NCBI GenBank assembly: GCA_009928645.1
Contig: SACH01000007.1
Coordinates: forward strand, 1 to 62,970
Source: Gammaproteobacteria bacterium
GTDB taxonomy: Bacteria > Pseudomonadota > Gammaproteobacteria > Chromatiales > Chromatiaceae
Direction: 5' to 3'
DNA length: 62,970 nt
This document shows, piece by piece, positions 1-62,970 of this stretch. Position numbers and translations under genes: made by a program. Below the pieces are notes generated by a model. It was given only the letters and a program-made list of their open reading frames with translations. It was not told where the DNA came from and did no database searches. Each line of letters opens with the position of its first letter. Positions within the stretch are counted from its first letter, which is position 1.

Positions 1-2597
1 GGCGCTATCGCCACCAGTTCACCACGGACAGGGTCCCAATCGACGGTGGGGATATTCACCCATTCCTCATTGGCGTCGGGCGGGCGGGTGTCCCAGGGCA
101 TGCAGCCAGCCGGGAAGGGAAAGGTCTCGAAAGTGGTCGTAGGGGTGTAGCGGGGATCGTTGCCGACCCCATGCCAGGTGCAGACACGAAGACTCCAGAC
201 TTCATGGATGCGTGACTGAAGGATGCCAAAGGTGGTGTCATCCTGCCGGGCAATCACGATCAGCTTTTTATCGGGTAGGACGGACCGGTCCATCCAGACA
301 AAAATCCGATGCTTGGCGACCTCTGGTGTAGCAAGGTAGCGATGAATCTTCGTGAGGGCTGCCCGCATCGCAATGCGGGGCTCCCCGTGGCGCCACCAAT
401 AACGACGGTATGCCTCCCGATGGTTCTTGTCCCGCTCAGGCTTGACGTGATCAGACACGTAGGCAAATGGGTCCGCATAGAGTGCCGCATCGGATTCCGT
501 CAGCCGGGTACCGAAGTCGATGATCCAGCCATCCCGTGGGCGGCGAGTCACATCCAACCCGTTCCAGCTCGGTTTCAACACCTCGCTGTTGGGTTTGCCA
601 TGGGGATTGGGTCGTTGCAGCCATTGACGGGCCAGGTCGCCGGGGATGTCGAAGGCGCCAATCTTCTGCGATCCCTGAAAGCTCGTCGCGGTGTTTTCTC
701 TGAGCGGCTTCACCTGGGTCAGATCCAATGCCGCCCCGCCTCCGGTACTCGCCGTCAGGTCCGCGTGAATGGCCCCCACCGCCTGACCATCCAGCCGGAT
801 CTCCCGCTCATGGTCCTTGGGGGCGAAGGCCACCAGGGACACCCTGACCGCCGCGCCCTCGTTGATCCAGGGCTCATCGGACCAGGCTTCGTAGATGCTT
901 CCCGTCTCGCCAATCCGCTCCAGAACCTTACGGTTGGCACCGCCCCGGATGCTGTTGGTCGCCACCAGCCCGACGTAGCGCACCCTGCCCGCTGCGATCT
1001 GTGCCCGGGCCTTCTCGAACCAGTAGGTCACCAGGTCAGCCCCGCCCGGTACCCGCCCCTGATAAAGGGAGCGGAGCCGCGTCACGTAGTCTCCCCCGAG
1101 GGCCGCCAGGAGTTTGCTGCCCCCCAGAAAGGGCGGATTCCCCACGATGGCATCCGCCTCTGGCCACTCCGGCTCGGTCCCATCCGGGTTCAGGACGGCA
1201 TCCCGCAACTGGATATTGTCCAGGTTGCGCAGGATGGGCGACCGGGACAGGGCAAAGCCGTGATTCAGCATCCACTGAATCTCGCCGATCCACAGGGACA
1301 CCCTGGCCAGTTCGGCGGCGAAGGGATTGATCTCGATCCCCAGCAGGTTTTCCGGGCCGATGGCGGGAAACTGGCGGGCCAGGCCCAGCGACTCCGCTTC
1401 GGTAATGACCTGATGCTCCAGATCCTTCAGGCCCAGCAGGGTGAGCAGGAGAAAGTTCCCCGACCCACACGCCGGGTCGAGGACGCGGAATTGCTGCAAC
1501 CGATGGAGAAAGCCCTGATACAGCTCCCTGGCGGCATTCCTGGCCTTGGTGGCAGCGCCAGGTGACTTGGTGGCCTGGACCTTGTCCATCAGGGCCTGCA
1601 TCCGCGCCCTGACCGCCACCCACTCCGCCCGCAGCGGGTCGAGCACCACCGGATTGACCAGGCGCATGATGGTCGCGGGGTCGGTGTATTCGGCGCCTAA
1701 CTGCGCCCGCAGGGCCGGGTCCAGACTGCGTACGAACAAGGTGCCGGCGATGGTGGGATCAATGGCTGACCAGTCCAGGGCCGCCAGGGCCAAGAGCGCC
1801 TTGATGTCAGCCAATTCCAGGGGCAGTGCCTGGGCATCCGTGAACAGGCCGCCGTTGAAAAAGGCTACCCGCTTAAACCCGACTAGGCCGCCCGTGGCCA
1901 TGGCCCCGAGCAGGGTCGCGAACTGCTGTTGCGCCATGGCGGGCTCGTCCTTGGCCGCTTCCAGGAGTTGGGTGAACAGCTTTTCGGGCAGGAGGTCGAT
2001 ATCCTCGGCAAACAGGCAGAACAAGACTTGCTGGCAGAAGTGGGCCACTCGCAGCGGATCATGCCCACGTTCGCGCCAGGTCAGGGCCAGAGCGCCAAGC
2101 TGGGCAGCCGCCTTTTCGGTGAGTTGCGCCCGGGTCTGGGTCGGGCGGAGCTGATCGGGCTGGGTGAAGGCCCACTTCAGGAGGTTGAACGTCGCATGGT
2201 CGCGGAGACCGTGGAGTTTGATCTCATGGACCTGGGGCACCAGGCCGGGAAATGCGGTATGGATGCGGATGATGTCGATATCCGACACGATGAGGAGTGG
2301 CGGGTATCGCAGGGCCGGCGTGTATTTCTGGAGTTGCCCGAATGCCTTGTCCAGATCCTTGCCCGGGCTTTTATACTCCCAGGCGAAATGGTCCCTCCGC
2401 CAGACATCGGCCCACCCCTCGCCGCCGCCGGCCTTGCTGGCTCCCTTCTCGAAGCAGAACCAGGCGCCTTCGGGGTCGGCCAGGGCCGGGCTGGGGACGC
2501 CGACCAGGGCGCAGAGGTCGAGAAAATGCTCCTGGGATGCCTGCTTTTCCTTGAGCTTTACGCCGTCCCATTTGCGGATAAAGTCGTCCGGGGTCAT
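1..2597 (-). CDS. MmeI-like type IIG restriction enzyme/DNA methyltransferase, 3' end beyond window
   Basis: Open reading frame of 865 codons that runs off the left edge without a stop. The N-terminus carries an MmeI-type nuclease region with a D-x(n)-ExK-like motif (DHFAWEYKSPGKDLDKA, about residues 70-87). A helical spacer follows, then an N6-adenine methyltransferase domain with motif [13 protein letters not shown] and motif IV VGNPPFLGG, and a target-recognition/C-terminal region ending in the family signature GVGNDPRYTPTTTFETFPFP. One chain would therefore cut and methylate DNA. The ATG has AGGA about 6 bases upstream. No separate specificity or restriction gene is adjacent. A methyltransferase of a related class lies at the right edge. 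Family assignment is firm; the recognition sequence cannot be read. Confidence 0.85.
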   Translation of the reverse strand, partial: MTPDDFIRKWDGVKLKEKQASQEHFLDLCALVGVPSPALADPEGAWFCFEKGASKAGGGEGWADVWRRDHFAWEYKSPGKDLDKAFGQLQKYTPALRYPPLLIVSDIDIIRIHTAFPGLVPQVHEIKLHGLRDHATFNLLKWAFTQPDQLRPTQTRAQLTEKAAAQLGALALTWRERGHDPLRVAHFCQQVLFCLFAEDIDLLPEKLFTQLLEAAKDEPAMAQQQFATLLGAMATGGLVGFKRVAFFNGGLFTDAQALPLELADIKALLALAALDWSAIDPTIAGTLFVRSLDPALRAQLGAEYTDPATIMRLVNPVVLDPLRAEWVAVRARMQALMDKVQATKSPGAATKARNAARELYQGFLHRLQQFRVLDPACGSGNFLLLTLLGLKDLEHQVITEAESLGLARQFPAIGPENLLGIEINPFAAELARVSLWIGEIQWMLNHGFALSRSPILRNLDNIQLRDAVLNPDGTEPEWPEADAIVGNPPFLGGSKLLAALGGDYVTRLRSLYQGRVPGGADLVTYWFEKARAQIAAGRVRYVGLVATNSIRGGANRKVLERIGETGSIYEAWSDEPWINEGAAVRVSLVAFAPKDHEREIRLDGQAVGAIHADLTASTGGGAALDLTQVKPLRENTATSFQGSQKIGAFDIPGDLARQWLQRPNPHGKPNSEVLKPSWNGLDVTRRPRDGWIIDFGTRLTESDAALYADPFAYVSDHVKPERDKNHREAYRRYWWRHGEPRIAMRAALTKIHRYLATPEVAKHRIFVWMDRSVLPDKKLIVIARQDDTTFGILQSRIHEVWSLRVCTWHGVGNDPRYTPTTTFETFPFPAGCMPWDTRPPDANEEWVNIPTVDWDPVRGELVAIA

Positions 2598-2858
2598 GAC
2601 GCTTCCTGGCTGGGTGGATAAATTAACGAGCCACCGGGCTCAGGGCGGAGTGTAGCGGATTCAGGTAGTCAGGGGCAGTTGACCACTGATCTGACGGCCC
2701 GTTCCTCCGCGCCCCTAGGCGCCCCGTAGGGGTCCCCGCTCGCCCGGATTGATCGCCAGGATTCGACCAGCGGCCGCAGCCAGGATGCAACTGGCCCGTC
2801 GATGGGTATACTTGCCGCCGGCCCGGCTCCGGGCCGCTAACCGCCTGGAGGGAGTGGC

Positions 2859-3668
2859 ATGACCCAGACTTATGTGGCAAGCGCCGCGGCGGCGCTGGTG
2901 GAACTGCGGCGGCGGCGGCCGCTGGTCCACAACATCACCAATTACGTCGTGATGGACTTTTCCGCCAATGCCCTGCTGGCGATTGGCGCCTCCCCCGTCA
3001 TGGCCCACGCCGCCGACGAGGTGCGGGAGATGGTCGCCCTGGCCGGGGCGCTGGTGCTCAACATCGGCACCCTGTCGCCGCCCTGGATCGAGGCCATGTT
3101 CGCCGCTGGCCACGCGGCGAGCGCCCGGCGTCTGCCCTGCATCCTGGACCCGGTCGGGGCCGGGGCCACCCGGTTGCGCACGGATACCGCCCTGCGACTG
3201 CTCGACGAGGTCAAGCCGACCGCCGTGCGCGCCAACGCCTCGGAGATCCTGTCCCTGGCGGCGGCGGGCGGTGCCACCAAGGGGGTGGATGCGACCCGCG
3301 GCGTGGACGAGGCCCGGGACACGGCGATCGCGATCGCCCGGCACGCGGGGGCGGTGGTGGCGGTCACGGGGGCGGAGGACTTCGTCACCGATGGCGAACG
3401 CCGGCTGCGGGTGGGCAACGGCCACCCCCTCATGGCGCGGGTGACGGGGACCGGTTGCGTCTGCTCCGCTCTGGTCGGCGCCTTTGCCGCGGTGGAACCC
3501 GATCCCCTGCGGGCGACCCTCGCAGCCCTGATCGTCTATGGCATCGCCGGCGAACTGGCGGCGGAGGGCGATCCCCGGCCGGGCACCTTCCGCACCCGCC
3601 TCATCGACGCCCTCGATGCGGTCACGCCGGAGGAGGTGATGGCCCGGGCGCGGTTGACGGTTGAATGA
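2859..3668 (+). CDS. thiM: Hydroxyethylthiazole kinase
   Basis: Phosphorylates 4-methyl-5-(2-hydroxyethyl)thiazole in thiamine salvage, in the cytoplasm. The 269 residues match the usual family length. The N-terminal PLVHNITNYVVMDFSANALL, the LDPVGAGATRLRTDTAL segment and the C-terminal glycine-rich ATP/anion-hole region (MARVTGTGCVCSALVGAF) are characteristic of ThiM. The start has a GGAGGGAG ribosome binding site 5-10 bases upstream. thiE follows after 67 bp on the same strand, so the two probably form a salvage-and-coupling pair. I looked for a TPP riboswitch upstream and found none. Confidence 0.95.
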   Translation: MTQTYVASAAAALVELRRRRPLVHNITNYVVMDFSANALLAIGASPVMAHAADEVREMVALAGALVLNIGTLSPPWIEAMFAAGHAASARRLPCILDPVGAGATRLRTDTALRLLDEVKPTAVRANASEILSLAAAGGATKGVDATRGVDEARDTAIAIARHAGAVVAVTGAEDFVTDGERRLRVGNGHPLMARVTGTGCVCSALVGAFAAVEPDPLRATLAALIVYGIAGELAAEGDPRPGTFRTRLIDALDAVTPEEVMARARLTVE

Positions 3669-3735
3669 ACGCAATTTTTCGCGGGGGGGCTTGTGCCTGG
3701 CCTGACCCATGGGCGCTTGCGTGACGGGCGCTGAG

Positions 3736-4365
3736 ATGTCGCGGCCCGTCGATTATTCCCTCTACCTGGTGACCGACCGCTCCCTGGCCTTGGACCGGGA
3801 GCTGGTGGACATCGTCGCCGCTGCCGTGCAAGGCGGCGTCACGGTGGTCCAGATCCGGGAAAAGGGGGCCGGTACCCGCGAGTTTCTGGCCCTGGCCCAG
3901 GCACTGAAGGCCCTGCTGGATCCCCAGGGCATTCCCCTGATCGTCAATGATCGCCTCGACCTGGCCCTAGCCTGCGAGGCGGCCGGGGTGCACCTGGGCC
4001 ATGAGGACCTGCCCTGCGACCTCGCCCGCCGCTTGCTCGGGCCGGAGCGGCTGCTCGGGGTCTCGGTGAGCACCCCGGAGGAGGCGCGCCAGGCGGAGGC
4101 GGCGGGCGCGGATTATCTGGGCGTGAGCCCGATCTTCGTCACCCCGACCAAGCAGGATACCCCGGCGGCTACGGGGCTGGCCGGTCTGAGGGCGATTCGC
4201 GCCGTCACGGCGCTGCCCCTGGTGGCCATCGGCGGGCTCTCCGCCACCAACGCCGGAGAGGTCATGGCGGCGGGGGCCGATGGCATCGCCGTGGTCAGCG
4301 CCCTGATGGCCGCGGCGGACCCGCGCGAGGCGGCGCGGGCATTGAGAAGCGCCATCTCCCGTTAG
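3736..4365 (+). CDS. thiE: Thiamine-phosphate synthase
   Basis: Joins HMP-pyrophosphate and thiazole phosphate into thiamine phosphate, completing the branch fed by the upstream thiM. TIM-barrel protein of about 209 residues with family motifs SLYLVTDRSLAL near the start, the VTVVQIREKGAGTREFL pyrophosphate segment, PLIVNDRLDLAL, and the C-terminal phosphate loop VAIGGLSATNA. I chose the ATG that gives MSRPVDYSLYLVTDR; an upstream in-frame ATG at 3709 would add nine residues of no family likeness. The stop codon overlaps the stop of the convergent lipoprotein gene. Confidence 0.93.
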   Translation: MSRPVDYSLYLVTDRSLALDRELVDIVAAAVQGGVTVVQIREKGAGTREFLALAQALKALLDPQGIPLIVNDRLDLALACEAAGVHLGHEDLPCDLARRLLGPERLLGVSVSTPEEARQAEAAGADYLGVSPIFVTPTKQDTPAATGLAGLRAIRAVTALPLVAIGGLSATNAGEVMAAGADGIAVVSALMAAADPREAARALRSAISR

Positions 4366-4736
4366 AGTTGGCGGGGAATATAGACGTAGGTGGGGGGGAC
4401 GTTGGCACCGACGACATCTAACCGCTGGGTGTCCCAATAGTTGCCGAGGTTGACGGTCTGACCAGCGGGATAGGTACCGATCTTCACCTGGTTGCCGGTC
4501 ACCTCGTAGCTGCCGGTGCCCGGGGGCATCTGCAGGCTGACCTGGCACGGTGAGGTGGCGCAGGTGCCCGTGTCGCCGGGCTTGACGGTGATGCTGATGC
4601 TCCCCGAGGGATCGTTGGGGGAAGAGGCGCAGCCGCCGAGCAGGGAGAGGGCGGTGGCCAGGGCCAGGAGCTGCCTGACGGGGGATGGGGCTGCCTGCCG
4701 CCGGGCCAGGGAGGGATGCGATGGATCTTTGGACAT
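4362..4736 (-). CDS. Small lipoprotein of unknown function
   Basis: Predicted 124-residue exported lipoprotein. A basic N-region and the hydrophobic stretch LLALATALSLLGGC end in a lipobox with Cys36. The mature part is Gly/Thr/Pro-rich (SGSISITVKPGDTGTC, then CQVSLQMPPG) with two further Cys that could form a disulfide, and ends VPPTYVYIPRQL. I do not recognise a named family. The start at MSKDPSHPS has GGAG upstream; a longer reading to 4796 adds residues that would spoil the signal peptide. Its stop overlaps the thiE stop by four bases, so the two genes are convergent and touching. Confidence 0.7.
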   Translation of the reverse strand: MSKDPSHPSLARRQAAPSPVRQLLALATALSLLGGCASSPNDPSGSISITVKPGDTGTCATSPCQVSLQMPPGTGSYEVTGNQVKIGTYPAGQTVNLGNYWDTQRLDVVGANVPPTYVYIPRQL

Positions 4737-4880
4737 GGTGTAATTCTCCGCACCAGGTGAATCTGTGTCCAAAAGATAAGCGCTTTCCTCCCACACGTCA
4801 TCTACGCCAGGAGGACGACCTAGACCTGGGTCAGATTTTCACTCCTGCCGGAAGCCCATGCTTCCCGTGCCGGGGGAGTT

Positions 4881-4934
4881 CGCGCCCTGCCAGGCTCCCC
4901 CGGGAGGGTGACCCCGCCTGCTTGCCAGGGCGCG
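4881..4934 (-). terminator. Long hairpin downstream of the small ORF
   Basis: Nine-base perfect arms CGCGCCCTG and CAGGGCGCG, with an inner GCCTG/CAGGC extension, begin six bases past the stop of the 47-codon minus-strand ORF. There is no T-run, so it is either a Rho-assisted 3' end or an RNA-stabilising hairpin ahead of the lipoprotein gene. Confidence 0.4.
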
Positions 4935-4939
4935 AGGGG

Positions 4940-5083
4940 CTAGCTCCGGGGCTTGACGGGTCCCCAACTGTTAGGCAGGGAGAGGATGGACCACCACCAG
5001 CTGATGGCGGGCATCCACATCAGCAGGTTCGATGCCATCAAGGCGGAATACATGGCGCGGTTTCTGGTCTGGGTGTCAGTCAC
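4940..5083 (-). CDS. Candidate 47-residue small membrane protein
   Basis: GTG-started ORF preceded at about eight bases by GAGGAG. The product starts with a polar TDTQTRNRA segment followed by a hydrophobic stretch rich in Met and Trp (MYSALMASNLLMWMPAISWWW), consistent with one membrane-spanning helix, and ends with basic KPRS. No family recognised. It lies downstream of one copy of the 41-bp box and upstream of a strong hairpin, an arrangement that looks like a small transcription unit. It may be a chance ORF; the ribosome binding site and the residue distribution argue for a real gene. Confidence 0.4.
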   Translation of the reverse strand: MTDTQTRNRAMYSALMASNLLMWMPAISWWWSILSLPNSWGPVKPRS

Positions 5084-5142
5084 AATGGGAACTCCTCACA
5101 CTGCCTGGGATACAACTTTTCCGGACTGTTCAACCAGGACAG

Positions 5143-5183
5143 CATGCCAAAATGCCGTCCCCGGCGTTCTGACAAGTTCTGAC
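5143..5183. promoter_or_regulatory. Regulator-binding-like box, copy A
   Basis: 41-bp sequence that matches copy B (5362-5402) at 36 of 41 positions. It contains the tandem direct repeat TTCTGAC-AAG-TTCTGAC, identical in both copies, plus a conserved CATGCCAAAA end. Seven-base direct repeats at a 10-bp pitch are the usual layout for OmpR/PhoB-family regulators. On the minus strand it lies upstream of the 47-codon ORF and just downstream of an intrinsic terminator. The function is inferred. Confidence 0.5.
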
Positions 5184-5200
5184 CTTGTCCCCGAGCGAGC

Positions 5201-5227
5201 AAAAAAAAGCCCGGCGGGGAGCCGGGC
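5201..5227 (-). terminator. Rho-independent terminator, minus strand
   Basis: Read on the minus strand: stem GCCCGGC, short loop, GCCGGGC, then eight T. This is a textbook intrinsic terminator. It lies between the two 41-bp boxes, so it would end a short transcript starting near copy B and insulate it from the unit starting at copy A. Confidence 0.85.
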
Positions 5228-5361
5228 GAGAAAGTCTCAAGATGAGAGAGACAAGGAGGAGTTGGTCAGGGACCGAAAAACAGGAGGACGGATATCAGCC
5301 GCCATCCAGCCTGAGATACCGCGCCAGAGTCCCGTCTGGGACATGCAGCGAATGGGTGCAT
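5201..5361 (-). ncRNA. Candidate small RNA between box B and terminator
   Basis: The stretch between box B and the strong terminator is about 130-160 nt on the minus strand. It holds no ORF with a credible ribosome binding site (the best reading is a 32-codon ATG ORF without one). Box, short untranslated stretch and terminator together suggest a regulated sRNA. No start site can be fixed from sequence, and no RNA family was recognised. Confidence 0.35.
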
Positions 5362-5402
5362 CATGCCAAAAAGCCTGACCCGGTGTTCTGACAAGTTCTG
5401 AC
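5362..5402. promoter_or_regulatory. Regulator-binding-like box, copy B
   Basis: Second copy of the 41-bp box, ending one base before the first possible ATG of the histidine kinase gene. It carries the same TTCTGAC-AAG-TTCTGAC tandem. Its position could let one regulator control both the kinase gene (plus strand) and the short minus-strand transcript. Confidence 0.5.
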
Positions 5403-5420
5403 ATGAACACGCGGGGCGAC

Positions 5421-7538
5421 ATGGCCCATCAGGTCGGGAAGCAGCGCGGCCTCAACCCGAGGGTATCCGCCACTGATTGCGTTCGGGGCGGGCTGCGGGT
5501 GCTCATGTTCCTGTGCCTGCTATTCCCGGGGCCCTGGCCTGAGGTCGGGGCGCAAACCCCGGACCCGGCCCCGCCCCGCATCCTGATCGGCGACACAATG
5601 CAGGGCATCGGGCTGGTCGCCCAGCTCGATTTGTTCGAGGACCCCGGTCAGGGTCTGGACCTGGACGCCGTCCTGGCCCTGCCGAATAGCCGCTGGCAAG
5701 TGAACCCATACCAGGACATCCAGTTGGGGTTCAGTACCTCTGCCTGGTGGGTCAGATTCAGCCTCACGAATCAGACTGGGCAAGACCAGCGCCGGGTGCT
5801 CCAGGTTGACTGGCCGCTGCTGGATTGGGTGGATCTCTATCAACTCCAGGGCGAAAAGGTCGTGGGCAGTTGGCAGACGGGTGACCAACGCCCCTTCGCC
5901 ACGCGCCCCCTGGAGACCCACGACTTTGCCTTTCCCTTGTACCTCCCGGCCGGCGAAACCCATCAAATCCTGCTAAGACTGGCCTTGAGTGATGGGCTAT
6001 ATCGACCGATCGCGCTGCGTCTCTGGGAAGTCCGGGCCTTTCAGATCGCCAGCCAATGGAGCCAGGTCCTGGGTGGGGCCTACCATGGTGCCCTTCTGGC
6101 CTTGCTGCTTTATCACCTGCTGCTGTTCTTTTCCACCTGGCACCGCAACTTCCTCTTTTACGCCCTCTATCTGGCCCTGATGCTGCCCTGGAATCTGGGC
6201 CTGCTCGGCTATGGCTATCAATATCTGTGGCCGGATCAGTCCTGGTGGAACAACCAGTTCAACTTGCTGCTGTCCTGGCTGGCTAGTCTGGGGGCTACCC
6301 TCTTTGTCGTCCATTTCCTGGAGACCCGCCGCCGCAGCCCCTTACTCCATCGGCTGATCCTGGGGCTGACGGCGGTCATGTCCGTGCCGATTCTGGTCAA
6401 AACGACCAGCTATCTGGGCTGGACCCCGCCCCTGTCCCTGGCCTACGGCGGCTATCTCTTCGCGAGCTGGGTCCTGGTCCTGGCCTATCTGGCCGGCGGC
6501 GTCCTTGCCGTCCGCCAGGGCTTCCGTCCCGCGCGCTGGTTCGTTCTGGCCTGGTCGTTCCTGGTCCTGGGGGTGCTGGTTAATGGTCTGGGCTATCTGC
6601 CCGGCCTGATCCCGCGTAACTTCTGGACCGCGAACAGCCTGAATATCGGCAGTACCCTGGAAATCATCCTCCTGGCCCTGGCCTTGGGTAGTCGCTTCAA
6701 TCTGCTACGGGACGAAAAGCTGGCGGCGGAACGCCGGACGGTGGAACTGAAAGCCGCCCATGCCGCCACCCTGGAATTAGAGGTTGATGAGCGCACTCAC
6801 GAACTGCGCCAGGCCATGGCGCAGGTCCAGGCCGCCCTGGACCAGGAGCGGCGGGTTCAGGCCGAGTTGCGGGAATTTCTGGCCACGGTCTCTCATGAAC
6901 TACGCACGCCCCTGGCGGTCATCGACACCATCGCGCAGAACCTCGAACTCGATGGCGAACAGGCCGATGAGGAGACTCGCGCACGCTACCATCAGATCCA
7001 GCAGGTCACCGCTCGCATGGCGCACCTGCTGGACGGCTACCTGGACGAGGGCCGCTTTTCGCTTTTGCGCCAGGGGGCGGAGCGGGTCTCCTCTGACCTG
7101 CGGTTCTTGCTGGAGGATGCCGCCCAGGCGGCGCGAGTCCTGTCCGCAGGGCACCCATTACGGGTGGAAGCCGAGGCGTTGCCCCGGACCTTCCCCTGCG
7201 ATCCGGAACTGACCCGCCTGGCCCTGCGCAACCTGGCGGACAATGCGGTGAAGTACACCCCGCCGGGGACTCAAGTGGTACTGCGCGGCCAGCGGGCTGG
7301 CCGCCGGGCCAGCGATGGCGTCTGGCTCGAGGTAAGCGACGATGGGCCCGGTCTGGCCCCAGAGGCGATGACGGGGCTGTTCGAGCCCCTGGTGCGCGGA
7401 CCTACGGCCGACGGCAAACCCGGGAAGGGCCTCGGGCTCTATCTCGCCCGGCGCATGGTCCAGACCCAGGGTGGGACCCTGACGGTCACCAGTGAACCCG
7501 GCCAGGGCTGCCGGTTCCGGATCTGGCTGCCGGGTTGA
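5421..7538 (+). CDS. 7TM-DISM sensor histidine kinase
   Basis: Inner-membrane two-component sensor of about 705 residues. Order: signal-like N-terminus (LMFLCLLFPGPW), an extracytoplasmic DISMED2-type beta domain (about 40-200), seven hydrophobic segments (about 215-420), a coiled-coil linker, HisKA with H-box SHELRTPLAVI (phospho-acceptor His492), and HATPase with N-box NLADNAVKYTPPG (about 604), DDGPGL and GKGLGLYLA. All catalytic motifs are present. The start is uncertain: ATG 5403 directly abuts box B and has no ribosome site, and 5421 is only slightly better. The convergent OmpR-type regulator 175 bp downstream is the likely partner. Confidence 0.88.
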   Translation: MAHQVGKQRGLNPRVSATDCVRGGLRVLMFLCLLFPGPWPEVGAQTPDPAPPRILIGDTMQGIGLVAQLDLFEDPGQGLDLDAVLALPNSRWQVNPYQDIQLGFSTSAWWVRFSLTNQTGQDQRRVLQVDWPLLDWVDLYQLQGEKVVGSWQTGDQRPFATRPLETHDFAFPLYLPAGETHQILLRLALSDGLYRPIALRLWEVRAFQIASQWSQVLGGAYHGALLALLLYHLLLFFSTWHRNFLFYALYLALMLPWNLGLLGYGYQYLWPDQSWWNNQFNLLLSWLASLGATLFVVHFLETRRRSPLLHRLILGLTAVMSVPILVKTTSYLGWTPPLSLAYGGYLFASWVLVLAYLAGGVLAVRQGFRPARWFVLAWSFLVLGVLVNGLGYLPGLIPRNFWTANSLNIGSTLEIILLALALGSRFNLLRDEKLAAERRTVELKAAHAATLELEVDERTHELRQAMAQVQAALDQERRVQAELREFLATVSHELRTPLAVIDTIAQNLELDGEQADEETRARYHQIQQVTARMAHLLDGYLDEGRFSLLRQGAERVSSDLRFLLEDAAQAARVLSAGHPLRVEAEALPRTFPCDPELTRLALRNLADNAVKYTPPGTQVVLRGQRAGRRASDGVWLEVSDDGPGLAPEAMTGLFEPLVRGPTADGKPGKGLGLYLARRMVQTQGGTLTVTSEPGQGCRFRIWLPG

Positions 7539-7601
7539 CGCCGCGGCCGCGCCGGCATCCTTTGGCCAGCTCAGTCATTGCTTGCGTGCAGCAGGGTACG
7601 G

Positions 7602-7668
7602 GCTTTCCGGCTCGGGTGGCCAGACCCTACCGGGCCGGGCCGGGCCAAGGCGAGCCAAACCGGAAAGC
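7602..7668. repeat. Inverted repeat between convergent genes
   Basis: Arms GCTTTCCGGCTCG and CGAGCC-AAA-CCGGAAAGC can form a long stem (6 plus 9 base pairs with a three-base bulge) in the gap between the convergent kinase and regulator genes. There is no T-run on either strand. It probably separates the two transcripts. Confidence 0.45.
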
Positions 7669-7713
7669 GCCAGGCGTGGGGAATGGCGAGATTGGCTGAC
7701 CGTCGCGCCCTGA

Positions 7714-8373
7714 TCAAACCCTCTGGATGAAGGCGCCGAAGCTGTAGCCGTGCCGGTACTCGGTCCTGAGGGGGAGCTCCTGGCCGGATTCCTCCTGCCA
7801 GCGATGCCGCAGCCGACTGACCAGCTTGTCCAGGCGCCGCCGGTCATAGTCCAGCCAGTCGAAGCCAAAGGCCTCGACCAGGACGCGCTGGGTGATGACC
7901 TCTCCGGGTTGGGCGCTCAGGAGATCGAACAGGGTCATTTCCGGCACGGAGAGGGGCAGGCTGAAACCATCCGGTGCGACGAGCAGCCGCTGCTGGTAGT
8001 CAAGGCGCCAGCCGACCCCCAGGCGACGCAGCAAAGCGTCGATGATGGCCGCCAGTTCGACGAGCCGGAAGGGCTTGACCAGATAGTGATCAGCCCCGGC
8101 GGCCAGGCCCTGCAAGCGGTCCTGGATCGCCCCCCGGGCCGTGAGCATGAGGATGCCCACCCGGGGGTGCTCCTGGCGCAGGCGCTGCGCGGCTTCCTCA
8201 CCGCTGCCATCGGGCAGCATGAGATCGAGGATGGCGATATCCGCCAGCGGCATCAGTGGCCAGAATTCGGCCAGGGTGCCGGCCTGGACCACTTCATGAC
8301 CACGCTTGCTCAGGAACGCGGCTAGCTCCTTGCGCAGCAGGGTTTCGTCTTCGAGCAGGGCGATACGGGCCAT
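7714..8373 (-). CDS. OmpR-family response regulator
   Basis: 219 residues: a receiver domain with acidic pocket LLEDE, phospho-acceptor Asp50 ([11 protein letters not shown]), conserved Thr in MLTAR and Lys100 (YLVKPF), then a winged-helix DNA-binding domain with the usual [13 protein letters not shown] recognition helix region and a C-terminal hairpin ([11 protein letters not shown]). Convergent with the 7TM-DISM kinase and so its likely partner. A plausible operator is the TTCTGAC tandem in the two boxes near 5143 and 5362; that link is inference. The start lies 52 bp from hslV, divergently. Confidence 0.92.
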
Positions 8374-8425
8374 GCCTTCATTTTACAGTAGAATGCCGGC
8401 CATTCGATTCGCGGGGGAGAAGCCA

Positions 8426-8968
8426 ATGGAGATATTGCACGGCACCACCATCCTCTCGGTGCGCCGCGGTGGCCAGGTGGTCATCGGTGGCGACGGTCAG
8501 GTCAGCCTGGGGCAGACGGTGATGAAGGGCAACGCCCGCAAGGTGCGCCGCCTCTACAAGGAGCGGGTGCTGGCGGGGTTCGCCGGGGCGACGGCGGATG
8601 CCTTCACCCTCTTCGAACGGTTCGAGGGTAAGCTGGAAAAACACCAGGGCCACCTGACCCGTTCCGCTGTCGAGTTGGCCAAGGACTGGCGCATGGACCG
8701 CATGCTGCGGCGCCTGGAGGCCATGCTGCTGGTCGCCGACCAGAGCGCCTCCCTCATCATCACCGGGACCGGCGATGTCCTGGAACCGGAGCAGGGGTTG
8801 ATGGCCATCGGTTCCGGCGGCTCCTTCGCCCAGGCGGCGGCGCGGGCCCTCTTGGAAGCCACCGAGCTGTCCGCCCGCGAGATCGTCGAACGCTCTCTGC
8901 ACATCGCCGCCGACATCTGCGTCTACACCAACCACAACCTGACCATCGAGGAACTGGGTCCGGCCTGA
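8426..8968 (+). CDS. hslV: ATP-dependent protease subunit HslV (ClpQ)
   Basis: Proteolytic dodecamer of the HslUV heat-shock protease. The precursor is [14 protein letters not shown]: a six-residue propeptide would be removed to expose the catalytic Thr (residue 7), as in other HslV proteins. Further family blocks are [36 protein letters not shown] and [10 protein letters not shown]. The start is chosen because GGGGGAG precedes it; longer readings only add antisense sequence of the regulator gene. hslU follows after 35 bp. Confidence 0.97.
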
Positions 8969-9003
8969 CCCGAGCCCGATCACCCACCAGGAAGCCTTCC
9001 CCC

Positions 9004-10338
9004 ATGTCGGACATCACCCCGCAACGTATCGTCGCCGAGCTCGATAAGCACATCGTCGGTCAGGAGGAGGCCAAGCGCGCCGTGGCCGTGGCCCTGCGCA
9101 ACCGCTGGCGCCGCGCCCAGATCCCCGAGCCCATGCGCTCCGAGATCACGCCCAAGAATATCCTCATGATCGGCCCCACCGGCGTGGGCAAGACCGAGAT
9201 CGCCCGCCGGCTGGCCAAGCTCGCCGATGCCCCCTTTATCAAGGTCGAGGCCACCAAGTTCACCGAGGTCGGTTACGTAGGGCGGGACGTGGAGTCCATC
9301 GTCCGTGACCTGGCCGACACCGCCGTCAAGATGGCGCGCCAGCGGGCGATGGAGGGTCTGCGCGACCAGGCCCAGGCCGCCGCCGAGGAGCGGGTGCTGG
9401 ATGCCCTGTTGCCCCCGCCCGCCAACTTCGAGGAGGACAGCCGCGGCGCCGGGGCCTCCAACGCCACCCGGGAGAAGTTCCGCGACAAGCTGCGCCGGGG
9501 GGAACTGGATGAGCGCGAGGTGGAGATCCAGGTCAGCGCCTCGCCCATCGGCGTCGAGATCATGGCCCCGCCGGGCATGGAGGACATGACCAGCCAGCTC
9601 CAGAGCCTGTTCCAGAACCTGGGCCGGGACCGCACCAAGCGCCGCAAGCTGAAAGTGGCGGACGCCATGAAGCTGCTGCGCGACGAGGAGGCGGCCAAGC
9701 GCGTCAACGAGGAGGAATTGAAGTTGCGCGCCCTGGAGGGGGTGGAGCAGCACGGCATCGTCTTTCTCGACGAGATCGACAAGGTCTGTCGCCGCTCGGA
9801 CCACACCAGCGGCGCCGACGTCTCCCGGGAAGGCGTCCAGCGCGACCTGCTGCCCCTGGTCGAGGGCTGCGCCATCTCCACCAAGCACGGAGTGGTGCGC
9901 ACCGACCATATCCTGTTCATCGCCTCCGGGGCCTTCCATCTCGCCAAGCCCTCGGACCTGATCCCCGAACTCCAAGGCCGCCTGCCGATCCGGGTGGAGC
10001 TCAAGGCCCTGAGCACCGAGGACTTCATGCGCATCCTCACCGAGCCCGACGACTCGCTGACGGAGCAGTACAAGGCCCTGCTGGCCACCGAGGGGGTCAA
10101 CATCGAGTTCACCGCGGACGGCATCCGCCGCATCGCCGAGGTCGCCTGGCAGGTCAACGAACGCACCGAGAATATCGGCGCCCGCCGCCTGCATACGGTG
10201 CTGGAGCGGCTGCTGGAGGACGTCTCCTTCAACGCCGCGGAGATGGATCGGGTGACGGTCACCATTGACGCGGCCTATGTCGACCGCAATCTTTCAGAAC
10301 TCGCCGCCAACGAGGACCTGTCGCGTTACATCCTGTGA
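9004..10338 (+). CDS. hslU: HslUV protease ATPase subunit HslU (ClpY)
   Basis: AAA+ unfoldase that feeds substrates to HslV. 444 residues, the normal length. Walker A GPTGVGKT at 57-64, the pore-loop signature [17 protein letters not shown], an intermediate I-domain, Walker [11 protein letters not shown], the sensor/arginine region [18 protein letters not shown], and the C-terminal tail SRYIL that docks into HslV. Co-transcription with hslV is indicated by the 35-bp gap. Confidence 0.97.
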
Positions 10339-10417
10339 GGCGAAGGGGCTCGCGAATGCCCTGAGGCGAATGGGCTCGGGACAGGTAGTGATATCGCCCA
10401 GCCACTGGCGGCCTCGC

Positions 10418-10517
10418 GGATCGGGTAACCTCTGGCGGGGGACGCCGTAAATACGTCCCTGTAGGCTTGGCAACCGCCTCCCTGCGGTTGACACCCCCGC
10501 CAGACGCCACCCGATCC
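10418..10517 (-). repeat. Dispersed palindromic element, copy 1
   Basis: 100-bp element bounded by GGATCGGGT...CTGGCGGGGG and its inverted counterpart CCCCCGCCAG...ACCCGATCC. Its reverse complement aligns along the length of a second copy at 27726-27811, including the core CAAGCC...CAGGGACGT and the right end CACCCGATCC. No transposase is present, so it is best described as a REP/MITE-like extragenic repeat. It lies in the 284-bp gap between hslU and the DUF971 gene. Confidence 0.7.
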
Positions 10518-10622
10518 TCCTTGGTTCCTTGGCCTTACCGAAACCAACATCTTCAGGCTGGTCAGCGGGGGGTGAACCTACCCCCTCATGCAGACCCCCT
10601 CATGCCCCCCAGAGGTAACCCC

Positions 10623-10982
10623 ATGCCCACCCCCACCGAGATCAACTTCCACCGCCAGTCCAAGGTGCTCGAACTGACCTTTGACGACGGCGCCCACTTC
10701 ACCCTGCCCTGCGAGTTTCTGCGGGTCTATTCCCCCTCCGCCGAGGTCCAGGGCCATGGTCCCGGCCAGCGGGTGCTCCAGGTTGGCAAGGAGGAGGTCA
10801 ACATCGACCGCATTGAGCCCGTCGGCAACTACGCCGTCTGCCTGCACTTCGACGACGAGCACAATACCGGCATCTATTCCTGGGATTACCTCTACCGTCT
10901 GGGTGAGCACCAGGAAGGCCTGTGGCAGGACTATCTGGAGGAACTGGACAAGGCCGGACATAAGCGCCGCAAGCCTTCCTGA
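10623..10982 (+). CDS. DUF971 (GBBH-like N-terminal domain) protein
   Basis: 119-residue protein consisting of the DUF971 domain, a zinc-type fold first seen at the N-terminus of gamma-butyrobetaine hydroxylase. Family blocks: VLELTFDDGAHFTLPCEFLR, SPSAEVQGHG, and HFDDEHNTGIYSWDYLYRLG. Its molecular role is unsettled; links to iron-sulfur protein assembly have been proposed for the family. The start at MPTPTEINFHRQSK has GAGGT upstream. The neighbourhood next to hslVU is common in proteobacteria. Confidence 0.88.
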   Translation: MPTPTEINFHRQSKVLELTFDDGAHFTLPCEFLRVYSPSAEVQGHGPGQRVLQVGKEEVNIDRIEPVGNYAVCLHFDDEHNTGIYSWDYLYRLGEHQEGLWQDYLEELDKAGHKRRKPS

Positions 10983-11032
10983 ACCGGCCCGGGGTGGCAT
11001 GGCTTGCCTCGGGCGAGTCAGGACCGGATACT

Positions 11033-11602
11033 ATGCCCATGCCATACGCCTCCACCTTCGCCAATCACTTCCTCATTGCCATGCCCGGGCTGCGGGATCC
11101 CAATTTCTCGCGCACCGTGACCTATCTCTGCGAGCACACGGAGCAGGGGGCCATGGGGATCGTCATCAATCGTCCTCTGGAGATCCGCCTCGGTGAGATC
11201 CTGGAGCAACTGGACATCGAGGTGACGGACCCGGGCGTCGTCGATACCCCCGTCTATCTCGGCGGTCCGGTGCAGACCGACCGCGGCTTTGTCTTGCATT
11301 CCGAGGGGGAGACCTACGACTCGACCCTCAGCGTCGCCCCCAATATCTGCGTTACTACCTCCCGGGACATCCTGGAGGCCATTGGCGTTGGCAAGGGCCC
11401 GGCCTGGCGGCTCATCGCCCTGGGTTACGCCGGCTGGGGCGGCGGCCAACTGGAGCAGGAGATGGGCACCAACGCCTGGTTGAGCGGTCCAGCGGATAAC
11501 GACATCATCTTCCGTCTGCCCGCTGGCCGGCGCTGGCAGGCAGCGGCCTCCCTGCTGGGGGTGGATCTCAATCTGATGAGCGCCGAGGTCGGCCACGCCT
11601 GA
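11033..11602 (+). CDS. yqgE: YqgE/AlgH family protein
   Basis: UPF0301 protein of about 189 residues with the hallmark N-terminus ANHFLIAMPGLRDPNFSRTV, YLCEHTEQGAMGIVINRPL, the YLGGPVQTDRGFVLH block, and LGYAGWGGGQLEQEM. Its function is not settled; AlgH has been linked to alginate regulation in Pseudomonas. It abuts ruvX directly (stop and ATG adjacent), the usual yqgE-ruvX arrangement. A GTG at 10994 would add 13 residues not seen in the family. Confidence 0.92.
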   Translation: MPMPYASTFANHFLIAMPGLRDPNFSRTVTYLCEHTEQGAMGIVINRPLEIRLGEILEQLDIEVTDPGVVDTPVYLGGPVQTDRGFVLHSEGETYDSTLSVAPNICVTTSRDILEAIGVGKGPAWRLIALGYAGWGGGQLEQEMGTNAWLSGPADNDIIFRLPAGRRWQAAASLLGVDLNLMSAEVGHA

Positions 11603-12010
11603 ATGGCTGGCGGGACCCTGATCGGTTTCGACTTCGGGCCGCGCAAGATTGGCGTGGCCATCGGTCAGAGTATCACCGCCACCGCAGCCCCCCTGACCAC
11701 CCTGCGCAGCCACGACGACCGCCCCGACTGGCAGCGTATCGAGGCCCTGATCCGCGAATGGCAGCCGGAGGCCGCCGTGGTCGGCCTGCCCTATAACATG
11801 GACGACACCGAGACGGCCATCGCCCCCCTGGCGCGGCGCTTCGCCCGCCAGATCCAGGGCCGTTTCGGCCTCCCGGTCCACCTGGTGGACGAGCGCCTGA
11901 CGACTCTCGAGGCCCGCCAGATCCTGGGGCGCAAGGCGACCTCCCGTGAGGTGGTCGACGCCATGGCGGCCAAACTTCTGCTGGAGACCTGGTTGAGTGA
12001 GCGACACTGA
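11603..12010 (+). CDS. ruvX: Putative Holliday junction resolvase / pre-16S rRNA nuclease
   Basis: YqgF/RuvX RNase-H-fold nuclease, 135 residues. Catalytic acidic residues are visible in [14 protein letters not shown] (first Asp), [11 protein letters not shown], and [12 protein letters not shown], with the last one in [16 protein letters not shown]. In E. coli the family member matures the 5' end of 16S rRNA. It starts immediately after yqgE and overlaps pyrR by 14 bp, so it is translationally coupled in this operon. Confidence 0.93.
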
Positions 12011-12542
12011 AGTCTACGCCTCCGCCGCGGACCTGGAGGCCGTCATCGCCCGCATGGGCGTTGTCCTGCAGGACAAGCTGACGCAGCGCGGCATCATCGA
12101 TCCCCTCATGGTCGGCATCCACACTGGCGGTGTCTGGGTGGCGGAGCGCCTGCATCGTATCCTGATGCTCGACGAGCCGCTGGGGGTGCTGGACATCTCC
12201 TTCTACCGCGATGATTTCAGCCGGATCGGCCTCCATCCTCAGGTACGCCCTTCCCATTTGCCGGTGGAGCTGGACGACCGCCACATCATACTAGTGGATG
12301 ACGTCCTTCAGACGGGCCGTACCATCCGCGCCGCCCTCAACAGCCTCTTTGACTATGGCCGCCCGGCCTCGGTAATGCTGGCGGTGCTGGTCCGCCGCGG
12401 GTGGCGGGAACTGCCCATCGCCGCCGATGTGACCGGCCTGGACCTCAAGCAGGAACTGGACCGGGATGGCAATCTGCAAGTCAAGCTGACCGGTCCCGAG
12501 CCCTTGGCTCTGGTCCTGGGGCGTCGCGCCCCGGCGCTCTGA
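11997..12542 (+). CDS. pyrR: PyrR bifunctional regulator / uracil phosphoribosyltransferase
   Basis: 181 residues with the PRPP loop [18 protein letters not shown] and the PyrR signature [23 protein letters not shown] start inside the end of ruvX. In Bacillus PyrR attenuates pyr transcription by binding RNA. In gammaproteobacteria the gene is conserved beside pyrB-pyrC' but its regulatory role is less clear. The 274-bp leader between pyrR and pyrB contains competing inverted repeats, which leaves attenuation possible here. Confidence 0.93.
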
Positions 12543-12707
12543 GTACGTCAGGCCGCGGTCGGCCGGGCGCGCCACGCCGGTTTGTCATGCCCAGGCCCGC
12601 GGAGCGCTCCGCCTAGCCATCCCCGAGCCCGAGGGTGCCGGCCGCCGGGCGCGCCGGCAAGGGTGGCGCTGATCCTGGCGGCCACAAAGCGCCGTGGAAA
12701 TCATCCA

Positions 12708-12782
12708 ACTTTCATGAGTGGACTCGCCACGCCCAGAGGATGAAAGTAATCGTCGGCCTTTTTCAAGCTAAGCTTATCCTCT
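12708..12782 (+). promoter_or_regulatory. Competing inverted repeats in the pyrB leader
   Basis: Arm ACTTTCAT (12708) pairs with ATGAAAGT (12740); arm AGAGGAT (12735) pairs with ATCCTCT (12776). The second and third arms share two bases, so the two stems exclude each other. An AAGCTAAGCTT near-palindrome lies inside the second loop. This is the layout of an attenuator or antiterminator switch ahead of pyrB, but the second stem is not followed by a T-run. The function is inferred. Confidence 0.4.
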
Positions 12783-12816
12783 GACAACTTCCAGCCGTAT
12801 TCCGCCGTCACCCGCT

Positions 12817-13803
12817 ATGCCACCCCCGAACATCCAGCTCGACGCTCAGGGCCACCTCAAGCACTTCCTCACCCTGGAGGGGTTGAGCCGGGAACTCCTG
12901 ATCAAGATCCTCGACAAGACCGAGGGCTTTCTGGGCGTCGCCCGCCAGGCGGTGAAGAAGGTGCCCCTGTGCCGGGGCAAGACGGTCGCCAACCTCTTCT
13001 TCGAGACCAGCACCCGCACCCGCACCACCTTCGAATTGGCGGCCAAACGGCTGTCGGCGGACGTGCTGACCCTCAACATCGCCGCCTCCTCCACGTCCAA
13101 GGGCGAGACCCTGCTCGACACCCTGCGCAACCTGGAGGCCATGCACGTCGACATGTTCGTGGTGCGCCATGCCGAGAGCGGGGCGGCCCACTTTATCGCC
13201 CAGCACGTCGCCCCTGGGGTCAGCGTCATCAACGCCGGGGACGGTCGCCATTCCCACCCGACCCAGGGCATGCTGGACATGTTCACCATCCGTCGGCACA
13301 AGGGGGATTTTGGCCAGCTCACTGTGGCTATCGTCGGCGACATCTTGCACTCGCGGGTGGCGCGTTCCCAGCTCGCGGCCCTCAGGACCCTGGGCGCCGG
13401 CGAGGTGCGCATCATCGCCCCGCGCACTCTGCTGCCGGCCGAGCCCGAATCCCTGGGGGCGCGGGTCTTCCATGACCTGCGCGAGGGGGTGCGCGACGCC
13501 GACGTAGTCATCATGCTGCGCCTCCAGCGCGAGCGCATGCGCGGCGCCATGCTGCCCAGCGAGCACGAATACTTCCAGCTCTTCGGTCTCACCGAGGAGC
13601 GTCTGGCCACCGCCAAGCCGGATGCCATCGTCATGCACCCCGGCCCCATCAACCGCGGGGTGGAGATGGACTCCCAGGTCGCCGATGGCCCCCGTTCGGT
13701 GATCCTGGAACAGGTCAGCAACGGCATCGCCGTGCGCATGGCGGTCATGGCCCTGTGCATTGGTACCCAAAACCGACTCGCGCAGGCCGACAACCATGAC
13801 TGA
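12817..13803 (+). CDS. pyrB: Aspartate carbamoyltransferase catalytic subunit
   Basis: First committed step of UMP synthesis: carbamoyl phosphate plus aspartate. 328 residues with the carbamoyl-phosphate loop [15 protein letters not shown] (STRTRT at 65-70), the second active-site loop [28 protein letters not shown] and [12 protein letters not shown]. No pyrI is present. The downstream pyrC' overlaps the end by eight bases, as expected for the class in which inactive PyrC' stabilises the PyrB dodecamer. Confidence 0.96.
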
Positions 13804-15262
13804 AGCCACTCCCAGCACCACCGCCGGTAAGGCCACCAGTAACGCCGCCGGCACTGCCCCTAGCACTGCCACCGTCTTTACCGCCGGCATCCCCCTCGGC
13901 GACACCCCCGGACTGGCCCCCGCCTTCGCCCTCGGCTACACGTCGGGCGTCGCTCCGGGTATCGGCCCCGGCGCGGTGGCCGGTCGCGTCAGCATCCGCC
14001 ACGGGCGGCTCATCGACCCCGCCAACGGTATCGACGACCGCCTTGACCTGCACCTCGCCGATGGCAAGGTCCTGGCGGTGGGCGAGGCGCCGGCGGGCTT
14101 TGCGCCAGACCGGGTCCTGGACGCCACCGGCCAGGTGGTCTGCCCGGGCCTTATCGACCTCTGCGCCCGGCTGCGGGAACCCGGCCAGGAGCACAAGGGC
14201 ACCATCGCCAGTGAGACCGCGGCCGCCGCGGCCGGGGGCATCACCAGCCTGTGCTGCCCGCCGGATACCACACCCATCATCGACACCCCGGCGGTGGCCC
14301 AGCTCATCACCCGCACCGCGGCGATGGCGGGCAAGGCGCGGGTAGTCCCCGCCGGTGCCCTCACCCATGGCCTGGCGGGCGAGCAGCTCAGCGAGATGGC
14401 CACCCTGCGACTGGCCGGCTGCGCCGTCATGTGCCAGGCCGAGCGTCCCATCATCAACACCCAGGTGCTGCGGCGAGCCATGGAGTACGCCGCCACCTTC
14501 GGCCTGACCGTCATCATGCGCCCGGAGAACCCCTTCCTGCGCGATAACGGCTGTGCCCATGAGGGGCGGATCAGCGCCCGCCTGGGCCTGCCCGGTATCC
14601 CGGAGGCGGCGGAGACGGTGGCCCTGGCCCGGGATCTGGAGGTGGCCAAGCAGACCGGCGCTCGGGTCCATTTTCGTTCCCTGTCCTGCGCCCGCTCCCT
14701 GGAGAAACTGGCCGCGGCCCAGGCGCGGGGTATTGCCGTCAGCGCTGACGTCAGCGCCCACCAACTCATCCTCACCGAGGATGACCTGGAGGGCTTCAAC
14801 AGCCAGTGTCACCTGAACCCGCCCCTGCGCACCACCGCCGATCGCGACGCCCTGCGCGCGGCGGTGCGCAGCGGCCTGGTGGCGGCGGTCTGTTCCGATC
14901 ACCAGCCCCACGAGCCGGACGCCAAGCTGGCGCCCTTCCCCAGCACCGCCCCCGGCATGGCGGCCCTGGAGACCCTGCTGCCGCTGCTGTTGCGTCTGGT
15001 CGCCGCGGGCGTCCTGGACCTGCCCACCGCCATCGCCCGTCTCACCAGCGGCCCCGCCGCCATTCTGGGTCTGCCCCTGGGCAATCTGGCCCCGGGGCGG
15101 GCGGCGGATGTGATCGTCTTCGATCCAGAAGCCAAATGGCGGGTCGGTCCCAAGACCTGGCTGAGCCAGGGGCGTAACACCCCCTTCTGGGGCGAGCGGC
15201 TCAAAGGGCGGGTGACCTGGACCCTGCTGGGAGGCCAGGTCGTCCATGAGTGCGAGCGCTGA
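13796..15262 (+). CDS. pyrC': Dihydroorotase-like PyrC' (probably inactive)
   Basis: 488 residues of the cyclic amidohydrolase fold. The metal-binding HxH of true dihydroorotases (normally in the xxxHxHLREPG block) is replaced by C-A-R at 123-125 ([15 protein letters not shown]), while the rest of the block is kept. This is the signature of PyrC', the non-catalytic partner of PyrB known from Pseudomonas. A Thr/Ala/Gly-rich extension of about 60 residues precedes the fold and is not typical. A separate active dihydroorotase is expected elsewhere in the genome. Confidence 0.88.
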
Positions 15263-15350
15263 AGGCGCTTTCGTCGCGGCCATACCCATTGCACCTCAGT
15301 TTTCGGTCGGGAAAGGTTCAACACTCATTGACCCTGTTCCCCTGGCTACC

Positions 15351-15388
15351 TCCCTTTCCCCAATCCCTCTCCCGCGCAGGGGAGGGGC
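15351..15388. repeat. C/G-rich hairpin repeat, copy 1
   Basis: CTTTCCCCAATCCCTCTCCC, short loop, GGGGAGGGG. Similar short hairpins occur at 18858 and 42331. All lie between genes or at a gene end, in the 216-bp gap here between pyrC' and the pyrK-like gene. Extragenic palindromes of this type are common in proteobacteria. Confidence 0.55.
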
Positions 15389-15478
15389 GAAAGCGTGCCA
15401 GTTGTTGTTGAACGGTTCCTGCGAAGGCGGGAAAGCCAAACATTGATTTGAGATAGGCGTAGATCGTCCGAGTCCCTC

Positions 15479-16351
15479 ATGAGTGATCCATCCCACCGCG
15501 ATACCCTCTTCGTCGAGGAGACCGAGGTCCTGAGCCACGAGGCCTTTGCCGGCGACCAGTACCTGTTGCGCCTCTGGTCCCCAGAGTGCGCCCGGCACGC
15601 CCAGCCTGGCCAGTTCGTCCACCTCACCTGCGACCTTGCGCTGCCCTTGCGCCGGCCCCTCTCCCTGATGCGGGTCAACCCGCGGGAGAGCTGGATCGAG
15701 ATCCTCTACAAGGCAGTGGGGGAGGGGACCCGCCTCCTGGCCCGGCGCAAGCCTGGCGACCGGATCAGCTCCATCGGCCCCATCGGCAACCCCTTCCAGG
15801 TCCACGCCGACCGGCCCCGGCCCCTGCTCATCGGCGGCGGGGTGGGCATGCCCCCCATGGTCTTTCTCGCCGATAGCCTGCGCGGGACGCCAAGCTGCAA
15901 GCCCTTCGTCATCCTCGGCTCCGAGGTGCCCTTTCCCTTCCCTGCCCAGCCCAGCCAGTTCCTGGTTCCGGGCCTGCCGCCGGGGGTCATCGCCGCCATG
16001 CCCTTGCTGGACGACTGGGGGATTCCCAGCCGTCTCGCTAGCCTCCAGGGCTATCCTGGCTGCTTCCCGGGCTACGTCACCGACCTGGCCCGGGCCTGGC
16101 TCCAGGGCCTGGACGAAAAGATGTTAGCGGAGGTCGAGGTCTTCGCTTGCGGTCCCCACCCCATGCTGGCGGCGGTGGCCGCTCTGGCCCGGGACTTCGA
16201 CCTGCCCTGTCAGGTCTCCCTGGAGGAGTTCATGGCCTGCGGCGTCGGCGGTTGCGCCGGCTGCGTGGTCGAGGTCAGGACGCCCGCGGGGCCGGCCATG
16301 AAGCGCGTCTGCGTCGATGGCCCCGTGTTCGACGCCCGGACGGTGTTCTGA
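15479..16351 (+). CDS. Dihydroorotate dehydrogenase electron-transfer subunit-like protein (PyrK family)
   Basis: 290-residue flavin/iron-sulfur reductase. Ferredoxin-reductase FAD domain (RRPLSLMRV; GEGTRLLARRKPGD), NAD-binding half (LLIGGGVGMPPMVFLAD; FACGPHPMLAAVA), and a C-terminal 2Fe-2S binding cluster with Cys in ACGVGGCAGCVVEV and a later VCVDG. PyrK normally passes electrons from PyrD to NAD. No pyrD is adjacent, so the partner is unknown; the position after pyrB-pyrC' supports a pyrimidine role. Start ATG lies in TCCCTCATGAGTG. Confidence 0.8.
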   Translation: MSDPSHRDTLFVEETEVLSHEAFAGDQYLLRLWSPECARHAQPGQFVHLTCDLALPLRRPLSLMRVNPRESWIEILYKAVGEGTRLLARRKPGDRISSIGPIGNPFQVHADRPRPLLIGGGVGMPPMVFLADSLRGTPSCKPFVILGSEVPFPFPAQPSQFLVPGLPPGVIAAMPLLDDWGIPSRLASLQGYPGCFPGYVTDLARAWLQGLDEKMLAEVEVFACGPHPMLAAVAALARDFDLPCQVSLEEFMACGVGGCAGCVVEVRTPAGPAMKRVCVDGPVFDARTVF

Positions 16352-16404
16352 TCCACCTGACGACCACACAGGGCAGCCTTCTGAACTTCCGCGGTCGGCG
16401 TCCG

Positions 16405-17376
16405 CTACTGGCGCACCCGGACGCCGCGCTCCGCATCCCACTGAAGGCGCTTGTCGCTTTTGGGTAGCGGCGCCTCCAGTACCTGTCCCACGGCGACCCC
16501 GTACGGCCAATCCGCTGGGCACAGGGCCAGGTAGCGCGCCAGGCCTCCCAGACCGCCCTGGAATTTGGGATAGCCGATGGTCACCAGGCAGCCCGTCTCC
16601 GCGACAAGGTCCAGGTGGGCGACGCCTTCCGCCTGGGCGTAACCGTTGTGCATCAGCCAGGACTCCCCTTCCAGGGTTGGGGTGGTATCGGTGTCGAGGG
16701 GCTCGTGGCCATGGAAAAGGATCTGACGTTGCAGGTGCAGGAACTGCAAGGCGGCGAGCGACACCCCGGGGAAGACCGCGCGGGTGGCGAGGGCAGGGTC
16801 CGGCCAGTCCCTGGACCAGTCCGAGCGCACCATGACCACCGAGCCAGCGGGAATCCGGCCGTGTCTGGCCTCCCACCGCGCGATGTCCGCCACCTGCAGG
16901 TGGTAGCCCGGGTCCTTGGCGACCTGAGCGACGATGGAGATGACCACCAGCGGCCGCACTGCGTAAGTTGGCGGCAACTCGTCGATGGCGGGATATTCCG
17001 GCGCCCAGTGCGCCGGTGGATCGAGCTGGGTGCCGAACTGGTCCGAGCTCAGCAGATAGCGTGTCGCCTCGAAACCGTCCTGCTGGTATTGGTACGGCTT
17101 GCTCGTTGCGGGATTGATGGTAGGCCCGAACTGGGCCGGACCGAACCCCTTCCACACCGGGATGGAGGGCGTCAGGGTATGGGTGAGATCGATGTATTTG
17201 GCGTTCTTCAGGGATTGTTCGTAGACCGACCACAGGCCCGGGGCTGTTGCCACCGAAGATGTTGGGGGGACCTCTGTTGCCGGCCCGGAGTTGGCGTTGG
17301 CAGCTTGGCTGTGGCTGGCCAGCACCAGCGCAAACGTTGCCGTGGCAGTCAGCCTATTCAACCTTATTCTTTTCAC
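16405..17376 (-). CDS. Secreted cyclase-family metal hydrolase (kynurenine-formamidase fold)
   Basis: 323 residues from the GTG that opens a good signal peptide (VKRIRLNRLTATATFALVLASHSQA, cleavage near NANSG). The cyclase fold is shown by YIDLTHTLTPSIPVWKGF and the metal-site block QFGTQLDPPAHW, in which the canonical HxGTHxDxPxH is changed to Q at the second His position, a variant seen in a subfamily. Substrate unknown, periplasmic. An ATG at 17484 would overlap the divergent Fic gene and give a long pre-signal stretch, so I prefer the GTG. Confidence 0.75.
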   Translation of the reverse strand: MKRIRLNRLTATATFALVLASHSQAANANSGPATEVPPTSSVATAPGLWSVYEQSLKNAKYIDLTHTLTPSIPVWKGFGPAQFGPTINPATSKPYQYQQDGFEATRYLLSSDQFGTQLDPPAHWAPEYPAIDELPPTYAVRPLVVISIVAQVAKDPGYHLQVADIARWEARHGRIPAGSVVMVRSDWSRDWPDPALATRAVFPGVSLAALQFLHLQRQILFHGHEPLDTDTTPTLEGESWLMHNGYAQAEGVAHLDLVAETGCLVTIGYPKFQGGLGGLARYLALCPADWPYGVAVGQVLEAPLPKSDKRLQWDAERGVRVRQ

Positions 17377-17482
17377 GAGGTTTCTCAGTCCTGGGCATTC
17401 GCAAGCAAGCCACAAGTAAACAACCGTCGCCAGCGAGTTGAGGTGCTTCAATAATGGGTGTAAATAGGCGTAGTATTGGTTC

Positions 17483-18532
17483 ATGCTGCGAGCCGAAACC
17501 ATCGAGATCACCCAGGAGATCCTCAGTTTCATCTCCAGGATCGACGAGTTCAAGGGCGCCTGGCGTGCTTTGGGAACGCTCGCGCCTGATCGCCTGTCGG
17601 CACTACGGCGTGTGGCCACCATTGAGAGCATCGGCTCCTCGACCCGCATCGAGGGTAGCAAGCTCACCGACCGGGAGGTAGAGCGGCTGCTGACAAACCT
17701 GGAGATCAGGTCTTTCGCCACTCGCGACGAGCAAGAGATTGCCGGTTATGCCGAGCTGATGGATCTGGTGTTCTCATCCTGGCGGGACATCCCCTTGACT
17801 GAGAATCACATCAAGCAACTGCATCAGATCCTGCTGCGCTACAGCGAGAAGGACGACTGGCACCGCGGCCATTACAAGACCAACTCCAACAGCGTCGTCG
17901 CCTTCGACGAGCATGGTCAGCAAATCGGCATCGTGTTCCAGACCGCCACGCCCTACGAAACGCCCCGCTTGATGATGGAGCTCGTCGCATGGGTGAATCA
18001 GGAGCGCGAAACCGCCGGGCTGCATCCGCTACTCGTCATCGCCCTGTGCGTCGTGGTGTTTCTGGAGATCCATCCCTTCCAGGACGGCAACGGCCGACTT
18101 TCCCGCGTTCTGACCACGCTGCTACTCTTGCAGGCCGGCTACGCCTACGTGCCCTACAGCTCCCTGGAGAGCGTGATCGAACAGAACAAGGAAGCCTACT
18201 ATCTGGCGTTGCGACAGACCCAAGGCACGATCCGCACCGCTGCCCCGAATTGGCAGCCATGGCTGATGTTCTTCTTGCGCTCTCTGGCCGAGCAGGTGCG
18301 GCGACTGGAGAAGAAGGTCGAACGGGAGAAGATCCTGCTGGCGGCCATGCCGGAGTTGCAGATCCAGATTGTCGAATTCGCCCGCGAACATGGCCGCGTG
18401 ACTATTGGTCAGGCTATCAAGCTCACTGGGGCCAGCCGCAACACCCTAAAGCAACACTTCCGCACCTTGGTCGAACGAGGCACGCTGAACCCGCACGGCA
18501 GGGGCCGTGGGGTATGGTACGACTTGGGTTGA
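17483..18532 (+). CDS. Fic-family AMPylase with winged-helix C-terminus
   Basis: 349 residues. The Fic core motif HPFQDGNGRLSR (197-208) carries all catalytic and ATP-binding residues. An N-terminal inhibitory helix motif SSTRIEG (52-58) fits (S/T)xxxE(G/N), so the protein is expected to be self-inhibited. The C-terminus resembles a winged-helix domain (VTIGQAIKLTGASRNTLKQHF). Such proteins transfer AMP to target proteins and often regulate their own transcription. No antitoxin partner lies beside it. The gene starts about 100 bp from the divergent cyclase. Confidence 0.9.
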   Translation: MLRAETIEITQEILSFISRIDEFKGAWRALGTLAPDRLSALRRVATIESIGSSTRIEGSKLTDREVERLLTNLEIRSFATRDEQEIAGYAELMDLVFSSWRDIPLTENHIKQLHQILLRYSEKDDWHRGHYKTNSNSVVAFDEHGQQIGIVFQTATPYETPRLMMELVAWVNQERETAGLHPLLVIALCVVVFLEIHPFQDGNGRLSRVLTTLLLLQAGYAYVPYSSLESVIEQNKEAYYLALRQTQGTIRTAAPNWQPWLMFFLRSLAEQVRRLEKKVEREKILLAAMPELQIQIVEFAREHGRVTIGQAIKLTGASRNTLKQHFRTLVERGTLNPHGRGRGVWYDLG

Positions 18533-18539
18533 CGAGCGC

Positions 18540-18892
18540 TGGCTAACGTCGGTGCCCCATTCATTCGACTGGCGCTTCCTGGAGACGAGTGCCCTGGAGA
18601 ATCTGGGTCTGGTCAGGGAGCTGATTCTGGAGTGCGCCAGCCTCGGAGTCGATACGGCGGCCAGCCGGCCGAGCGCCTCCATGACCAGGCCCATGAACTG
18701 GCGGAACGTCTATTTGAAGAGCCCCGGCGCAAGGACGAGACTACGGCCTGGAACGCCTTGCAGGCTCTGCGTGCGCTCCACGACCAACTCACGGAGCAGG
18801 TTTTCAACTGCTTCAACCTGGCCAGCCCCGACAACCTTAGTGGTAGCCGTCCAGACCCCCTTTCCCCAACCCTCCCCCGCAAGGGGTGGTAA
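18540..18892 (+). pseudogene. Possible frameshifted gene remnant
   Basis: Two reading frames each hold a protein-like stretch. Upstream is HSFDWRFLETSALENLGLV with ELILECASLGVDTAA; about 20 bases on, in another frame, is PAERLHDQAHELAERLFEEP followed by TTAWNALQALRALHDQLTEQ. They could be one helical protein broken by a frameshift. I recognise no family. The 3' end runs into a hairpin repeat. This may instead be non-coding. Confidence 0.3.
18858..18890. repeat. C/G-rich hairpin repeat, copy 2
   Basis: CCTTTCCCCAACCCTCCCCC, CGCAA loop, GGGGTGGT; related to the elements at 15351 and 42331. A TATAAT hexamer follows at 18893 but no matching -35 is seen. The remaining 140 bp to hisG hold nothing else recognisable. 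Confidence 0.5.
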
Positions 18893-19040
18893 TATAATCA
18901 GCGGCTTGTGGTAACTATGCCAGCCCGGGCAGCAGGGGGAGTTCATGCGTAGGCCATTGCTCCAATCAGGGCCAAGGGGGCGGTAGAATGGCGCACCCCT
19001 TTGTCCCTTCCCCCTCACACTAGCCGCGAACCCTCTCACC

Positions 19041-19919
19041 ATGACCCAGCTCCGCCTCGGCCTGCCCAAGGGCAGCCTCGAACAATCCACCCTGGCCCTC
19101 TTCGAGCAGGCGGGCTGGAAGATCAGCCCCAACTATCGCAACTATTACCCGGAGGTGGACGACCCCGAGCTGTCCTGCGTCCTGGTGCGCGCCCAGGAGA
19201 TGGCGCCCTATGTCGCCAACGGCACCCTGGACCTGGGCCTCACCGGCCTGGACTGGATCCTGGAGACCGAGACCCAGGACCAGGTCGAGGAGATCTGCAC
19301 CCTGACCTATTCCAAAAGCTCGGAGCAGCCCAGCCGCTGGGTGCTGGTGGTGCCCAAGGACTCGCCGGTGTCCAGAATCGCCGATCTCCAGGGCAAGAAG
19401 ATCGCCACCGAGTTGGTGGGCTTCACCCAGCGCTATCTGGCAGAGCGCGGCATCCAGGCCAGCGTCGAGTTTTCTTGGGGCGCCACCGAGGCCAAGGTGG
19501 TGGAGGGCCTGGTGGACGCCGTGGTGGAGATCACCGAGACCGGCAGTACCATCCGCGCCCACGGTCTGCGCATCGTCGAGGACTTGCTGGTCACCGAGAC
19601 CCGCCTGATCGCCAACCCCCGGGCGCGCCAGGATCCGGGGAAGCGGGCCAAGATCGACCAGATCGCCCTCATGCTCCAGGCCGCCCTGGCCGCGCGCCAT
19701 AAGGTCGCCCTCAAGCTCAACATCCGGGACCGGGATCTGGACAGTATCGTCGCCCTGCTGCCCAGCCTGCATGCCCCCACCGTCAGTCACCTCTATGACC
19801 GCGAATGGCTGGCGGTGGAGACGGTGGTGGACGCGCGGCTGGTCCGTGACCTGGTGCCGCGTCTGCGCCTGGCCGGCGCCGAGGGCATCCTGGAGTACGA
19901 ATTGCGCAAGATGGTCTGA
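19041..19919 (+). CDS. hisG: ATP phosphoribosyltransferase (long form)
   Basis: First enzyme of histidine synthesis (ATP + PRPP). 292 residues, the long form with a C-terminal regulatory ACT-like domain, so HisZ is not needed. Family blocks: LRLGLPKGSLEQSTLALFEQ, the PRPP-binding VDAVVEITETGSTIRAHGL, and LKLNIRDRDLDSIVALLP in the regulatory domain. It stands alone; the other his genes are not in the window. The next gene follows after 38 bp but is unrelated in function. Confidence 0.94.
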   Translation: MTQLRLGLPKGSLEQSTLALFEQAGWKISPNYRNYYPEVDDPELSCVLVRAQEMAPYVANGTLDLGLTGLDWILETETQDQVEEICTLTYSKSSEQPSRWVLVVPKDSPVSRIADLQGKKIATELVGFTQRYLAERGIQASVEFSWGATEAKVVEGLVDAVVEITETGSTIRAHGLRIVEDLLVTETRLIANPRARQDPGKRAKIDQIALMLQAALAARHKVALKLNIRDRDLDSIVALLPSLHAPTVSHLYDREWLAVETVVDARLVRDLVPRLRLAGAEGILEYELRKMV

Positions 19920-19957
19920 ACGCCGGTACCCGTTCACCCTCACCGGGAAATAGCCTC

Positions 19958-21352
19958 ATGAACCACATCCTTCCGCTCCTCCTGCGACCCTTACTCGGCC
20001 TGGCCCTCGCGGTCGGTCTCGCCACGGGGCTGGGGGTAAGCCAGGGCGCCTTCGCCGGCGAGACCGGGGACGCCGCGGCGGACGCGGCGCCGGGGCCCAA
20101 GCCGGTGCTGGTCGGCCTGGATGCCGAGTTCGGTCACCGCACCAGCACCTCCGCCCAGGCGGTGCAGCAGGGCCTGGAGATCGCCATCGCCGAGATCAAC
20201 CAGGCCGGGGGCGTCCTGGGCGGGCGACCCCTGGAACTGGTGATCCGCGACAACCGGTCATTGCCGGCCCGGGGTGTGGACAACCTGCGCGAACTGGCGG
20301 CGATCCCCGATCTGGTGGCGGTCTTCGGCGGCAAATTCAGCCCGGTCTACATGGAGTCTCTACCAACGGCCCATCAGCTTGGCATCCTCCTCATGGACCC
20401 CTGGGGTGCCGCCGATGGCATCACCGAGCATGACTATCGCCCCAGCTATAGCTTCCGCCTGTCACTCAAGGACTCCTGGGCGGCCCCGGTGATGCTGCGC
20501 CATGCCCTGGAGCGGCAACAGGCACGTAAGCTCGGCGTCTTTCTGCCCAATACCGCCTGGGGCCGCAGCAATCAGGCCGCCATCAGTCGGGCGGCGGCGG
20601 CCAATGGCCAGACCCTGGTCGGTGAGAAGTGGTACAACTGGGGTGACAAGTCCTTTATCGACGACTACCAGGAATTACGCACGGCCGGCGCCCAGGCCAT
20701 CTTCCTGGTGGCGAACGAGGCCGAAGGCTCTACCCTGGTCCGGGAGGTGGCTGACCTGCCGCCCGCGGAGCGGCTGCCTATCATCAGCCACTGGGGCGTG
20801 ACCGGGGGCAAATTCGCGGAATTGGCCGGCCCCAGCCTGGACAAGCTGGATTTCGCCGTCGTGCAGACCTACAGCTTCGTGGGTCGTGATGATCCCGCCG
20901 CCCGGCGCGTTCTCACCGCCCTGCGGGAGCGGTACGGCATCATTGGCGCCGAGGCGGTCAAGAGCCCGGTAGGGGTTGCCCACGCCTATGACCTCATGCA
21001 CCTGCTGGCGCAGGCCATCGACTGGGCCGGGAGCACTGACCGCGCCGCGGTGCGCACGGCCTTGGAAAATCTGGGGCCCTATGATGGCCTGGTGCGGCAC
21101 TACGACCGGCCCTTTACCCCGGAACGACACGATGCCCTGTCCCCGGCGGAGGTCTTCATCGCCCGCGTGACCGCCGATGACCGGATCTTGCCGATTCCCA
21201 GCATGGAATGGGCTTCAGTGCCGGTTCAGGCTTCAGCTCCAGCCCCGGCTTCGGCTTCTGTGGCTGCTCCAGGTCCAGCTTCTGCTCCGTCTCCGTCTCC
21301 GTCTTCGTCTTTGACGCCGGCCCCGGCCCCGGCCCCGGCCCCGGCCGAGTAA
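19958..21352 (+). CDS. Periplasmic ligand-binding protein, branched-chain amino-acid type
   Basis: 464 residues with a signal peptide (LLRPLLGLALAVGLATGLG, cleavage near AFAGE) and a type-1 periplasmic binding fold (PVLVGLDAEFGHRTSTSAQA; GLEIAIAEINQAGGVLGGR). It probably delivers a small ligand to a sensor or transporter. No permease genes are adjacent; the next gene, eight bases on, is a membrane diguanylate cyclase, so a sensory role is as likely as transport. The last 45 residues are an Ala/Pro/Ser tail encoded partly by a GGCCCC hexamer repeat, unusual for the family. Confidence 0.8.
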   Translation: MNHILPLLLRPLLGLALAVGLATGLGVSQGAFAGETGDAAADAAPGPKPVLVGLDAEFGHRTSTSAQAVQQGLEIAIAEINQAGGVLGGRPLELVIRDNRSLPARGVDNLRELAAIPDLVAVFGGKFSPVYMESLPTAHQLGILLMDPWGAADGITEHDYRPSYSFRLSLKDSWAAPVMLRHALERQQARKLGVFLPNTAWGRSNQAAISRAAAANGQTLVGEKWYNWGDKSFIDDYQELRTAGAQAIFLVANEAEGSTLVREVADLPPAERLPIISHWGVTGGKFAELAGPSLDKLDFAVVQTYSFVGRDDPAARRVLTALRERYGIIGAEAVKSPVGVAHAYDLMHLLAQAIDWAGSTDRAAVRTALENLGPYDGLVRHYDRPFTPERHDALSPAEVFIARVTADDRILPIPSMEWASVPVQASAPAPASASVAAPGPASAPSPSPSSSLTPAPAPAPAPAE

Positions 21353-21365
21353 ACCGGGCTTGCCC

Positions 21366-22952
21366 ATGACGCCCCCGGAGGCCGTGCCGCTCACGATGAC
21401 CCGGATGAGCCTGCATCGGCGGGTCCAGGTGGCAGCCTTCACCCTGGCGATGGTGGTGGCGGCGGCCATCGGCGTCACCAATCTGGTCATGGCTGTGCGC
21501 GACCTGCCGCGTACAGCCATGACCGCCAATGACACTGTGGCCCGCCTGTTGGGTTCCTACCTCGATACCTCCCTGTTCAACCGGGTCGAGGAACTGCGCC
21601 ACTTGGCGCAGAGCTCTCTGGTGTGGACGGCCCTCAGCGACTCCCAAGGCCGGGACATCTACATCAAGCCCTTCCTCGAGGATCGCAATCAGGCCATGGT
21701 TCACGGCCGCCTTGCCCTCCTTGATTACCGGGGGCGCTTTGTCGCCGGCAAGGCGTCACCTCTCGCGGGGGGCGAGGGGGAGGCCGAGGACCTGGTCAGT
21801 GAGGTGCTGGCCTCGGGGCTGATCACGGCGCGGCTGGCCCCTGGCGATCGGCCAGTTCTGATCCTGGGGGTGCCGATCTTTTACGTCTACACCGATGATG
21901 TCATCGGCGTGCTGCTGGGCTCCTATGACCTGGCCGGGTTGCTGGGTCGCCAGTCGGTCGCCGATCTGGTCGGGCGCGGGGTCGACCTGCGGCTGGCTGA
22001 TCGGGTCTGGACGCTGTGGCGTGACGCCGAGGCGGCCACGGGGGTCTATGTCCCCGCCTCCTATCGGGTCGCGCACGCGGAACTTCCCGGCCTCTATGCT
22101 CTGGATCTCCAGGTCTATTCAACCCGCAACCCCTGGCTGCCGCACCTGCAGGCACGTGCTGGTCTCATGTTGCTGGTCTCGCTGCTGCTGGCGGCGGTGG
22201 TCTGGTGGCTGGCCGGTCTGGCGGCCATCCGCGTCAGTGGCCGCCTGGAGGCCCTGGCAGCCGCCATCCTCGCCAATCCGACCGGCGGTCCCGACCAGAT
22301 TCCCCTGGACACCGGGGGCGATGAGATCGCCGTCCTCAGCGGGGCCCTGCGTCAGGCGCTGAGCGCCCAGGAAGAGGCGCGCCGCGAACTGCACCAACTG
22401 GCCTACTACGATCCCCTCACCGGGCTGATGAACCGTGCCCTCTTCGAGGACAAGCTGGCCGATGCCCTGCGCCGCTGCCAACGGCGTGGGGATAGTTTCG
22501 CCCTGCTATTCATCGACCTGGATCGCTTCAAGCTGGTCAACGACACCGCCGGCCATGAAGCCGGGGACCTCCTGCTGCAAGCGGTGGCGGCACGCATCCG
22601 TGACCGGATCCGTGCCTCCGATCTGGCATGCCGGCGCAGCGGCGACGAGTTCACGGTGCTCATGGAGCCTTGCGAGGCGGAGGATCTGGCCGTCCAACTG
22701 GCGGAGGAACTAATCCAGCGCCTGTCGGCGCCTTGTCCCCTGCCCGCCGGGACCAGTGTGACGGTGGGCGCCAGTATCGGCATCGCCCTCTTCCCCCGGG
22801 ATGGCGTCTCCGCCGCGGAACTCATGGCCAATGCCGATGCGGCGATGTACGCCGCCAAGGAGCGCGGCGCAGGCCGCTGTTGCCTGTATGTGCCCGGGGT
22901 GGGGCGTGCTTGTCAACCAGTGCCAGTTGACAATGCTCCCTGCACCACCTGA
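21366..22952 (+). CDS. Membrane diguanylate cyclase (GGDEF)
   Basis: Makes cyclic di-GMP. 528 residues: TM helix near 20-40, an extracytoplasmic sensor domain to about 265, a second TM (MLLVSLLLAAVVWWLAGLAA), a HAMP-like linker, and a GGDEF domain starting YYDPLTGLMNRALFEDKL. The active loop reads RRSGDEF (Ser425), with the first Gly replaced by Ser, a change tolerated in active enzymes. Metal and substrate residues in FIDLDRFKLVND are kept. No RxxD inhibitory site is evident before the loop. The upstream binding protein gene, eight bases away, may supply its signal. Confidence 0.88.
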   Translation: MTPPEAVPLTMTRMSLHRRVQVAAFTLAMVVAAAIGVTNLVMAVRDLPRTAMTANDTVARLLGSYLDTSLFNRVEELRHLAQSSLVWTALSDSQGRDIYIKPFLEDRNQAMVHGRLALLDYRGRFVAGKASPLAGGEGEAEDLVSEVLASGLITARLAPGDRPVLILGVPIFYVYTDDVIGVLLGSYDLAGLLGRQSVADLVGRGVDLRLADRVWTLWRDAEAATGVYVPASYRVAHAELPGLYALDLQVYSTRNPWLPHLQARAGLMLLVSLLLAAVVWWLAGLAAIRVSGRLEALAAAILANPTGGPDQIPLDTGGDEIAVLSGALRQALSAQEEARRELHQLAYYDPLTGLMNRALFEDKLADALRRCQRRGDSFALLFIDLDRFKLVNDTAGHEAGDLLLQAVAARIRDRIRASDLACRRSGDEFTVLMEPCEAEDLAVQLAEELIQRLSAPCPLPAGTSVTVGASIGIALFPRDGVSAAELMANADAAMYAAKERGAGRCCLYVPGVGRACQPVPVDNAPCTT

Positions 22953-23152
22953 GAGTCATTAGCGTAAATGCACGAAAAAGACTTTAATTTTCAGGGTTGT
23001 GGCTAGCCCGCTCATGACGGTTGGCGTGGAAGGCACCCCCTGGGACATAGGCTGGCTTTTATCATCAGAGGGTGCGGTGGCCTCTCATGACTGTAAGCTC
23101 AAACTAGACCCGCCCCTCCCCGGGCCCTGCCCACTGAAGCGCTTTTGGTAGG

Positions 23153-23785
23153 TCAGTTGACCTCGTCCAGGGCCCGCTCCAGGTGCTGGCATTGGGCCCA
23201 AGCCCGCAGGGTCCAGCGGTGCTCCTCATAATCCACCCAATTGAGGGCGGCGTTGGGCACCGGAAAGTTCCGGGGGGCGCGCAGATCACGGCCGGTAGCG
23301 GCGCGGTAGACAATATCCAGGACGCCACCGTGGGTAAAGACGAGGAGCCTGGCCCCCGGATGGCGAACCGCCAGCGCAACCAGGCCGTCCTGAACGCGGG
23401 CGGCGAAAGCCATCAGGGTCTCGCCGGTCTCGTAGTCATAGTCCAGGCTCCGGGCGTGGTGGTGGTGATGGATACCGGGGTGGCGGGCCAGGGCCTCGGT
23501 AGAGGTCAGACCCTGAAAGACGCCAAAGTGGCGTTCGCGCAGAGCGGGCAGTGGTTGGACCGGGGGCAGGTCCAGGCCCGCGGTCGCCAGTTCCGCCGTG
23601 CGCCAGGCCCGGCGGAGGTCCGAGCTGAAGGTGGCAGTGAAGTCCTGGCCGGTCAGGCCGGGTCGCAAGGCCCGGGCCTGGGTCTCGCCCGCGGCATTGA
23701 GGTCAATATCGAGCTGGCCCTGGATGCGCCGTTCGACATTCCAGTCGGTCTCGCCATGGCGGACCAGGCAAAACAGGGTCTTCAT
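23153..23785 (-). CDS. Histidine phosphatase superfamily protein (GpmB/CobC-like)
   Basis: 210 residues. Catalytic RHG motif near the N-terminus (FCLVRHGETDWN), a second site AFSSDLRRAWRTAEL-type block, acidic ALRERHFGVFQG, and the C-terminal FTHGGVLDIVYRA. It removes phosphate from a small molecule; the substrate is not apparent. A run of five His (PGIHHHHHARS) sits in the variable loop. I chose the ATG at MKTLFCLVRHG. The upstream RRM gene is separated by a terminator, so this is a separate unit. Confidence 0.85.
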   Translation of the reverse strand: MKTLFCLVRHGETDWNVERRIQGQLDIDLNAAGETQARALRPGLTGQDFTATFSSDLRRAWRTAELATAGLDLPPVQPLPALRERHFGVFQGLTSTEALARHPGIHHHHHARSLDYDYETGETLMAFAARVQDGLVALAVRHPGARLLVFTHGGVLDIVYRAATGRDLRAPRNFPVPNAALNWVDYEEHRWTLRAWAQCQHLERALDEVN

Positions 23786-23949
23786 GCCCCGATGATCGGG
23801 CGCGCACGGAACTGCACCGGGCCAGCGCAGCAGGGGCCGCGAGCGAGGTCGCGGGGGAAGGCGAGGGCGATCAAGGAGGGGGCGGCGGCAGGGTGGTGAG
23901 CACCCGGGTGACTGCGGGCTTTTACCGGGAAACAAAAATACCGGGAAAC

Positions 23950-23978
23950 AAAAAATCCTGCCGAGGCAGGATTTTTTT
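23950..23978. terminator. Bidirectional Rho-independent terminator
   Basis: Stem ATCCTGC / GCAGGAT flanked by A6 on the left and T7 on the right, so it works on both strands. It lies about 65 bp past the stop of the RRM gene and would end that transcript. An adjacent tandem copy of ACCGGGAAACAAAAA lies at 23927-23955. Confidence 0.9.
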
Positions 23979-24040
23979 CTACACCTGAGGTCAGGCGGTA
24001 CACCTGATGGTCACCGCCGACCGTCGGTCAGGGGCGTAGA

Positions 24041-24325
24041 TCAGTAACGGCGACCGCCGCCTCCACCAAAAGCCGGGCGCTCCGTGCGGGGCTTGGCCTG
24101 GTTGACGGTGATGTTGCGGCCCTTGAGGGCGGTACCGTTGAGGCCCTTGATCGCGGCGTCGGCCTGGGAATTGTTGGCCATTTCGACGAAGCCGAAGCCC
24201 TTGGACTGACCGGTGAACTTGTCGCTGATCAGTTGAACGCTGCTGACCTCGCCATACTGGGCAAAGGTTTCACGCAGGTCGGCGTCGGTGGCGGAATAGG
24301 GAAGATTACCAACGTAGATATTCAT
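24041..24325 (-). CDS. RRM-type RNA-binding protein (cold-inducible class)
   Basis: 94 residues forming a single RNA recognition motif: RNP2 IYVGNLPYSATDADL at the start and RNP1 KGFGFVEM near residue 48-55, then a short Arg/Gly tail ending GGGGGRRY. Proteins of this kind in bacteria bind RNA and are often induced by cold. The ATG is chosen at the conserved MNIYVGN. Its own terminator lies just downstream, so it is monocistronic. Confidence 0.93.
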   Translation of the reverse strand: MNIYVGNLPYSATDADLRETFAQYGEVSSVQLISDKFTGQSKGFGFVEMANNSQADAAIKGLNGTALKGRNITVNQAKPRTERPAFGGGGGRRY

Positions 24326-24915
24326 GTCTGTCTCACTGGAAAATTCGTGCATTGGAAAAAAGAAACACTATCGAGAAACACCAAGCACGAAAATTCCTTC
24401 GACAGCGGATTACCGGCAAGCCGGCAAGGGAGGCGGGACCGCGAGACGCGGGGTGAACCCGGCTGATCTGACCTGATCTGGCATCTACCGGATCCCGGTC
24501 AGGAGCTCATCTCATCCTCTTGGGTGCGACAATAACAGGTCCTGGTGTGAAAAGTAAGCGATGATGGAAAATAATTTCCTGCGCCGGCCCACCTCCGCTG
24601 TCTGGTCAGCCCGCGGCAAGTCTGGGCTGGAGGGAGAGGCTGCCCGAAGCCGCGAGGTTGGCGATGACTGACAAGCATCTACGCTGGTCCCAGGCAGTCA
24701 CCCGGACCAGCAATCCAGGCCGTGAGGGGCGGATGTTCGGCGGGGCGCTCCTTTCCCCTGTCCTGTTGTCCTGACCGTCCGCCCCAAGGCGGGCGTTCCC
24801 GACATGGACATCCCCGCTTGGCTGGCCTAGGCTGAAATAGCGGGATCACCCGCCAGCGGGAGGTACGCGGTCTTACCTTTTCCCTGAGCGGTTCCAACCT
24901 AATGGAGGCTGAGGC
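24326..24915. other. 590-bp intergenic region
   Basis: Lies between the divergent RRM and acetyl-CoA-synthetase-like genes and must hold both promoters. I see no ORF with protein-like composition, no tRNA and no large repeat; there is a small CCGGCAAGCCGG palindrome near 24412. No convincing -35/-10 pair could be fixed. Confidence 0.5.
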
Positions 24916-26730
24916 GTGGCCTGGGAGACCATCCGCAAGACGGACCGGCCCGGTTGGCCGGTGGCGAACCTGGACGACTACGAAATCGTCCGCGAGGGCT
25001 TTTCCTGGGCGGCGGCCAGTTCCTTGCTGCGCGGCCTGCCAGACGGTGGCCTCAACCTGGCCTTCGAAGCGGTGGACCGGCACCTGGAAGAGGGGCTGGC
25101 GGACAAGGTTGCCATCCGCTGGCTGGGGCGGGACTTTCAGACTGACCGCGCCAACTACCGGGACCTGAGTTACGGCGAACTGGCGGGCCTCACCAGCCGC
25201 TTCGCCCACCTACTGGAACAGCTCGACGTCGCCCCGGGGGAGCGGGTCTTCAGCCTGCTGGGCCGGGTGCCGGAGCTCTACGTCGCCGCCCTAGGCACGC
25301 TGAAGGCCGGGCGAGTCTTCTCACCCCTCTTCTCCGCCTTCGGTCCCGAGCCGGTACGGGCACGCATGACCCTTGGCGACGCCCGGGTGCTGGTCACCAC
25401 CGCGGCCTACTACGAGCGCAAGGTTGCCCCCTGGCGGCAAGGATTGCCGGGTCTGCGCCACGTCCTGCTCACCGACCGCCGAGGGGAGGACCTGCCGGTG
25501 GGCACCCTGTCCCTGGCCGACGCGCTGGCGACCTGCCCGGACCGCGGCGGCCTGGCCAGCACCCGGCCCGAGGACATGGCCCTGCTGCACTTCACCAGCG
25601 GTACCACCGGCAAGCCCAAGGGCGCCATTCACGTCCACGGGGCCGTCCTGTTTCATGTCCTCACTGGCCGGTATGCCCTCGACCTGCACCCGGCGGACGT
25701 CTTCTGGTGCACCGCCGATCCCGGCTGGGTCACCGGCACCAGTTACGGCATCATCGCCCCCCTGGCCATCGGCGCGACCCTGATCGTCGACGAGGCCGAC
25801 CTGGACCCGGTGCGCTGGTTCGGCATCCTCCAGGACCAGCGGGTGACGGTCTGGTACACGGCACCGACGGCCATCCGCATGCTGATGAAGGTGGCCGACC
25901 GGACTGACAAGGGCATCGTCGGTCATTACGACCTGTCGCGGCTGCGCTTTCTGGCCAGCGTCGGCGAGCCCCTCAACCCCGAGGGGGTCATGTGGGGCCA
26001 GGAGGTGCTGGGCCTGCCCTTCCACGACAACTGGTGGCAAACCGAGACCGGCGGCATCATGATCGCCAACTACCGCCGTATGGACATCAAGCCCGGCTCC
26101 ATGGGCAAGCCCCTGCCCGGGGTCGAGGCGGCCATCGTCCGGCGGCTGCGACCCGCAGCCGCGGATACCCAACCAGGGCCCGCGATCGAGGTCATCGAGA
26201 CCCCCGATACCCTGGGCGAACTGGCCTTGCGGCTCGGCTGGCCCGCCATGTTCCGTGGCTACCTCAACGAGCCCGAGCGTTATGCCAAGTGCTTCGCCGA
26301 CGGCTGGTACCTGACCGGCGACCTGGCTCAGCGCGATGCGGACGGCTACTACTGGTTCGTCGGCCGCGCTGACGACGTTATCAAGTCCGCCGGCCACCTG
26401 ATCGGCCCCTTCGAGGTGGAGAGCGTGCTCATGGAGCACCCGGCGGTGGCCGAGGCCGCCGCCATCGGCGTCCCGGAGCCCACCGCCGGCGAGGTGGTCA
26501 AGGCCCTGGTAGCGCTCAAACCCGGCTTCACGGCGGACGAGGGCCTGCGCAAGGCCCTGCTGGCCCATGCCCGCAAGCGTCTGGGCCCCGCCGTGGCCCC
26601 GCGGGAGATCGACTTTCGCGCCAACCTGCCCAAGACCCGCAGCGGCAAGATCATGCGCCGCCTGCTGCGCGCCCGGGAGCTGGGCCTGCCTGAAGGGGAT
26701 CTCTCGACCCTGGAGAGTGACGAGCGATGA
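24916..26730 (+). CDS. Acetyl-CoA-synthetase-like acyl-CoA ligase
   Basis: 604-residue ANL-superfamily enzyme that activates an acid with ATP and CoA. Motifs: [17 protein letters not shown] (P-loop-like), [45 protein letters not shown], and the C-terminal catalytic Lys in [11 protein letters not shown]. It resembles the AcsA class of acetyl-CoA synthetases. GTG start with GGAGG upstream. It overlaps the E1 alpha gene by four bases and is the first gene of a five-gene operon with E1, E2 and ACP, so its substrate may be linked to the dehydrogenase product. Confidence 0.88.
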
Positions 26731-27716
26731 ACGAGCAGAGTGATAGCAAACTGCACCTCAACCGCGAGCATGCCCTGCACCTGCTGCGGGAGATGTTGCG
26801 CATCCGCCGTTTCGAGGAGCGCTGTGCCGAGATCTACACCGAGGAGAAGATCCGTGGCTTCCTGCACCTCTACATCGGCGAGGAGGCCATCGCCGTCGGG
26901 GTCATGCAGTGTCTGACCCCCGAGGACGCAGTGGTCACCACCTACCGGGAGCATGGCCACGCCCTGGCCCGCGGCCTACCCATGACTACCATGATGGCGG
27001 AGATGTACGGCAAGCAAGAGGGTTGCAGCCGCGGGCGCGGCGGCTCCATGCACCTTTTTGACGCGGCCAGGCGCTTTTACGGCGGCAGTGCCATCGTCGC
27101 CGGTCTGCTGCCCCTGGCGGTGGGCCTGGCCCTGGCCGACAAGCTGCAAAGGCGCAACCGGGTCACCGCCTGCTTCTTCGGCGAAGGCGCCGCCGCCGAG
27201 GGCGAGTTCCACGAAAGCCTCAACCTGGCCGCCCTCTGGCGGCTCCCGGTGCTCTTCATCTGCGAGAACAACCTCTACGCCATGGGCACCGCCCTGGAGC
27301 GCTCCGAGTCCGAGACTCACATCTATCGCAAGGCCCAGAGCTACCAGATCGCGGCCGAGACCCTGGACGGCATGGACGTCCTGGCGGTGGAGGTCGCTGC
27401 CCGCCGCGCCGTAGCGGCCATCCGGGCGGGGGCGGGCCCGCGTTTCCTGGAGTGCCAGACCTACCGCTTCCGCGCCCATTCCATGTTCGACGCCCAGCTG
27501 TACCGCGACAAGGCGGAGGTTGAGGCCTGGAAGAAAAAGGGGCCCCTGCTACGCTTCGGCCACTGGGTGGAGGAGGCCGGCCTGCTGGATGTCACTGGCC
27601 GGTCCCAGATCGAGGCCGACATCGAGGCGGAGCTGGCCGCGGCGGTGGCCTTCGCTGAGGCAGGTACCTGGGAACCGATCGAGGACCTGACCAAGGATGT
27701 TTACACGATGGGCTAG
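26727..27716 (+). CDS. pdhA: 2-oxoacid dehydrogenase E1 component, alpha subunit (PDH type)
   Basis: Thiamine-diphosphate-dependent decarboxylation with the beta subunit. 329 residues with the TPP/Mg motif [20 protein letters not shown] (GEG in place of GDG) ending in [15 protein letters not shown], and [12 protein letters not shown]; these match pyruvate/acetoin-type E1 alpha. The phosphorylation-loop region [16 protein letters not shown] is typical too. Overlap of four bases with the ligase gene indicates coupling. Pyruvate is the likely substrate but acetoin or another 2-oxoacid cannot be excluded. Confidence 0.88.
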
Positions 27717-27725
27717 GACCGGGCG

Positions 27726-27811
27726 GTCTGGCGGGGTTTCCAACAGGGGTACGGTTGTCAAGCCGACCAGGGACGTTTTCCTGTTGTCCCCCGTCAAACG
27801 CCACCCGATCC
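27726..27811 (+). repeat. Dispersed palindromic element, copy 2
   Basis: Aligns with the reverse complement of 10418-10517: shared left end GTCTGGCGGGG, core CAAGCC-GACCAGGGACGT and right end CACCCGATCC. It lies inside the E1 alpha-E1 beta gap of an otherwise tight operon, which suggests insertion. Confidence 0.65.
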
Positions 27812-27874
27812 AGATGTCACCTGATCAGGATATGCCAACCTTTTAGGGGCGATAGCGACTTAGGAGTCACGGGC

Positions 27875-28876
27875 ATGAGCGCTGCCACGATCGAATCCAC
27901 CGCAATCACCTATCGCGAGGCGGTGCGTGAGGCCATCCGCGACGCCCTGAAACGCGATCCGCGGGTCTTCCTCATGGGCGAGGACGTGGGCCGCTATGGC
28001 GGCTGCTACGCGGTGACCAAGGGGCTCTACGATGAATTCGGTCCCGAGCGCATTCGCGACGCCCCCCTGTCGGAGTCGGGCTTCACCGGGGCTGGGATCG
28101 GCGCCGCCCTGGGCGGGATGCGGCCCATCGTCGAGATCATGACCGTCAACTTCAGCCTCCTGGCCCTGGATCAGATCGTCAACAACGCCGCCACCCTGCG
28201 CCACATGTCCGGCGGCCAGCTCAGCGTGCCCCTGGTCATTCGCATGGCCACGGGGGCGGGCAAGCAGCTCGCCGCCCAGCATTCCCACAGCCTGGAGAAC
28301 TGGTACGCCGCCATCCCCGGCATCAAGGTGGTTGCCCCCGCCACCCTGGAGGACGCCCGGGGCATGCTCTGGTCGGCCCTGGAGGACCCGGACCCGGTGG
28401 TCATCTTCGAGCACGTCATGCTCTACAACCGGGGCGGCCCGCTTGCCGCCGACGCCGGCCCGGTGCCCCTCGCCGGCGCGGCGGTGCGGCGGCCGGGCAC
28501 CGACATCAGCCTCATCACCTACGGTGGTTCCCTCTTCAAGACCCTGGACGCCGCCACGGCCCTGGCGGGGGAGGGCATCCAGGCCGAGGTCATCGACCTG
28601 CGTAGCCTGCGTCCCCTGGACGACGCGACGCTCATGGCCTCGGTGGCCAAGACCCACCGCGCCCTCATCGTCGACGAGGGCTGGCGCACCGGCAGCCTGG
28701 CCGGCGAGATCAGTGCCCACATCATGGAACAGGCCTTCTGGGACCTGGACGCCCCGGTTGGCCGGGTGTGCACCGCCGAGGTCCCCATCCCCTATCCCAA
28801 GCATTTGGAGGATGCCGCCCTGCCGCAGGTGCCGACCATCGTCGCCGCGGCCCGAGCACTTCTGGGGCGTGAATGA
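27875..28876 (+). CDS. pdhB: 2-oxoacid dehydrogenase E1 component, beta subunit
   Basis: 333 residues. Transketolase-type pyrimidine domain with [38 protein letters not shown], and [21 protein letters not shown]-terminal domain with [20 protein letters not shown] and a VDEGWRTGS block. Forms the E1 heterotetramer with the upstream alpha subunit. TAGGAG precedes the ATG. A repeat element of about 86 bp separates it from the alpha gene. Its stop overlaps the E2 start in ATGATGA style. Confidence 0.9.
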
Positions 28877-30423
28877 TGACCACCCTCTACCGCATGCCCT
28901 CCTTGGGTGCCGACATGGAGGCCGGCACCCTCATCGAATGGGTCCTCCAGCCCGCCCAGCCCTTCGCCAAGGGCGATGTCATCGCCGTGGTGGAGACCCA
29001 GAAGGGGGCCATTGAGGTGGAGGTCTTTCATGACGGCGTCATGGGCCGCCAGCTCATCGAAGTCGGGCGGACGGTGCCCGTGGGTACTCCCATGGCTGAG
29101 TTGGAGACCCTGGTTGTCACGCCCCCGAGTCAAGAGACCTTGGTCCAGCCGGCGGTTCAGCCCATGGCCCAAACCGCCCTCCAGCCGAAGGTCGAGCCTC
29201 CCAGCCTCGCTGTCAGCGGCTCCAAGATGATTGAGTCGGTACTACCCCAGGCGCCTCCGCCCGAAGCGCCGTCGCCGGGAGTGCCATTGCCAACGGAAGC
29301 GCATCCCCTGTTTCCCCCACCGGCATCCGTAACCCCCCCATCGGCGGAAGTCATTACCCCCCGCGCCCCCGTCCGCCCTCGTGCCTCGCCCGTAGCCCGT
29401 CGCCTGGCCCAGCAACACGGGGTGAGCCTGGCGGGGCTCCCCGGCAGCGGACCCGGCGGGGCCATCCAGCTGGTTGATGTGCAGTCGGCCGTTGAAGCCC
29501 TGGCGCGCGGCGCAGGCTTGTCGCCAGGCACCTGCACCGGTTCCCTGACCCAACCACCCGCCGGACAGCCCGTAACTCCCTCACTTCTGGATGTGAAATC
29601 AGGTCAAGACCTTGCGCTGGCCGTAACCCCTACGCTGTTTCAAGCTGCCACACCAACTCCAGCCCCAGCCCCAGCCCCAGCCCCAGCCCGGGCCCAGCCT
29701 CCAGCCCCTGTCCCGACCCTAACCCCAGCCGGTCGCCGCCCCGCGCATCCTGGCCTGGACCTGGCCGCCATGCGCCAGGCCATCGCCGCGGCCATGGCCC
29801 ACTCCAAGCGGGAGATCCCTCACTACTATCTGAGCCAGGACATCGATCTGACCCCGGCCAGCGACTGGCTGGCCCGGCGCAATGCCGAACTACCGCCGGA
29901 GCGGCGCCTGCTCATGGGCGTGCTCTTCATCAAGGCCGTGGCCCTGACCCTCAAGGGCTTTCCCGAGCTCAACGGCTTTGACCGCGAGGGGCGCTTCGTA
30001 CCCTCCGCCGCCATCCACGTCGGCTGCGCCACGGCCATCCGCGGCGGCGGGCTGGTGGCGCCGGCCATTCACGATACGGACCAACTGGATCTCGACAGCC
30101 TCATGGCCCGGCTGCGCGACCTGGTAGCGCGGGTGCGCGGCGGCGGTCTGCGTGCCTCGGAACTGGCGGACCCGACCATCACCGTCTCCAGCCTGGGGGA
30201 ACGGGGGGTGGACCGCCTCTACGGCATCATCTACCCGCCCCAGGTGGCCATCGTCGGCTTCGGCATGCCGCGGCCGGCGCCCTGGATTCTGGAGGGCTGG
30301 GTCGTCCCCCGCCAGGTCGTCTCCGCCACCCTGGCCGCCGACCATCGTCACAGCGACGGCCATCGTGGCGCCCTTTTTCTGGCCCAGGTGGGGCAGCGCC
30401 TGAAAGAACCGGAGCGACTGTGA
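28873..30423 (+). CDS. pdhC: 2-oxoacid dehydrogenase E2 (dihydrolipoyl acyltransferase)
   Basis: 516 residues: lipoyl domain 1-80 with lipoyl-Lys44 in [12 protein letters not shown]; a long Pro/Ala linker; an E3-binding domain ([32 protein letters not shown]); a second Ala/Pro linker built on a CCAGCC repeat; and the catalytic domain ending with the active-site HxxxDG block ([14 protein letters not shown]). An E3-binding domain is present although no E3 gene is in the window, so lipoamide dehydrogenase must come from elsewhere. An ACP gene follows 20 bp later. Confidence 0.9.
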
Positions 30424-30443
30424 CTCAAGACATGAGGAGAAGC

Positions 30444-30713
30444 ATGACGATGAGCACCACCATGACCAAAGACGAGATCCAGGCCGCCGCCCTGGAGGAG
30501 CTGACCAACGTCGCCCCCGACCTGGCGGACGAGGCCATCCCCCCGGATGCCGACCTTCGCGAGGTCTTCGACCTGGATTCCATGGACTTTCTCAACTGGT
30601 TCACCGCCCTCCATCGCCGCCTGGGGGTCGACATCCCTGAACTCGACTATCCCAAGCTGCGCAGCCTGGATGACGTGGCTGCTTACCTGGTCGCCAGGCT
30701 CCAGGGTCACTGA
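30444..30713 (+). CDS. Acyl carrier protein
   Basis: 89 residues with a four-helix ACP pattern and the phosphopantetheine attachment Ser46 in VFDLDSMDFLNWF. The start at MTMSTTMTK follows GAGGAG; an in-frame GTG at 30420 overlapping the E2 stop lacks such a site. Its place at the end of a ligase-E1-E2 operon is unusual. It suggests that an acyl group made by the dehydrogenase or ligase is carried on ACP, or that the operon feeds a dedicated biosynthetic step. Function inferred from context only. Confidence 0.85.
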   Translation: MTMSTTMTKDEIQAAALEELTNVAPDLADEAIPPDADLREVFDLDSMDFLNWFTALHRRLGVDIPELDYPKLRSLDDVAAYLVARLQGH

Positions 30714-30731
30714 GAGTCAGCCGACCAATCC

Positions 30732-30872
30732 TCAGGGGGAGATGGCCTCGGCAAACCGCCGCAAAGGCTGCTCCTCGGCCCGGGCCTCTTCGAGCAACTG
30801 GTGCCAGTCGTCCGGTGGGTGACCGCTAACCAGCATCTTGTGAAATTCCCGATTGGCGTCGTCGTTACTTTC
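30732..30872 (-). other. In-frame extension after an amber codon
   Basis: Continuing the frame of the neighbouring hypothetical gene past its TAG gives 46 more codons with protein-like content (ANREFHKMLVSGHPPDDWHQ then LLEEARAEEQPLRRFAEAIS) before a TGA. Either the TAG is a recent nonsense mutation or this is a separate small ORF with no clear start. Confidence 0.4.
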
Positions 30873-31373
30873 CTATTCCTCGTCCCCCGGGCCAGTGATC
30901 AGTCGGGCCACCTCGGGCGGTGAGTAGCCGAGACATTCACCCAGTGCTACCCGGCTGCGCACGCCGAGGAATTCCCGCGACAGACGCCGCTCGGCGAACA
31001 GCAGATTTTGCTTGGCGGCATGGTCTTGATAAAGCAGTTCCGCCGGCTGGGGCGCGAAGGGGCGGCGACTGACCCGGGCGATCCGTCCCAGGTTCACCCC
31101 GCGCCCGTCGTCCAGCAAGAGCAGGTGCGGGGCCAGCCCCCGGGTCGGATCTGGGCGGGGAAAGTCGATCAGTCCCAGGAGCACGTAAGGCTTGGCGGTC
31201 AGGCGGATACCGAGTTGGACGGGGCTGTCACTCAGTTCGGCCAGGAAGATGGTCTCGCCGATGGCCGCACGCAGTTGCTCGAGCTGGCGGTTATAGTCCG
31301 GGGAGGGCCAAAGGGTCTGGGTGATCTCCTCTTCCCGGCCCCGTTGGCCTGAAGTGTCGTGGGCAAGGGGCAT
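30873..31373 (-). CDS. Hypothetical protein, possibly truncated by a nonsense codon
   Basis: 166 residues from ATG at MPLAHDTSGQRG. No family recognised. The middle (IGETIFLAELSDSPVQLGIR; YVLLGLIDFPRPDP; HLLLLDDGRGVNLGRI) looks like a beta-rich regulatory or binding domain, and the C-terminal third is helical (LLFAERRLSREFLGVRSRVA). It ends at TAG, after which the same frame stays open for 46 codons. It lies directly before DsrE on the same strand (about 86 bp), so the two may be co-transcribed. Confidence 0.55.
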   Translation of the reverse strand: MPLAHDTSGQRGREEEITQTLWPSPDYNRQLEQLRAAIGETIFLAELSDSPVQLGIRLTAKPYVLLGLIDFPRPDPTRGLAPHLLLLDDGRGVNLGRIARVSRRPFAPQPAELLYQDHAAKQNLLFAERRLSREFLGVRSRVALGECLGYSPPEVARLITGPGDEE

Positions 31374-31459
31374 GGCATGGTTCACCGTGTGATTCGTCGC
31401 AGGCCCGTCAATGTGGGGACAGGGTATTGCCTCCGCCACAGCCCGGTGGTCGTGTGGAT

Positions 31460-31804
31460 TCAGAATACCAGCACGCGTGCCGCGGCCAGGGTTTCCGTGG
31501 CCAGTTCATCCAGGGTGCTGCGCTGGGTCCCTTCGATCAGTTCCGCCTCCGTGATCCCGCGGGCATCCATGCAGGTGCCGCAGAGCAGTACCTTACCCTT
31601 CCGGGCCACCCCTCTCACCATTAGTTCCAGGTTGTAATAGCCCTGCGGTACCTTCTGGCCGGCCTTGGCGCAGGCCACCGCGTCGGCCATGAGGAAGACA
31701 CAGACCGGCTCGTCCTTGCCGGTCAGGGCCTTGGCCAGGCGCAGGGCATTGAAGCTGCGCTCGGAGCCGTAGGGGGGATCGTTGAGGATGAAGAGGGTGG
31801 ACAT
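31460..31804 (-). CDS. DsrE/DsrF-like sulfur-relay protein
   Basis: 114 residues of the DsrE fold: MSTLFILNDPPYGSERSFNA, VFLMADAVACAK, and LLCGTCMDARG with Cys75 and Cys78. Proteins of this family carry persulfide sulfur in sulfur-oxidising bacteria and in tRNA thiolation. Standalone single-gene versions like this one are cytoplasmic sulfur carriers of unassigned partner. Context with a rhodanese-type regulator 2 kb away fits sulfur handling. Confidence 0.88.
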   Translation of the reverse strand: MSTLFILNDPPYGSERSFNALRLAKALTGKDEPVCVFLMADAVACAKAGQKVPQGYYNLELMVRGVARKGKVLLCGTCMDARGITEAELIEGTQRSTLDELATETLAAARVLVF

Positions 31805-31886
31805 GAGTGCGACTCCGTTGAGCTTGAGAGTTCGTGGAGGTGGAGCTTAGGAGCGAGGTTGTGTGGGCTGAGACGGAGGGAGAGGT

Positions 31887-32576
31887 TCACCCGCGGTCAT
31901 GCGAGTTTTCGCTTCTGCCGCCATCAACCATAGGGGCCTGGCGCAGACGGGCCACCAGTCGGGGCAGGAAGGCCAGGGCGGCCAGCAGGGCCAGGGCAAC
32001 GAGGCCCTTCTGGATCAGGCCCTCCCCTCCGCCGGCAGCCTCGCGGCCGGCATAGCCCAGCCAGGTGTAGGCGATGGCCCCCGGCAACATGCCGCTCGCG
32101 GTGGCGAGCAGGTAGGGGAGGAAGGGAATGCGCGTCAGCCCCAGGGCATAGTTGAGCAGGTTGAAGGGAAAGACCGGCACCAGGCGGGTGAAGGCGACGA
32201 AGCGCCAGCCCTCCGCCTCCACGCCCTGGATCAGGCGCTTGAGCAGCCCCCCAGCGCGGGCCTGAACCCAGTCACCGGCCAGATAGCGGGCGACCAGAAA
32301 GGCTAGCACTGCCCCGATTGTGGCGCCGGTGAGGTTCCACAGGCTCCCCCACAGCGGCCCGAACAGGGCGCCGCCGGCCAGGGTGAGCAGGGAACCGGGC
32401 AGGAACAGGACGGTGGCGATGGCATAGAGGCCAATGAAGAGCAGGGGTCCCACCGGGCCGGCGGCTTCGACCCAGGCCGTCAGGGCGCTGGCGTCCAGGT
32501 GCTCGCGGTTGATCAGGGCCAGGGCGATGCCGGTGGCAAGCGCCATGCCCAGCAATAGGCGCGGGGCCGTCTTCAT
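31887..32576 (-). CDS. TVP38/TMEM64 (DedA-like) membrane protein
   Basis: 229-residue inner-membrane protein with about six hydrophobic segments and the SNARE-associated/DedA core: FLPGSLLTLAGGALFGPLWG, NLTGATIGAVLAFLVARYL, and FTRLVPVFPFNLLNYALGLT. The family includes lipid scramblase-like proteins. It overlaps the upstream hydroxylase gene by four bases, so both are likely expressed together and act on membrane lipids. Confidence 0.9.
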   Translation of the reverse strand: MKTAPRLLLGMALATGIALALINREHLDASALTAWVEAAGPVGPLLFIGLYAIATVLFLPGSLLTLAGGALFGPLWGSLWNLTGATIGAVLAFLVARYLAGDWVQARAGGLLKRLIQGVEAEGWRFVAFTRLVPVFPFNLLNYALGLTRIPFLPYLLATASGMLPGAIAYTWLGYAGREAAGGGEGLIQKGLVALALLAALAFLPRLVARLRQAPMVDGGRSENSHDRG

Positions 32577-33514
32577 GGCCGCCTCCCGGCTGGAGCGTTT
32601 CGCCCAATAGAACCACCCGATTTGCCCAGACCGCCCGATTCGCCCTGTCCGCCTGGTTCACCCTGGCCAGGCGCTTCCCAGCGCCGGCGATTGATGGCAT
32701 AGCCGGTGATCGCGCCGCGGAAGGGCAGGGCCAGCATCCCTGGCAGGGCGGCGACCTCCCGGGGGTCGCGGTGGTCGTCGATGCCGATGGTCATGGCCAG
32801 GTGACCGGCGCGGGGCTGGTCGCGGTAGGTGCCAAAGAGACGGTCCCACCAGGAGAGGTTGAAGCCAAAGTTGGAGTTGGTCTCGTCCTCCGCGATCGAA
32901 TGGTGCACCCGGTGCATGTCGGGGGTGACGAAGACCCAGCGCAGCCGCCGGTCCAGCCATGCGGGCAGGCCAACGTTGCCGTGGTTGAACATGGCCATGC
33001 CGTTGAGGATGACCTCGAACAGGATCACCGCCACCACCGGCGGCCCCAGGGCTAGGATGACGGCGAATTTGATGAGCATGGACAGCAGGATCTCGATGGG
33101 GTGAAAACGCGCCCCGGTGGTGAGGTCATAGTCCAGGTCGGCGTGGTGGACCCGGTGCAGCCGCCACAGGGCCGGCACGGCGTGGAAGAAGACGTGCTGC
33201 GCCCAGATGGCCAGGTCGAGGGCCATCACCGCCAGGGGGATCGCCAGCCAGGGGGAGAGGGGAAACTGATTGAGCAGGCCCCAGCCCTGGGCCGCCGCCG
33301 TCGCCGCCAGTCCCACCGCCACGACGGGGAAGAGCAGGCGCAGCAGGATCGTGTTCAGGGCCACCAGGCCCAGGTTGCTGGCCCAGCGTAGGGTCTTGGA
33401 CACGGTCAGGGCTCGCCGGGGGGCGCGCCATTCCCACAGGGCCATGGCGGCGAAGATGCCAAGGAAGGCGGTCAGGCGGATGGCCGCCTCATGGGTCTGG
33501 ACGAAGGTCTCCAC
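32573..33514 (-). CDS. Sterol desaturase/fatty-acid hydroxylase family membrane protein
   Basis: 313-residue di-iron membrane enzyme. Three His clusters are visible: WAQHVFFHAVP, LHRVHHADLDYD and MHRVHHSIAEDETNSN, plus a further FNHGNVGLP His. Four TM helices surround them. It probably hydroxylates or desaturates a lipid; substrate unknown. The C-terminus ends in a Gly/Glu/Ser-rich tail (EPGGQGESGGLGKSGGS) which overlaps the start of the TVP38 gene. Confidence 0.88.
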   Translation of the reverse strand: METFVQTHEAAIRLTAFLGIFAAMALWEWRAPRRALTVSKTLRWASNLGLVALNTILLRLLFPVVAVGLAATAAAQGWGLLNQFPLSPWLAIPLAVMALDLAIWAQHVFFHAVPALWRLHRVHHADLDYDLTTGARFHPIEILLSMLIKFAVILALGPPVVAVILFEVILNGMAMFNHGNVGLPAWLDRRLRWVFVTPDMHRVHHSIAEDETNSNFGFNLSWWDRLFGTYRDQPRAGHLAMTIGIDDHRDPREVAALPGMLALPFRGAITGYAINRRRWEAPGQGEPGGQGESGGLGKSGGSIGRNAPAGRRP

Positions 33515-33721
33515 GCTGGTCTGCCTCCGGTGGTCCGGTTGTTGGTTGGCTGGACCTGAGTCTGGCAGATGAGGGCGTTTTATTCAACGATAAGGTTGAT
33601 TGAAGCGGCGTTCGTTGTCGCCGGCAAGTCATTCCTGAATTCGGGTACCACATTCCGTGACTTTCACGCTGAGCGGTGGCTTTGTGAGAACAACCTGGGT
33701 GATGGCGTGGACCCGGCCCCC

Positions 33722-33788
33722 TATACTGGTGACCTGGACGATGTTCAATACTGTTTTTGATGGTTGTCGAGCCATCCGCGGGAGTCAG
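33722..33788 (+). promoter_or_regulatory. Shared 67-bp promoter/operator region, copy 1
   Basis: Starts with TATACTG, a possible -10, and ends two bases before the ATG of the ArsR-rhodanese gene. It matches 39360-39426, ahead of arsS, at 53 of 67 positions. The centre TTCAAT-N6-TTTGA is an imperfect inverted repeat that is perfect (TCAAT-N6-ATTGA) in the other copy, a layout typical of ArsR/SmtB operators. The operator role is inferred. Confidence 0.6.
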
Positions 33789-33790
33789 CC

Positions 33791-34456
33791 ATGTCACCTA
33801 GCCTCGATCCCAAACAGGCCCTGTTCGCCCAACTGGCGGTTGTCGCCCGGGCCTTGGGCCATGGCTCGCGCCTGGAACTGCTGGATTACCTCGCCCAGGG
33901 GGAGCGCAGCGTCGAGGACTTGGCCCAAGTCGCCGGGCTGTCCATCGCCAATACCTCCAAGCACTTGCAGCAACTCAAGGCGGCGGGGCTGGTGCAGGCG
34001 CGGCGCGATGGCAAGCATATCCGCTACACCCTGGGGGACGAGCGCGTGCTGGATGTGCTGGCCGTGCTGCGCGGCATCGCCGCGGCCCACCTCGACGCGG
34101 TCGAGGATCTGGTCGGGACCTATCTGCGCGGGCGCGACGCCCTGGAACCGGTGCCGGCCCAGGACCTGCTGGACCGGGTGCGCGCCGGCCTGGTGACGGT
34201 CCTGGACGTGCGCCCTCCCGAGGAGTATGCCCAGGGCCATGTGGCCGGCGCCCTGAATGTCCCCTTGGAGCGCTTGCAGGAGCGGCTCCGGGACCTGCCC
34301 CCGGATCGCGAGGTGGTGGCCTATTGCCGGGGTCCCTGGTGCGTGCTGTCCTTCGAGGCGGTGGCTAGGTTGCGCCAGGCGGGCTTCACCGCGCGCCGCC
34401 TGGAGGACGGGCTGCCGGAGTGGCGCCGCGCCGGGCTGCCAGTGGCGAGCGACTGA
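33791..34456 (+). CDS. ArsR-type regulator fused to a rhodanese domain
   Basis: 221 residues: winged-helix DNA-binding domain 1-100 (LEDLAQVAGL-type helix with SIANTSKHLQQLKAAGLV) and rhodanese domain 130-221 with VLDVRPPEEYAQGHVAGALN and active-site loop YCRGPWCVLS. The only Cys pair is Cys179 and Cys184 in the rhodanese loop. The ArsR metal site (ELCVCDL type) is absent, so the signal is more likely a sulfur persulfide or arsenic bound at the rhodanese Cys than classical metal binding. The promoter shares 67 bp with arsS, suggesting joint control. Confidence 0.9.
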   Translation: MSPSLDPKQALFAQLAVVARALGHGSRLELLDYLAQGERSVEDLAQVAGLSIANTSKHLQQLKAAGLVQARRDGKHIRYTLGDERVLDVLAVLRGIAAAHLDAVEDLVGTYLRGRDALEPVPAQDLLDRVRAGLVTVLDVRPPEEYAQGHVAGALNVPLERLQERLRDLPPDREVVAYCRGPWCVLSFEAVARLRQAGFTARRLEDGLPEWRRAGLPVASD

Positions 34457-35716
34457 TCAGGGGCTTTCACTTACCCTTTCGCTCCCGCTCCCGCTCCCGC
34501 TCCCGCTCCCGCTCCCGCTCCCGCTCCCGTCCTCGGCCGCGCTACGCTGACAGGCCGGCAGATTGCGCGTCTCCCAGGGGTGGCTGGCGCAGTATTCCCC
34601 CCGCTGGCGGCGGAAGTTTTGCAAATGCTGGTCGATGGTCGCCCCGGTCAGATCGACGCCGAAACCCGTATCGACGGGCGGCGGGCTGGCGGGCAGCAGG
34701 GTCTCCAGGATCTCCTTGCCGGCCTCGGCGGAGTAGTGAGAGTACTCCCAGTAGTAACGCATCTCATCCTTGCCCGTGACCTGGGGCACGGGTTCGGTGG
34801 TGATGCGGTTGAAGCCGGTGAAGTCCCGGAAACGGATGTCGCAGCCCTCCTGGCGGCGCTGGTCGAAGATCGTGACCAGATCGCGCTTCCACTGCTCATG
34901 GGCCGGCAGCACATCCTGCCAGTAGGACAACTCCGCCAGGGCGTGGACCGGGCTGAGGAAGAAGCGCAAGGCGACCCCCTGACGACAATAGTCCTGGGTG
35001 ACCTGGTCCAGGGCCGCCAGGGTCCCGGCGGTATCCTGGGGAACGGCCGAGGGGTCCCCCTGGTTGATGATCTTGTCGAAGGCGAAGGCCGTGCCCCCCT
35101 CATCCGCCATGATGATCTTCAGGCACTCGTCGGATTTATGGCCGCGGCTGGCCAGGATCGGCAGGCATTGCCGGGTGTTGGTGCCAAGGAGGATCTTCCA
35201 GGTCTCCACCGTCTGGGTCCAGGAGGCGGCGCGCTTGAGGTTGAGCAGGAAGCGCTTGACGGGATAGAGATCCGAGGTGGCGATCAGCTCTTCGGCGAAA
35301 TCACTGTTACCCCCTTGCAGGCCGAACAGCCAGCCATAGTCCAGGCCCCAGACCACCATCCTGGGCCGGTGGAAATAGCTGGTGTGGCGCAGCATGTTTA
35401 TGGCGTCCTTCAGGGAGGCGCCACTGATGGCCAGGTTGAGTACCCGCTGGTCCGCGAACTGGGGCAGTTCCGTGGGTAGGCCGATCTCGGTGCGGGAACT
35501 GCCGATGAAGACCAGGTCCGGCTGGTAGCGATAGGCGGCGTAGGTCTTGCCCCAGGGGACGATCTTCTGCTGGGCGATGGTCAGCCGCTGCAGCAGGGGG
35601 GAGTCCCACTGGTGAATCAGGTAGGGGTCCACCTGGTAGTTGATGGTCACCACCAACCCCAGCAGGCCGAGGAAGGTCAGGCCGAGGTAGGCGAGATAGC
35701 GAGGGTAAGTGGCCAT
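34457..35716 (-). CDS. AlgJ/AlgX-like SGNH-type membrane-anchored protein
   Basis: 419 residues: one N-terminal TM anchor (YLAYLGLTFLGLLGLVVTINY), then a periplasmic domain with FIGSSRTEIGLP (serine of an SGNH-like GSS box), NLAISGASLKDAINML, and a late HYSAEAGKEILETLL block that would hold the D/H pair. Such proteins work with the MBOAT gene upstream to O-acetylate an exported polysaccharide. The C-terminus is a (Gly-Ser) tail from a GCTCCC hexamer repeat. Its stop abuts the stop of the convergent ArsR-rhodanese gene with no spacer. Confidence 0.7.
   Translation of the reverse strand: MATYPRYLAYLGLTFLGLLGLVVTINYQVDPYLIHQWDSPLLQRLTIAQQKIVPWGKTYAAYRYQPDLVFIGSSRTEIGLPTELPQFADQRVLNLAISGASLKDAINMLRHTSYFHRPRMVVWGLDYGWLFGLQGGNSDFAEELIATSDLYPVKRFLLNLKRAASWTQTVETWKILLGTNTRQCLPILASRGHKSDECLKIIMADEGGTAFAFDKIINQGDPSAVPQDTAGTLAALDQVTQDYCRQGVALRFFLSPVHALAELSYWQDVLPAHEQWKRDLVTIFDQRRQEGCDIRFRDFTGFNRITTEPVPQVTGKDEMRYYWEYSHYSAEAGKEILETLLPASPPPVDTGFGVDLTGATIDQHLQNFRRQRGEYCASHPWETRNLPACQRSAAEDGSGSGSGSGSGSGSGSERVSESP
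34481..34528. repeat. Hexanucleotide microsatellite (GCTCCC)8
   Basis: Eight perfect units, read on the minus strand as GGGAGC, encode alternating Gly-Ser at the C-terminus of the AlgJ-like protein. Unit length is a multiple of three, so copy-number changes keep the frame. Confidence 0.95.
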
Positions 35717-35849
35717 GGTCGGGGCTTAATCCTGGGCTGGGGCGGAAGGGCGCGAAGAGTGATCGGGACTCGAATCGGGATCTAAATCAGTGCTGAATCG
35801 GGACCGGAATCTGGCTGAGACGGGAACGCAATGGGGACCGGAACCTGGA

Positions 35850-37301
35850 TCAGAACTGGGCATAGATGAATTCAGCCGTCTTGTCCAGGTTGAGGAGGCC
35901 GATCACCAGCAGGGTCCCCATCGCCAGGGCCCAGCCCAGCGTGGGCCGCCACTGAACGCGGATCAGGGAGAAGGCCGCCTGGGCGTCCGGGAAGCGGTTG
36001 CCGACATACAGCACGATCTGATTGGTGTTGGGCATGAGGAAGGCGATGAAGGCCCCGAGGGCGACCATGGCCAGTTCACTTGGGCCGATGGCCGGATTGA
36101 CCGCCAGGCCATTGAGCCCGACCAGGCCCCGGAGCACCTCCAGGGCGGAACCCAGGTCCGGGGAGCGGAAGAAGACCCAGGCCAGGAGCACGGCCAGGAA
36201 GGTCAGGACCTGGCTGAAGAACCTGACCCCCCGGGTCGGCGCCGGCCGCCCCTCGCCCCGCCAGGTCTGCCAGCCATGCTGCACGCAGAGGTAGAGGCCA
36301 TGCAGGCCGCCCCAGATGACGAAGGTCCAGTTGGAGCCGTGCCAGAGCCCCCCCAGCAGCATGGTCAGCATCAGGTTGCGGTAACGGTTGAACTGGCCGT
36401 GGCGGTTACCACCCAGGGGGATGTAGAGATAGTTGCGCAGAAAGCGCGACAGGGAGATGTGCCAGCGGGTCCAGAACTCGCTGACATTGGTCGACTTGTA
36501 AGGGGAGTCGAAGTTGAAGGGGATCTGAAAGCCCAGCATGCGCGACACGCCGATGGCCATATCGGAGTAGCCGGAGAAATCGAAATAGAGCTGGAAGCTG
36601 TAGGCCAGGATGCCGATCCAGGCGGCCAGGAGTTGCGGGTCATCCCCGCTCAGGCCGGCATCGACCACCGGGACCAGGTTGTCGGCGATCAGGAGCTTCT
36701 TGGCCAGGCCGAAGGTGAAAAGGCTGAGGCCCACCGTCAGGTTTTCGGCGCTGAAGGCATAGTTCCGCCGGTCGGCGAACTGGGGCAGCAGGTCCTTGTG
36801 ATTCAGCACCGGCCCGGCGACGATGTAAGGGAAGTAGGAGGCGAACAGGGCGTAGCGCCAGAGGCCAACGTCCGCCGCCCGGCCATGGCGGGCATCGACC
36901 AGGAAGGCGATCTGGGTGAAGGAGAAAAAGGAGATGCCGATGGGCAGGAGCACGTCCAGCGGGTGGAGACCGGCCCCAGTGAGGTCGTTGACCGAGCGGA
37001 TAAAGAAATTGGCGTACTTGAAATAGCCCAGGAGCAACAGGTTGCCGGTGACGGCGAGGATCAGCCAGAGCCGTTTATGCGCCTCCGCCACCTGCTGGAT
37101 CCGCTGGTAAGCCAGGTAGTTACCGACGATGGAGATCGCCAGGATGGGCAGATAGGCCGGATTCCAGGAGACGTAAAAGGCCAGGGAGGCCAGCAGTAGC
37201 CAGGAGGCCGCCCAGTGCTCATCCCTTCTGCCGAGCAGGAAAAAGCCGATCAGCGTGACCGGCAGAAAGAGGAAGAGAAAATTGAAGGAGCTGAAAACCA
37301 T
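35850..37301 (-). CDS. MBOAT-family O-acyltransferase (AlgI-like)
   Basis: 483-residue polytopic membrane protein. AlgI-type N-terminus MVFSSFNFLFLFLPV, the SFFSFTQIAFLVDARHG segment, FWTRWHISLSRFLRNYLYIP, and the catalytic His in LLGGLWHGSNWTF. It moves an acyl (usually acetyl) group across the membrane for the AlgJ-like protein encoded 133 bp downstream. No alginate genes are present, so the acceptor polymer is unknown. The downstream gap contains only degenerate GGGACCGGAATCTGG-type repeats. Confidence 0.92.
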   Translation of the reverse strand: MVFSSFNFLFLFLPVTLIGFFLLGRRDEHWAASWLLLASLAFYVSWNPAYLPILAISIVGNYLAYQRIQQVAEAHKRLWLILAVTGNLLLLGYFKYANFFIRSVNDLTGAGLHPLDVLLPIGISFFSFTQIAFLVDARHGRAADVGLWRYALFASYFPYIVAGPVLNHKDLLPQFADRRNYAFSAENLTVGLSLFTFGLAKKLLIADNLVPVVDAGLSGDDPQLLAAWIGILAYSFQLYFDFSGYSDMAIGVSRMLGFQIPFNFDSPYKSTNVSEFWTRWHISLSRFLRNYLYIPLGGNRHGQFNRYRNLMLTMLLGGLWHGSNWTFVIWGGLHGLYLCVQHGWQTWRGEGRPAPTRGVRFFSQVLTFLAVLLAWVFFRSPDLGSALEVLRGLVGLNGLAVNPAIGPSELAMVALGAFIAFLMPNTNQIVLYVGNRFPDAQAAFSLIRVQWRPTLGWALAMGTLLVIGLLNLDKTAEFIYAQF

Positions 37302-37573
37302 GGCGATACCCGGCGGGAAGCGGCTGGAGGCGGCTGGAGGCGCGCGTATCTTACTCCCAGGTTCGCCCTTCAGCGCTAGGGCTGAAAAGGGGGGAGCGTC
37401 AGGACTAAATGTGGCGAGCGCTAGGGCTTGGCGTGGCGGGCCGCTATGGCTTGGCGAGGTGAGCGCGTGGCGAGCGCGTGGTCAGAGTATGGTAGGAGCA
37501 TGGTGGGCGTGTGTTGGGTAACTGTGTCAGTCTTAACTTGCAAAGCCGCCCATCTCCACCAACAATGTCAGCC

Positions 37574-37852
37574 ATGACTGACACGATTCGCTTTCCCGAC
37601 GAACTCGGCCGCCTCTTGAAAGCGCGCCGGCAAGAACTTGGCCTCACCATCAAGGACCTGGCGCAACGGGCCGGCAAGGTGCGGGAGGTGATCTACCGGA
37701 TCGAGGCGGGTGAAGACGTCACCCTCTCCTCCCTCATGGCCGTGCTGAGTGCGCTGGGCTTGGCGATGCGCCTGGAACAAGCCCGTATGCCGACCATGGA
37801 GGAAGTCGCCGCCCGTTTCTGGTTGGGGGAGGAGGACGAGGATGCTGCCTGA
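37574..37852 (+). CDS. XRE-family HTH protein (HipB-like)
   Basis: 92 residues: IRFPDELGRLLKARRQELGL, KDLAQRAGKVREVIYRIEAG and TLSSLMAVLSALGLAMRLEQ form a lambda-repressor-like HTH with a C-terminal tail resembling HipB antitoxins. In HipBA the kinase gene starts in the overlap with this stop, but here the next gene is a methyltransferase and no hipA is found. The 272 bp upstream are low-complexity (GCGCTAGGGCT and GGCGAG repeats) with no clear promoter. Confidence 0.75.
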   Translation: MTDTIRFPDELGRLLKARRQELGLTIKDLAQRAGKVREVIYRIEAGEDVTLSSLMAVLSALGLAMRLEQARMPTMEEVAARFWLGEEDEDAA

Positions 37853-37868
37853 AACGATATCTTCCACA

Positions 37869-38615
37869 ATGGACATCCCACGGATATTCAATATCACTGA
37901 AAGCGCTCACCGTATCCACAACCCGATCACACCCGAAAAGCTCGCCACGCTCGGCGCGGCGCTGCGTCTGGAACCGGGGGCCCGCGTGCTCGACCTCGGC
38001 AGCGGTTCGGGGGAGATGCTGTGCACCTGGGCACGCGATCACGGCATCATCGGCACTGGCATCGATATGAGCCCGTTGTTCACCGAGCAAGCGAAACTCC
38101 GTGCTGAAGAACTCGGCGTCGTCGATCAAGTCACGTTCATCCATGGCGATGCCGCAGGCTATGTCTCTGACGAGAAGGTTGATGTGGCCGCCTGTGTCGG
38201 CGCCACTTGGATCGGCGGGGGTGTCTCCGGCACGATCGAGCTGCTGGCGCGGAGCCTCCACACCGGGGGGATCATCCTCATCGGCGAGCCCTTCTGGCGG
38301 CAGTTACCGCCGACGGAAGCGGTTGCCAAGGGGTGTCTTGCCAACGCCATCGCCGACTTTCTCCTGCTGCCAGAACTTCTTGCGTCTTTTGGCCACCTTG
38401 GCTATGACGTCGTGGAAATGGTTCTGGCCGACCAGGACGGCTGGGACCGATACGAGGCGGCCAAATGGCTCACCATGCGCCGCTGGCTTGAAGCCAATCC
38501 CCACGACGAACTCGCGAAAGATGTGCGAGCCATACTGACTACGGAACCCGCGCGCTACGCCGCTTACACGCGGGAATACCTGGGTTGGGGTGTGTTCGCG
38601 CTGATGCCGCGCTGA
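37869..38615 (+). CDS. Class I SAM-dependent methyltransferase
   Basis: 248 residues with motif I ARVLDLGSGSGEMLCTWARD, acidic GTGIDMSPLFTEQAKLRAEE and post-I FIHGDAAGYV; small-molecule type. An alternative ATG at 37842 overlaps the HTH stop and adds nine residues. Codon and base use look less GC-rich than the neighbours (ATATTCAATATCACTGAAAG), and an attC-like sequence lies just downstream, so it may have arrived as a cassette. Substrate unknown. Confidence 0.82.
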   Translation: MDIPRIFNITESAHRIHNPITPEKLATLGAALRLEPGARVLDLGSGSGEMLCTWARDHGIIGTGIDMSPLFTEQAKLRAEELGVVDQVTFIHGDAAGYVSDEKVDVAACVGATWIGGGVSGTIELLARSLHTGGIILIGEPFWRQLPPTEAVAKGCLANAIADFLLLPELLASFGHLGYDVVEMVLADQDGWDRYEAAKWLTMRRWLEANPHDELAKDVRAILTTEPARYAAYTREYLGWGVFALMPR

Positions 38616-38637
38616 TACCTTTGCGCAGCCGGCGGAT

Positions 38638-38705
38638 CGTCAACGGCTGCGCTGTGTAAAAGCTGATGGACTCACTTCGCTCACCGCTGAATTTGGACGT
38701 TAGCT
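38638..38705 (+). other. attC-like sequence
   Basis: Begins CGTCAACGGCTGCGC and ends TCGCTCACCGCTGAATTTGG then ACGTTAGCT. The right end closely resembles the 3' half of integron attC sites (core GTTAGCT near GTTRRRY; CGCTGAATTT arm), and 68 bp is a normal attC length. The left arm does not pair cleanly, so the site is degenerate or partial. It begins 23 bases after the methyltransferase stop and overlaps the end of the convergent gene. Confidence 0.35.
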
Positions 38706-39094
38706 ATCGACGTCCCCAGACACCGCTGCCGAATCAGCGCCTGGAGGTCTTCAAGCCCAGTGCAGGCGGCAATGGCAACCGCATCGGCGCAGACCTGGGG
38801 CTCTCCGTCAACCAGGCGAAAAATGGCCGGGAGGGGCGTCCCGTTCCCGGGAAAGCGTTCTAGAAACTGGTCGCGGTGGAGAAACTCGCTGGGCAAGTCC
38901 AGGGCGGCGACGAAGTCCTGCCAGGCGCCACGCTCCGCCAGGACGCCATGGGTGATGGCGCAAAGCTGGCAGGGGTAGGTGGCGGGGGAAAAGAGCTTGT
39001 GGCCTATGTCCGCCAACGTGTTGAAGAAGCCGCTGTCGGCGTTGTAGACGAAGAGCAGGGATGCGCCCCTATCCATGGTCAGGACCCTATCCAT
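38681..39094 (-). CDS. Conserved protein of arsenosugar-type clusters
   Basis: About 137 residues. Distinct core LLFVYNADSGFFNTLADIGH, KLFSPATYPCQLCAITHGVL (Cys pair CQLC) and SEFLHRDQFLERFPG. I associate this protein with arsS neighbourhoods, but no activity is known to me. An 18-bp tandem duplication (CTATCCATGGTCAGGACC) gives two possible ATGs, 39094 and 39076. The last residues (TSIANVQIQR) are encoded by the attC-like end, so the native C-terminus may have been replaced. Confidence 0.65.
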   Translation of the reverse strand: MDRVLTMDRGASLLFVYNADSGFFNTLADIGHKLFSPATYPCQLCAITHGVLAERGAWQDFVAALDLPSEFLHRDQFLERFPGNGTPLPAIFRLVDGEPQVCADAVAIAACTGLEDLQALIRQRCLGTSIANVQIQR

Positions 39095-39096
39095 GG

Positions 39097-39318
39097 TCAG
39101 GACCGGATCCCGGAGCGGGCCAGCTTCAGGGCCAGGAGGAGCCAGGGGGTGGCATGCAGCACCAGATCGAAAATATCCAGAGGGCGCGTCAGCCCTCCGG
39201 CGGCCAGCAGCTTGAGCTTCTCCCACAGATGCGGCTCCGGGACGAAGGGGGCGAGCCCCAGGGTCAGGGCAGCGATGATCAGATAGATCAGGGGCAGACG
39301 GTCAAACCAGGCGAGCAT
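39097..39318 (-). CDS. Small membrane protein of arsenosugar-type clusters
   Basis: 73 residues, MLAWFDRLPLIYLIIAALTL, then APFVPEPHLWEKLKLLAAGG and HATPWLLLALKLAR: two hydrophobic helices joined by a conserved FVPEPHL-x-EKL loop. Homologues are often annotated loosely as RND transporter. Its stop is one base from the next possible start, so it is coupled with the downstream gene. Divergent from arsS, with the shared operator in between. Confidence 0.7.
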   Translation of the reverse strand: MLAWFDRLPLIYLIIAALTLGLAPFVPEPHLWEKLKLLAAGGLTRPLDIFDLVLHATPWLLLALKLARSGIRS

Positions 39319-39359
39319 GGGGGGCGATCCTGCGATGAAGGGTGGTTGGCGCCAGCCGT

Positions 39360-39426
39360 TATACTGACGACCTGGACGGCATTCAATGCCGTGATTGACG
39401 GTTGCCGGGCCAGCCGCGGGCGTCAG
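39360..39426 (+). promoter_or_regulatory. Shared 67-bp promoter/operator region, copy 2
   Basis: Begins TATACTGACGACCTGGACGG and contains TCAAT-GCCGTG-ATTGA, a perfect five-base inverted repeat. It matches the region ahead of the ArsR-rhodanese gene at 53 of 67 positions, mostly differing by transitions. It lies between divergent genes and so may serve both arsS and the small membrane protein gene. Confidence 0.6.
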
Positions 39427-39478
39427 TGGCCGGTTCACTCCGTCCACCGGCCGCCGAACCACCTCTGAGTGTCTCGCC

Positions 39479-40570
39479 ATGCTCGATACCCTGCCTCGCC
39501 TGCGTGCCACCGATTTCCCGCCGCTGCATCGGCGCGCCCTGACCACCTTGCAGGTCAACCTCGGCTACCGCTGTAACCAGAGCTGCCTGCACTGTCACGT
39601 CAACGCCGGTCCCAGGCGTACCGAGCGCATGGACGACGCGAACATCGACCTGATCCCCCAGGTGCTCGGCGCCCGGGGCCTACCGACCCTGGACCTCACC
39701 GGTGGGGCCCCGGAGCTGCATCCGCGCTTTCACGAACTGGTGCGGGAGGCCCGGCGCCTGGGGGCGCGGGTGCTCGACCGCTGCAATCTGACCATCCTCT
39801 CCGAACCCGGCCAGGAGGACCTGGCGGACTTTCTCGCCCACCAGGGGGTCCAGGTCGTCGCCTCACTGCCCTGCTATCTGGAGGACAACGTGGACCGGCA
39901 ACGGGGTCAGGGGGTCCATGCCCGCAGCATCGCCGGCCTGCAGCGCCTGAACGCCCTGGGTTACGGCCAGCCGGGGAGCGGGCTGGACCTGGACCTGGTC
40001 TACAATCCCGGCGATGCCAGCCTGCCCCCCGGCCAGGCGGACCTGGAGGTGGCCTACCGGCGGGAATTGGGGGCGCGTTACGGCATCGTCTTCAGCCGCC
40101 TGCTCATCCTGACCAACATGCCCATCCAGCGCTTCGGCAGCACCCTGCTCAGCCGGGGGCAGTTCGATGACTACCTGCACCTGCTCAAGGACAATTTCCG
40201 TGCCGCCAATCTGGACCAGGTCATGTGCCGTGACCTGATCAGCGTCGACTGGCAAGGCTGGCTCTACGACTGCGACTTCAACCAGCAGTTGGGCCTGGGG
40301 CTGAAGGGGGGTAGCGGAAAGCGGTCTGGGGGCGACGGGGAGGGTGGATGTGGGCTTGGTACAAGAGGAAGTGGCGGAAATAAATCGGGAGGAGATGAAC
40401 CCGGCGGCGATCTGATGGCGGTCGATAGCCGGAGACCACACCTACGCGACCTCCTGACGGGAGATTTCACCATGACCTCCATCGTCGTCGCCGATCACTG
40501 TTACGGTTGCACCGCCGGGCAGGGCAGCAGTTGCGGTGGTGCCCTGACGGAGGACCCGGGCATCGTCTGA
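39479..40570 (+). CDS. arsS: Arsenosugar biosynthesis radical SAM protein ArsS
   Basis: 363 residues. Radical-SAM 4Fe-4S motif CNQSCLHC (Cys32, 36, 39), LDLTGGAPELHPRFHELVRE, ASLPCYLEDNVDRQRG, YNPGDASLPPGQ, and the C-terminal DHCYGCTAGQGSSCGGAL. ArsS links an adenosyl group to arsenic on the way to arsenosugars. A Gly/Ser/Lys/Asp-rich insert of about 40 residues (near 276-315) separates DCDFNQQLGLGL from the C-terminal motif and is not usual. The start is chosen at MLDTLPRL. Confidence 0.9.
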   Translation: MLDTLPRLRATDFPPLHRRALTTLQVNLGYRCNQSCLHCHVNAGPRRTERMDDANIDLIPQVLGARGLPTLDLTGGAPELHPRFHELVREARRLGARVLDRCNLTILSEPGQEDLADFLAHQGVQVVASLPCYLEDNVDRQRGQGVHARSIAGLQRLNALGYGQPGSGLDLDLVYNPGDASLPPGQADLEVAYRRELGARYGIVFSRLLILTNMPIQRFGSTLLSRGQFDDYLHLLKDNFRAANLDQVMCRDLISVDWQGWLYDCDFNQQLGLGLKGGSGKRSGGDGEGGCGLGTRGSGGNKSGGDEPGGDLMAVDSRRPHLRDLLTGDFTMTSIVVADHCYGCTAGQGSSCGGALTEDPGIV

Positions 40571-40688
40571 GATTGATTCGCTCTCTTCATCAAAATGATG
40601 TCATTGATTACGGCGTTGGCTGTGATCAAAGGCGTGAAGCTGGTCCTGGCTCTGGGGGTGGGGCGGGTCTGATGCATGGTTACTCACC

Positions 40689-41597
40689 ATGCGCCTGACC
40701 TTCATCCTGCCAGCCCTGGACGAGGCGACGGGCCTGATGGCGACCCTGTCCCCCCTTCAACCCCTGCGTGCCCAGGGCCATGAGATCATCCTGGTCGATG
40801 GCGGTAGCCGTGATGGCACCCCCGACCTAGCGGCCCCCTGGGTCGACCAAGTCTTCACCACCCCCCGGGGCCGGGCGCGGCAGATGAACGCCGGCGCGGA
40901 CGTGGCCCAGGGCGAGGCCCTGGTCTTTCTCCACGCCGATACCCGCCTGCCGGCGGACGCCGTCGCGCTTATCCAGGTGGCCCTGCGACAACGGCTCTGG
41001 GGACGCTTCGATGTCCGCATCGCGGGTCGGCCCTGGGTGCTGAAGCTCGTTGCCCTGCTGATGAATCTGCGCTCCCGCCTGACCGGCATCGCCACCGGGG
41101 ACCAGGCGATCTTCGTCCGCCGCGAGGTCTTCACCGCCGTCGGTGGTTTTCCGGACCAGCCGCTGATGGAGGACATCGCGCTGTCGCACCGGCTCAAGCG
41201 CCGGGGACCGCCGGCCAACCTGCGGCAACGGGTGCTGACCTCCGGCCGGCGCTGGGAAAGCCAGGGACCCTGGCGCACCATCCTCCTGATGTGGCGGCTG
41301 CGCTTCGACTACTGGCGCGGGGTGCCGGCGGAGGCCCTGGCGGCTCGCTATCGCCTCCCCGCCCAGACGGAGGCGGGAGCCAAGTTGGTTGCCAGGCAGG
41401 CGGAAGTACGGGTGGAAGGTCGGGCAGCCAGGCCAGCGGAGGGGCGCTTGCAGGGGACGGAGACGGCAGCCGGACCAGCAGCGGGACCACCAGCCAGGCC
41501 TGCAGCGGAACCAGCAGCCAGGCCGGCAGCAAGGCAGGTCGATGTGCAAGTGGATGGGCAGGCAGGCAGCCCATCGGATGAGCGGTGCCAGCGGTGA
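40689..41597 (+). CDS. Glycosyltransferase, TIGR04283 type
   Basis: 302 residues. GT-A fold: LTFILPALDEATGLMATLSP, IILVDGGSRDGTPDLA, ALVFLHADTRLPADAV (DxD-like), and TGDQAIFVRREVFTAVGGFP variants. The subtype is tied to arsS clusters, where a sugar transfer step is expected. The family domain ends near residue 235; the rest is an Arg/Ala/Pro/Gln repeat tail (RPAAEPAARPAARQ) with no family match, another low-complexity extension. Overlaps the next gene by 13 bases. Confidence 0.85.
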   Translation: MRLTFILPALDEATGLMATLSPLQPLRAQGHEIILVDGGSRDGTPDLAAPWVDQVFTTPRGRARQMNAGADVAQGEALVFLHADTRLPADAVALIQVALRQRLWGRFDVRIAGRPWVLKLVALLMNLRSRLTGIATGDQAIFVRREVFTAVGGFPDQPLMEDIALSHRLKRRGPPANLRQRVLTSGRRWESQGPWRTILLMWRLRFDYWRGVPAEALAARYRLPAQTEAGAKLVARQAEVRVEGRAARPAEGRLQGTETAAGPAAGPPARPAAEPAARPAARQVDVQVDGQAGSPSDERCQR

Positions 41598-42289
41598 CCC
41601 AGATCCGCCTCCTGGTCTTCGCCAAGGCGCCGTTGCCCGGCCGGGTCAAGACCCGGCTGATACCGGCCCTGGGGGCAGAGGGAGCGGCGCGGCTGGCCGG
41701 TAGGCTTCTGTGCCATGCCCTGACGCAGGCCCTGGAGGCGGACCTGGGGCCGGTGGAAGTGTGCGCCAGTCCAGCCCCGGTGCACCCGGACTGGCGGCCT
41801 TGGCTGCCGATTCTCAACCAGATAGGTGCCCCTAGGCCCCGCCTGTCCTGGAGTGATCAGGGCGAGGGCGATCTGGGGGCGCGCATGGCCCGGTCGGCCC
41901 AAGGCTATCTGGACGCGGGCGAGCCAGTCCTGCTGATGGGCACCGATTGTCCGGCCTTGACCCCTCACCGCCTGCGGGAGGCCGCCAGGGCGTTGCACGG
42001 ACACGAGGCAGTACTCATCCCGGCGCGGGATGGCGGCTATGTCCTGCTGGGTCTACGGGCCTTCCATCCCGCCCTTTTCACTGCCATGCCCTGGGGCACT
42101 GCCACCGTGGCGGACCTCACCCTGAAGCGCCTGCGGGACCTGAACTGGCGGGTATGGGTGGGCGAGGCGCTAGCGGATATCGATGTTCCGGCCGATCTCG
42201 CGGTCCTGCCAGGTGAGATGGTGGAGACGAGATCTCCGGCAAGATCGCCCGCAAGATCGCATTTGCGCCCGCCGCGGGGTATCGGGTAA
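41585..42289 (+). CDS. DUF2064/TIGR04282 glycosyltransferase-like protein
   Basis: 234 residues, nucleotide-transferase-like fold: IRLLVFAKAPLPGRVKTRLI, LLMGTDCPALTPHRLREAAR, VLIPARDGGYVLLGLRAFHP and WGTATVADLTLKRL. It pairs with TIGR04283 proteins in arsS clusters and probably makes an activated sugar intermediate. GTG start inside the end of the previous gene; a second GTG nine bases later is possible. Confidence 0.85.
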   Translation: MPAVTQIRLLVFAKAPLPGRVKTRLIPALGAEGAARLAGRLLCHALTQALEADLGPVEVCASPAPVHPDWRPWLPILNQIGAPRPRLSWSDQGEGDLGARMARSAQGYLDAGEPVLLMGTDCPALTPHRLREAARALHGHEAVLIPARDGGYVLLGLRAFHPALFTAMPWGTATVADLTLKRLRDLNWRVWVGEALADIDVPADLAVLPGEMVETRSPARSPARSHLRPPRGIG

Positions 42290-42330
42290 TTTCGCTCAAC
42301 GCTGGCCCTGATCTTAACCGCAGGCTTTCA

Positions 42331-42368
42331 CCCCTCCCCCCAACCCCCTCCCACAAGGGGAGGGGGAG
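42331..42368. repeat. C/G-rich hairpin repeat, copy 3
   Basis: CCCCTCCCCCCAACCCCCTCC, CACAA loop, GGGGAGGGGG. Related to the elements at 15351 and 18858. It lies in the 114-bp gap before alaA. Confidence 0.55.
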
Positions 42369-42403
42369 TCCGACCCGCTTTCCCTACCCCCCGGAAGTAC
42401 CCC

Positions 42404-43630
42404 ATGCAGCCCATCCTCAAATCCACCAAGATGGCCAATGTCTGCTACGACATCCGCGGCCCGGTCATGGCCCGCGCCCGCCAGATGGAGGAGGAGGGCC
42501 ATCACATCATCAAGCTCAACATCGGCAATCCCGGCGCCTTCGGCTTCGAGGCCCCGGAGGAGATCGTCCAGGACGTCATCCTCAACCTGCCCAACGCCTG
42601 TGGCTACGCTGATTCCAAGGGCCTCTTCGCCGCCCGCAAGGCGGTGATGCACTACACCCAGGAAAAGCATATCCACGGCGTCCAGGTGAGCGACATCTAC
42701 ATCGGCAACGGCGTCTCGGAGCTGATCGTGATGGCCATGCAGGCCCTGCTGGACAATGGCGACGAGGTGCTGGTGCCGGCCCCGGATTACCCCTTGTGGA
42801 CCGCCGCCGTGTCCCTGGCCGGGGGCACCCCCTGCCACTATCTGTGTGACGAGGGGGCGGGCTGGCTGCCGGATCTCAACGATATCCGCGCCAAGATCAC
42901 CCCGGCGACCCGCGCCATCGTCATCATCAACCCCAACAACCCCACCGGGGCCCTCTACCCGGACGACCTGCTGCGGGAGATCGTCGAGATCGCCCGTCAG
43001 CATCAGCTCATCGTCTATGCCGATGAGATCTACGACAAGGTCCTGTATGACGGAGTGAGCCATACCTCCATCGCCTCCCTGGCCGACGACGTCCTGTTCG
43101 TGACTTTCAATGGCCTGTCCAAGAACTATCGCGCCTGCGGCTACCGCGCCGGCTGGGCCATCGTCTCCGGCGAGAAACGCCATGCCCGCGACTACATCGA
43201 GGGTCTGGACATCCTCGCCTCCATGCGCCTGTGCGCCAACGTCCCGGCCCAGCACGCCATCCAGACCGCCCTGGGCGGTTACCAGAGCATCGACGACCTG
43301 GTGGCCCCCGGCGGTCGCCTGTGCAAACAGCGTGATCAGGCCTACGAGCTATTGACCGCCATCCCCGGCGTCACCTGCCACAAGCCGACGGCGGCCATGT
43401 ACCTCTTCCCCCGCCTGGACCCGCGGCTCTATCCCATCCTCGACGACCAGCATTTCATCCTGGAACTGCTGCTGGAGGAGAAGGTCCTGGTGGTCCAGGG
43501 CAGCGGCTTCAACTGGCCCCATCCGGATCACCTGCGCCTGGTCTTCCTGCCCAACACCGACGACCTGGCGGAGGCCATCGGGCGCTTCGCCCGCTTCCTC
43601 GAGGGCTATCGCAAACGACATGGGACCTGA
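42404..43630 (+). CDS. alaA: Alanine transaminase (AlaA-type aminotransferase)
   Basis: 408-residue PLP enzyme of fold type I. Blocks: IIKLNIGNPGAFGFEAPEEI, CGYADSKGLFAARKAVMHY, VIINPNNPTGALYPDDLL, YADEIYDKVLYDG, and the PLP-Lys in FNGLSKNYRACGYRAGW. It makes alanine from pyruvate and glutamate, as for E. coli AlaA. In many gammaproteobacteria it lies beside a homoserine dehydrogenase gene, but here it stands alone. Confidence 0.93.
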   Translation: MQPILKSTKMANVCYDIRGPVMARARQMEEEGHHIIKLNIGNPGAFGFEAPEEIVQDVILNLPNACGYADSKGLFAARKAVMHYTQEKHIHGVQVSDIYIGNGVSELIVMAMQALLDNGDEVLVPAPDYPLWTAAVSLAGGTPCHYLCDEGAGWLPDLNDIRAKITPATRAIVIINPNNPTGALYPDDLLREIVEIARQHQLIVYADEIYDKVLYDGVSHTSIASLADDVLFVTFNGLSKNYRACGYRAGWAIVSGEKRHARDYIEGLDILASMRLCANVPAQHAIQTALGGYQSIDDLVAPGGRLCKQRDQAYELLTAIPGVTCHKPTAAMYLFPRLDPRLYPILDDQHFILELLLEEKVLVVQGSGFNWPHPDHLRLVFLPNTDDLAEAIGRFARFLEGYRKRHGT

Positions 43631-43720
43631 TGACCAGGGAGACCCTCCACGGCCCCTATTCGTGGCGGCATGAATCCTGGCATCATCACCCTTACACCAT
43701 GGCATACATGAGATTTTCTG

Positions 43721-44263
43721 ATGACCGCGCAGCCCCTGCCGGAACTCTATACCCTTGAGGATTACCGCCTTTGGGAGGGTGATTGGGAACTGATCCATGG
43801 CATGCCCCTAGCGATGGCACCATCCCCGGCGCTCCAGCATCAACGTCTGGGGATGCGTATCGCTCGTCAACTCGACGAGTCCCTCGATGACTGCCCCCAT
43901 TGCGAAGTCCTGTATGAGATCGACATTGAGTTCGCCCAGGACACCGTCGTGCGCCCCGACGTCATCCTCATCTGTTACGAGCCCGAGGGGGAGCGGCTGA
44001 CCCGTGCCCCGGAGTTGATCTTCGAGGTGATCTCCCCCGCCACCGCCCGGCGTGATGAGCTGACCAAATTCCAGCTCTATCGCGACGAGGGGGTGAGCTG
44101 GTACGTCCTGGTCTACCCGTCGGCGGCCAAGGCCAAGGTTTATCGACTGGTTGAGGGTGACTACCGCAAGGTGGGCGATTTCCACGATGAACGGCACACC
44201 TTCGCCCTGTCCCGCTGCACCATCGACGTTGATTTTGGGCGCTTGTGGCGTGGGCGTCGCTGA
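43721..44263 (+). CDS. Uma2-family PD-(D/E)XK nuclease
   Basis: 180 residues: YTLEDYRLWEGDWELIHGMP, PSPALQHQRLGMRIARQLDE, VVRPDVILI, and the nuclease core PELIFEVISPATARRDELTK with catalytic Asp, Glu and Lys. Uma2 proteins are very abundant in cyanobacteria and some purple bacteria; their role is uncertain, perhaps linked to mobile elements. Single gene, no partner. Confidence 0.9.
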   Translation: MTAQPLPELYTLEDYRLWEGDWELIHGMPLAMAPSPALQHQRLGMRIARQLDESLDDCPHCEVLYEIDIEFAQDTVVRPDVILICYEPEGERLTRAPELIFEVISPATARRDELTKFQLYRDEGVSWYVLVYPSAAKAKVYRLVEGDYRKVGDFHDERHTFALSRCTIDVDFGRLWRGRR

Positions 44264-44330
44264 TGGATACCGCTAACCGGTCCCTTACTCACGGTCTTCC
44301 CTCAGCGCCTTTGGCCGTCACGCTCACTTC

Positions 44331-44386
44331 CATGAGAGCGTGCGCTATCCCCCCTGAAAAATAGAGTCCTTACCGTGGCTCTCATG
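44331..44386. repeat. Inverted repeat ahead of the N-ATPase operon
   Basis: Perfect nine-base arms CATGAGAGC and GCTCTCATG separated by 38 bases, in the 271-bp gap between the Uma2 gene and atpD. It could be a transcription end for the upstream gene or an operator. Nothing else is seen in the gap apart from a GGGGAG ribosome site before atpD. Confidence 0.4.
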
Positions 44387-44492
44387 CTAACCGGCCTGGT
44401 GCGGTGCGCCACATCAATGATAATGAAAGAATTATCCGTCACCTTCACGCCAAAGGATTATCGCGTCCGCCGGTAGCCGTAGGCTCGGCTAA

Positions 44493-46494
<2,002 letters not shown>

Positions 46495-46498
<4 letters not shown>

Positions 46499-46767
46499 AC
46501 GACGATCGCTGGCGCCAGGGGGTCGAGCGCCATGCCCGGCGGCTGGACGGGGCCGAGCGGGGGCGTCGGTCACTGCTCGCCCAGACGGTATTTCTCGGCA
46601 CCCTGTCTATACTCTTTTTAGCGCCCTTGGTGGGCGGGGCCTATCTCGGGAGCTGGCTGGACGGTCTCCAGGCGGGTTACTCGGTGCGCTGGACCGTCAA
46701 TCTGATCCTGCTGGGCCTGGCCCTGGGCATCCTCAACGTCATTCTCTTCATCCGCAAACACTGGTGA
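46495..46767 (+). CDS. atpQ: N-ATPase accessory subunit AtpQ (AtpI-like)
   Basis: 90 residues with a basic, polar N-terminus and two hydrophobic helices (SLLAQTVFLGTLSILFLAPL; TVNLILLGLALGILNVILFI), the pattern of ATPase gene 1/AtpI-like proteins that sit at this position in N-ATPase operons. Probably helps assembly of the c-ring. A 46-codon ORF overlaps its stop where atpR is normally found. Confidence 0.85.
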
Positions 46768-46904
46768 GGGTAGCGCCGATGCGCGTCATGCGGCCCGGTT
46801 ACGGTAGCGCCAGACCGGTCCGGCTGGCCGGGACCGGGGTCCGCTTCGGTTCCTGCCGTTTCCTGGTCCTCCCTTTGCCTGGTCGGGGGATAGGCCTGAG
46901 GTGA
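46764..46904 (+). CDS. Short ORF in the atpR position
   Basis: 46 codons from a GTG overlapping the atpQ stop to a TGA overlapping the atpB ATG, so coupling at both ends is kept. The product (VRVAPMRVMRPGYGSARPVR then LAGTGVRFGSCRFLVLPLPG) is basic and has no membrane helix, whereas AtpR is a three-helix membrane protein about twice as long. It is therefore either a decayed atpR or an unrelated spacer ORF. Confidence 0.45.
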   Translation: MRVAPMRVMRPGYGSARPVRLAGTGVRFGSCRFLVLPLPGRGIGLR

Positions 46905-47623
46905 TGGAAAGCCTGCCCGCCCTGTTCCATCTTGGCCCCCTGGGGATCACCGCCACGGTGGTGACGACCTGGGGCCTGATGCTGGTCCTGGCCCTGGGTG
47001 CCTGGCTGGCCACCCGCCGACTTTCGCTCAATCGCCCCGGGCTGGCGCAGACCGCCCTGGAGGGCGCGGTCCAAGCGGTGGACGCGGCCATCGAGGCGGT
47101 CCTGCCCGGTCGGGGTAGCCTGCTGCTGCCCTTCATCGGCACCCTCTGGCTGTTCATCGCCCTCGCCAACCTCATCGGGCTGGTGCCGGGCCTCTCCGCC
47201 CCCACCGGGGACCTGTCCACCACCGCCGCCCTGGCCCTGTTGGTCTTCCTGTCGGTGCATTGGTTTGGCATCCGCGCCGCGGGCTGGCGGGCCTATCTGC
47301 GCCATTACCTCGCCCCCAGCCCCCTGCTGTTGCCCTTCCACCTGCTCGGGGAGCTATCGCGCACCCTGGCCCTGGCGGTGCGGCTGTTCGGCAACATCAT
47401 GAGCCTGGAGATGGCCGCCCTGCTGGTGCTGCTGGTGGCGGGACTGCTGGTGCCGGTCCCGGTGCTCATGCTGCACGTCATCGAGGCCCTGGTGCAGGCC
47501 TATATCTTCGGCACCCTGGCGTTGATCTACATCGCCGGAGGCATGCAGTCTGGTTCCGAGTCCCGCCCAGACGCCGCGCCCGGGCTGGCATCGGCCCAAC
47601 CCGGCCGGAGGCACCCGCCCTGA
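46904..47623 (+). CDS. atpB: N-type ATPase subunit a
   Basis: 239 residues, five to six membrane helices. The essential Arg lies in ELSRTLALAVRLFGNIMSLE, and LPFIGTLWLFIALANLIGLV and LIYIAGGMQSG are family blocks. Forms the ion half-channels against the c-ring. Start ATG in TGATGG overlapping the preceding ORF; a GTG three bases earlier is possible. The Ser/Pro/Ala-rich last 20 residues extend past the usual end. Confidence 0.92.
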   Translation: MESLPALFHLGPLGITATVVTTWGLMLVLALGAWLATRRLSLNRPGLAQTALEGAVQAVDAAIEAVLPGRGSLLLPFIGTLWLFIALANLIGLVPGLSAPTGDLSTTAALALLVFLSVHWFGIRAAGWRAYLRHYLAPSPLLLPFHLLGELSRTLALAVRLFGNIMSLEMAALLVLLVAGLLVPVPVLMLHVIEALVQAYIFGTLALIYIAGGMQSGSESRPDAAPGLASAQPGRRHPP

Positions 47624-47977
<354 letters not shown>

Positions 47978-47985
47978 GCCCGGCC

Positions 47986-48753
47986 ATGGCCATCGACTGG
48001 ACCACCTTTACCCTGGAGGTCGTCAACTTCCTGGTCCTGGTGTGGCTCCTCAAGCGGTTCCTCTACCAGCCGGTGCTCGAGGTCCTGGGCCGGCGGCAGG
48101 CGGGCGTCGCCCATACCCTGGCGGAGGCGCGGCGGGCCGAGGGGGAGGCGGCGGAACTGCGCGCCCAGTTCGAGCGGCGGCTGGCGGACTGGGAGGCGGA
48201 GAAGGCCAGTCTGCGCGCGGGGCTCCAGGCGGAGCTGGAGACCGAACGTGGCCGCCAACTCCAGGCCCTGTCCCGGACCCTGGGCGCGGAACGGGAGCGC
48301 CAGCGGGCCCAGGAGGACCATCAGGCGGCGGAGCTACGACGGGAACTGGAGGCCCAGGCGCTCCTCCAGGCGCGCCGCTTCGCCACCCGGCTCTTGTCCC
48401 GCCTCGCCGGACCGGAACTGGAGGGCCGCCTGATCGAGGTCTTCATCGCGGACCTCGCCCACCCGCCGGGGGATGAGTCCGCCCCAGAGGATAGCTTCGC
48501 CGGGCTGGATGTCAGCGCCCTCGGCGCTGAGGGCCGGGCCCGGATCACCAGCGCCTTCCCGGTAGCCGAGGCCCAGCGCCAGCGCCTGGCGGCAGCCCTG
48601 ACGGCCCGCCTGGGTCGGCCCCTGCCCCTGGATTGGGCCGAGGATGGGTCGCTTCTGGCTGGTCTGCGCCTCACCCTGGGACCCTGGCAACTTGACCTGA
48701 GTCTGGCGGACGAGCTCGACGCCTTTGCCCGGTCGGGCAACCATGGTGGCTGA
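47986..48753 (+). CDS. atpF: N-type ATPase subunit b
   Basis: 255 residues: one N-terminal membrane helix ([20 protein letters not shown]), a long charged coiled coil (Arg/Glu/Ala/Leu-rich, about 45-150), and a C-terminal part ([18 protein letters not shown], then [20 protein letters not shown]) resembling delta, as expected since N-ATPase operons lack a separate atpH. Forms the peripheral stalk. Starts nine bases after atpE and overlaps atpA by 11. Confidence 0.9.
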
Positions 48754-50443
48754 GCGCCCCACCTCCCCCTTGGCTCGCCAGGCCGCCTGGCTGGCGGACT
48801 ACCGCCTTCGCTTACGGCTGGTGGAGCAGGGCAAGGTCGCGGCGGTGGGGGACGGCATCGCCTGGGTCGAGGGCCTGCCCTCCGCGGCCATGGACGAGAT
48901 CCTGGCCTTCGAGGACGGCAGCGAGGCCCTGGTCTTCCACCTTGGCGCCCAGCGCATCGGGGCCATCCTTCTCCATCAGGGTGAGGGGCTCACCGCCGGC
49001 GCCGCGGCCCGGCTCACCGGGCGCCAGCTCACCCTGGGCGTCGGGGATGCCTATCTGGGGCGAGTGGTGGATCCCCTGGGCCGGCCGCTGGACGGCGGTC
49101 CGGTCCTGGAAACCGGCGGCCGCCGGCCCCTGGAGGCCGCCTCGCCGCCCATCATCGCCCGTGACTTCGTCAGCCGGCCCCTGGTCTCGGGCAGCAAGAT
49201 CCTCGACACCCTGGTGCCCATCGGCAAGGGGCAGCGCCAGCTCATCATCGGTGACGCCGGTACCGGCAAGAGCGCCTTGGCCCTGGACATGGTTGTCGCC
49301 CAACGCGGCCGGCACGTCCGCTGCGTCTATGTGCTGATCAGCCAAAAACGCTCGGCGGTGGTGGCGACCCTAGAAACCCTGCGTCGTACCGGTGCCCTGG
49401 ACTATTGCTGCGTGGTGGTGGCGGAGGCCACCGCCACCCCGGGGCTCAAGTATCTGGCCCCCTTCGCTGGCTGCACCCTGGCCGAGGCCTGGATGGTGGC
49501 CGGACGCGACTGTCTGGTGGTCTACGACGATCTCAGCACCCATGCCCGCGCCTATCGGGAATTGTCGCTGTTGCTGCGCCGCCCCCCGGGGCGGGAGGCC
49601 TATCCCGGGGACATCTTCTATCTGCACTCGCGGCTGCTGGAACGTTCCACCTGCCTGGCGGCCGCCAAGGGCGGCGGCAGCATGACGGCCCTGCCGCTCA
49701 TCGAGACCGAGCAGGGGGAGATCGCCGCCTACATCCCCACCAACCTCATCTCCATCACCGATGGCCAGATCTACCTGGACCCCCAGCTCTTCGCCCGCGG
49801 TTTTCTGCCCGCCATCGACGTCACCCGCTCGGTGTCACGCATCGGCGGCAAGGCCCAGCCCCCGGCCATCCGCGCCGAGGCCGGGCGCATGAAACTGGAT
49901 TTTCTCCAGTTTCTGGAGCTGGAAGTCTTTACCCGCTTCGGCGCCCGTCTGGAGGCGAGCGTGGCGGCCAAGATCCAGCGTGGCCGGCTGCTGCGGGATC
50001 TGCTCAAGCAGGAGCGCCTGGCCCCCCTGTCCCCGGAACAGCAACTGGCCTGGCTGATCGCCTACAACGAGGGCCTGTTCGATGACCTGGCGGGGGACGA
50101 AGCGGCCATCGCCACCCGTCTGGCCCACCTGCTCGCCCGCGCCGCCGCCTCGCCTCTGACTCTAGGCGATGACCGTTCGGTTTGGCGCAGGGCCCTGGTG
50201 GAGTGGGCGCACCAGGCGTCTTCGGCTACCGATGCGATCACCCGTCAGCAAGCAGGTTGGCGCCAACCGAGCGCAGCTCATCCAGGTCGGGATCCATTGG
50301 GGCAGGACCAGCAAGGTCAGGACCGACTAGATCAGAATCAGCCAGGCCAAGCTAAGCCGGCAGAGGATCACGCCGGTCAAGCGGGCTCAACCCGGGTCTT
50401 GGTGGATCAGCCGGGGGAGGTTGGCCATGAGCCGCCGCCGTGA
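48743..50443 (+). CDS. atpA: N-type ATPase subunit alpha
   Basis: 566 residues. Non-catalytic nucleotide-binding subunit: N-terminal beta barrel ([20 protein letters not shown]), Walker [18 protein letters not shown] (about 171-178), [15 protein letters not shown], and [20 protein letters not shown]. The family C-terminus ends near residue 500; the rest is a Gln/Gly/Asp/Pro-rich tail ([20 protein letters not shown]) with no family match. Overlaps atpG by 17 bases. Confidence 0.94.
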
Positions 50444-51659
50444 ATTGGCCCAGCGGCTGGGCGCCCTGACCGATATTGCCGACATCCTGGGGGCAATGAA
50501 AAGTCTGGCCCTGATGGAAACCCGCATCCTGCTGGGCTTCATCGCCTGCCAGGAACGGATGGTGGCGGGCATCGAGGTCGCCCTCGCTGAATTTCTGGCC
50601 TGGCACCCGGAGCTGATACAACCCGCGGCCCGGGTGGCGGAGGGTGAAGGGGGTTGCATCCCCTGGCGGGCGGTCACCCCTGCCCCAAGAGCGGAGCTCC
50701 GGCCACCGGCTCGGTTTGTCCCAGAGACAGCGCTCTGGGTGCTGGTCGGCTCGGAACAAGGTTTCTGTGGTGATTTCAATGCCCGCCTCGCGGCACGGGT
50801 GCGGGACTCCAAGGCACTGGCGCTGGCGGGTCGCTGGCTGGTCGTCGGTCAGCGTTTGGCCACCAAGCTCGGCGATGACCCGCGCATCCTTCTGCAACTC
50901 CCCGGCGCCACCGTCGCCGACGAGGTACCGGCGGTGTTGCTGCGACTCACCCGGGAACTCAGCCGCCTGCTGGGGGCTGCGTCTGTGGCGGCCCACCAGG
51001 TGGGGGGGCAGGCGAGTGATCCGGCGGGGGTCCAGGGGGGAGATACGGCGCGGGAGCCCACGGGGAGGGCGATGGGGGAGATAGCGAGTGAGGCGGCGTG
51101 GAAGCCAGCGGGGGGCGGGCTGGGAGTGCTTTATCAGGATGAAGCGACCAACACTTTGCAGTTACGCCAGTTATTGCCGCTGGGCGGTCCATCCGGCCCG
51201 TCGGGAGCTATAGGTGTCGGACCGCCAATGGTAGTGGACGGTTTACCGCCGGGAGCGCCAAAGGTCTTACCGCCAGCAGCAACGCAACCGGTGCCACCTG
51301 CCAAGCCAGAACCGATCCCGCCTTCAAAAGCTGAGCACAACCCACATTCGACGGTGGACCCCATTTCCCCCAAGTGGCCAGAACGGACCCGAATCCATCC
51401 TTTTCCACCGGCCATCCAATTGCCCCCCGGGGAACTGCTCGACGGCCTCACCCGGCACTACCTTTACGCCGTCCTGAACCAGGTCCTCTACAGCTCCCTG
51501 ACGGCGGAAAACCGCCAGCGTCAGGCCCACATGGATCAGGCCCTGCAACGCCTGGAAGAGAAGGCCGAGCGTCTGCGCCGGGCCTGCAATGCCCAGCGCC
51601 AGGAGGAGATTACGGAGGAGATCGAGATCATCCTGCTCTCCGCCGACGCGATGAACTGA
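50427..51659 (+). CDS. atpG: N-type ATPase subunit gamma with long low-complexity inserts
   Basis: 410 residues against the usual 280-300. The N-terminal helix ([33 protein letters not shown]), the Rossmann-like middle ([19 protein letters not shown]) and the C-terminal helix ([34 protein letters not shown]) are intact. Between them lie a Gly/Ala-rich stretch (about 190-232) and a Pro-rich stretch (about 252-338; [20 protein letters not shown]). Both are outside the rotor-contacting coiled coil, so function may be kept. Last gene of the operon. Confidence 0.88.
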
Positions 51660-51938
51660 TCGTCCAGACGGGGAGGCAGGTCAGGGCAGGGCGGCAGCTT
51701 GCAGCTCCAGTATCCCCCCAAGGGCCCAAGCGGGCTGAACCAGACTAGCCCCCCGCCGGACTGAGCGGCGGCCTCCATGCGCTGGTCCTCCCCCTGGCCT
51801 TGCGTCAGCGGCTGGCGCCAGCGAGGCCGATAAAGAGATGCTCCAGGTCGGTCGTGAAACTGCCCTGGTTATGGAGCCCTGTCAAATACCTCTGCCAGGG
51901 GCCAGACCGCGGAGGTTGCGCAACGGACGGTCTGAGAC

Positions 51939-53248
51939 TCATGGCGTCAGGGTTTCCACCTCAAAGCCCACCAGCTTGCGCTCCTGGCGGCTGAATTCGA
52001 CGCCGAGAAGATGAACAGGCTGGCCCGAGCCCCGGTGGGGGGCGGCATAGCCCTTGGCCTTGATTTGTTCCAGGGCGCGACCCTCGGGGCCGGCCGCCAC
52101 CAGCTTAAACTCAATCAGATAAATGTGACCGTTGAAGCGCAGGGTCAGATCCAGCCGCCCGGCGTTGCTGCTCTCCTCTGGCGTCAGGTCCAGGCCCAGG
52201 CTGGCGAAGTAGGCATAGGAATAAAGGCGCCGAGTTGGTTCATCGCCCCGATAGTGAGATAGCCCGTCTGAAACAGCAACGCCTCGGTACTGATATGGTC
52301 GACATCGAAGGCCGAGAGCAGGCGTTCGCTGGTCTGCCAATGCTCCAGATCGGGCACGAAGACCTGGCGGCTGGTCAGCACCTCAAGCAGAAAGGTCGGT
52401 GTCGCGGTCTCGAACCACCAGGGGTGAAACAGGCGTTTCTTGAATAGCAACAACAGATCGAAGGGGTTGTAGACCGCCTCCCCGGTCCAGTTGTAGCCGT
52501 TGTACCAGGCCCGGATCTGGTCGCGGTCCAGGCCGGCCAGCTCGGGTGTGAAGACCTGGTCCAAATCGGCCTCGGTGTAGCCGCAGATGGCCGAGTAATC
52601 CGCGTCCAAGGTGATGTCCGTCAGGTTGTTCAGCCCCGAGAACAGGCTGAACTTGCTGAACTTGCTGACCCCGGTCAGAAAGGCAAAGCGGATATGCGCG
52701 TCTGAGTCCTTGATCACGGAGTAGAGGTTACGCAACCCATCGCGCATCCGGCGCGCCGTCTCCGGGTCAGTCAGGTTGTCCAGAATCGGCTTGTCGTACT
52801 CGTCCACCAGCACGACCACCCGCTCGCGCGTGGTCGCGTGGGCCTTGCGCATCAGCTCGGCGAAACAGCCGGCGAGGGTCGGCTCCTCACAGCGGATGCC
52901 CAGAACCTCCTGATTGATGCCAAGTTGCTCGCGGATCTTGGCGTCGAGTTCATCCGGCTGCCGCACCACTCCGCCGCCAAAGCTCAGCCGGATCACCGCA
53001 CAGCGCCGGGACCAGTCCCAGCGATGTCCGGCCTCCAGCCCGCGGAACAGCGCCTCGTTGCCGCTAAGGAGTTCAGCCAGGGTGTCCAGGAACAGCGACT
53101 TGCCGAAGCGTCGCGGGCGGGAGAGGAAATAATACTTGCCCTCGTCGATCAGCCGCAGGGCAAAGCCGGTCTTATCAACATAGTAGTAATCCCCCTCGCG
53201 AATCTGGCGAAAGGTCTGGATGCCGATGGGCAAGGCTCGTCGCAACAT
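51939..53248 (-). pseudogene. AAA-ATPase-like / PD-(D/E)XK nuclease gene broken by an internal deletion
   Basis: N-terminal part in one frame: LPIGIQTFRQIREGDYYYVD, KYYFLSRPRRFGKSLFLDTL (P-loop), VVVLVDEYDKPILDNLTDP, typical of the AAA-ATPase_like family. After LLFQTGYLTIG near 52250 the frame runs into unrelated sequence. The PDDEXK_9 nuclease end continues in the next frame: LYSYAYFASLGLDLTPEESS, AGRLDLTLRFNGHIYLIEFK, QPVHLLGVEFSRQERKLVG. About 80 residues normally between these blocks are missing, so a deletion that shifted the frame has inactivated the gene. True start is the ATG at MLRRALPIG. Confidence 0.85.
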
Positions 53249-53346
53249 AGTGGTAAGTGGCTGGTTTTTATCTTTTAAACAATAGTTGAATGTTAGCGCG
53301 AGCGGATGTGCCCGCCCTCCCTGGATCGGATGAGCCAGGCCGAATA

Positions 53347-54855
53347 TCACCAATACCGGCTTTCAAAGCGGCGCAAGCGCCCTTCCAGGCGCCATTGCTC
53401 GGCGGCCTTGTCATTGGCGCTCAGGTAGGTCTGACAAACGGCGGAGGGGGCCTCGCCTAACGCCTGTCCCTCGCAGGCCGCGACCGGCTCCGGCTCGGGC
53501 TGAGCACCAAAGCTCCGCCACAGGCTGCCGCCGGGGGCGAAGGACTGCTCCAGACTGGTTCTTACCAGTCTTTTGACCTCGTCCCAGGTCAGGCCGTAAT
53601 CCTGGATCGCCCGAATGAATTCCTCGGTGTGACTGCTGCGGGAAATCCCCTGGTCGTCGGTACCCAGCATGACCGGGACCCCGGCGTCCAGATAGGTCAG
53701 GAAGGGATGATCCCCGCCCGTCACCCCCAGGACCTGGGCGTTGCTGGTCAGGAGGATGGAAAGGCCCACCCCCTGGTTGGCCATGTCCGCCACCAGCCCC
53801 TGCCAATCGGGCTCATGCTTCAGCGAGACCCCATGGGCGAGGCGGTTGGCGCCGGCGATCCTGACGGCCTGACTAATATGAAAGCTCAGTTCGGAGGGCG
53901 CGACGAGGTTGCCGGTCAGTTCCCCGGCATGGAGGGAGATCTTCAGCCCGGGGTATTTTCCCCGGAGAAAGGCCAGCATCGCCATGTGCTGCCCATAATG
54001 GGCCAGGGCGTTCGGGTGATCCTCCGGTGACACCAGATCCACCCCCAGCACCGCCCCCCGCGCGCCCATCTCCGCGCCAAAGATGAGCGAGGCGAACACC
54101 CACTGATTGGAGGAGGTGCGGTTGGCCTGCTGGATGAAGCGGATGCTCACCGCGCAGGCGGGAGGGGCGGGCACTTGCTCACAGCCCAGGATCGCCCGCT
54201 GGCGGGTCACGAGGTCGGTGATTTCCGCCTCGCCAGCAGCCAGCAGGCTGCGGACGCCGGCCACGTAGGTCTGGTAGTCCGTCGCCAGATCGCCCGTCCA
54301 GGGGAGTTGGTCGATGAGCTGGCTCAAGCCATCGCCCTGAAGGGTGATCAGCAACTCCAGATAGTCCGTCTGGTCCGCCGCCGCCCGGGTGGCCGCCTCG
54401 GCGAGCATCTCCGGTTTGTGGGTGGCGCTGATCAGGCCGAACCGGGAAAAGGTGGCGAAGAAGTGATCGTGACCGTAGCGGGGTGGTTCCAGGGGAAAGT
54501 TGCGCATGGACAGGCCGTCGATGGCCTGGTCATAAAGGGTCTGATCGGCGATGACCTCGGCGACTGGCAGGGAGCCATCCGCGCAGGGCGCCGCTAGGAT
54601 CTGCCAGGTGGTGATATCGATGCAGGCGCCGTCGTCGGCGGCCCAGCGCAGATAACTTTCGGCATAGGGCACCCCGACCAGATGGCTATGGATGTCCCCG
54701 CCCTTGGGCATCCCCTTGACGAACAGCGCCAGGAGGGCCGGATCGTTCCTGATCGCGTCCAGGTAGTGCGCCACTCCCTGATGGGAGGTCCCTGAACCCC
54801 CGCATCCGGTCAGCAGCAAGGCCAGGATCAGGCTCTTTAGCAGGCGCTTGTGCAT
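53347..54855 (-). CDS. Lipoprotein adenosine-deaminase-family enzyme
   Basis: 502 residues. Signal peptide MHKRLLKSLILALLLTGCGG with lipobox Cys17, then an adenosine/AMP deaminase-like TIM barrel with zinc ligands in MPKGGDIHSHLVG, ISLHAGELTGN, ANRLAHGVSLKHE and MLGTDDQGISRSS. An exported, membrane-anchored nucleoside deaminase resembling the ADGF group, likely scavenging purines in the periplasm. An ATG at 54891 would add 12 residues before the signal and is less likely. A 92-bp gap follows to the broken AAA gene. Confidence 0.88.
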   Translation of the reverse strand: MHKRLLKSLILALLLTGCGGSGTSHQGVAHYLDAIRNDPALLALFVKGMPKGGDIHSHLVGVPYAESYLRWAADDGACIDITTWQILAAPCADGSLPVAEVIADQTLYDQAIDGLSMRNFPLEPPRYGHDHFFATFSRFGLISATHKPEMLAEAATRAAADQTDYLELLITLQGDGLSQLIDQLPWTGDLATDYQTYVAGVRSLLAAGEAEITDLVTRQRAILGCEQVPAPPACAVSIRFIQQANRTSSNQWVFASLIFGAEMGARGAVLGVDLVSPEDHPNALAHYGQHMAMLAFLRGKYPGLKISLHAGELTGNLVAPSELSFHISQAVRIAGANRLAHGVSLKHEPDWQGLVADMANQGVGLSILLTSNAQVLGVTGGDHPFLTYLDAGVPVMLGTDDQGISRSSHTEEFIRAIQDYGLTWDEVKRLVRTSLEQSFAPGGSLWRSFGAQPEPEPVAACEGQALGEAPSAVCQTYLSANDKAAEQWRLEGRLRRFESRYW

Positions 54856-55008
54856 CGGCAAACCAAAGCTAACTGTCATGAGAAGCCTCACCGCATCCCT
54901 GATGGTGAAAGAAACTGCTGGAGAATTTCACGCGAAACCATCATGAGAAAGTTATTCAACACAATGAATATTAACGTTTTTACGTGATTTTATTCGCAAA
55001 TTGAACGG

Positions 55009-56208
55009 CTAAAAATCCAGCGTGGCCCTGAGACCGAAGACCCATCCCCTGACATCCTCCCCGGCGCGATAACGGTCGTTCATGTACTGAATATCAGCGG
55101 ACAGGGCTAGCCAATCCGTGGTGACGAAGCGGTAATAAGCCTCGCCGATCCACGTGCTGGCCAGGGATGGTTCATTCGGCGGGGCGGCCATCGGCCCTTC
55201 CCCGCCCGGTGAAGTATCCCCCTCTGGGCCTTGCAGGTAGCCCACGGCCAGCCCGAGATTGTCCCGCGCCCGCCCCCAAGCCGTGCCAAGCACATTGAGC
55301 CCGCCCGTGTAGCGGGCGATGTAATCGCCCAGGAGCGCATCTCCTTGCCATACCAGGCGCAGGAAGACCCCCCAGCCGTTACCCAGTTCCTGGTCCAGGG
55401 AGAGGACCGCGCCCTCAGCCCGGTCCAGTCCTGCCCCGGGGGCGGCGGCAAAGTCCGGCGTGGTGGTGAAATACATCAAGCGATAATTGCCCTCGCCCCA
55501 GGCTGTCCCCAGCCGGTAAGCCAACCCGGCCGCATAGTAACTGAACGGCTCCCCGGCCTCGTTTTCTTCCGCATTCAGGCCCAGGGCAGTGAGGGTCCAG
55601 TCCTGATAACGCCACTCCATGGCCCCGCCGGGATCATAAGTCGGCAGATAGGAACTATGCGAATTGGCGAAGGCGACGTTCATGAATTGGGTATTTTCAT
55701 CGCTGGCATAGGCGTTTTGATCCAGGAACGCGCCGGTGTCGAGGATGCCCCCGGTGAATCGCAGCGCATGATCGTCAGCGAACTGGAAATCATGGCTATA
55801 GGTCGCCACCAGCAAATAGCTGCGGTTACTGCCGTTGATATCCTTAACGTCCTCCTCCAGGCTGGCTGCCCACGGGGCCAGGGCGAAGGGTGAATCGGCA
55901 TTGAGGTCATTGCCCAGGGCGAAATCGAACAGCAGATAGACCTGATCCCGGTCGGTAAGATTCAGGGTCAGATCCGGCATCAGGGCGGCGCCACCGCCGC
56001 ATTTGTTCTCGTCCCCGGCCCCCGAAACCTGCTGACACTGCGTCGCCATGGCGATGGTACCACCCAGGGCCAGCCGCTCAGTGACATCGTAGGCCAACGC
56101 TTCCTGCCCTAGGAGGGTGGCGACCAGCAAGGTCAGCACGCTTGGGGCGGATAGGCGCCCGGGCTGCTTGGGGAACGCCGGATTTGGGCAACCAGATCCC
56201 ACCTTCAC
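55009..56208 (-). CDS. Outer-membrane carbohydrate-type porin (OprB-like)
   Basis: About 399 residues from a GTG with GGAG upstream. Signal peptide SVLTLLVATLLGQEALA, a mature barrel rich in alternating aromatic strands (FALGNDLNADSPFALAPWAA; LLVATYSHDFQFADDHALRF; WTLTALGLNAEENEAG) and a C-terminal Phe (GWVFGLRATLDF), the signal for BAM insertion. Closest resemblance is to OprB-like carbohydrate-selective porins; the ligand is unknown. Longer starts (ATG 56268, TTG 56286) precede the signal peptide without clear ribosome sites. Confidence 0.75.
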   Translation of the reverse strand: MKVGSGCPNPAFPKQPGRLSAPSVLTLLVATLLGQEALAYDVTERLALGGTIAMATQCQQVSGAGDENKCGGGAALMPDLTLNLTDRDQVYLLFDFALGNDLNADSPFALAPWAASLEEDVKDINGSNRSYLLVATYSHDFQFADDHALRFTGGILDTGAFLDQNAYASDENTQFMNVAFANSHSSYLPTYDPGGAMEWRYQDWTLTALGLNAEENEAGEPFSYYAAGLAYRLGTAWGEGNYRLMYFTTTPDFAAAPGAGLDRAEGAVLSLDQELGNGWGVFLRLVWQGDALLGDYIARYTGGLNVLGTAWGRARDNLGLAVGYLQGPEGDTSPGGEGPMAAPPNEPSLASTWIGEAYYRFVTTDWLALSADIQYMNDRYRAGEDVRGWVFGLRATLDF

Positions 56209-56280
56209 TGCATCAGCTCCGGGATGAGGGGGCCGGCCCGCGCCCCGGGGTCGAATGAGACTTGGCATGGGTGAGGGTGC

Positions 56281-56331
56281 TCGCAATGGCCACTTCAGGC
56301 TAGGGTTGGTGGTAAATCAGGCATGGTGACC
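56281..56331. repeat. Short dispersed repeat, copy 1
   Basis: TCGCAATGGCCACTTCAGG and the following TAGGGTTGGTGGTAAATCAG match 58250-58289 closely. In the second copy the same sequence lies inside a transporter-like reading frame; here the frame has a stop. It lies upstream of the porin gene. Confidence 0.5.
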
Positions 56332-56346
56332 CAAGTCGCTATCAGG

Positions 56347-57201
56347 TCAGATAGCCGAGGCGTTGAACCTCACCGCGACAATCAGACGGTAACCGACGCC
56401 AGGATCGGTGAGGATCAGGTCCGTGCTCACCCCTGCCTGGCCCAGCCTGCGGCGCAGGCGGCGGATCAGGGTATTGAGGGCCTGATGGGCGCTCTCGCCG
56501 CCCTGGGGATAGAGAGCCTCTTCCAGGAGCTTCCGGGGGGTGGACTGGCCGGGTTGCCGGCCCAGCAGCGCCAGGAGTGACTGGCGTACCTGTTCGCTCG
56601 CGGCGGCCAGGAAGGGGCTCAGGTCCAGCCGCTGGCCGCGGGTTTCTCCACCGTCATCGCCCGGGCGCAAGGCCTGGTCGAAGAGCCCCTCCAGCCGCGC
56701 GGCACTGGTGCCCAGGCGGTCAAGGTGTTTGGCGAGGGTCGCGGTCCCGGGCTGGAGCCCGAGCAGCTTCAACTGGGTCTTGATGATCGCCAGCGGGGTG
56801 CGGTACTGGTGGGCGATGCGGTCGAGGAAGTCGTCGCGGGCCTGACGCGCCCGCCGCCAGAGGAACGTCAGACGGAAATGAGGCACGGGCACGGCCTGGC
56901 CGGCGTTCCGCAGTTCCAGGTCCAGTTCGGCCAGGGTTTGGGCGAACCGTTCGCTCAGGATGCTGACCTTGCTCGCCGTGATCCGATACGCGATGGGGTC
57001 TGGCACCTGGGCAAAGTCACGGTCGGCGAGCCGCTGCAGATCCGCCCGGTCATAGGCCACCTCATCGACGGCGGTCCCCACCAGGAAGGCGGTCGGACTG
57101 AACAGCGCCGCCATTCCCGCCCGGTCACGGCGTACTAAATAGGTACCCAGGTAGCGCGTCAGGGCAAGTTGCAGCTCCGCTTCGGGGCTGACGATTGACA
57201 T
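56347..57201 (-). CDS. NTF2-like / HisKA / winged-helix fusion protein
   Basis: 284 residues in three parts. 1-115 is NTF2/SnoaL-like (YLVRRDRAGMAALFSPTAFL; VDEVAYDRADLQRLADRDFA). 120-180 is a histidine-kinase dimerisation domain with an H-box DRIAHQYRTPLAIIKTQLKL, His131 present, and a typical second helix (KHLDRLGTSAARLEGLFDQA). 195-275 is an OmpR-type winged helix (SLLALLGRQPGQSTPRKLLE; QALNTLIRRLRRRLGQAG; LTDPGVGYRLIV). There is no ATPase domain and no receiver. It may be a one-component regulator that uses HisKA to dimerise or to be phosphorylated by another kinase. Oriented towards the porin gene. Function is inferred. Confidence 0.8.
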   Translation of the reverse strand: MSIVSPEAELQLALTRYLGTYLVRRDRAGMAALFSPTAFLVGTAVDEVAYDRADLQRLADRDFAQVPDPIAYRITASKVSILSERFAQTLAELDLELRNAGQAVPVPHFRLTFLWRRARQARDDFLDRIAHQYRTPLAIIKTQLKLLGLQPGTATLAKHLDRLGTSAARLEGLFDQALRPGDDGGETRGQRLDLSPFLAAASEQVRQSLLALLGRQPGQSTPRKLLEEALYPQGGESAHQALNTLIRRLRRRLGQAGVSTDLILTDPGVGYRLIVAVRFNASAI

Positions 57202-57452
57202 CGCGGAGTGGTTTCTCCTGGGCAGAGGGTGTCGCGCCGACGGCAGGCAGCCGGGATCGCTACGGTAAGGCGAAAGGCGCCGGTCAGACAAGGAACAGCG
57301 GATGACCGGATCTGACGCCAAATGACGGCAGGGGGACGCCGGGAGTGTAAGGCCCGACTTTACCAGTAGTGGACCTGGCGGCGGCATGGGGAAAAATCGA
57401 CACTTGGGGTTGTGTCGGTGAGGCAATCTTCCTCCGACCCACAGTCCACCTC
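57202..57452. other. Intergenic region upstream of two divergent units
   Basis: Holds the presumed promoter of the fusion regulator on the minus strand. No ORF, hairpin or repeat that I can support. Confidence 0.4.
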
Positions 57453-57480
57453 TTGAGTTTTACCCTAGCCAATTTACTAT
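57453..57480 (+). promoter_or_regulatory. Sigma-70-like promoter of the toxin-antitoxin locus
   Basis: TTGAGT, 16-bp spacer, TACTAT. It lies about 60 bp upstream of a strong AGGAGG site that precedes the antitoxin reading frame. The base composition is AT-rich against its surroundings. Confidence 0.55.
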
Positions 57481-57552
57481 CTTCGGCAAGACAGTACGCC
57501 ATGCCTACTCGCTCAGCGAGGATACGCCCATCGCGCATAGGAGGACTTTTCA

Positions 57553-57783
57553 ATACGTAAACAGAGTGTTAAGTATGATTCACCCCTGGATGCCCTTGTG
57601 GCCATCGCTAAGCGTTTGAGTCGCTACGAAGCGGATAGCGGGATGGATTCTGAGGAATTTTTTCTCCGTTTCGGCCGCGGTGAACTCGATGACGACGCCA
57701 GGGTTATCGACTGGGCCAACGACTATCGCCACTTCCTTGCCCTACGTGGCAGTCTGGATGAGCGACTGCATGAAGCCGCATAG
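57553..57783 (+). pseudogene. Antitoxin-like gene with its start codon apparently changed to ATA
   Basis: A perfect AGGAGG lies eight bases before an ATA codon, and the frame IRKQSVKYDSPLDALVAIAK continues into RLSRYEADSGMDSEEFFLRF and DDDARVIDWANDYRHFLALR, which looks like a small antitoxin of TumE-type loci. The first ordinary start is a GTG at 57598, after the conserved VKYDSPLDAL block. So either ATA is used, or the start was lost. The stop overlaps the toxin frame by 14 bases, as in intact pairs. Confidence 0.6.
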
Positions 57784-58158
57784 TCTGCTAGCGAACTACC
57801 TGCAAGGCGTGGAATCGGCCTTTGCGGCCCTGCGGGCGTCTATGTGGAGAATTACCTCGAGGAATTGCTAAGCCCTACGCGGGCCACCTTGCGTATCCGC
57901 ATCCGCTTTCCCTCGGGTGGGCTTCTGGAGATTAATGAAGCGGTTGTAGTTGAATGTGGACGTCTGCAACATCTGGATTATCGTTACCACTGCCAGGGGC
58001 CTGAAGCCCAACTGGTGTTCTGTTACGACAGCACGCCGCACTTCCCCGATTTGCCTGGTTTTCCGCATCACAAGCATTTGCCATTCACAACCCTACCGGC
58101 CCGACGTCCTCCTCTGGAGGAGTTAATTGCCGAGGCCGCCAGTAGTTTTACCGACTAA
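57770..58158 (+). pseudogene. TumE-type toxin (DUF6516) with a frameshift
   Basis: The first part MKPHSLLANYLQGVESAFAA and LRA is in one frame; the rest (VYVENYLEELLSPTRATLRI, then PEAQLVFCYDSTPHFPDLPG and FPHHKHLPF) is in another. The switch falls in the CTGCGGGCGTC run near 57837, where one extra G would restore VESAFAALRG-VYVENYLEEL. Conserved blocks of DUF6516/TumE are all present apart from this. Either a single-base deletion or a sequencing error. Confidence 0.75.
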
Positions 58159-58193
58159 GCATGGTCTTGCTGATCGCCGGCGGCCTGGTCAGG

Positions 58194-58400
58194 TCAGGTG
58201 GTGCCCTTACTTGACAGAGTTGAATGAGAAGTGGCAATGGTGATGGCGGTCGCAATGGCGTCTTCAGGCCGGGGTCGGGGGCAAATCAGTCTCAGTGAGG
58301 CCACCATGCTGATGACATTCACGATGGTGCGGGTGACGTCACTGATCGGGTCAATGGCGAGAAAAAGGGCGATGGCGGCTCTCGAAGAGCAGGTCAAGGG
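58194..58400 (-). pseudogene. C-terminal remnant of a dicarboxylate/cation symporter
   Basis: The reading frame SSRAAIALFLAIDPISDVTR and TIVNVISMVASLRLI resembles the last membrane segment of DAACS transporters (pattern xxDxxLDMxRTxxNVxGD). The rest of the gene is absent, and the frame upstream is taken over by the NYN gene end. Likely a leftover of a deleted transporter gene. Confidence 0.4.
58250..58289. repeat. Short dispersed repeat, copy 2
   Basis: TCGCAATGGCGTCTTCAGGC and CGGGGTCGGGGGCAAATCAG; see the copy at 56281. It lies within the symporter remnant. Confidence 0.5.
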
Positions 58401-58428
58401 GCAACCCTGCCCAAATCCGGCGGGGGGC

Positions 58429-59106
58429 TCAATCACTGGCCAGCACTTGTTGTGGCAGATCATAAGTCACCGAAGTGCCGGAGACCTTCACCCAACCGCG
58501 CCTCACCAGTTCATGAAACACCTTATCGATCTGACTGGTAGGAAGTTGCTTGCCGCAGCTTGCCTGCAGGGTGCTGCGCAGCGTCTTCTCCTTGCGAGGT
58601 CGTGATGCCTTGCGTTTAATCAGGTCATCGGCGGCGATTCGTACCAGATCATCCAGGGTCGTGGTGAGCTGCTTCGGCAGTGCCGGCGGTAGCTCAGATG
58701 CCACCCCATTGGCAGTTTTCGGCCCGGTTTCGCTTTTTACGAGGCAGGGTAGTTCGTCGACCGATGGTGACCTGGCACAGAGGATGCCTTGGGTCTTCAA
58801 ATGACGGATGAGTGGATCGAAGCCCGCATCCTTGGAAACGATATGAAAAAACCCACTGGGGTCCTTAGTCGCCAGGACGCCCAGATAGTAGGCAAGGTGG
58901 AAATCCAGGGCATTACGGCCGGCGGCATCGAGCACCACATAGCTGCCCCGGTCGTGGAGGCTCTGCATGGCAAGCACCAGATCGAGGGGTAGCTTGGTGT
59001 CATGGATGCCGAGGAATATATAAATGCGGAACCACTCCTCACGCAATCGTTCAACATGAGCCACCTTCACGTTCTCGTAATCCACCAGAACATAGTTGGT
59101 TTTCAT
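58429..59106 (-). CDS. NYN/PIN-domain nuclease-like protein
   Basis: 225 residues. The N-terminal NYN fold has acidic residues at the expected places: YVLVDYENVKVAHVERL (Asp9, Asn12), GRNALDFHLAYYLGVLA and FHIVSKDAGFDPLIRHL. The C-terminal third is basic (KRKASRPRKEKTLRSTL) with a winged-helix-like end (IDKVFHELVRRGWVKVSG). Probably an RNase acting on structured RNA. No partner gene is recognised; it lies between the toxin-antitoxin remnant and the methyltransferase. Confidence 0.75.
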   Translation of the reverse strand: MKTNYVLVDYENVKVAHVERLREEWFRIYIFLGIHDTKLPLDLVLAMQSLHDRGSYVVLDAAGRNALDFHLAYYLGVLATKDPSGFFHIVSKDAGFDPLIRHLKTQGILCARSPSVDELPCLVKSETGPKTANGVASELPPALPKQLTTTLDDLVRIAADDLIKRKASRPRKEKTLRSTLQASCGKQLPTSQIDKVFHELVRRGWVKVSGTSVTYDLPQQVLASD

Positions 59107-59145
59107 CGGACGATCTCTCTGCGGAAAGAATCAGAGGTTGATACA

Positions 59146-62970
<3,825 letters not shown>

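Follow-up and report, generated by a model that had tools for sequence, protein, structure and literature searches.

A SnoaL–HisKA–winged-helix protein apparently derived from a two-component pair in a Chromatiaceae genome: candidate competitor of the regulator or remnant of the pair

Introduction

Known members of the OmpR/PhoB family are associated with tandem direct repeats of a period similar to that described below. In hybrid two-component regulators a single chain carries sensor, kinase, receiver and DNA-binding domain, and a one-component system comprises input and output in one chain and contains neither HisKA nor REC. Evolution is known to have joined kinase and regulator genes before, and natural two-component fusions have been surveyed (PMC4558063). 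The gene reported here differs from the fusions as outlined in that survey in that the catalytic and the receiver cores were both lost at the joint; the event is of a known kind, and what is unusual is its outcome, the cores of both phosphotransfer partners being gone.

The gene lies in a stretch of 62,970 nucleotides (the window), which is contig C368 of a metagenome-assembled genome (MAG; G000, 4.83 Mb, 851 contigs). Another contig of the same MAG, C832, carries an intact pair composed of a SnoaL–coil–HisKA–HATPase kinase and a REC–winged-helix regulator, whose genes overlap by 4 bp. A second intact kinase–regulator pair was found in the congener G003 on contig C90 (JAHDND010000121.1, labelled Candidatus Thiosymbion sp. 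R3-B40 MAG, Chromatiaceae). The features are collected in Table 1.

Table 1. Features of the fused gene, its upstream region and its neighbours (positions in the window).
Feature	Position	Strand	Basis or remark
Fused gene, 284 aa	56347..57201, stop codon included	(-)	ATG at 57201
SnoaL/NTF2-like part, residues 1-115, kinase-derived, without last strand	56857..57201	(-)	Pfam and comparison with intact kinase
HisKA (DHp) part, residues 121-178	56668..56841	(-)	Pfam
Winged helix of OmpR type (residues 208-273; 12-77 of the 77 Pfam positions)	56383..56580	(-)	Pfam
Presumed recognition helix QALNTLIRRLRR	56449..56484	(-)	String comparison among homologues
Junction 1, 10-bp GCGGCGGGCG	56848..56857	(-)	Twice, 192 bp apart, in C832 kinase gene; once in fused gene
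Junction 2, kinase end / start of regulator winged helix	56576..56577	(-)	929 bp of C832 operon missing
Triple GTCA repeat GTCATTTGGCGTCAGATCCGGTCAT, 10-bp period, putative response regulator operator	57302..57326	(-)	About 100 bp upstream of ATG
Putative core promoter TTGTCT, 17 bp, TTACCG	57263..57291	(-)	Geometry alike at 8/8 sites
OprB-family porin gene, from likely ATG	55009..56268	(-)	78 bp downstream of fused gene, same strand
TumE-type toxin gene, PF20126 E 4.6e-16	57844-58158	(+)	Upstream of fused gene

Domain composition of the fused protein

The fused protein was found to contain SnoaL_3 (residues 23-119, E 7.4e-8), HisKA (E 1.4e-7, 31.9 bits against a cut-off of 26.9) and Trans_reg_C (E 1.6e-11, 44.5 bits against a gathering score of 26.2), all three scoring above the Pfam gathering thresholds. 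This bears out the order NTF2/SnoaL, HisKA and OmpR-type winged helix that the initial annotation had read from the DNA. Its further statements, that ATPase and receiver are absent and that His131 is intact, hold as well: no HATPase_c or Response_reg row was obtained for the fused protein (Pfam, E limit 10, the HMMER filters dropping most matches above about 0.1), it contains neither the N-box nor the G2 string seen in the intact kinases, and His131 (56809-56811) stands within RIAHQYRTPL.

The protein has the HisKA domain and the phospho-accepting His of a histidine kinase and no HATPase_c. The receiver with a phospho-accepting Asp that defines a response regulator is present in the intact C832 regulator and missing here. 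The protein resembles the OmpR/PhoB-type response regulators in Trans_reg_C, in the recognition helix and in the tandem direct repeats upstream of its gene, and differs from them by the missing receiver and the incomplete winged helix. With the hybrid regulators it shares a sensor and a DNA-binding output in one chain, but hybrids keep ATPase and receiver, of which it has neither. Like a one-component system it has input-like and DNA-binding domains in one chain, but HisKA is present and the input domain is truncated. Both end domains are incomplete: Trans_reg_C is matched at positions 12-77, compared to 1-77 in the intact C832 regulator, and SnoaL_3 at 13-106 of 121, compared to 4-119 in the intact C832 kinase.

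The string QALNTLIRRLRR, which from the known fold of the family we take to be the recognition helix, is identical in all three fused proteins and in 13 of 14 regulators among the protein search matches. The H-box of the fused protein reads HQ, the usual form being HE or HD, and in other kinases HQ for HE weakens autophosphorylation. Among the 17 proteins having an H-box (18 were compared), 10 have HQ in place of HE at the phospho-accepting His, namely P0001-P0009 and P0018. AlphaFold2 applied to the fused protein gave a pLDDT of 36.6 with a seven-row alignment, which lends no support to a fold; an alignment of 22 rows was left out of the modelling, the ATPase rows of kinases having fallen on the winged helix. 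The best sequence match of the fused protein among solved structures had an E value of 0.19.

Comparison with the intact kinase–regulator pair

Window and C832 pair are collinear in three DNA blocks, 56848-57333 (89% identity), 56577-56857 (95%) and 56371-56577 (87%), in which the upstream region is included; the fused gene is also collinear with the G003 pair, at 75-80%. The initial annotation was right in that the sensor end of a kinase and the output end of a response regulator are merged in one chain. Compared to the intact pair, the fused gene has no HATPase_c, no REC, no last NTF2 strand, no signalling helix and no first part of the winged helix, and these losses are accounted for by two gaps. 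The first, of 192 bp and bounded by the 10-bp direct repeat GCGGCGGGCG, takes away the final strand of the NTF2 fold along with the coiled-coil signalling helix (the strand order was taken from a model of the intact kinase with a mean pLDDT of 54.8, used for this purpose alone). With the second, of 929 bp, HATPase_c and REC are lost, and so is the beginning of the winged-helix domain; at this joint the reading frame of the kinase is shifted into the exact frame of the regulator, and the fused frame is open through both joints. A plain repeat-mediated origin of junction 2 was rejected: CGGCTC occurs exactly twice near the ends in the intact operon, but the joint is 3 bp too short.

The initial annotation had named a frameshift that removed an ATPase domain as evidence that would speak against its reading. 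The removal is real, two stretches being missing relative to the C832 pair; the frameshift was rejected, the frame being kept across both joints. The fused gene is taken as the derived state because intact pairs are the commoner form and were found in both G000 and G003. Its origin from a kinase–regulator pair appears practically certain, and it probably arose when a second copy of that pair underwent two in-frame deletions. On these comparisons of sequence the architecture would be a derived fusion and not an independently assembled one. The contigs C832 and C368, although assigned to one MAG, might come from different strains. A plasmid or phage origin of the fused gene was rejected, no match being found in plasmid records, phage records or viral contigs.

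An alternative view, which follows the idea of the initial annotation, is that the protein is a one-component sensor, in which the NTF2 part would bind a ligand and set DNA binding by the winged helix, HisKA acting as a dimeriser and perhaps accepting phosphate on His131 from the intact kinase. Such a role would agree with three domains above their Pfam thresholds and with the presence of His131, and the identity of 86 of 92 residues (116-207, the HisKA part) between the fused protein and the C832 kinase makes mixed dimers conceivable. It would have to be exercised, however, by a protein that is short of the final NTF2 strand, has no coiled-coil signalling helix and no receiver to use a phosphoryl group on His131, and has HQ in the H-box instead of HE or HD, though the close intact kinases have HQ too. 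We regard this role as quite unlikely. These two losses in the sensor part, of the strand and of the signalling helix, lower the likelihood of the ligand sensing suggested in the initial annotation.

Occurrence and relatives

When 5.8 billion proteins were searched and the 7998 candidates with the most words in common were scored, 31 matches were obtained: 2 fused proteins, 9 full-length kinases (411-432 aa, with SnoaL, coiled coil, HisKA and HATPase_c), 2 shortened kinases, 4 partial proteins (P0015-P0018) and 14 regulators (REC and winged helix). The fused proteins are P0002 (284 aa, 97% identity to the window protein, from ENA) and P0003 (286 aa, 91% identity, from JGI). Both contain the three domains of the window protein, so that the search for the same domain order elsewhere, which the initial annotation had proposed, was successful, and at the protein level both junctions are alike in all three fused proteins. 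The shortened kinases, P0004 and P0006, lack only the stretch between SnoaL and HisKA.

No further fusion was obtained with residues 116-284 as the query (30 matches, 3535 candidates scored). A second fusion was likewise not found with the fused protein in 55 genomes, nor with a kinase in 210 genomes of the family (at most 8 candidates scored per genome), the window's own genome being counted in each set. When genome contigs were searched, the fused protein gave no loci and the kinase alignment gave two. A widespread architecture is therefore not supported, only three fused sequences, that of the window included, being known from the two protein searches (7998 and 3535 candidates scored). Among the listed matches of a search of the open literature, no title or opening of an abstract named a SnoaL–HisKA–winged-helix protein.

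Some variants of the pair look damaged: in P0012 the His of the H-box is replaced by Arg, P0015 and P0018 have no ATPase, and P0019 and P0020 have no REC acid pocket; some of them were possibly cut by contig ends or by start-site calls. In a further member of the family (L045, 2-955) a similar sensor module of SnoaL and coil is joined to GGDEF (PF00990, E 4.2e-45).

The relatives also allow an assembly or binning artefact joining two genes to be judged. The window belongs to a metagenome assembly of 851 contigs, and another odd joint is present at the far end of the contig. Moreover, in P0004 (351 aa) the first 152 residues are those of the window protein and the last 236 those of the C832 kinase, a mosaic that could be due to recombination or to an assembly chimera, so that chimeras between both loci may occur. 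Nevertheless P0002 and P0003, from ENA and JGI, share the junctions and differ in their N-terminal sequences, and the winged-helix block of the window is merely 87% identical to C832 and hence is not C832 sequence stitched in. It is hardly credible that the fusion is artificial.

Age and variation of the fused gene

In the N-terminal part, 115 residues long, the window protein and P0003 differ at 21 positions, against 3 of 169 in residues 116-284; over the latter stretch the window protein does not differ from P0002 (0/169). P0002 is identical to P0007 over residues 1-50 (50/50) and to the window protein over the following 234. Different N-terminal parts and a nearly constant remainder therefore point to one fused core on several N-terminal backgrounds. 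Between the window and C832, dN/dS was 0.59 for the SnoaL part, 0.26 for HisKA and 0.16 for the winged helix, with dS values of 0.18, 0.12 and 0.39, respectively; these ratios mix the time before and after the fusion and are no proof of function.

These data are relevant to the rival reading of the gene as an inert remnant, that is, a young and still open piece of a duplicated pair that is being lost, its promoter simply left over. As residues 116-284 are nearly identical in the three fused alleles, this part is young, and an open frame means little. The truncation of both end domains, the dN/dS of 0.59 in the NTF2 part and the occurrence of other damaged-looking versions of the pair among the homologues all agree with decay. 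On the other hand, the frame is preserved at both joints, and it is kept by all three alleles in spite of their differing N-terminal parts; the recognition helix is unchanged, and the layout of operator and core promoter is intact.

The GTCA-repeat promoter

Alignment of the sequence upstream of the window gene with the corresponding regions of C832, G003 and one more contig, L037, revealed strong conservation of the GTCATTTGGCGTCAGATCCGGTCAT block and of the stretch downstream of it. The exact pattern GTCA-N6-GTCA-N6-GTCA was found three times in G000, three times in G003 and not at all in G001 and G002 (congeners 76% and 88% complete, in which the kinase–regulator pair was not detected); the reversed pattern was absent from all four genomes. 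One of the G000 sites precedes the fused gene and two lie in the divergent intergenic region of C832. Two of the G003 sites lie in the divergent region between the kinase and a serine hydrolase, and the third has the porin orthologue on one side and an acetyltransferase gene on the other. This last triplet faces the acetyltransferase gene, which was not found in G000, G001 or G002 (E 1e-10). The divergent neighbour of the kinase in both C832 and G003 is a serine hydrolase of the beta-lactamase fold (PF00144). L037 also has two divergent sites, which makes eight known sites in total; there the first divergent gene encodes an M23 peptidase, followed by the serine hydrolase on the same strand.

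At all eight sites a TTG stands 15 bp past the start of the third repeat and two hexamers are 17 bp apart, the second being TTACCG/TTACCT or TAGCGT/TAGCCT. When GTCA triplet and TTG were sought together, six exact sites were obtained (G000 and G003), none with one mismatch and 11 more with two, at which level the reversed control gave 6. A strict generic sigma-70 scan predicted no promoter in 56200-57600, which would fit a weak, activator-dependent promoter and is no support for one by itself.

The GTCA triplet may be regarded as the predicted binding site of the regulator, its probable targets being the divergent hydrolase genes and the genes of the pair; kinase and divergent gene would form a small predicted two-component regulon. 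We know of no report of a small two-component regulon with paired GTCA-triplet promoters. The loci in which kinase gene and divergent neighbour each have a GTCA-triplet promoter are L007 (2597-3141), L035 (10926-11241) and L037 (3003-3523), the divergent neighbour in L007 and L035 being a serine hydrolase. L037 (RZZM01000434.1) is labelled Spartobacteria and carries the same hydrolase–kinase region; it is possibly misbinned or horizontally acquired.

The unchanged recognition helix makes direct binding to DNA, as put forward in the initial annotation, plausible, but the targets suggested by sequence are the gene's own GTCA promoter and those of the intact pair. The porin promoter was rejected as a target, since the scan of the window gave a single GTCA-triplet match, with no mismatch, which is that of the fused gene, and no second triplet, hence none before the porin, at up to two mismatches, a level at which matches also arose in 15 of 100 shuffles.

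Genomic neighbourhood

The fused gene adjoins the OprB porin gene and the TumE toxin gene, in contrast to the intact pair, which adjoins the divergent serine hydrolase, and its location differs from the place of the pair in both C832 and G003. G003 has the porin locus (84% DNA identity) but no fused gene in it. From the 5' region of the porin gene, 80 bp (56250-56329) recur as a direct repeat at 58219-58298 (76%) and flank the fused gene together with the toxin gene, which suggests an inserted or duplicated block. A short ORF before the toxin gene may encode an antitoxin. No terminator was predicted between the fused gene and the porin gene.

At 59146-62967 (-) an ORF runs to the contig end, in which an AAA ATPase stretch, FtsH-like by eye, is followed by an MmeI-type restriction-modification protein; the joint is either a gene fusion or a chimera of the contig end. 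The ORF at 52187-53353 (-) encodes an AAA-ATPase_like protein (PF09820), a family with more than 10 DNA-similar places, some of them partial, in G000 and G003 combined.

Possible role of the fused protein

The interpretation that we tentatively favour, at a little under even chances, combines the origin by two in-frame deletions with a role of the product as a phosphate-blind competitor of the intact regulator at GTCA-repeat promoters. The fused frame, the missing stretches, the unchanged recognition helix and the matching promoter layout are the points observed directly; the remaining steps are inferred. The intact regulator, once phosphorylated, would activate the promoter of the fused gene. 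Through its HisKA part the product would form dimers, be it homodimers or mixed dimers with the intact kinase, and the truncated winged helix would still bind the GTCA repeats. In the absence of ATPase and receiver the product would be neither self-phosphorylated nor switched at an aspartate, and, having no phosphate control, it would damp GTCA promoters. As the promoters of the intact pair and that of the fused gene are among these, a self-limiting brake would result. Read-through could in addition place the OprB porin under the control of the GTCA promoter.

It is tempting to go further and to imagine a DHp dimer wired onto the winged helix, whose DNA binding would be set by mixed dimers with the parent kinase or by phosphate on His131, so that a feedback brake made by the system that it blocks arises, next to an intact parent pair retained in the cell, and the porin is captured into the regulon; this more elaborate scheme, a natural short-cut out of two-component signalling, is unlikely.

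The competitor model is weakened by the state of the end domains, since the winged helix is without its first 11 Pfam positions and all that precedes them and the NTF2 part without its last strand, and either may not fold. The rarity of the fused form, known from the window and two proteins, the dN/dS of the NTF2 part and the damaged-looking variants of the pair also count against it; the lower dN/dS of winged helix and HisKA speaks in its favour. Folding is the main doubt: with a truncated winged helix and no usable model, the inert remnant is therefore nearly as likely.

Concluding remarks

The locus presents a kinase–regulator fusion caught near its birth, for which an intact relative of the parent, both joints and the predicted operator can all be read. 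The step from two-component to single-chain control is thereby open to direct test. If the product works, it would be a natural phosphate-blind competitor of a response regulator; if it is inert, it would mean that two-component pairs can decay into tidy, domain-rich open frames which are annotated as regulators.
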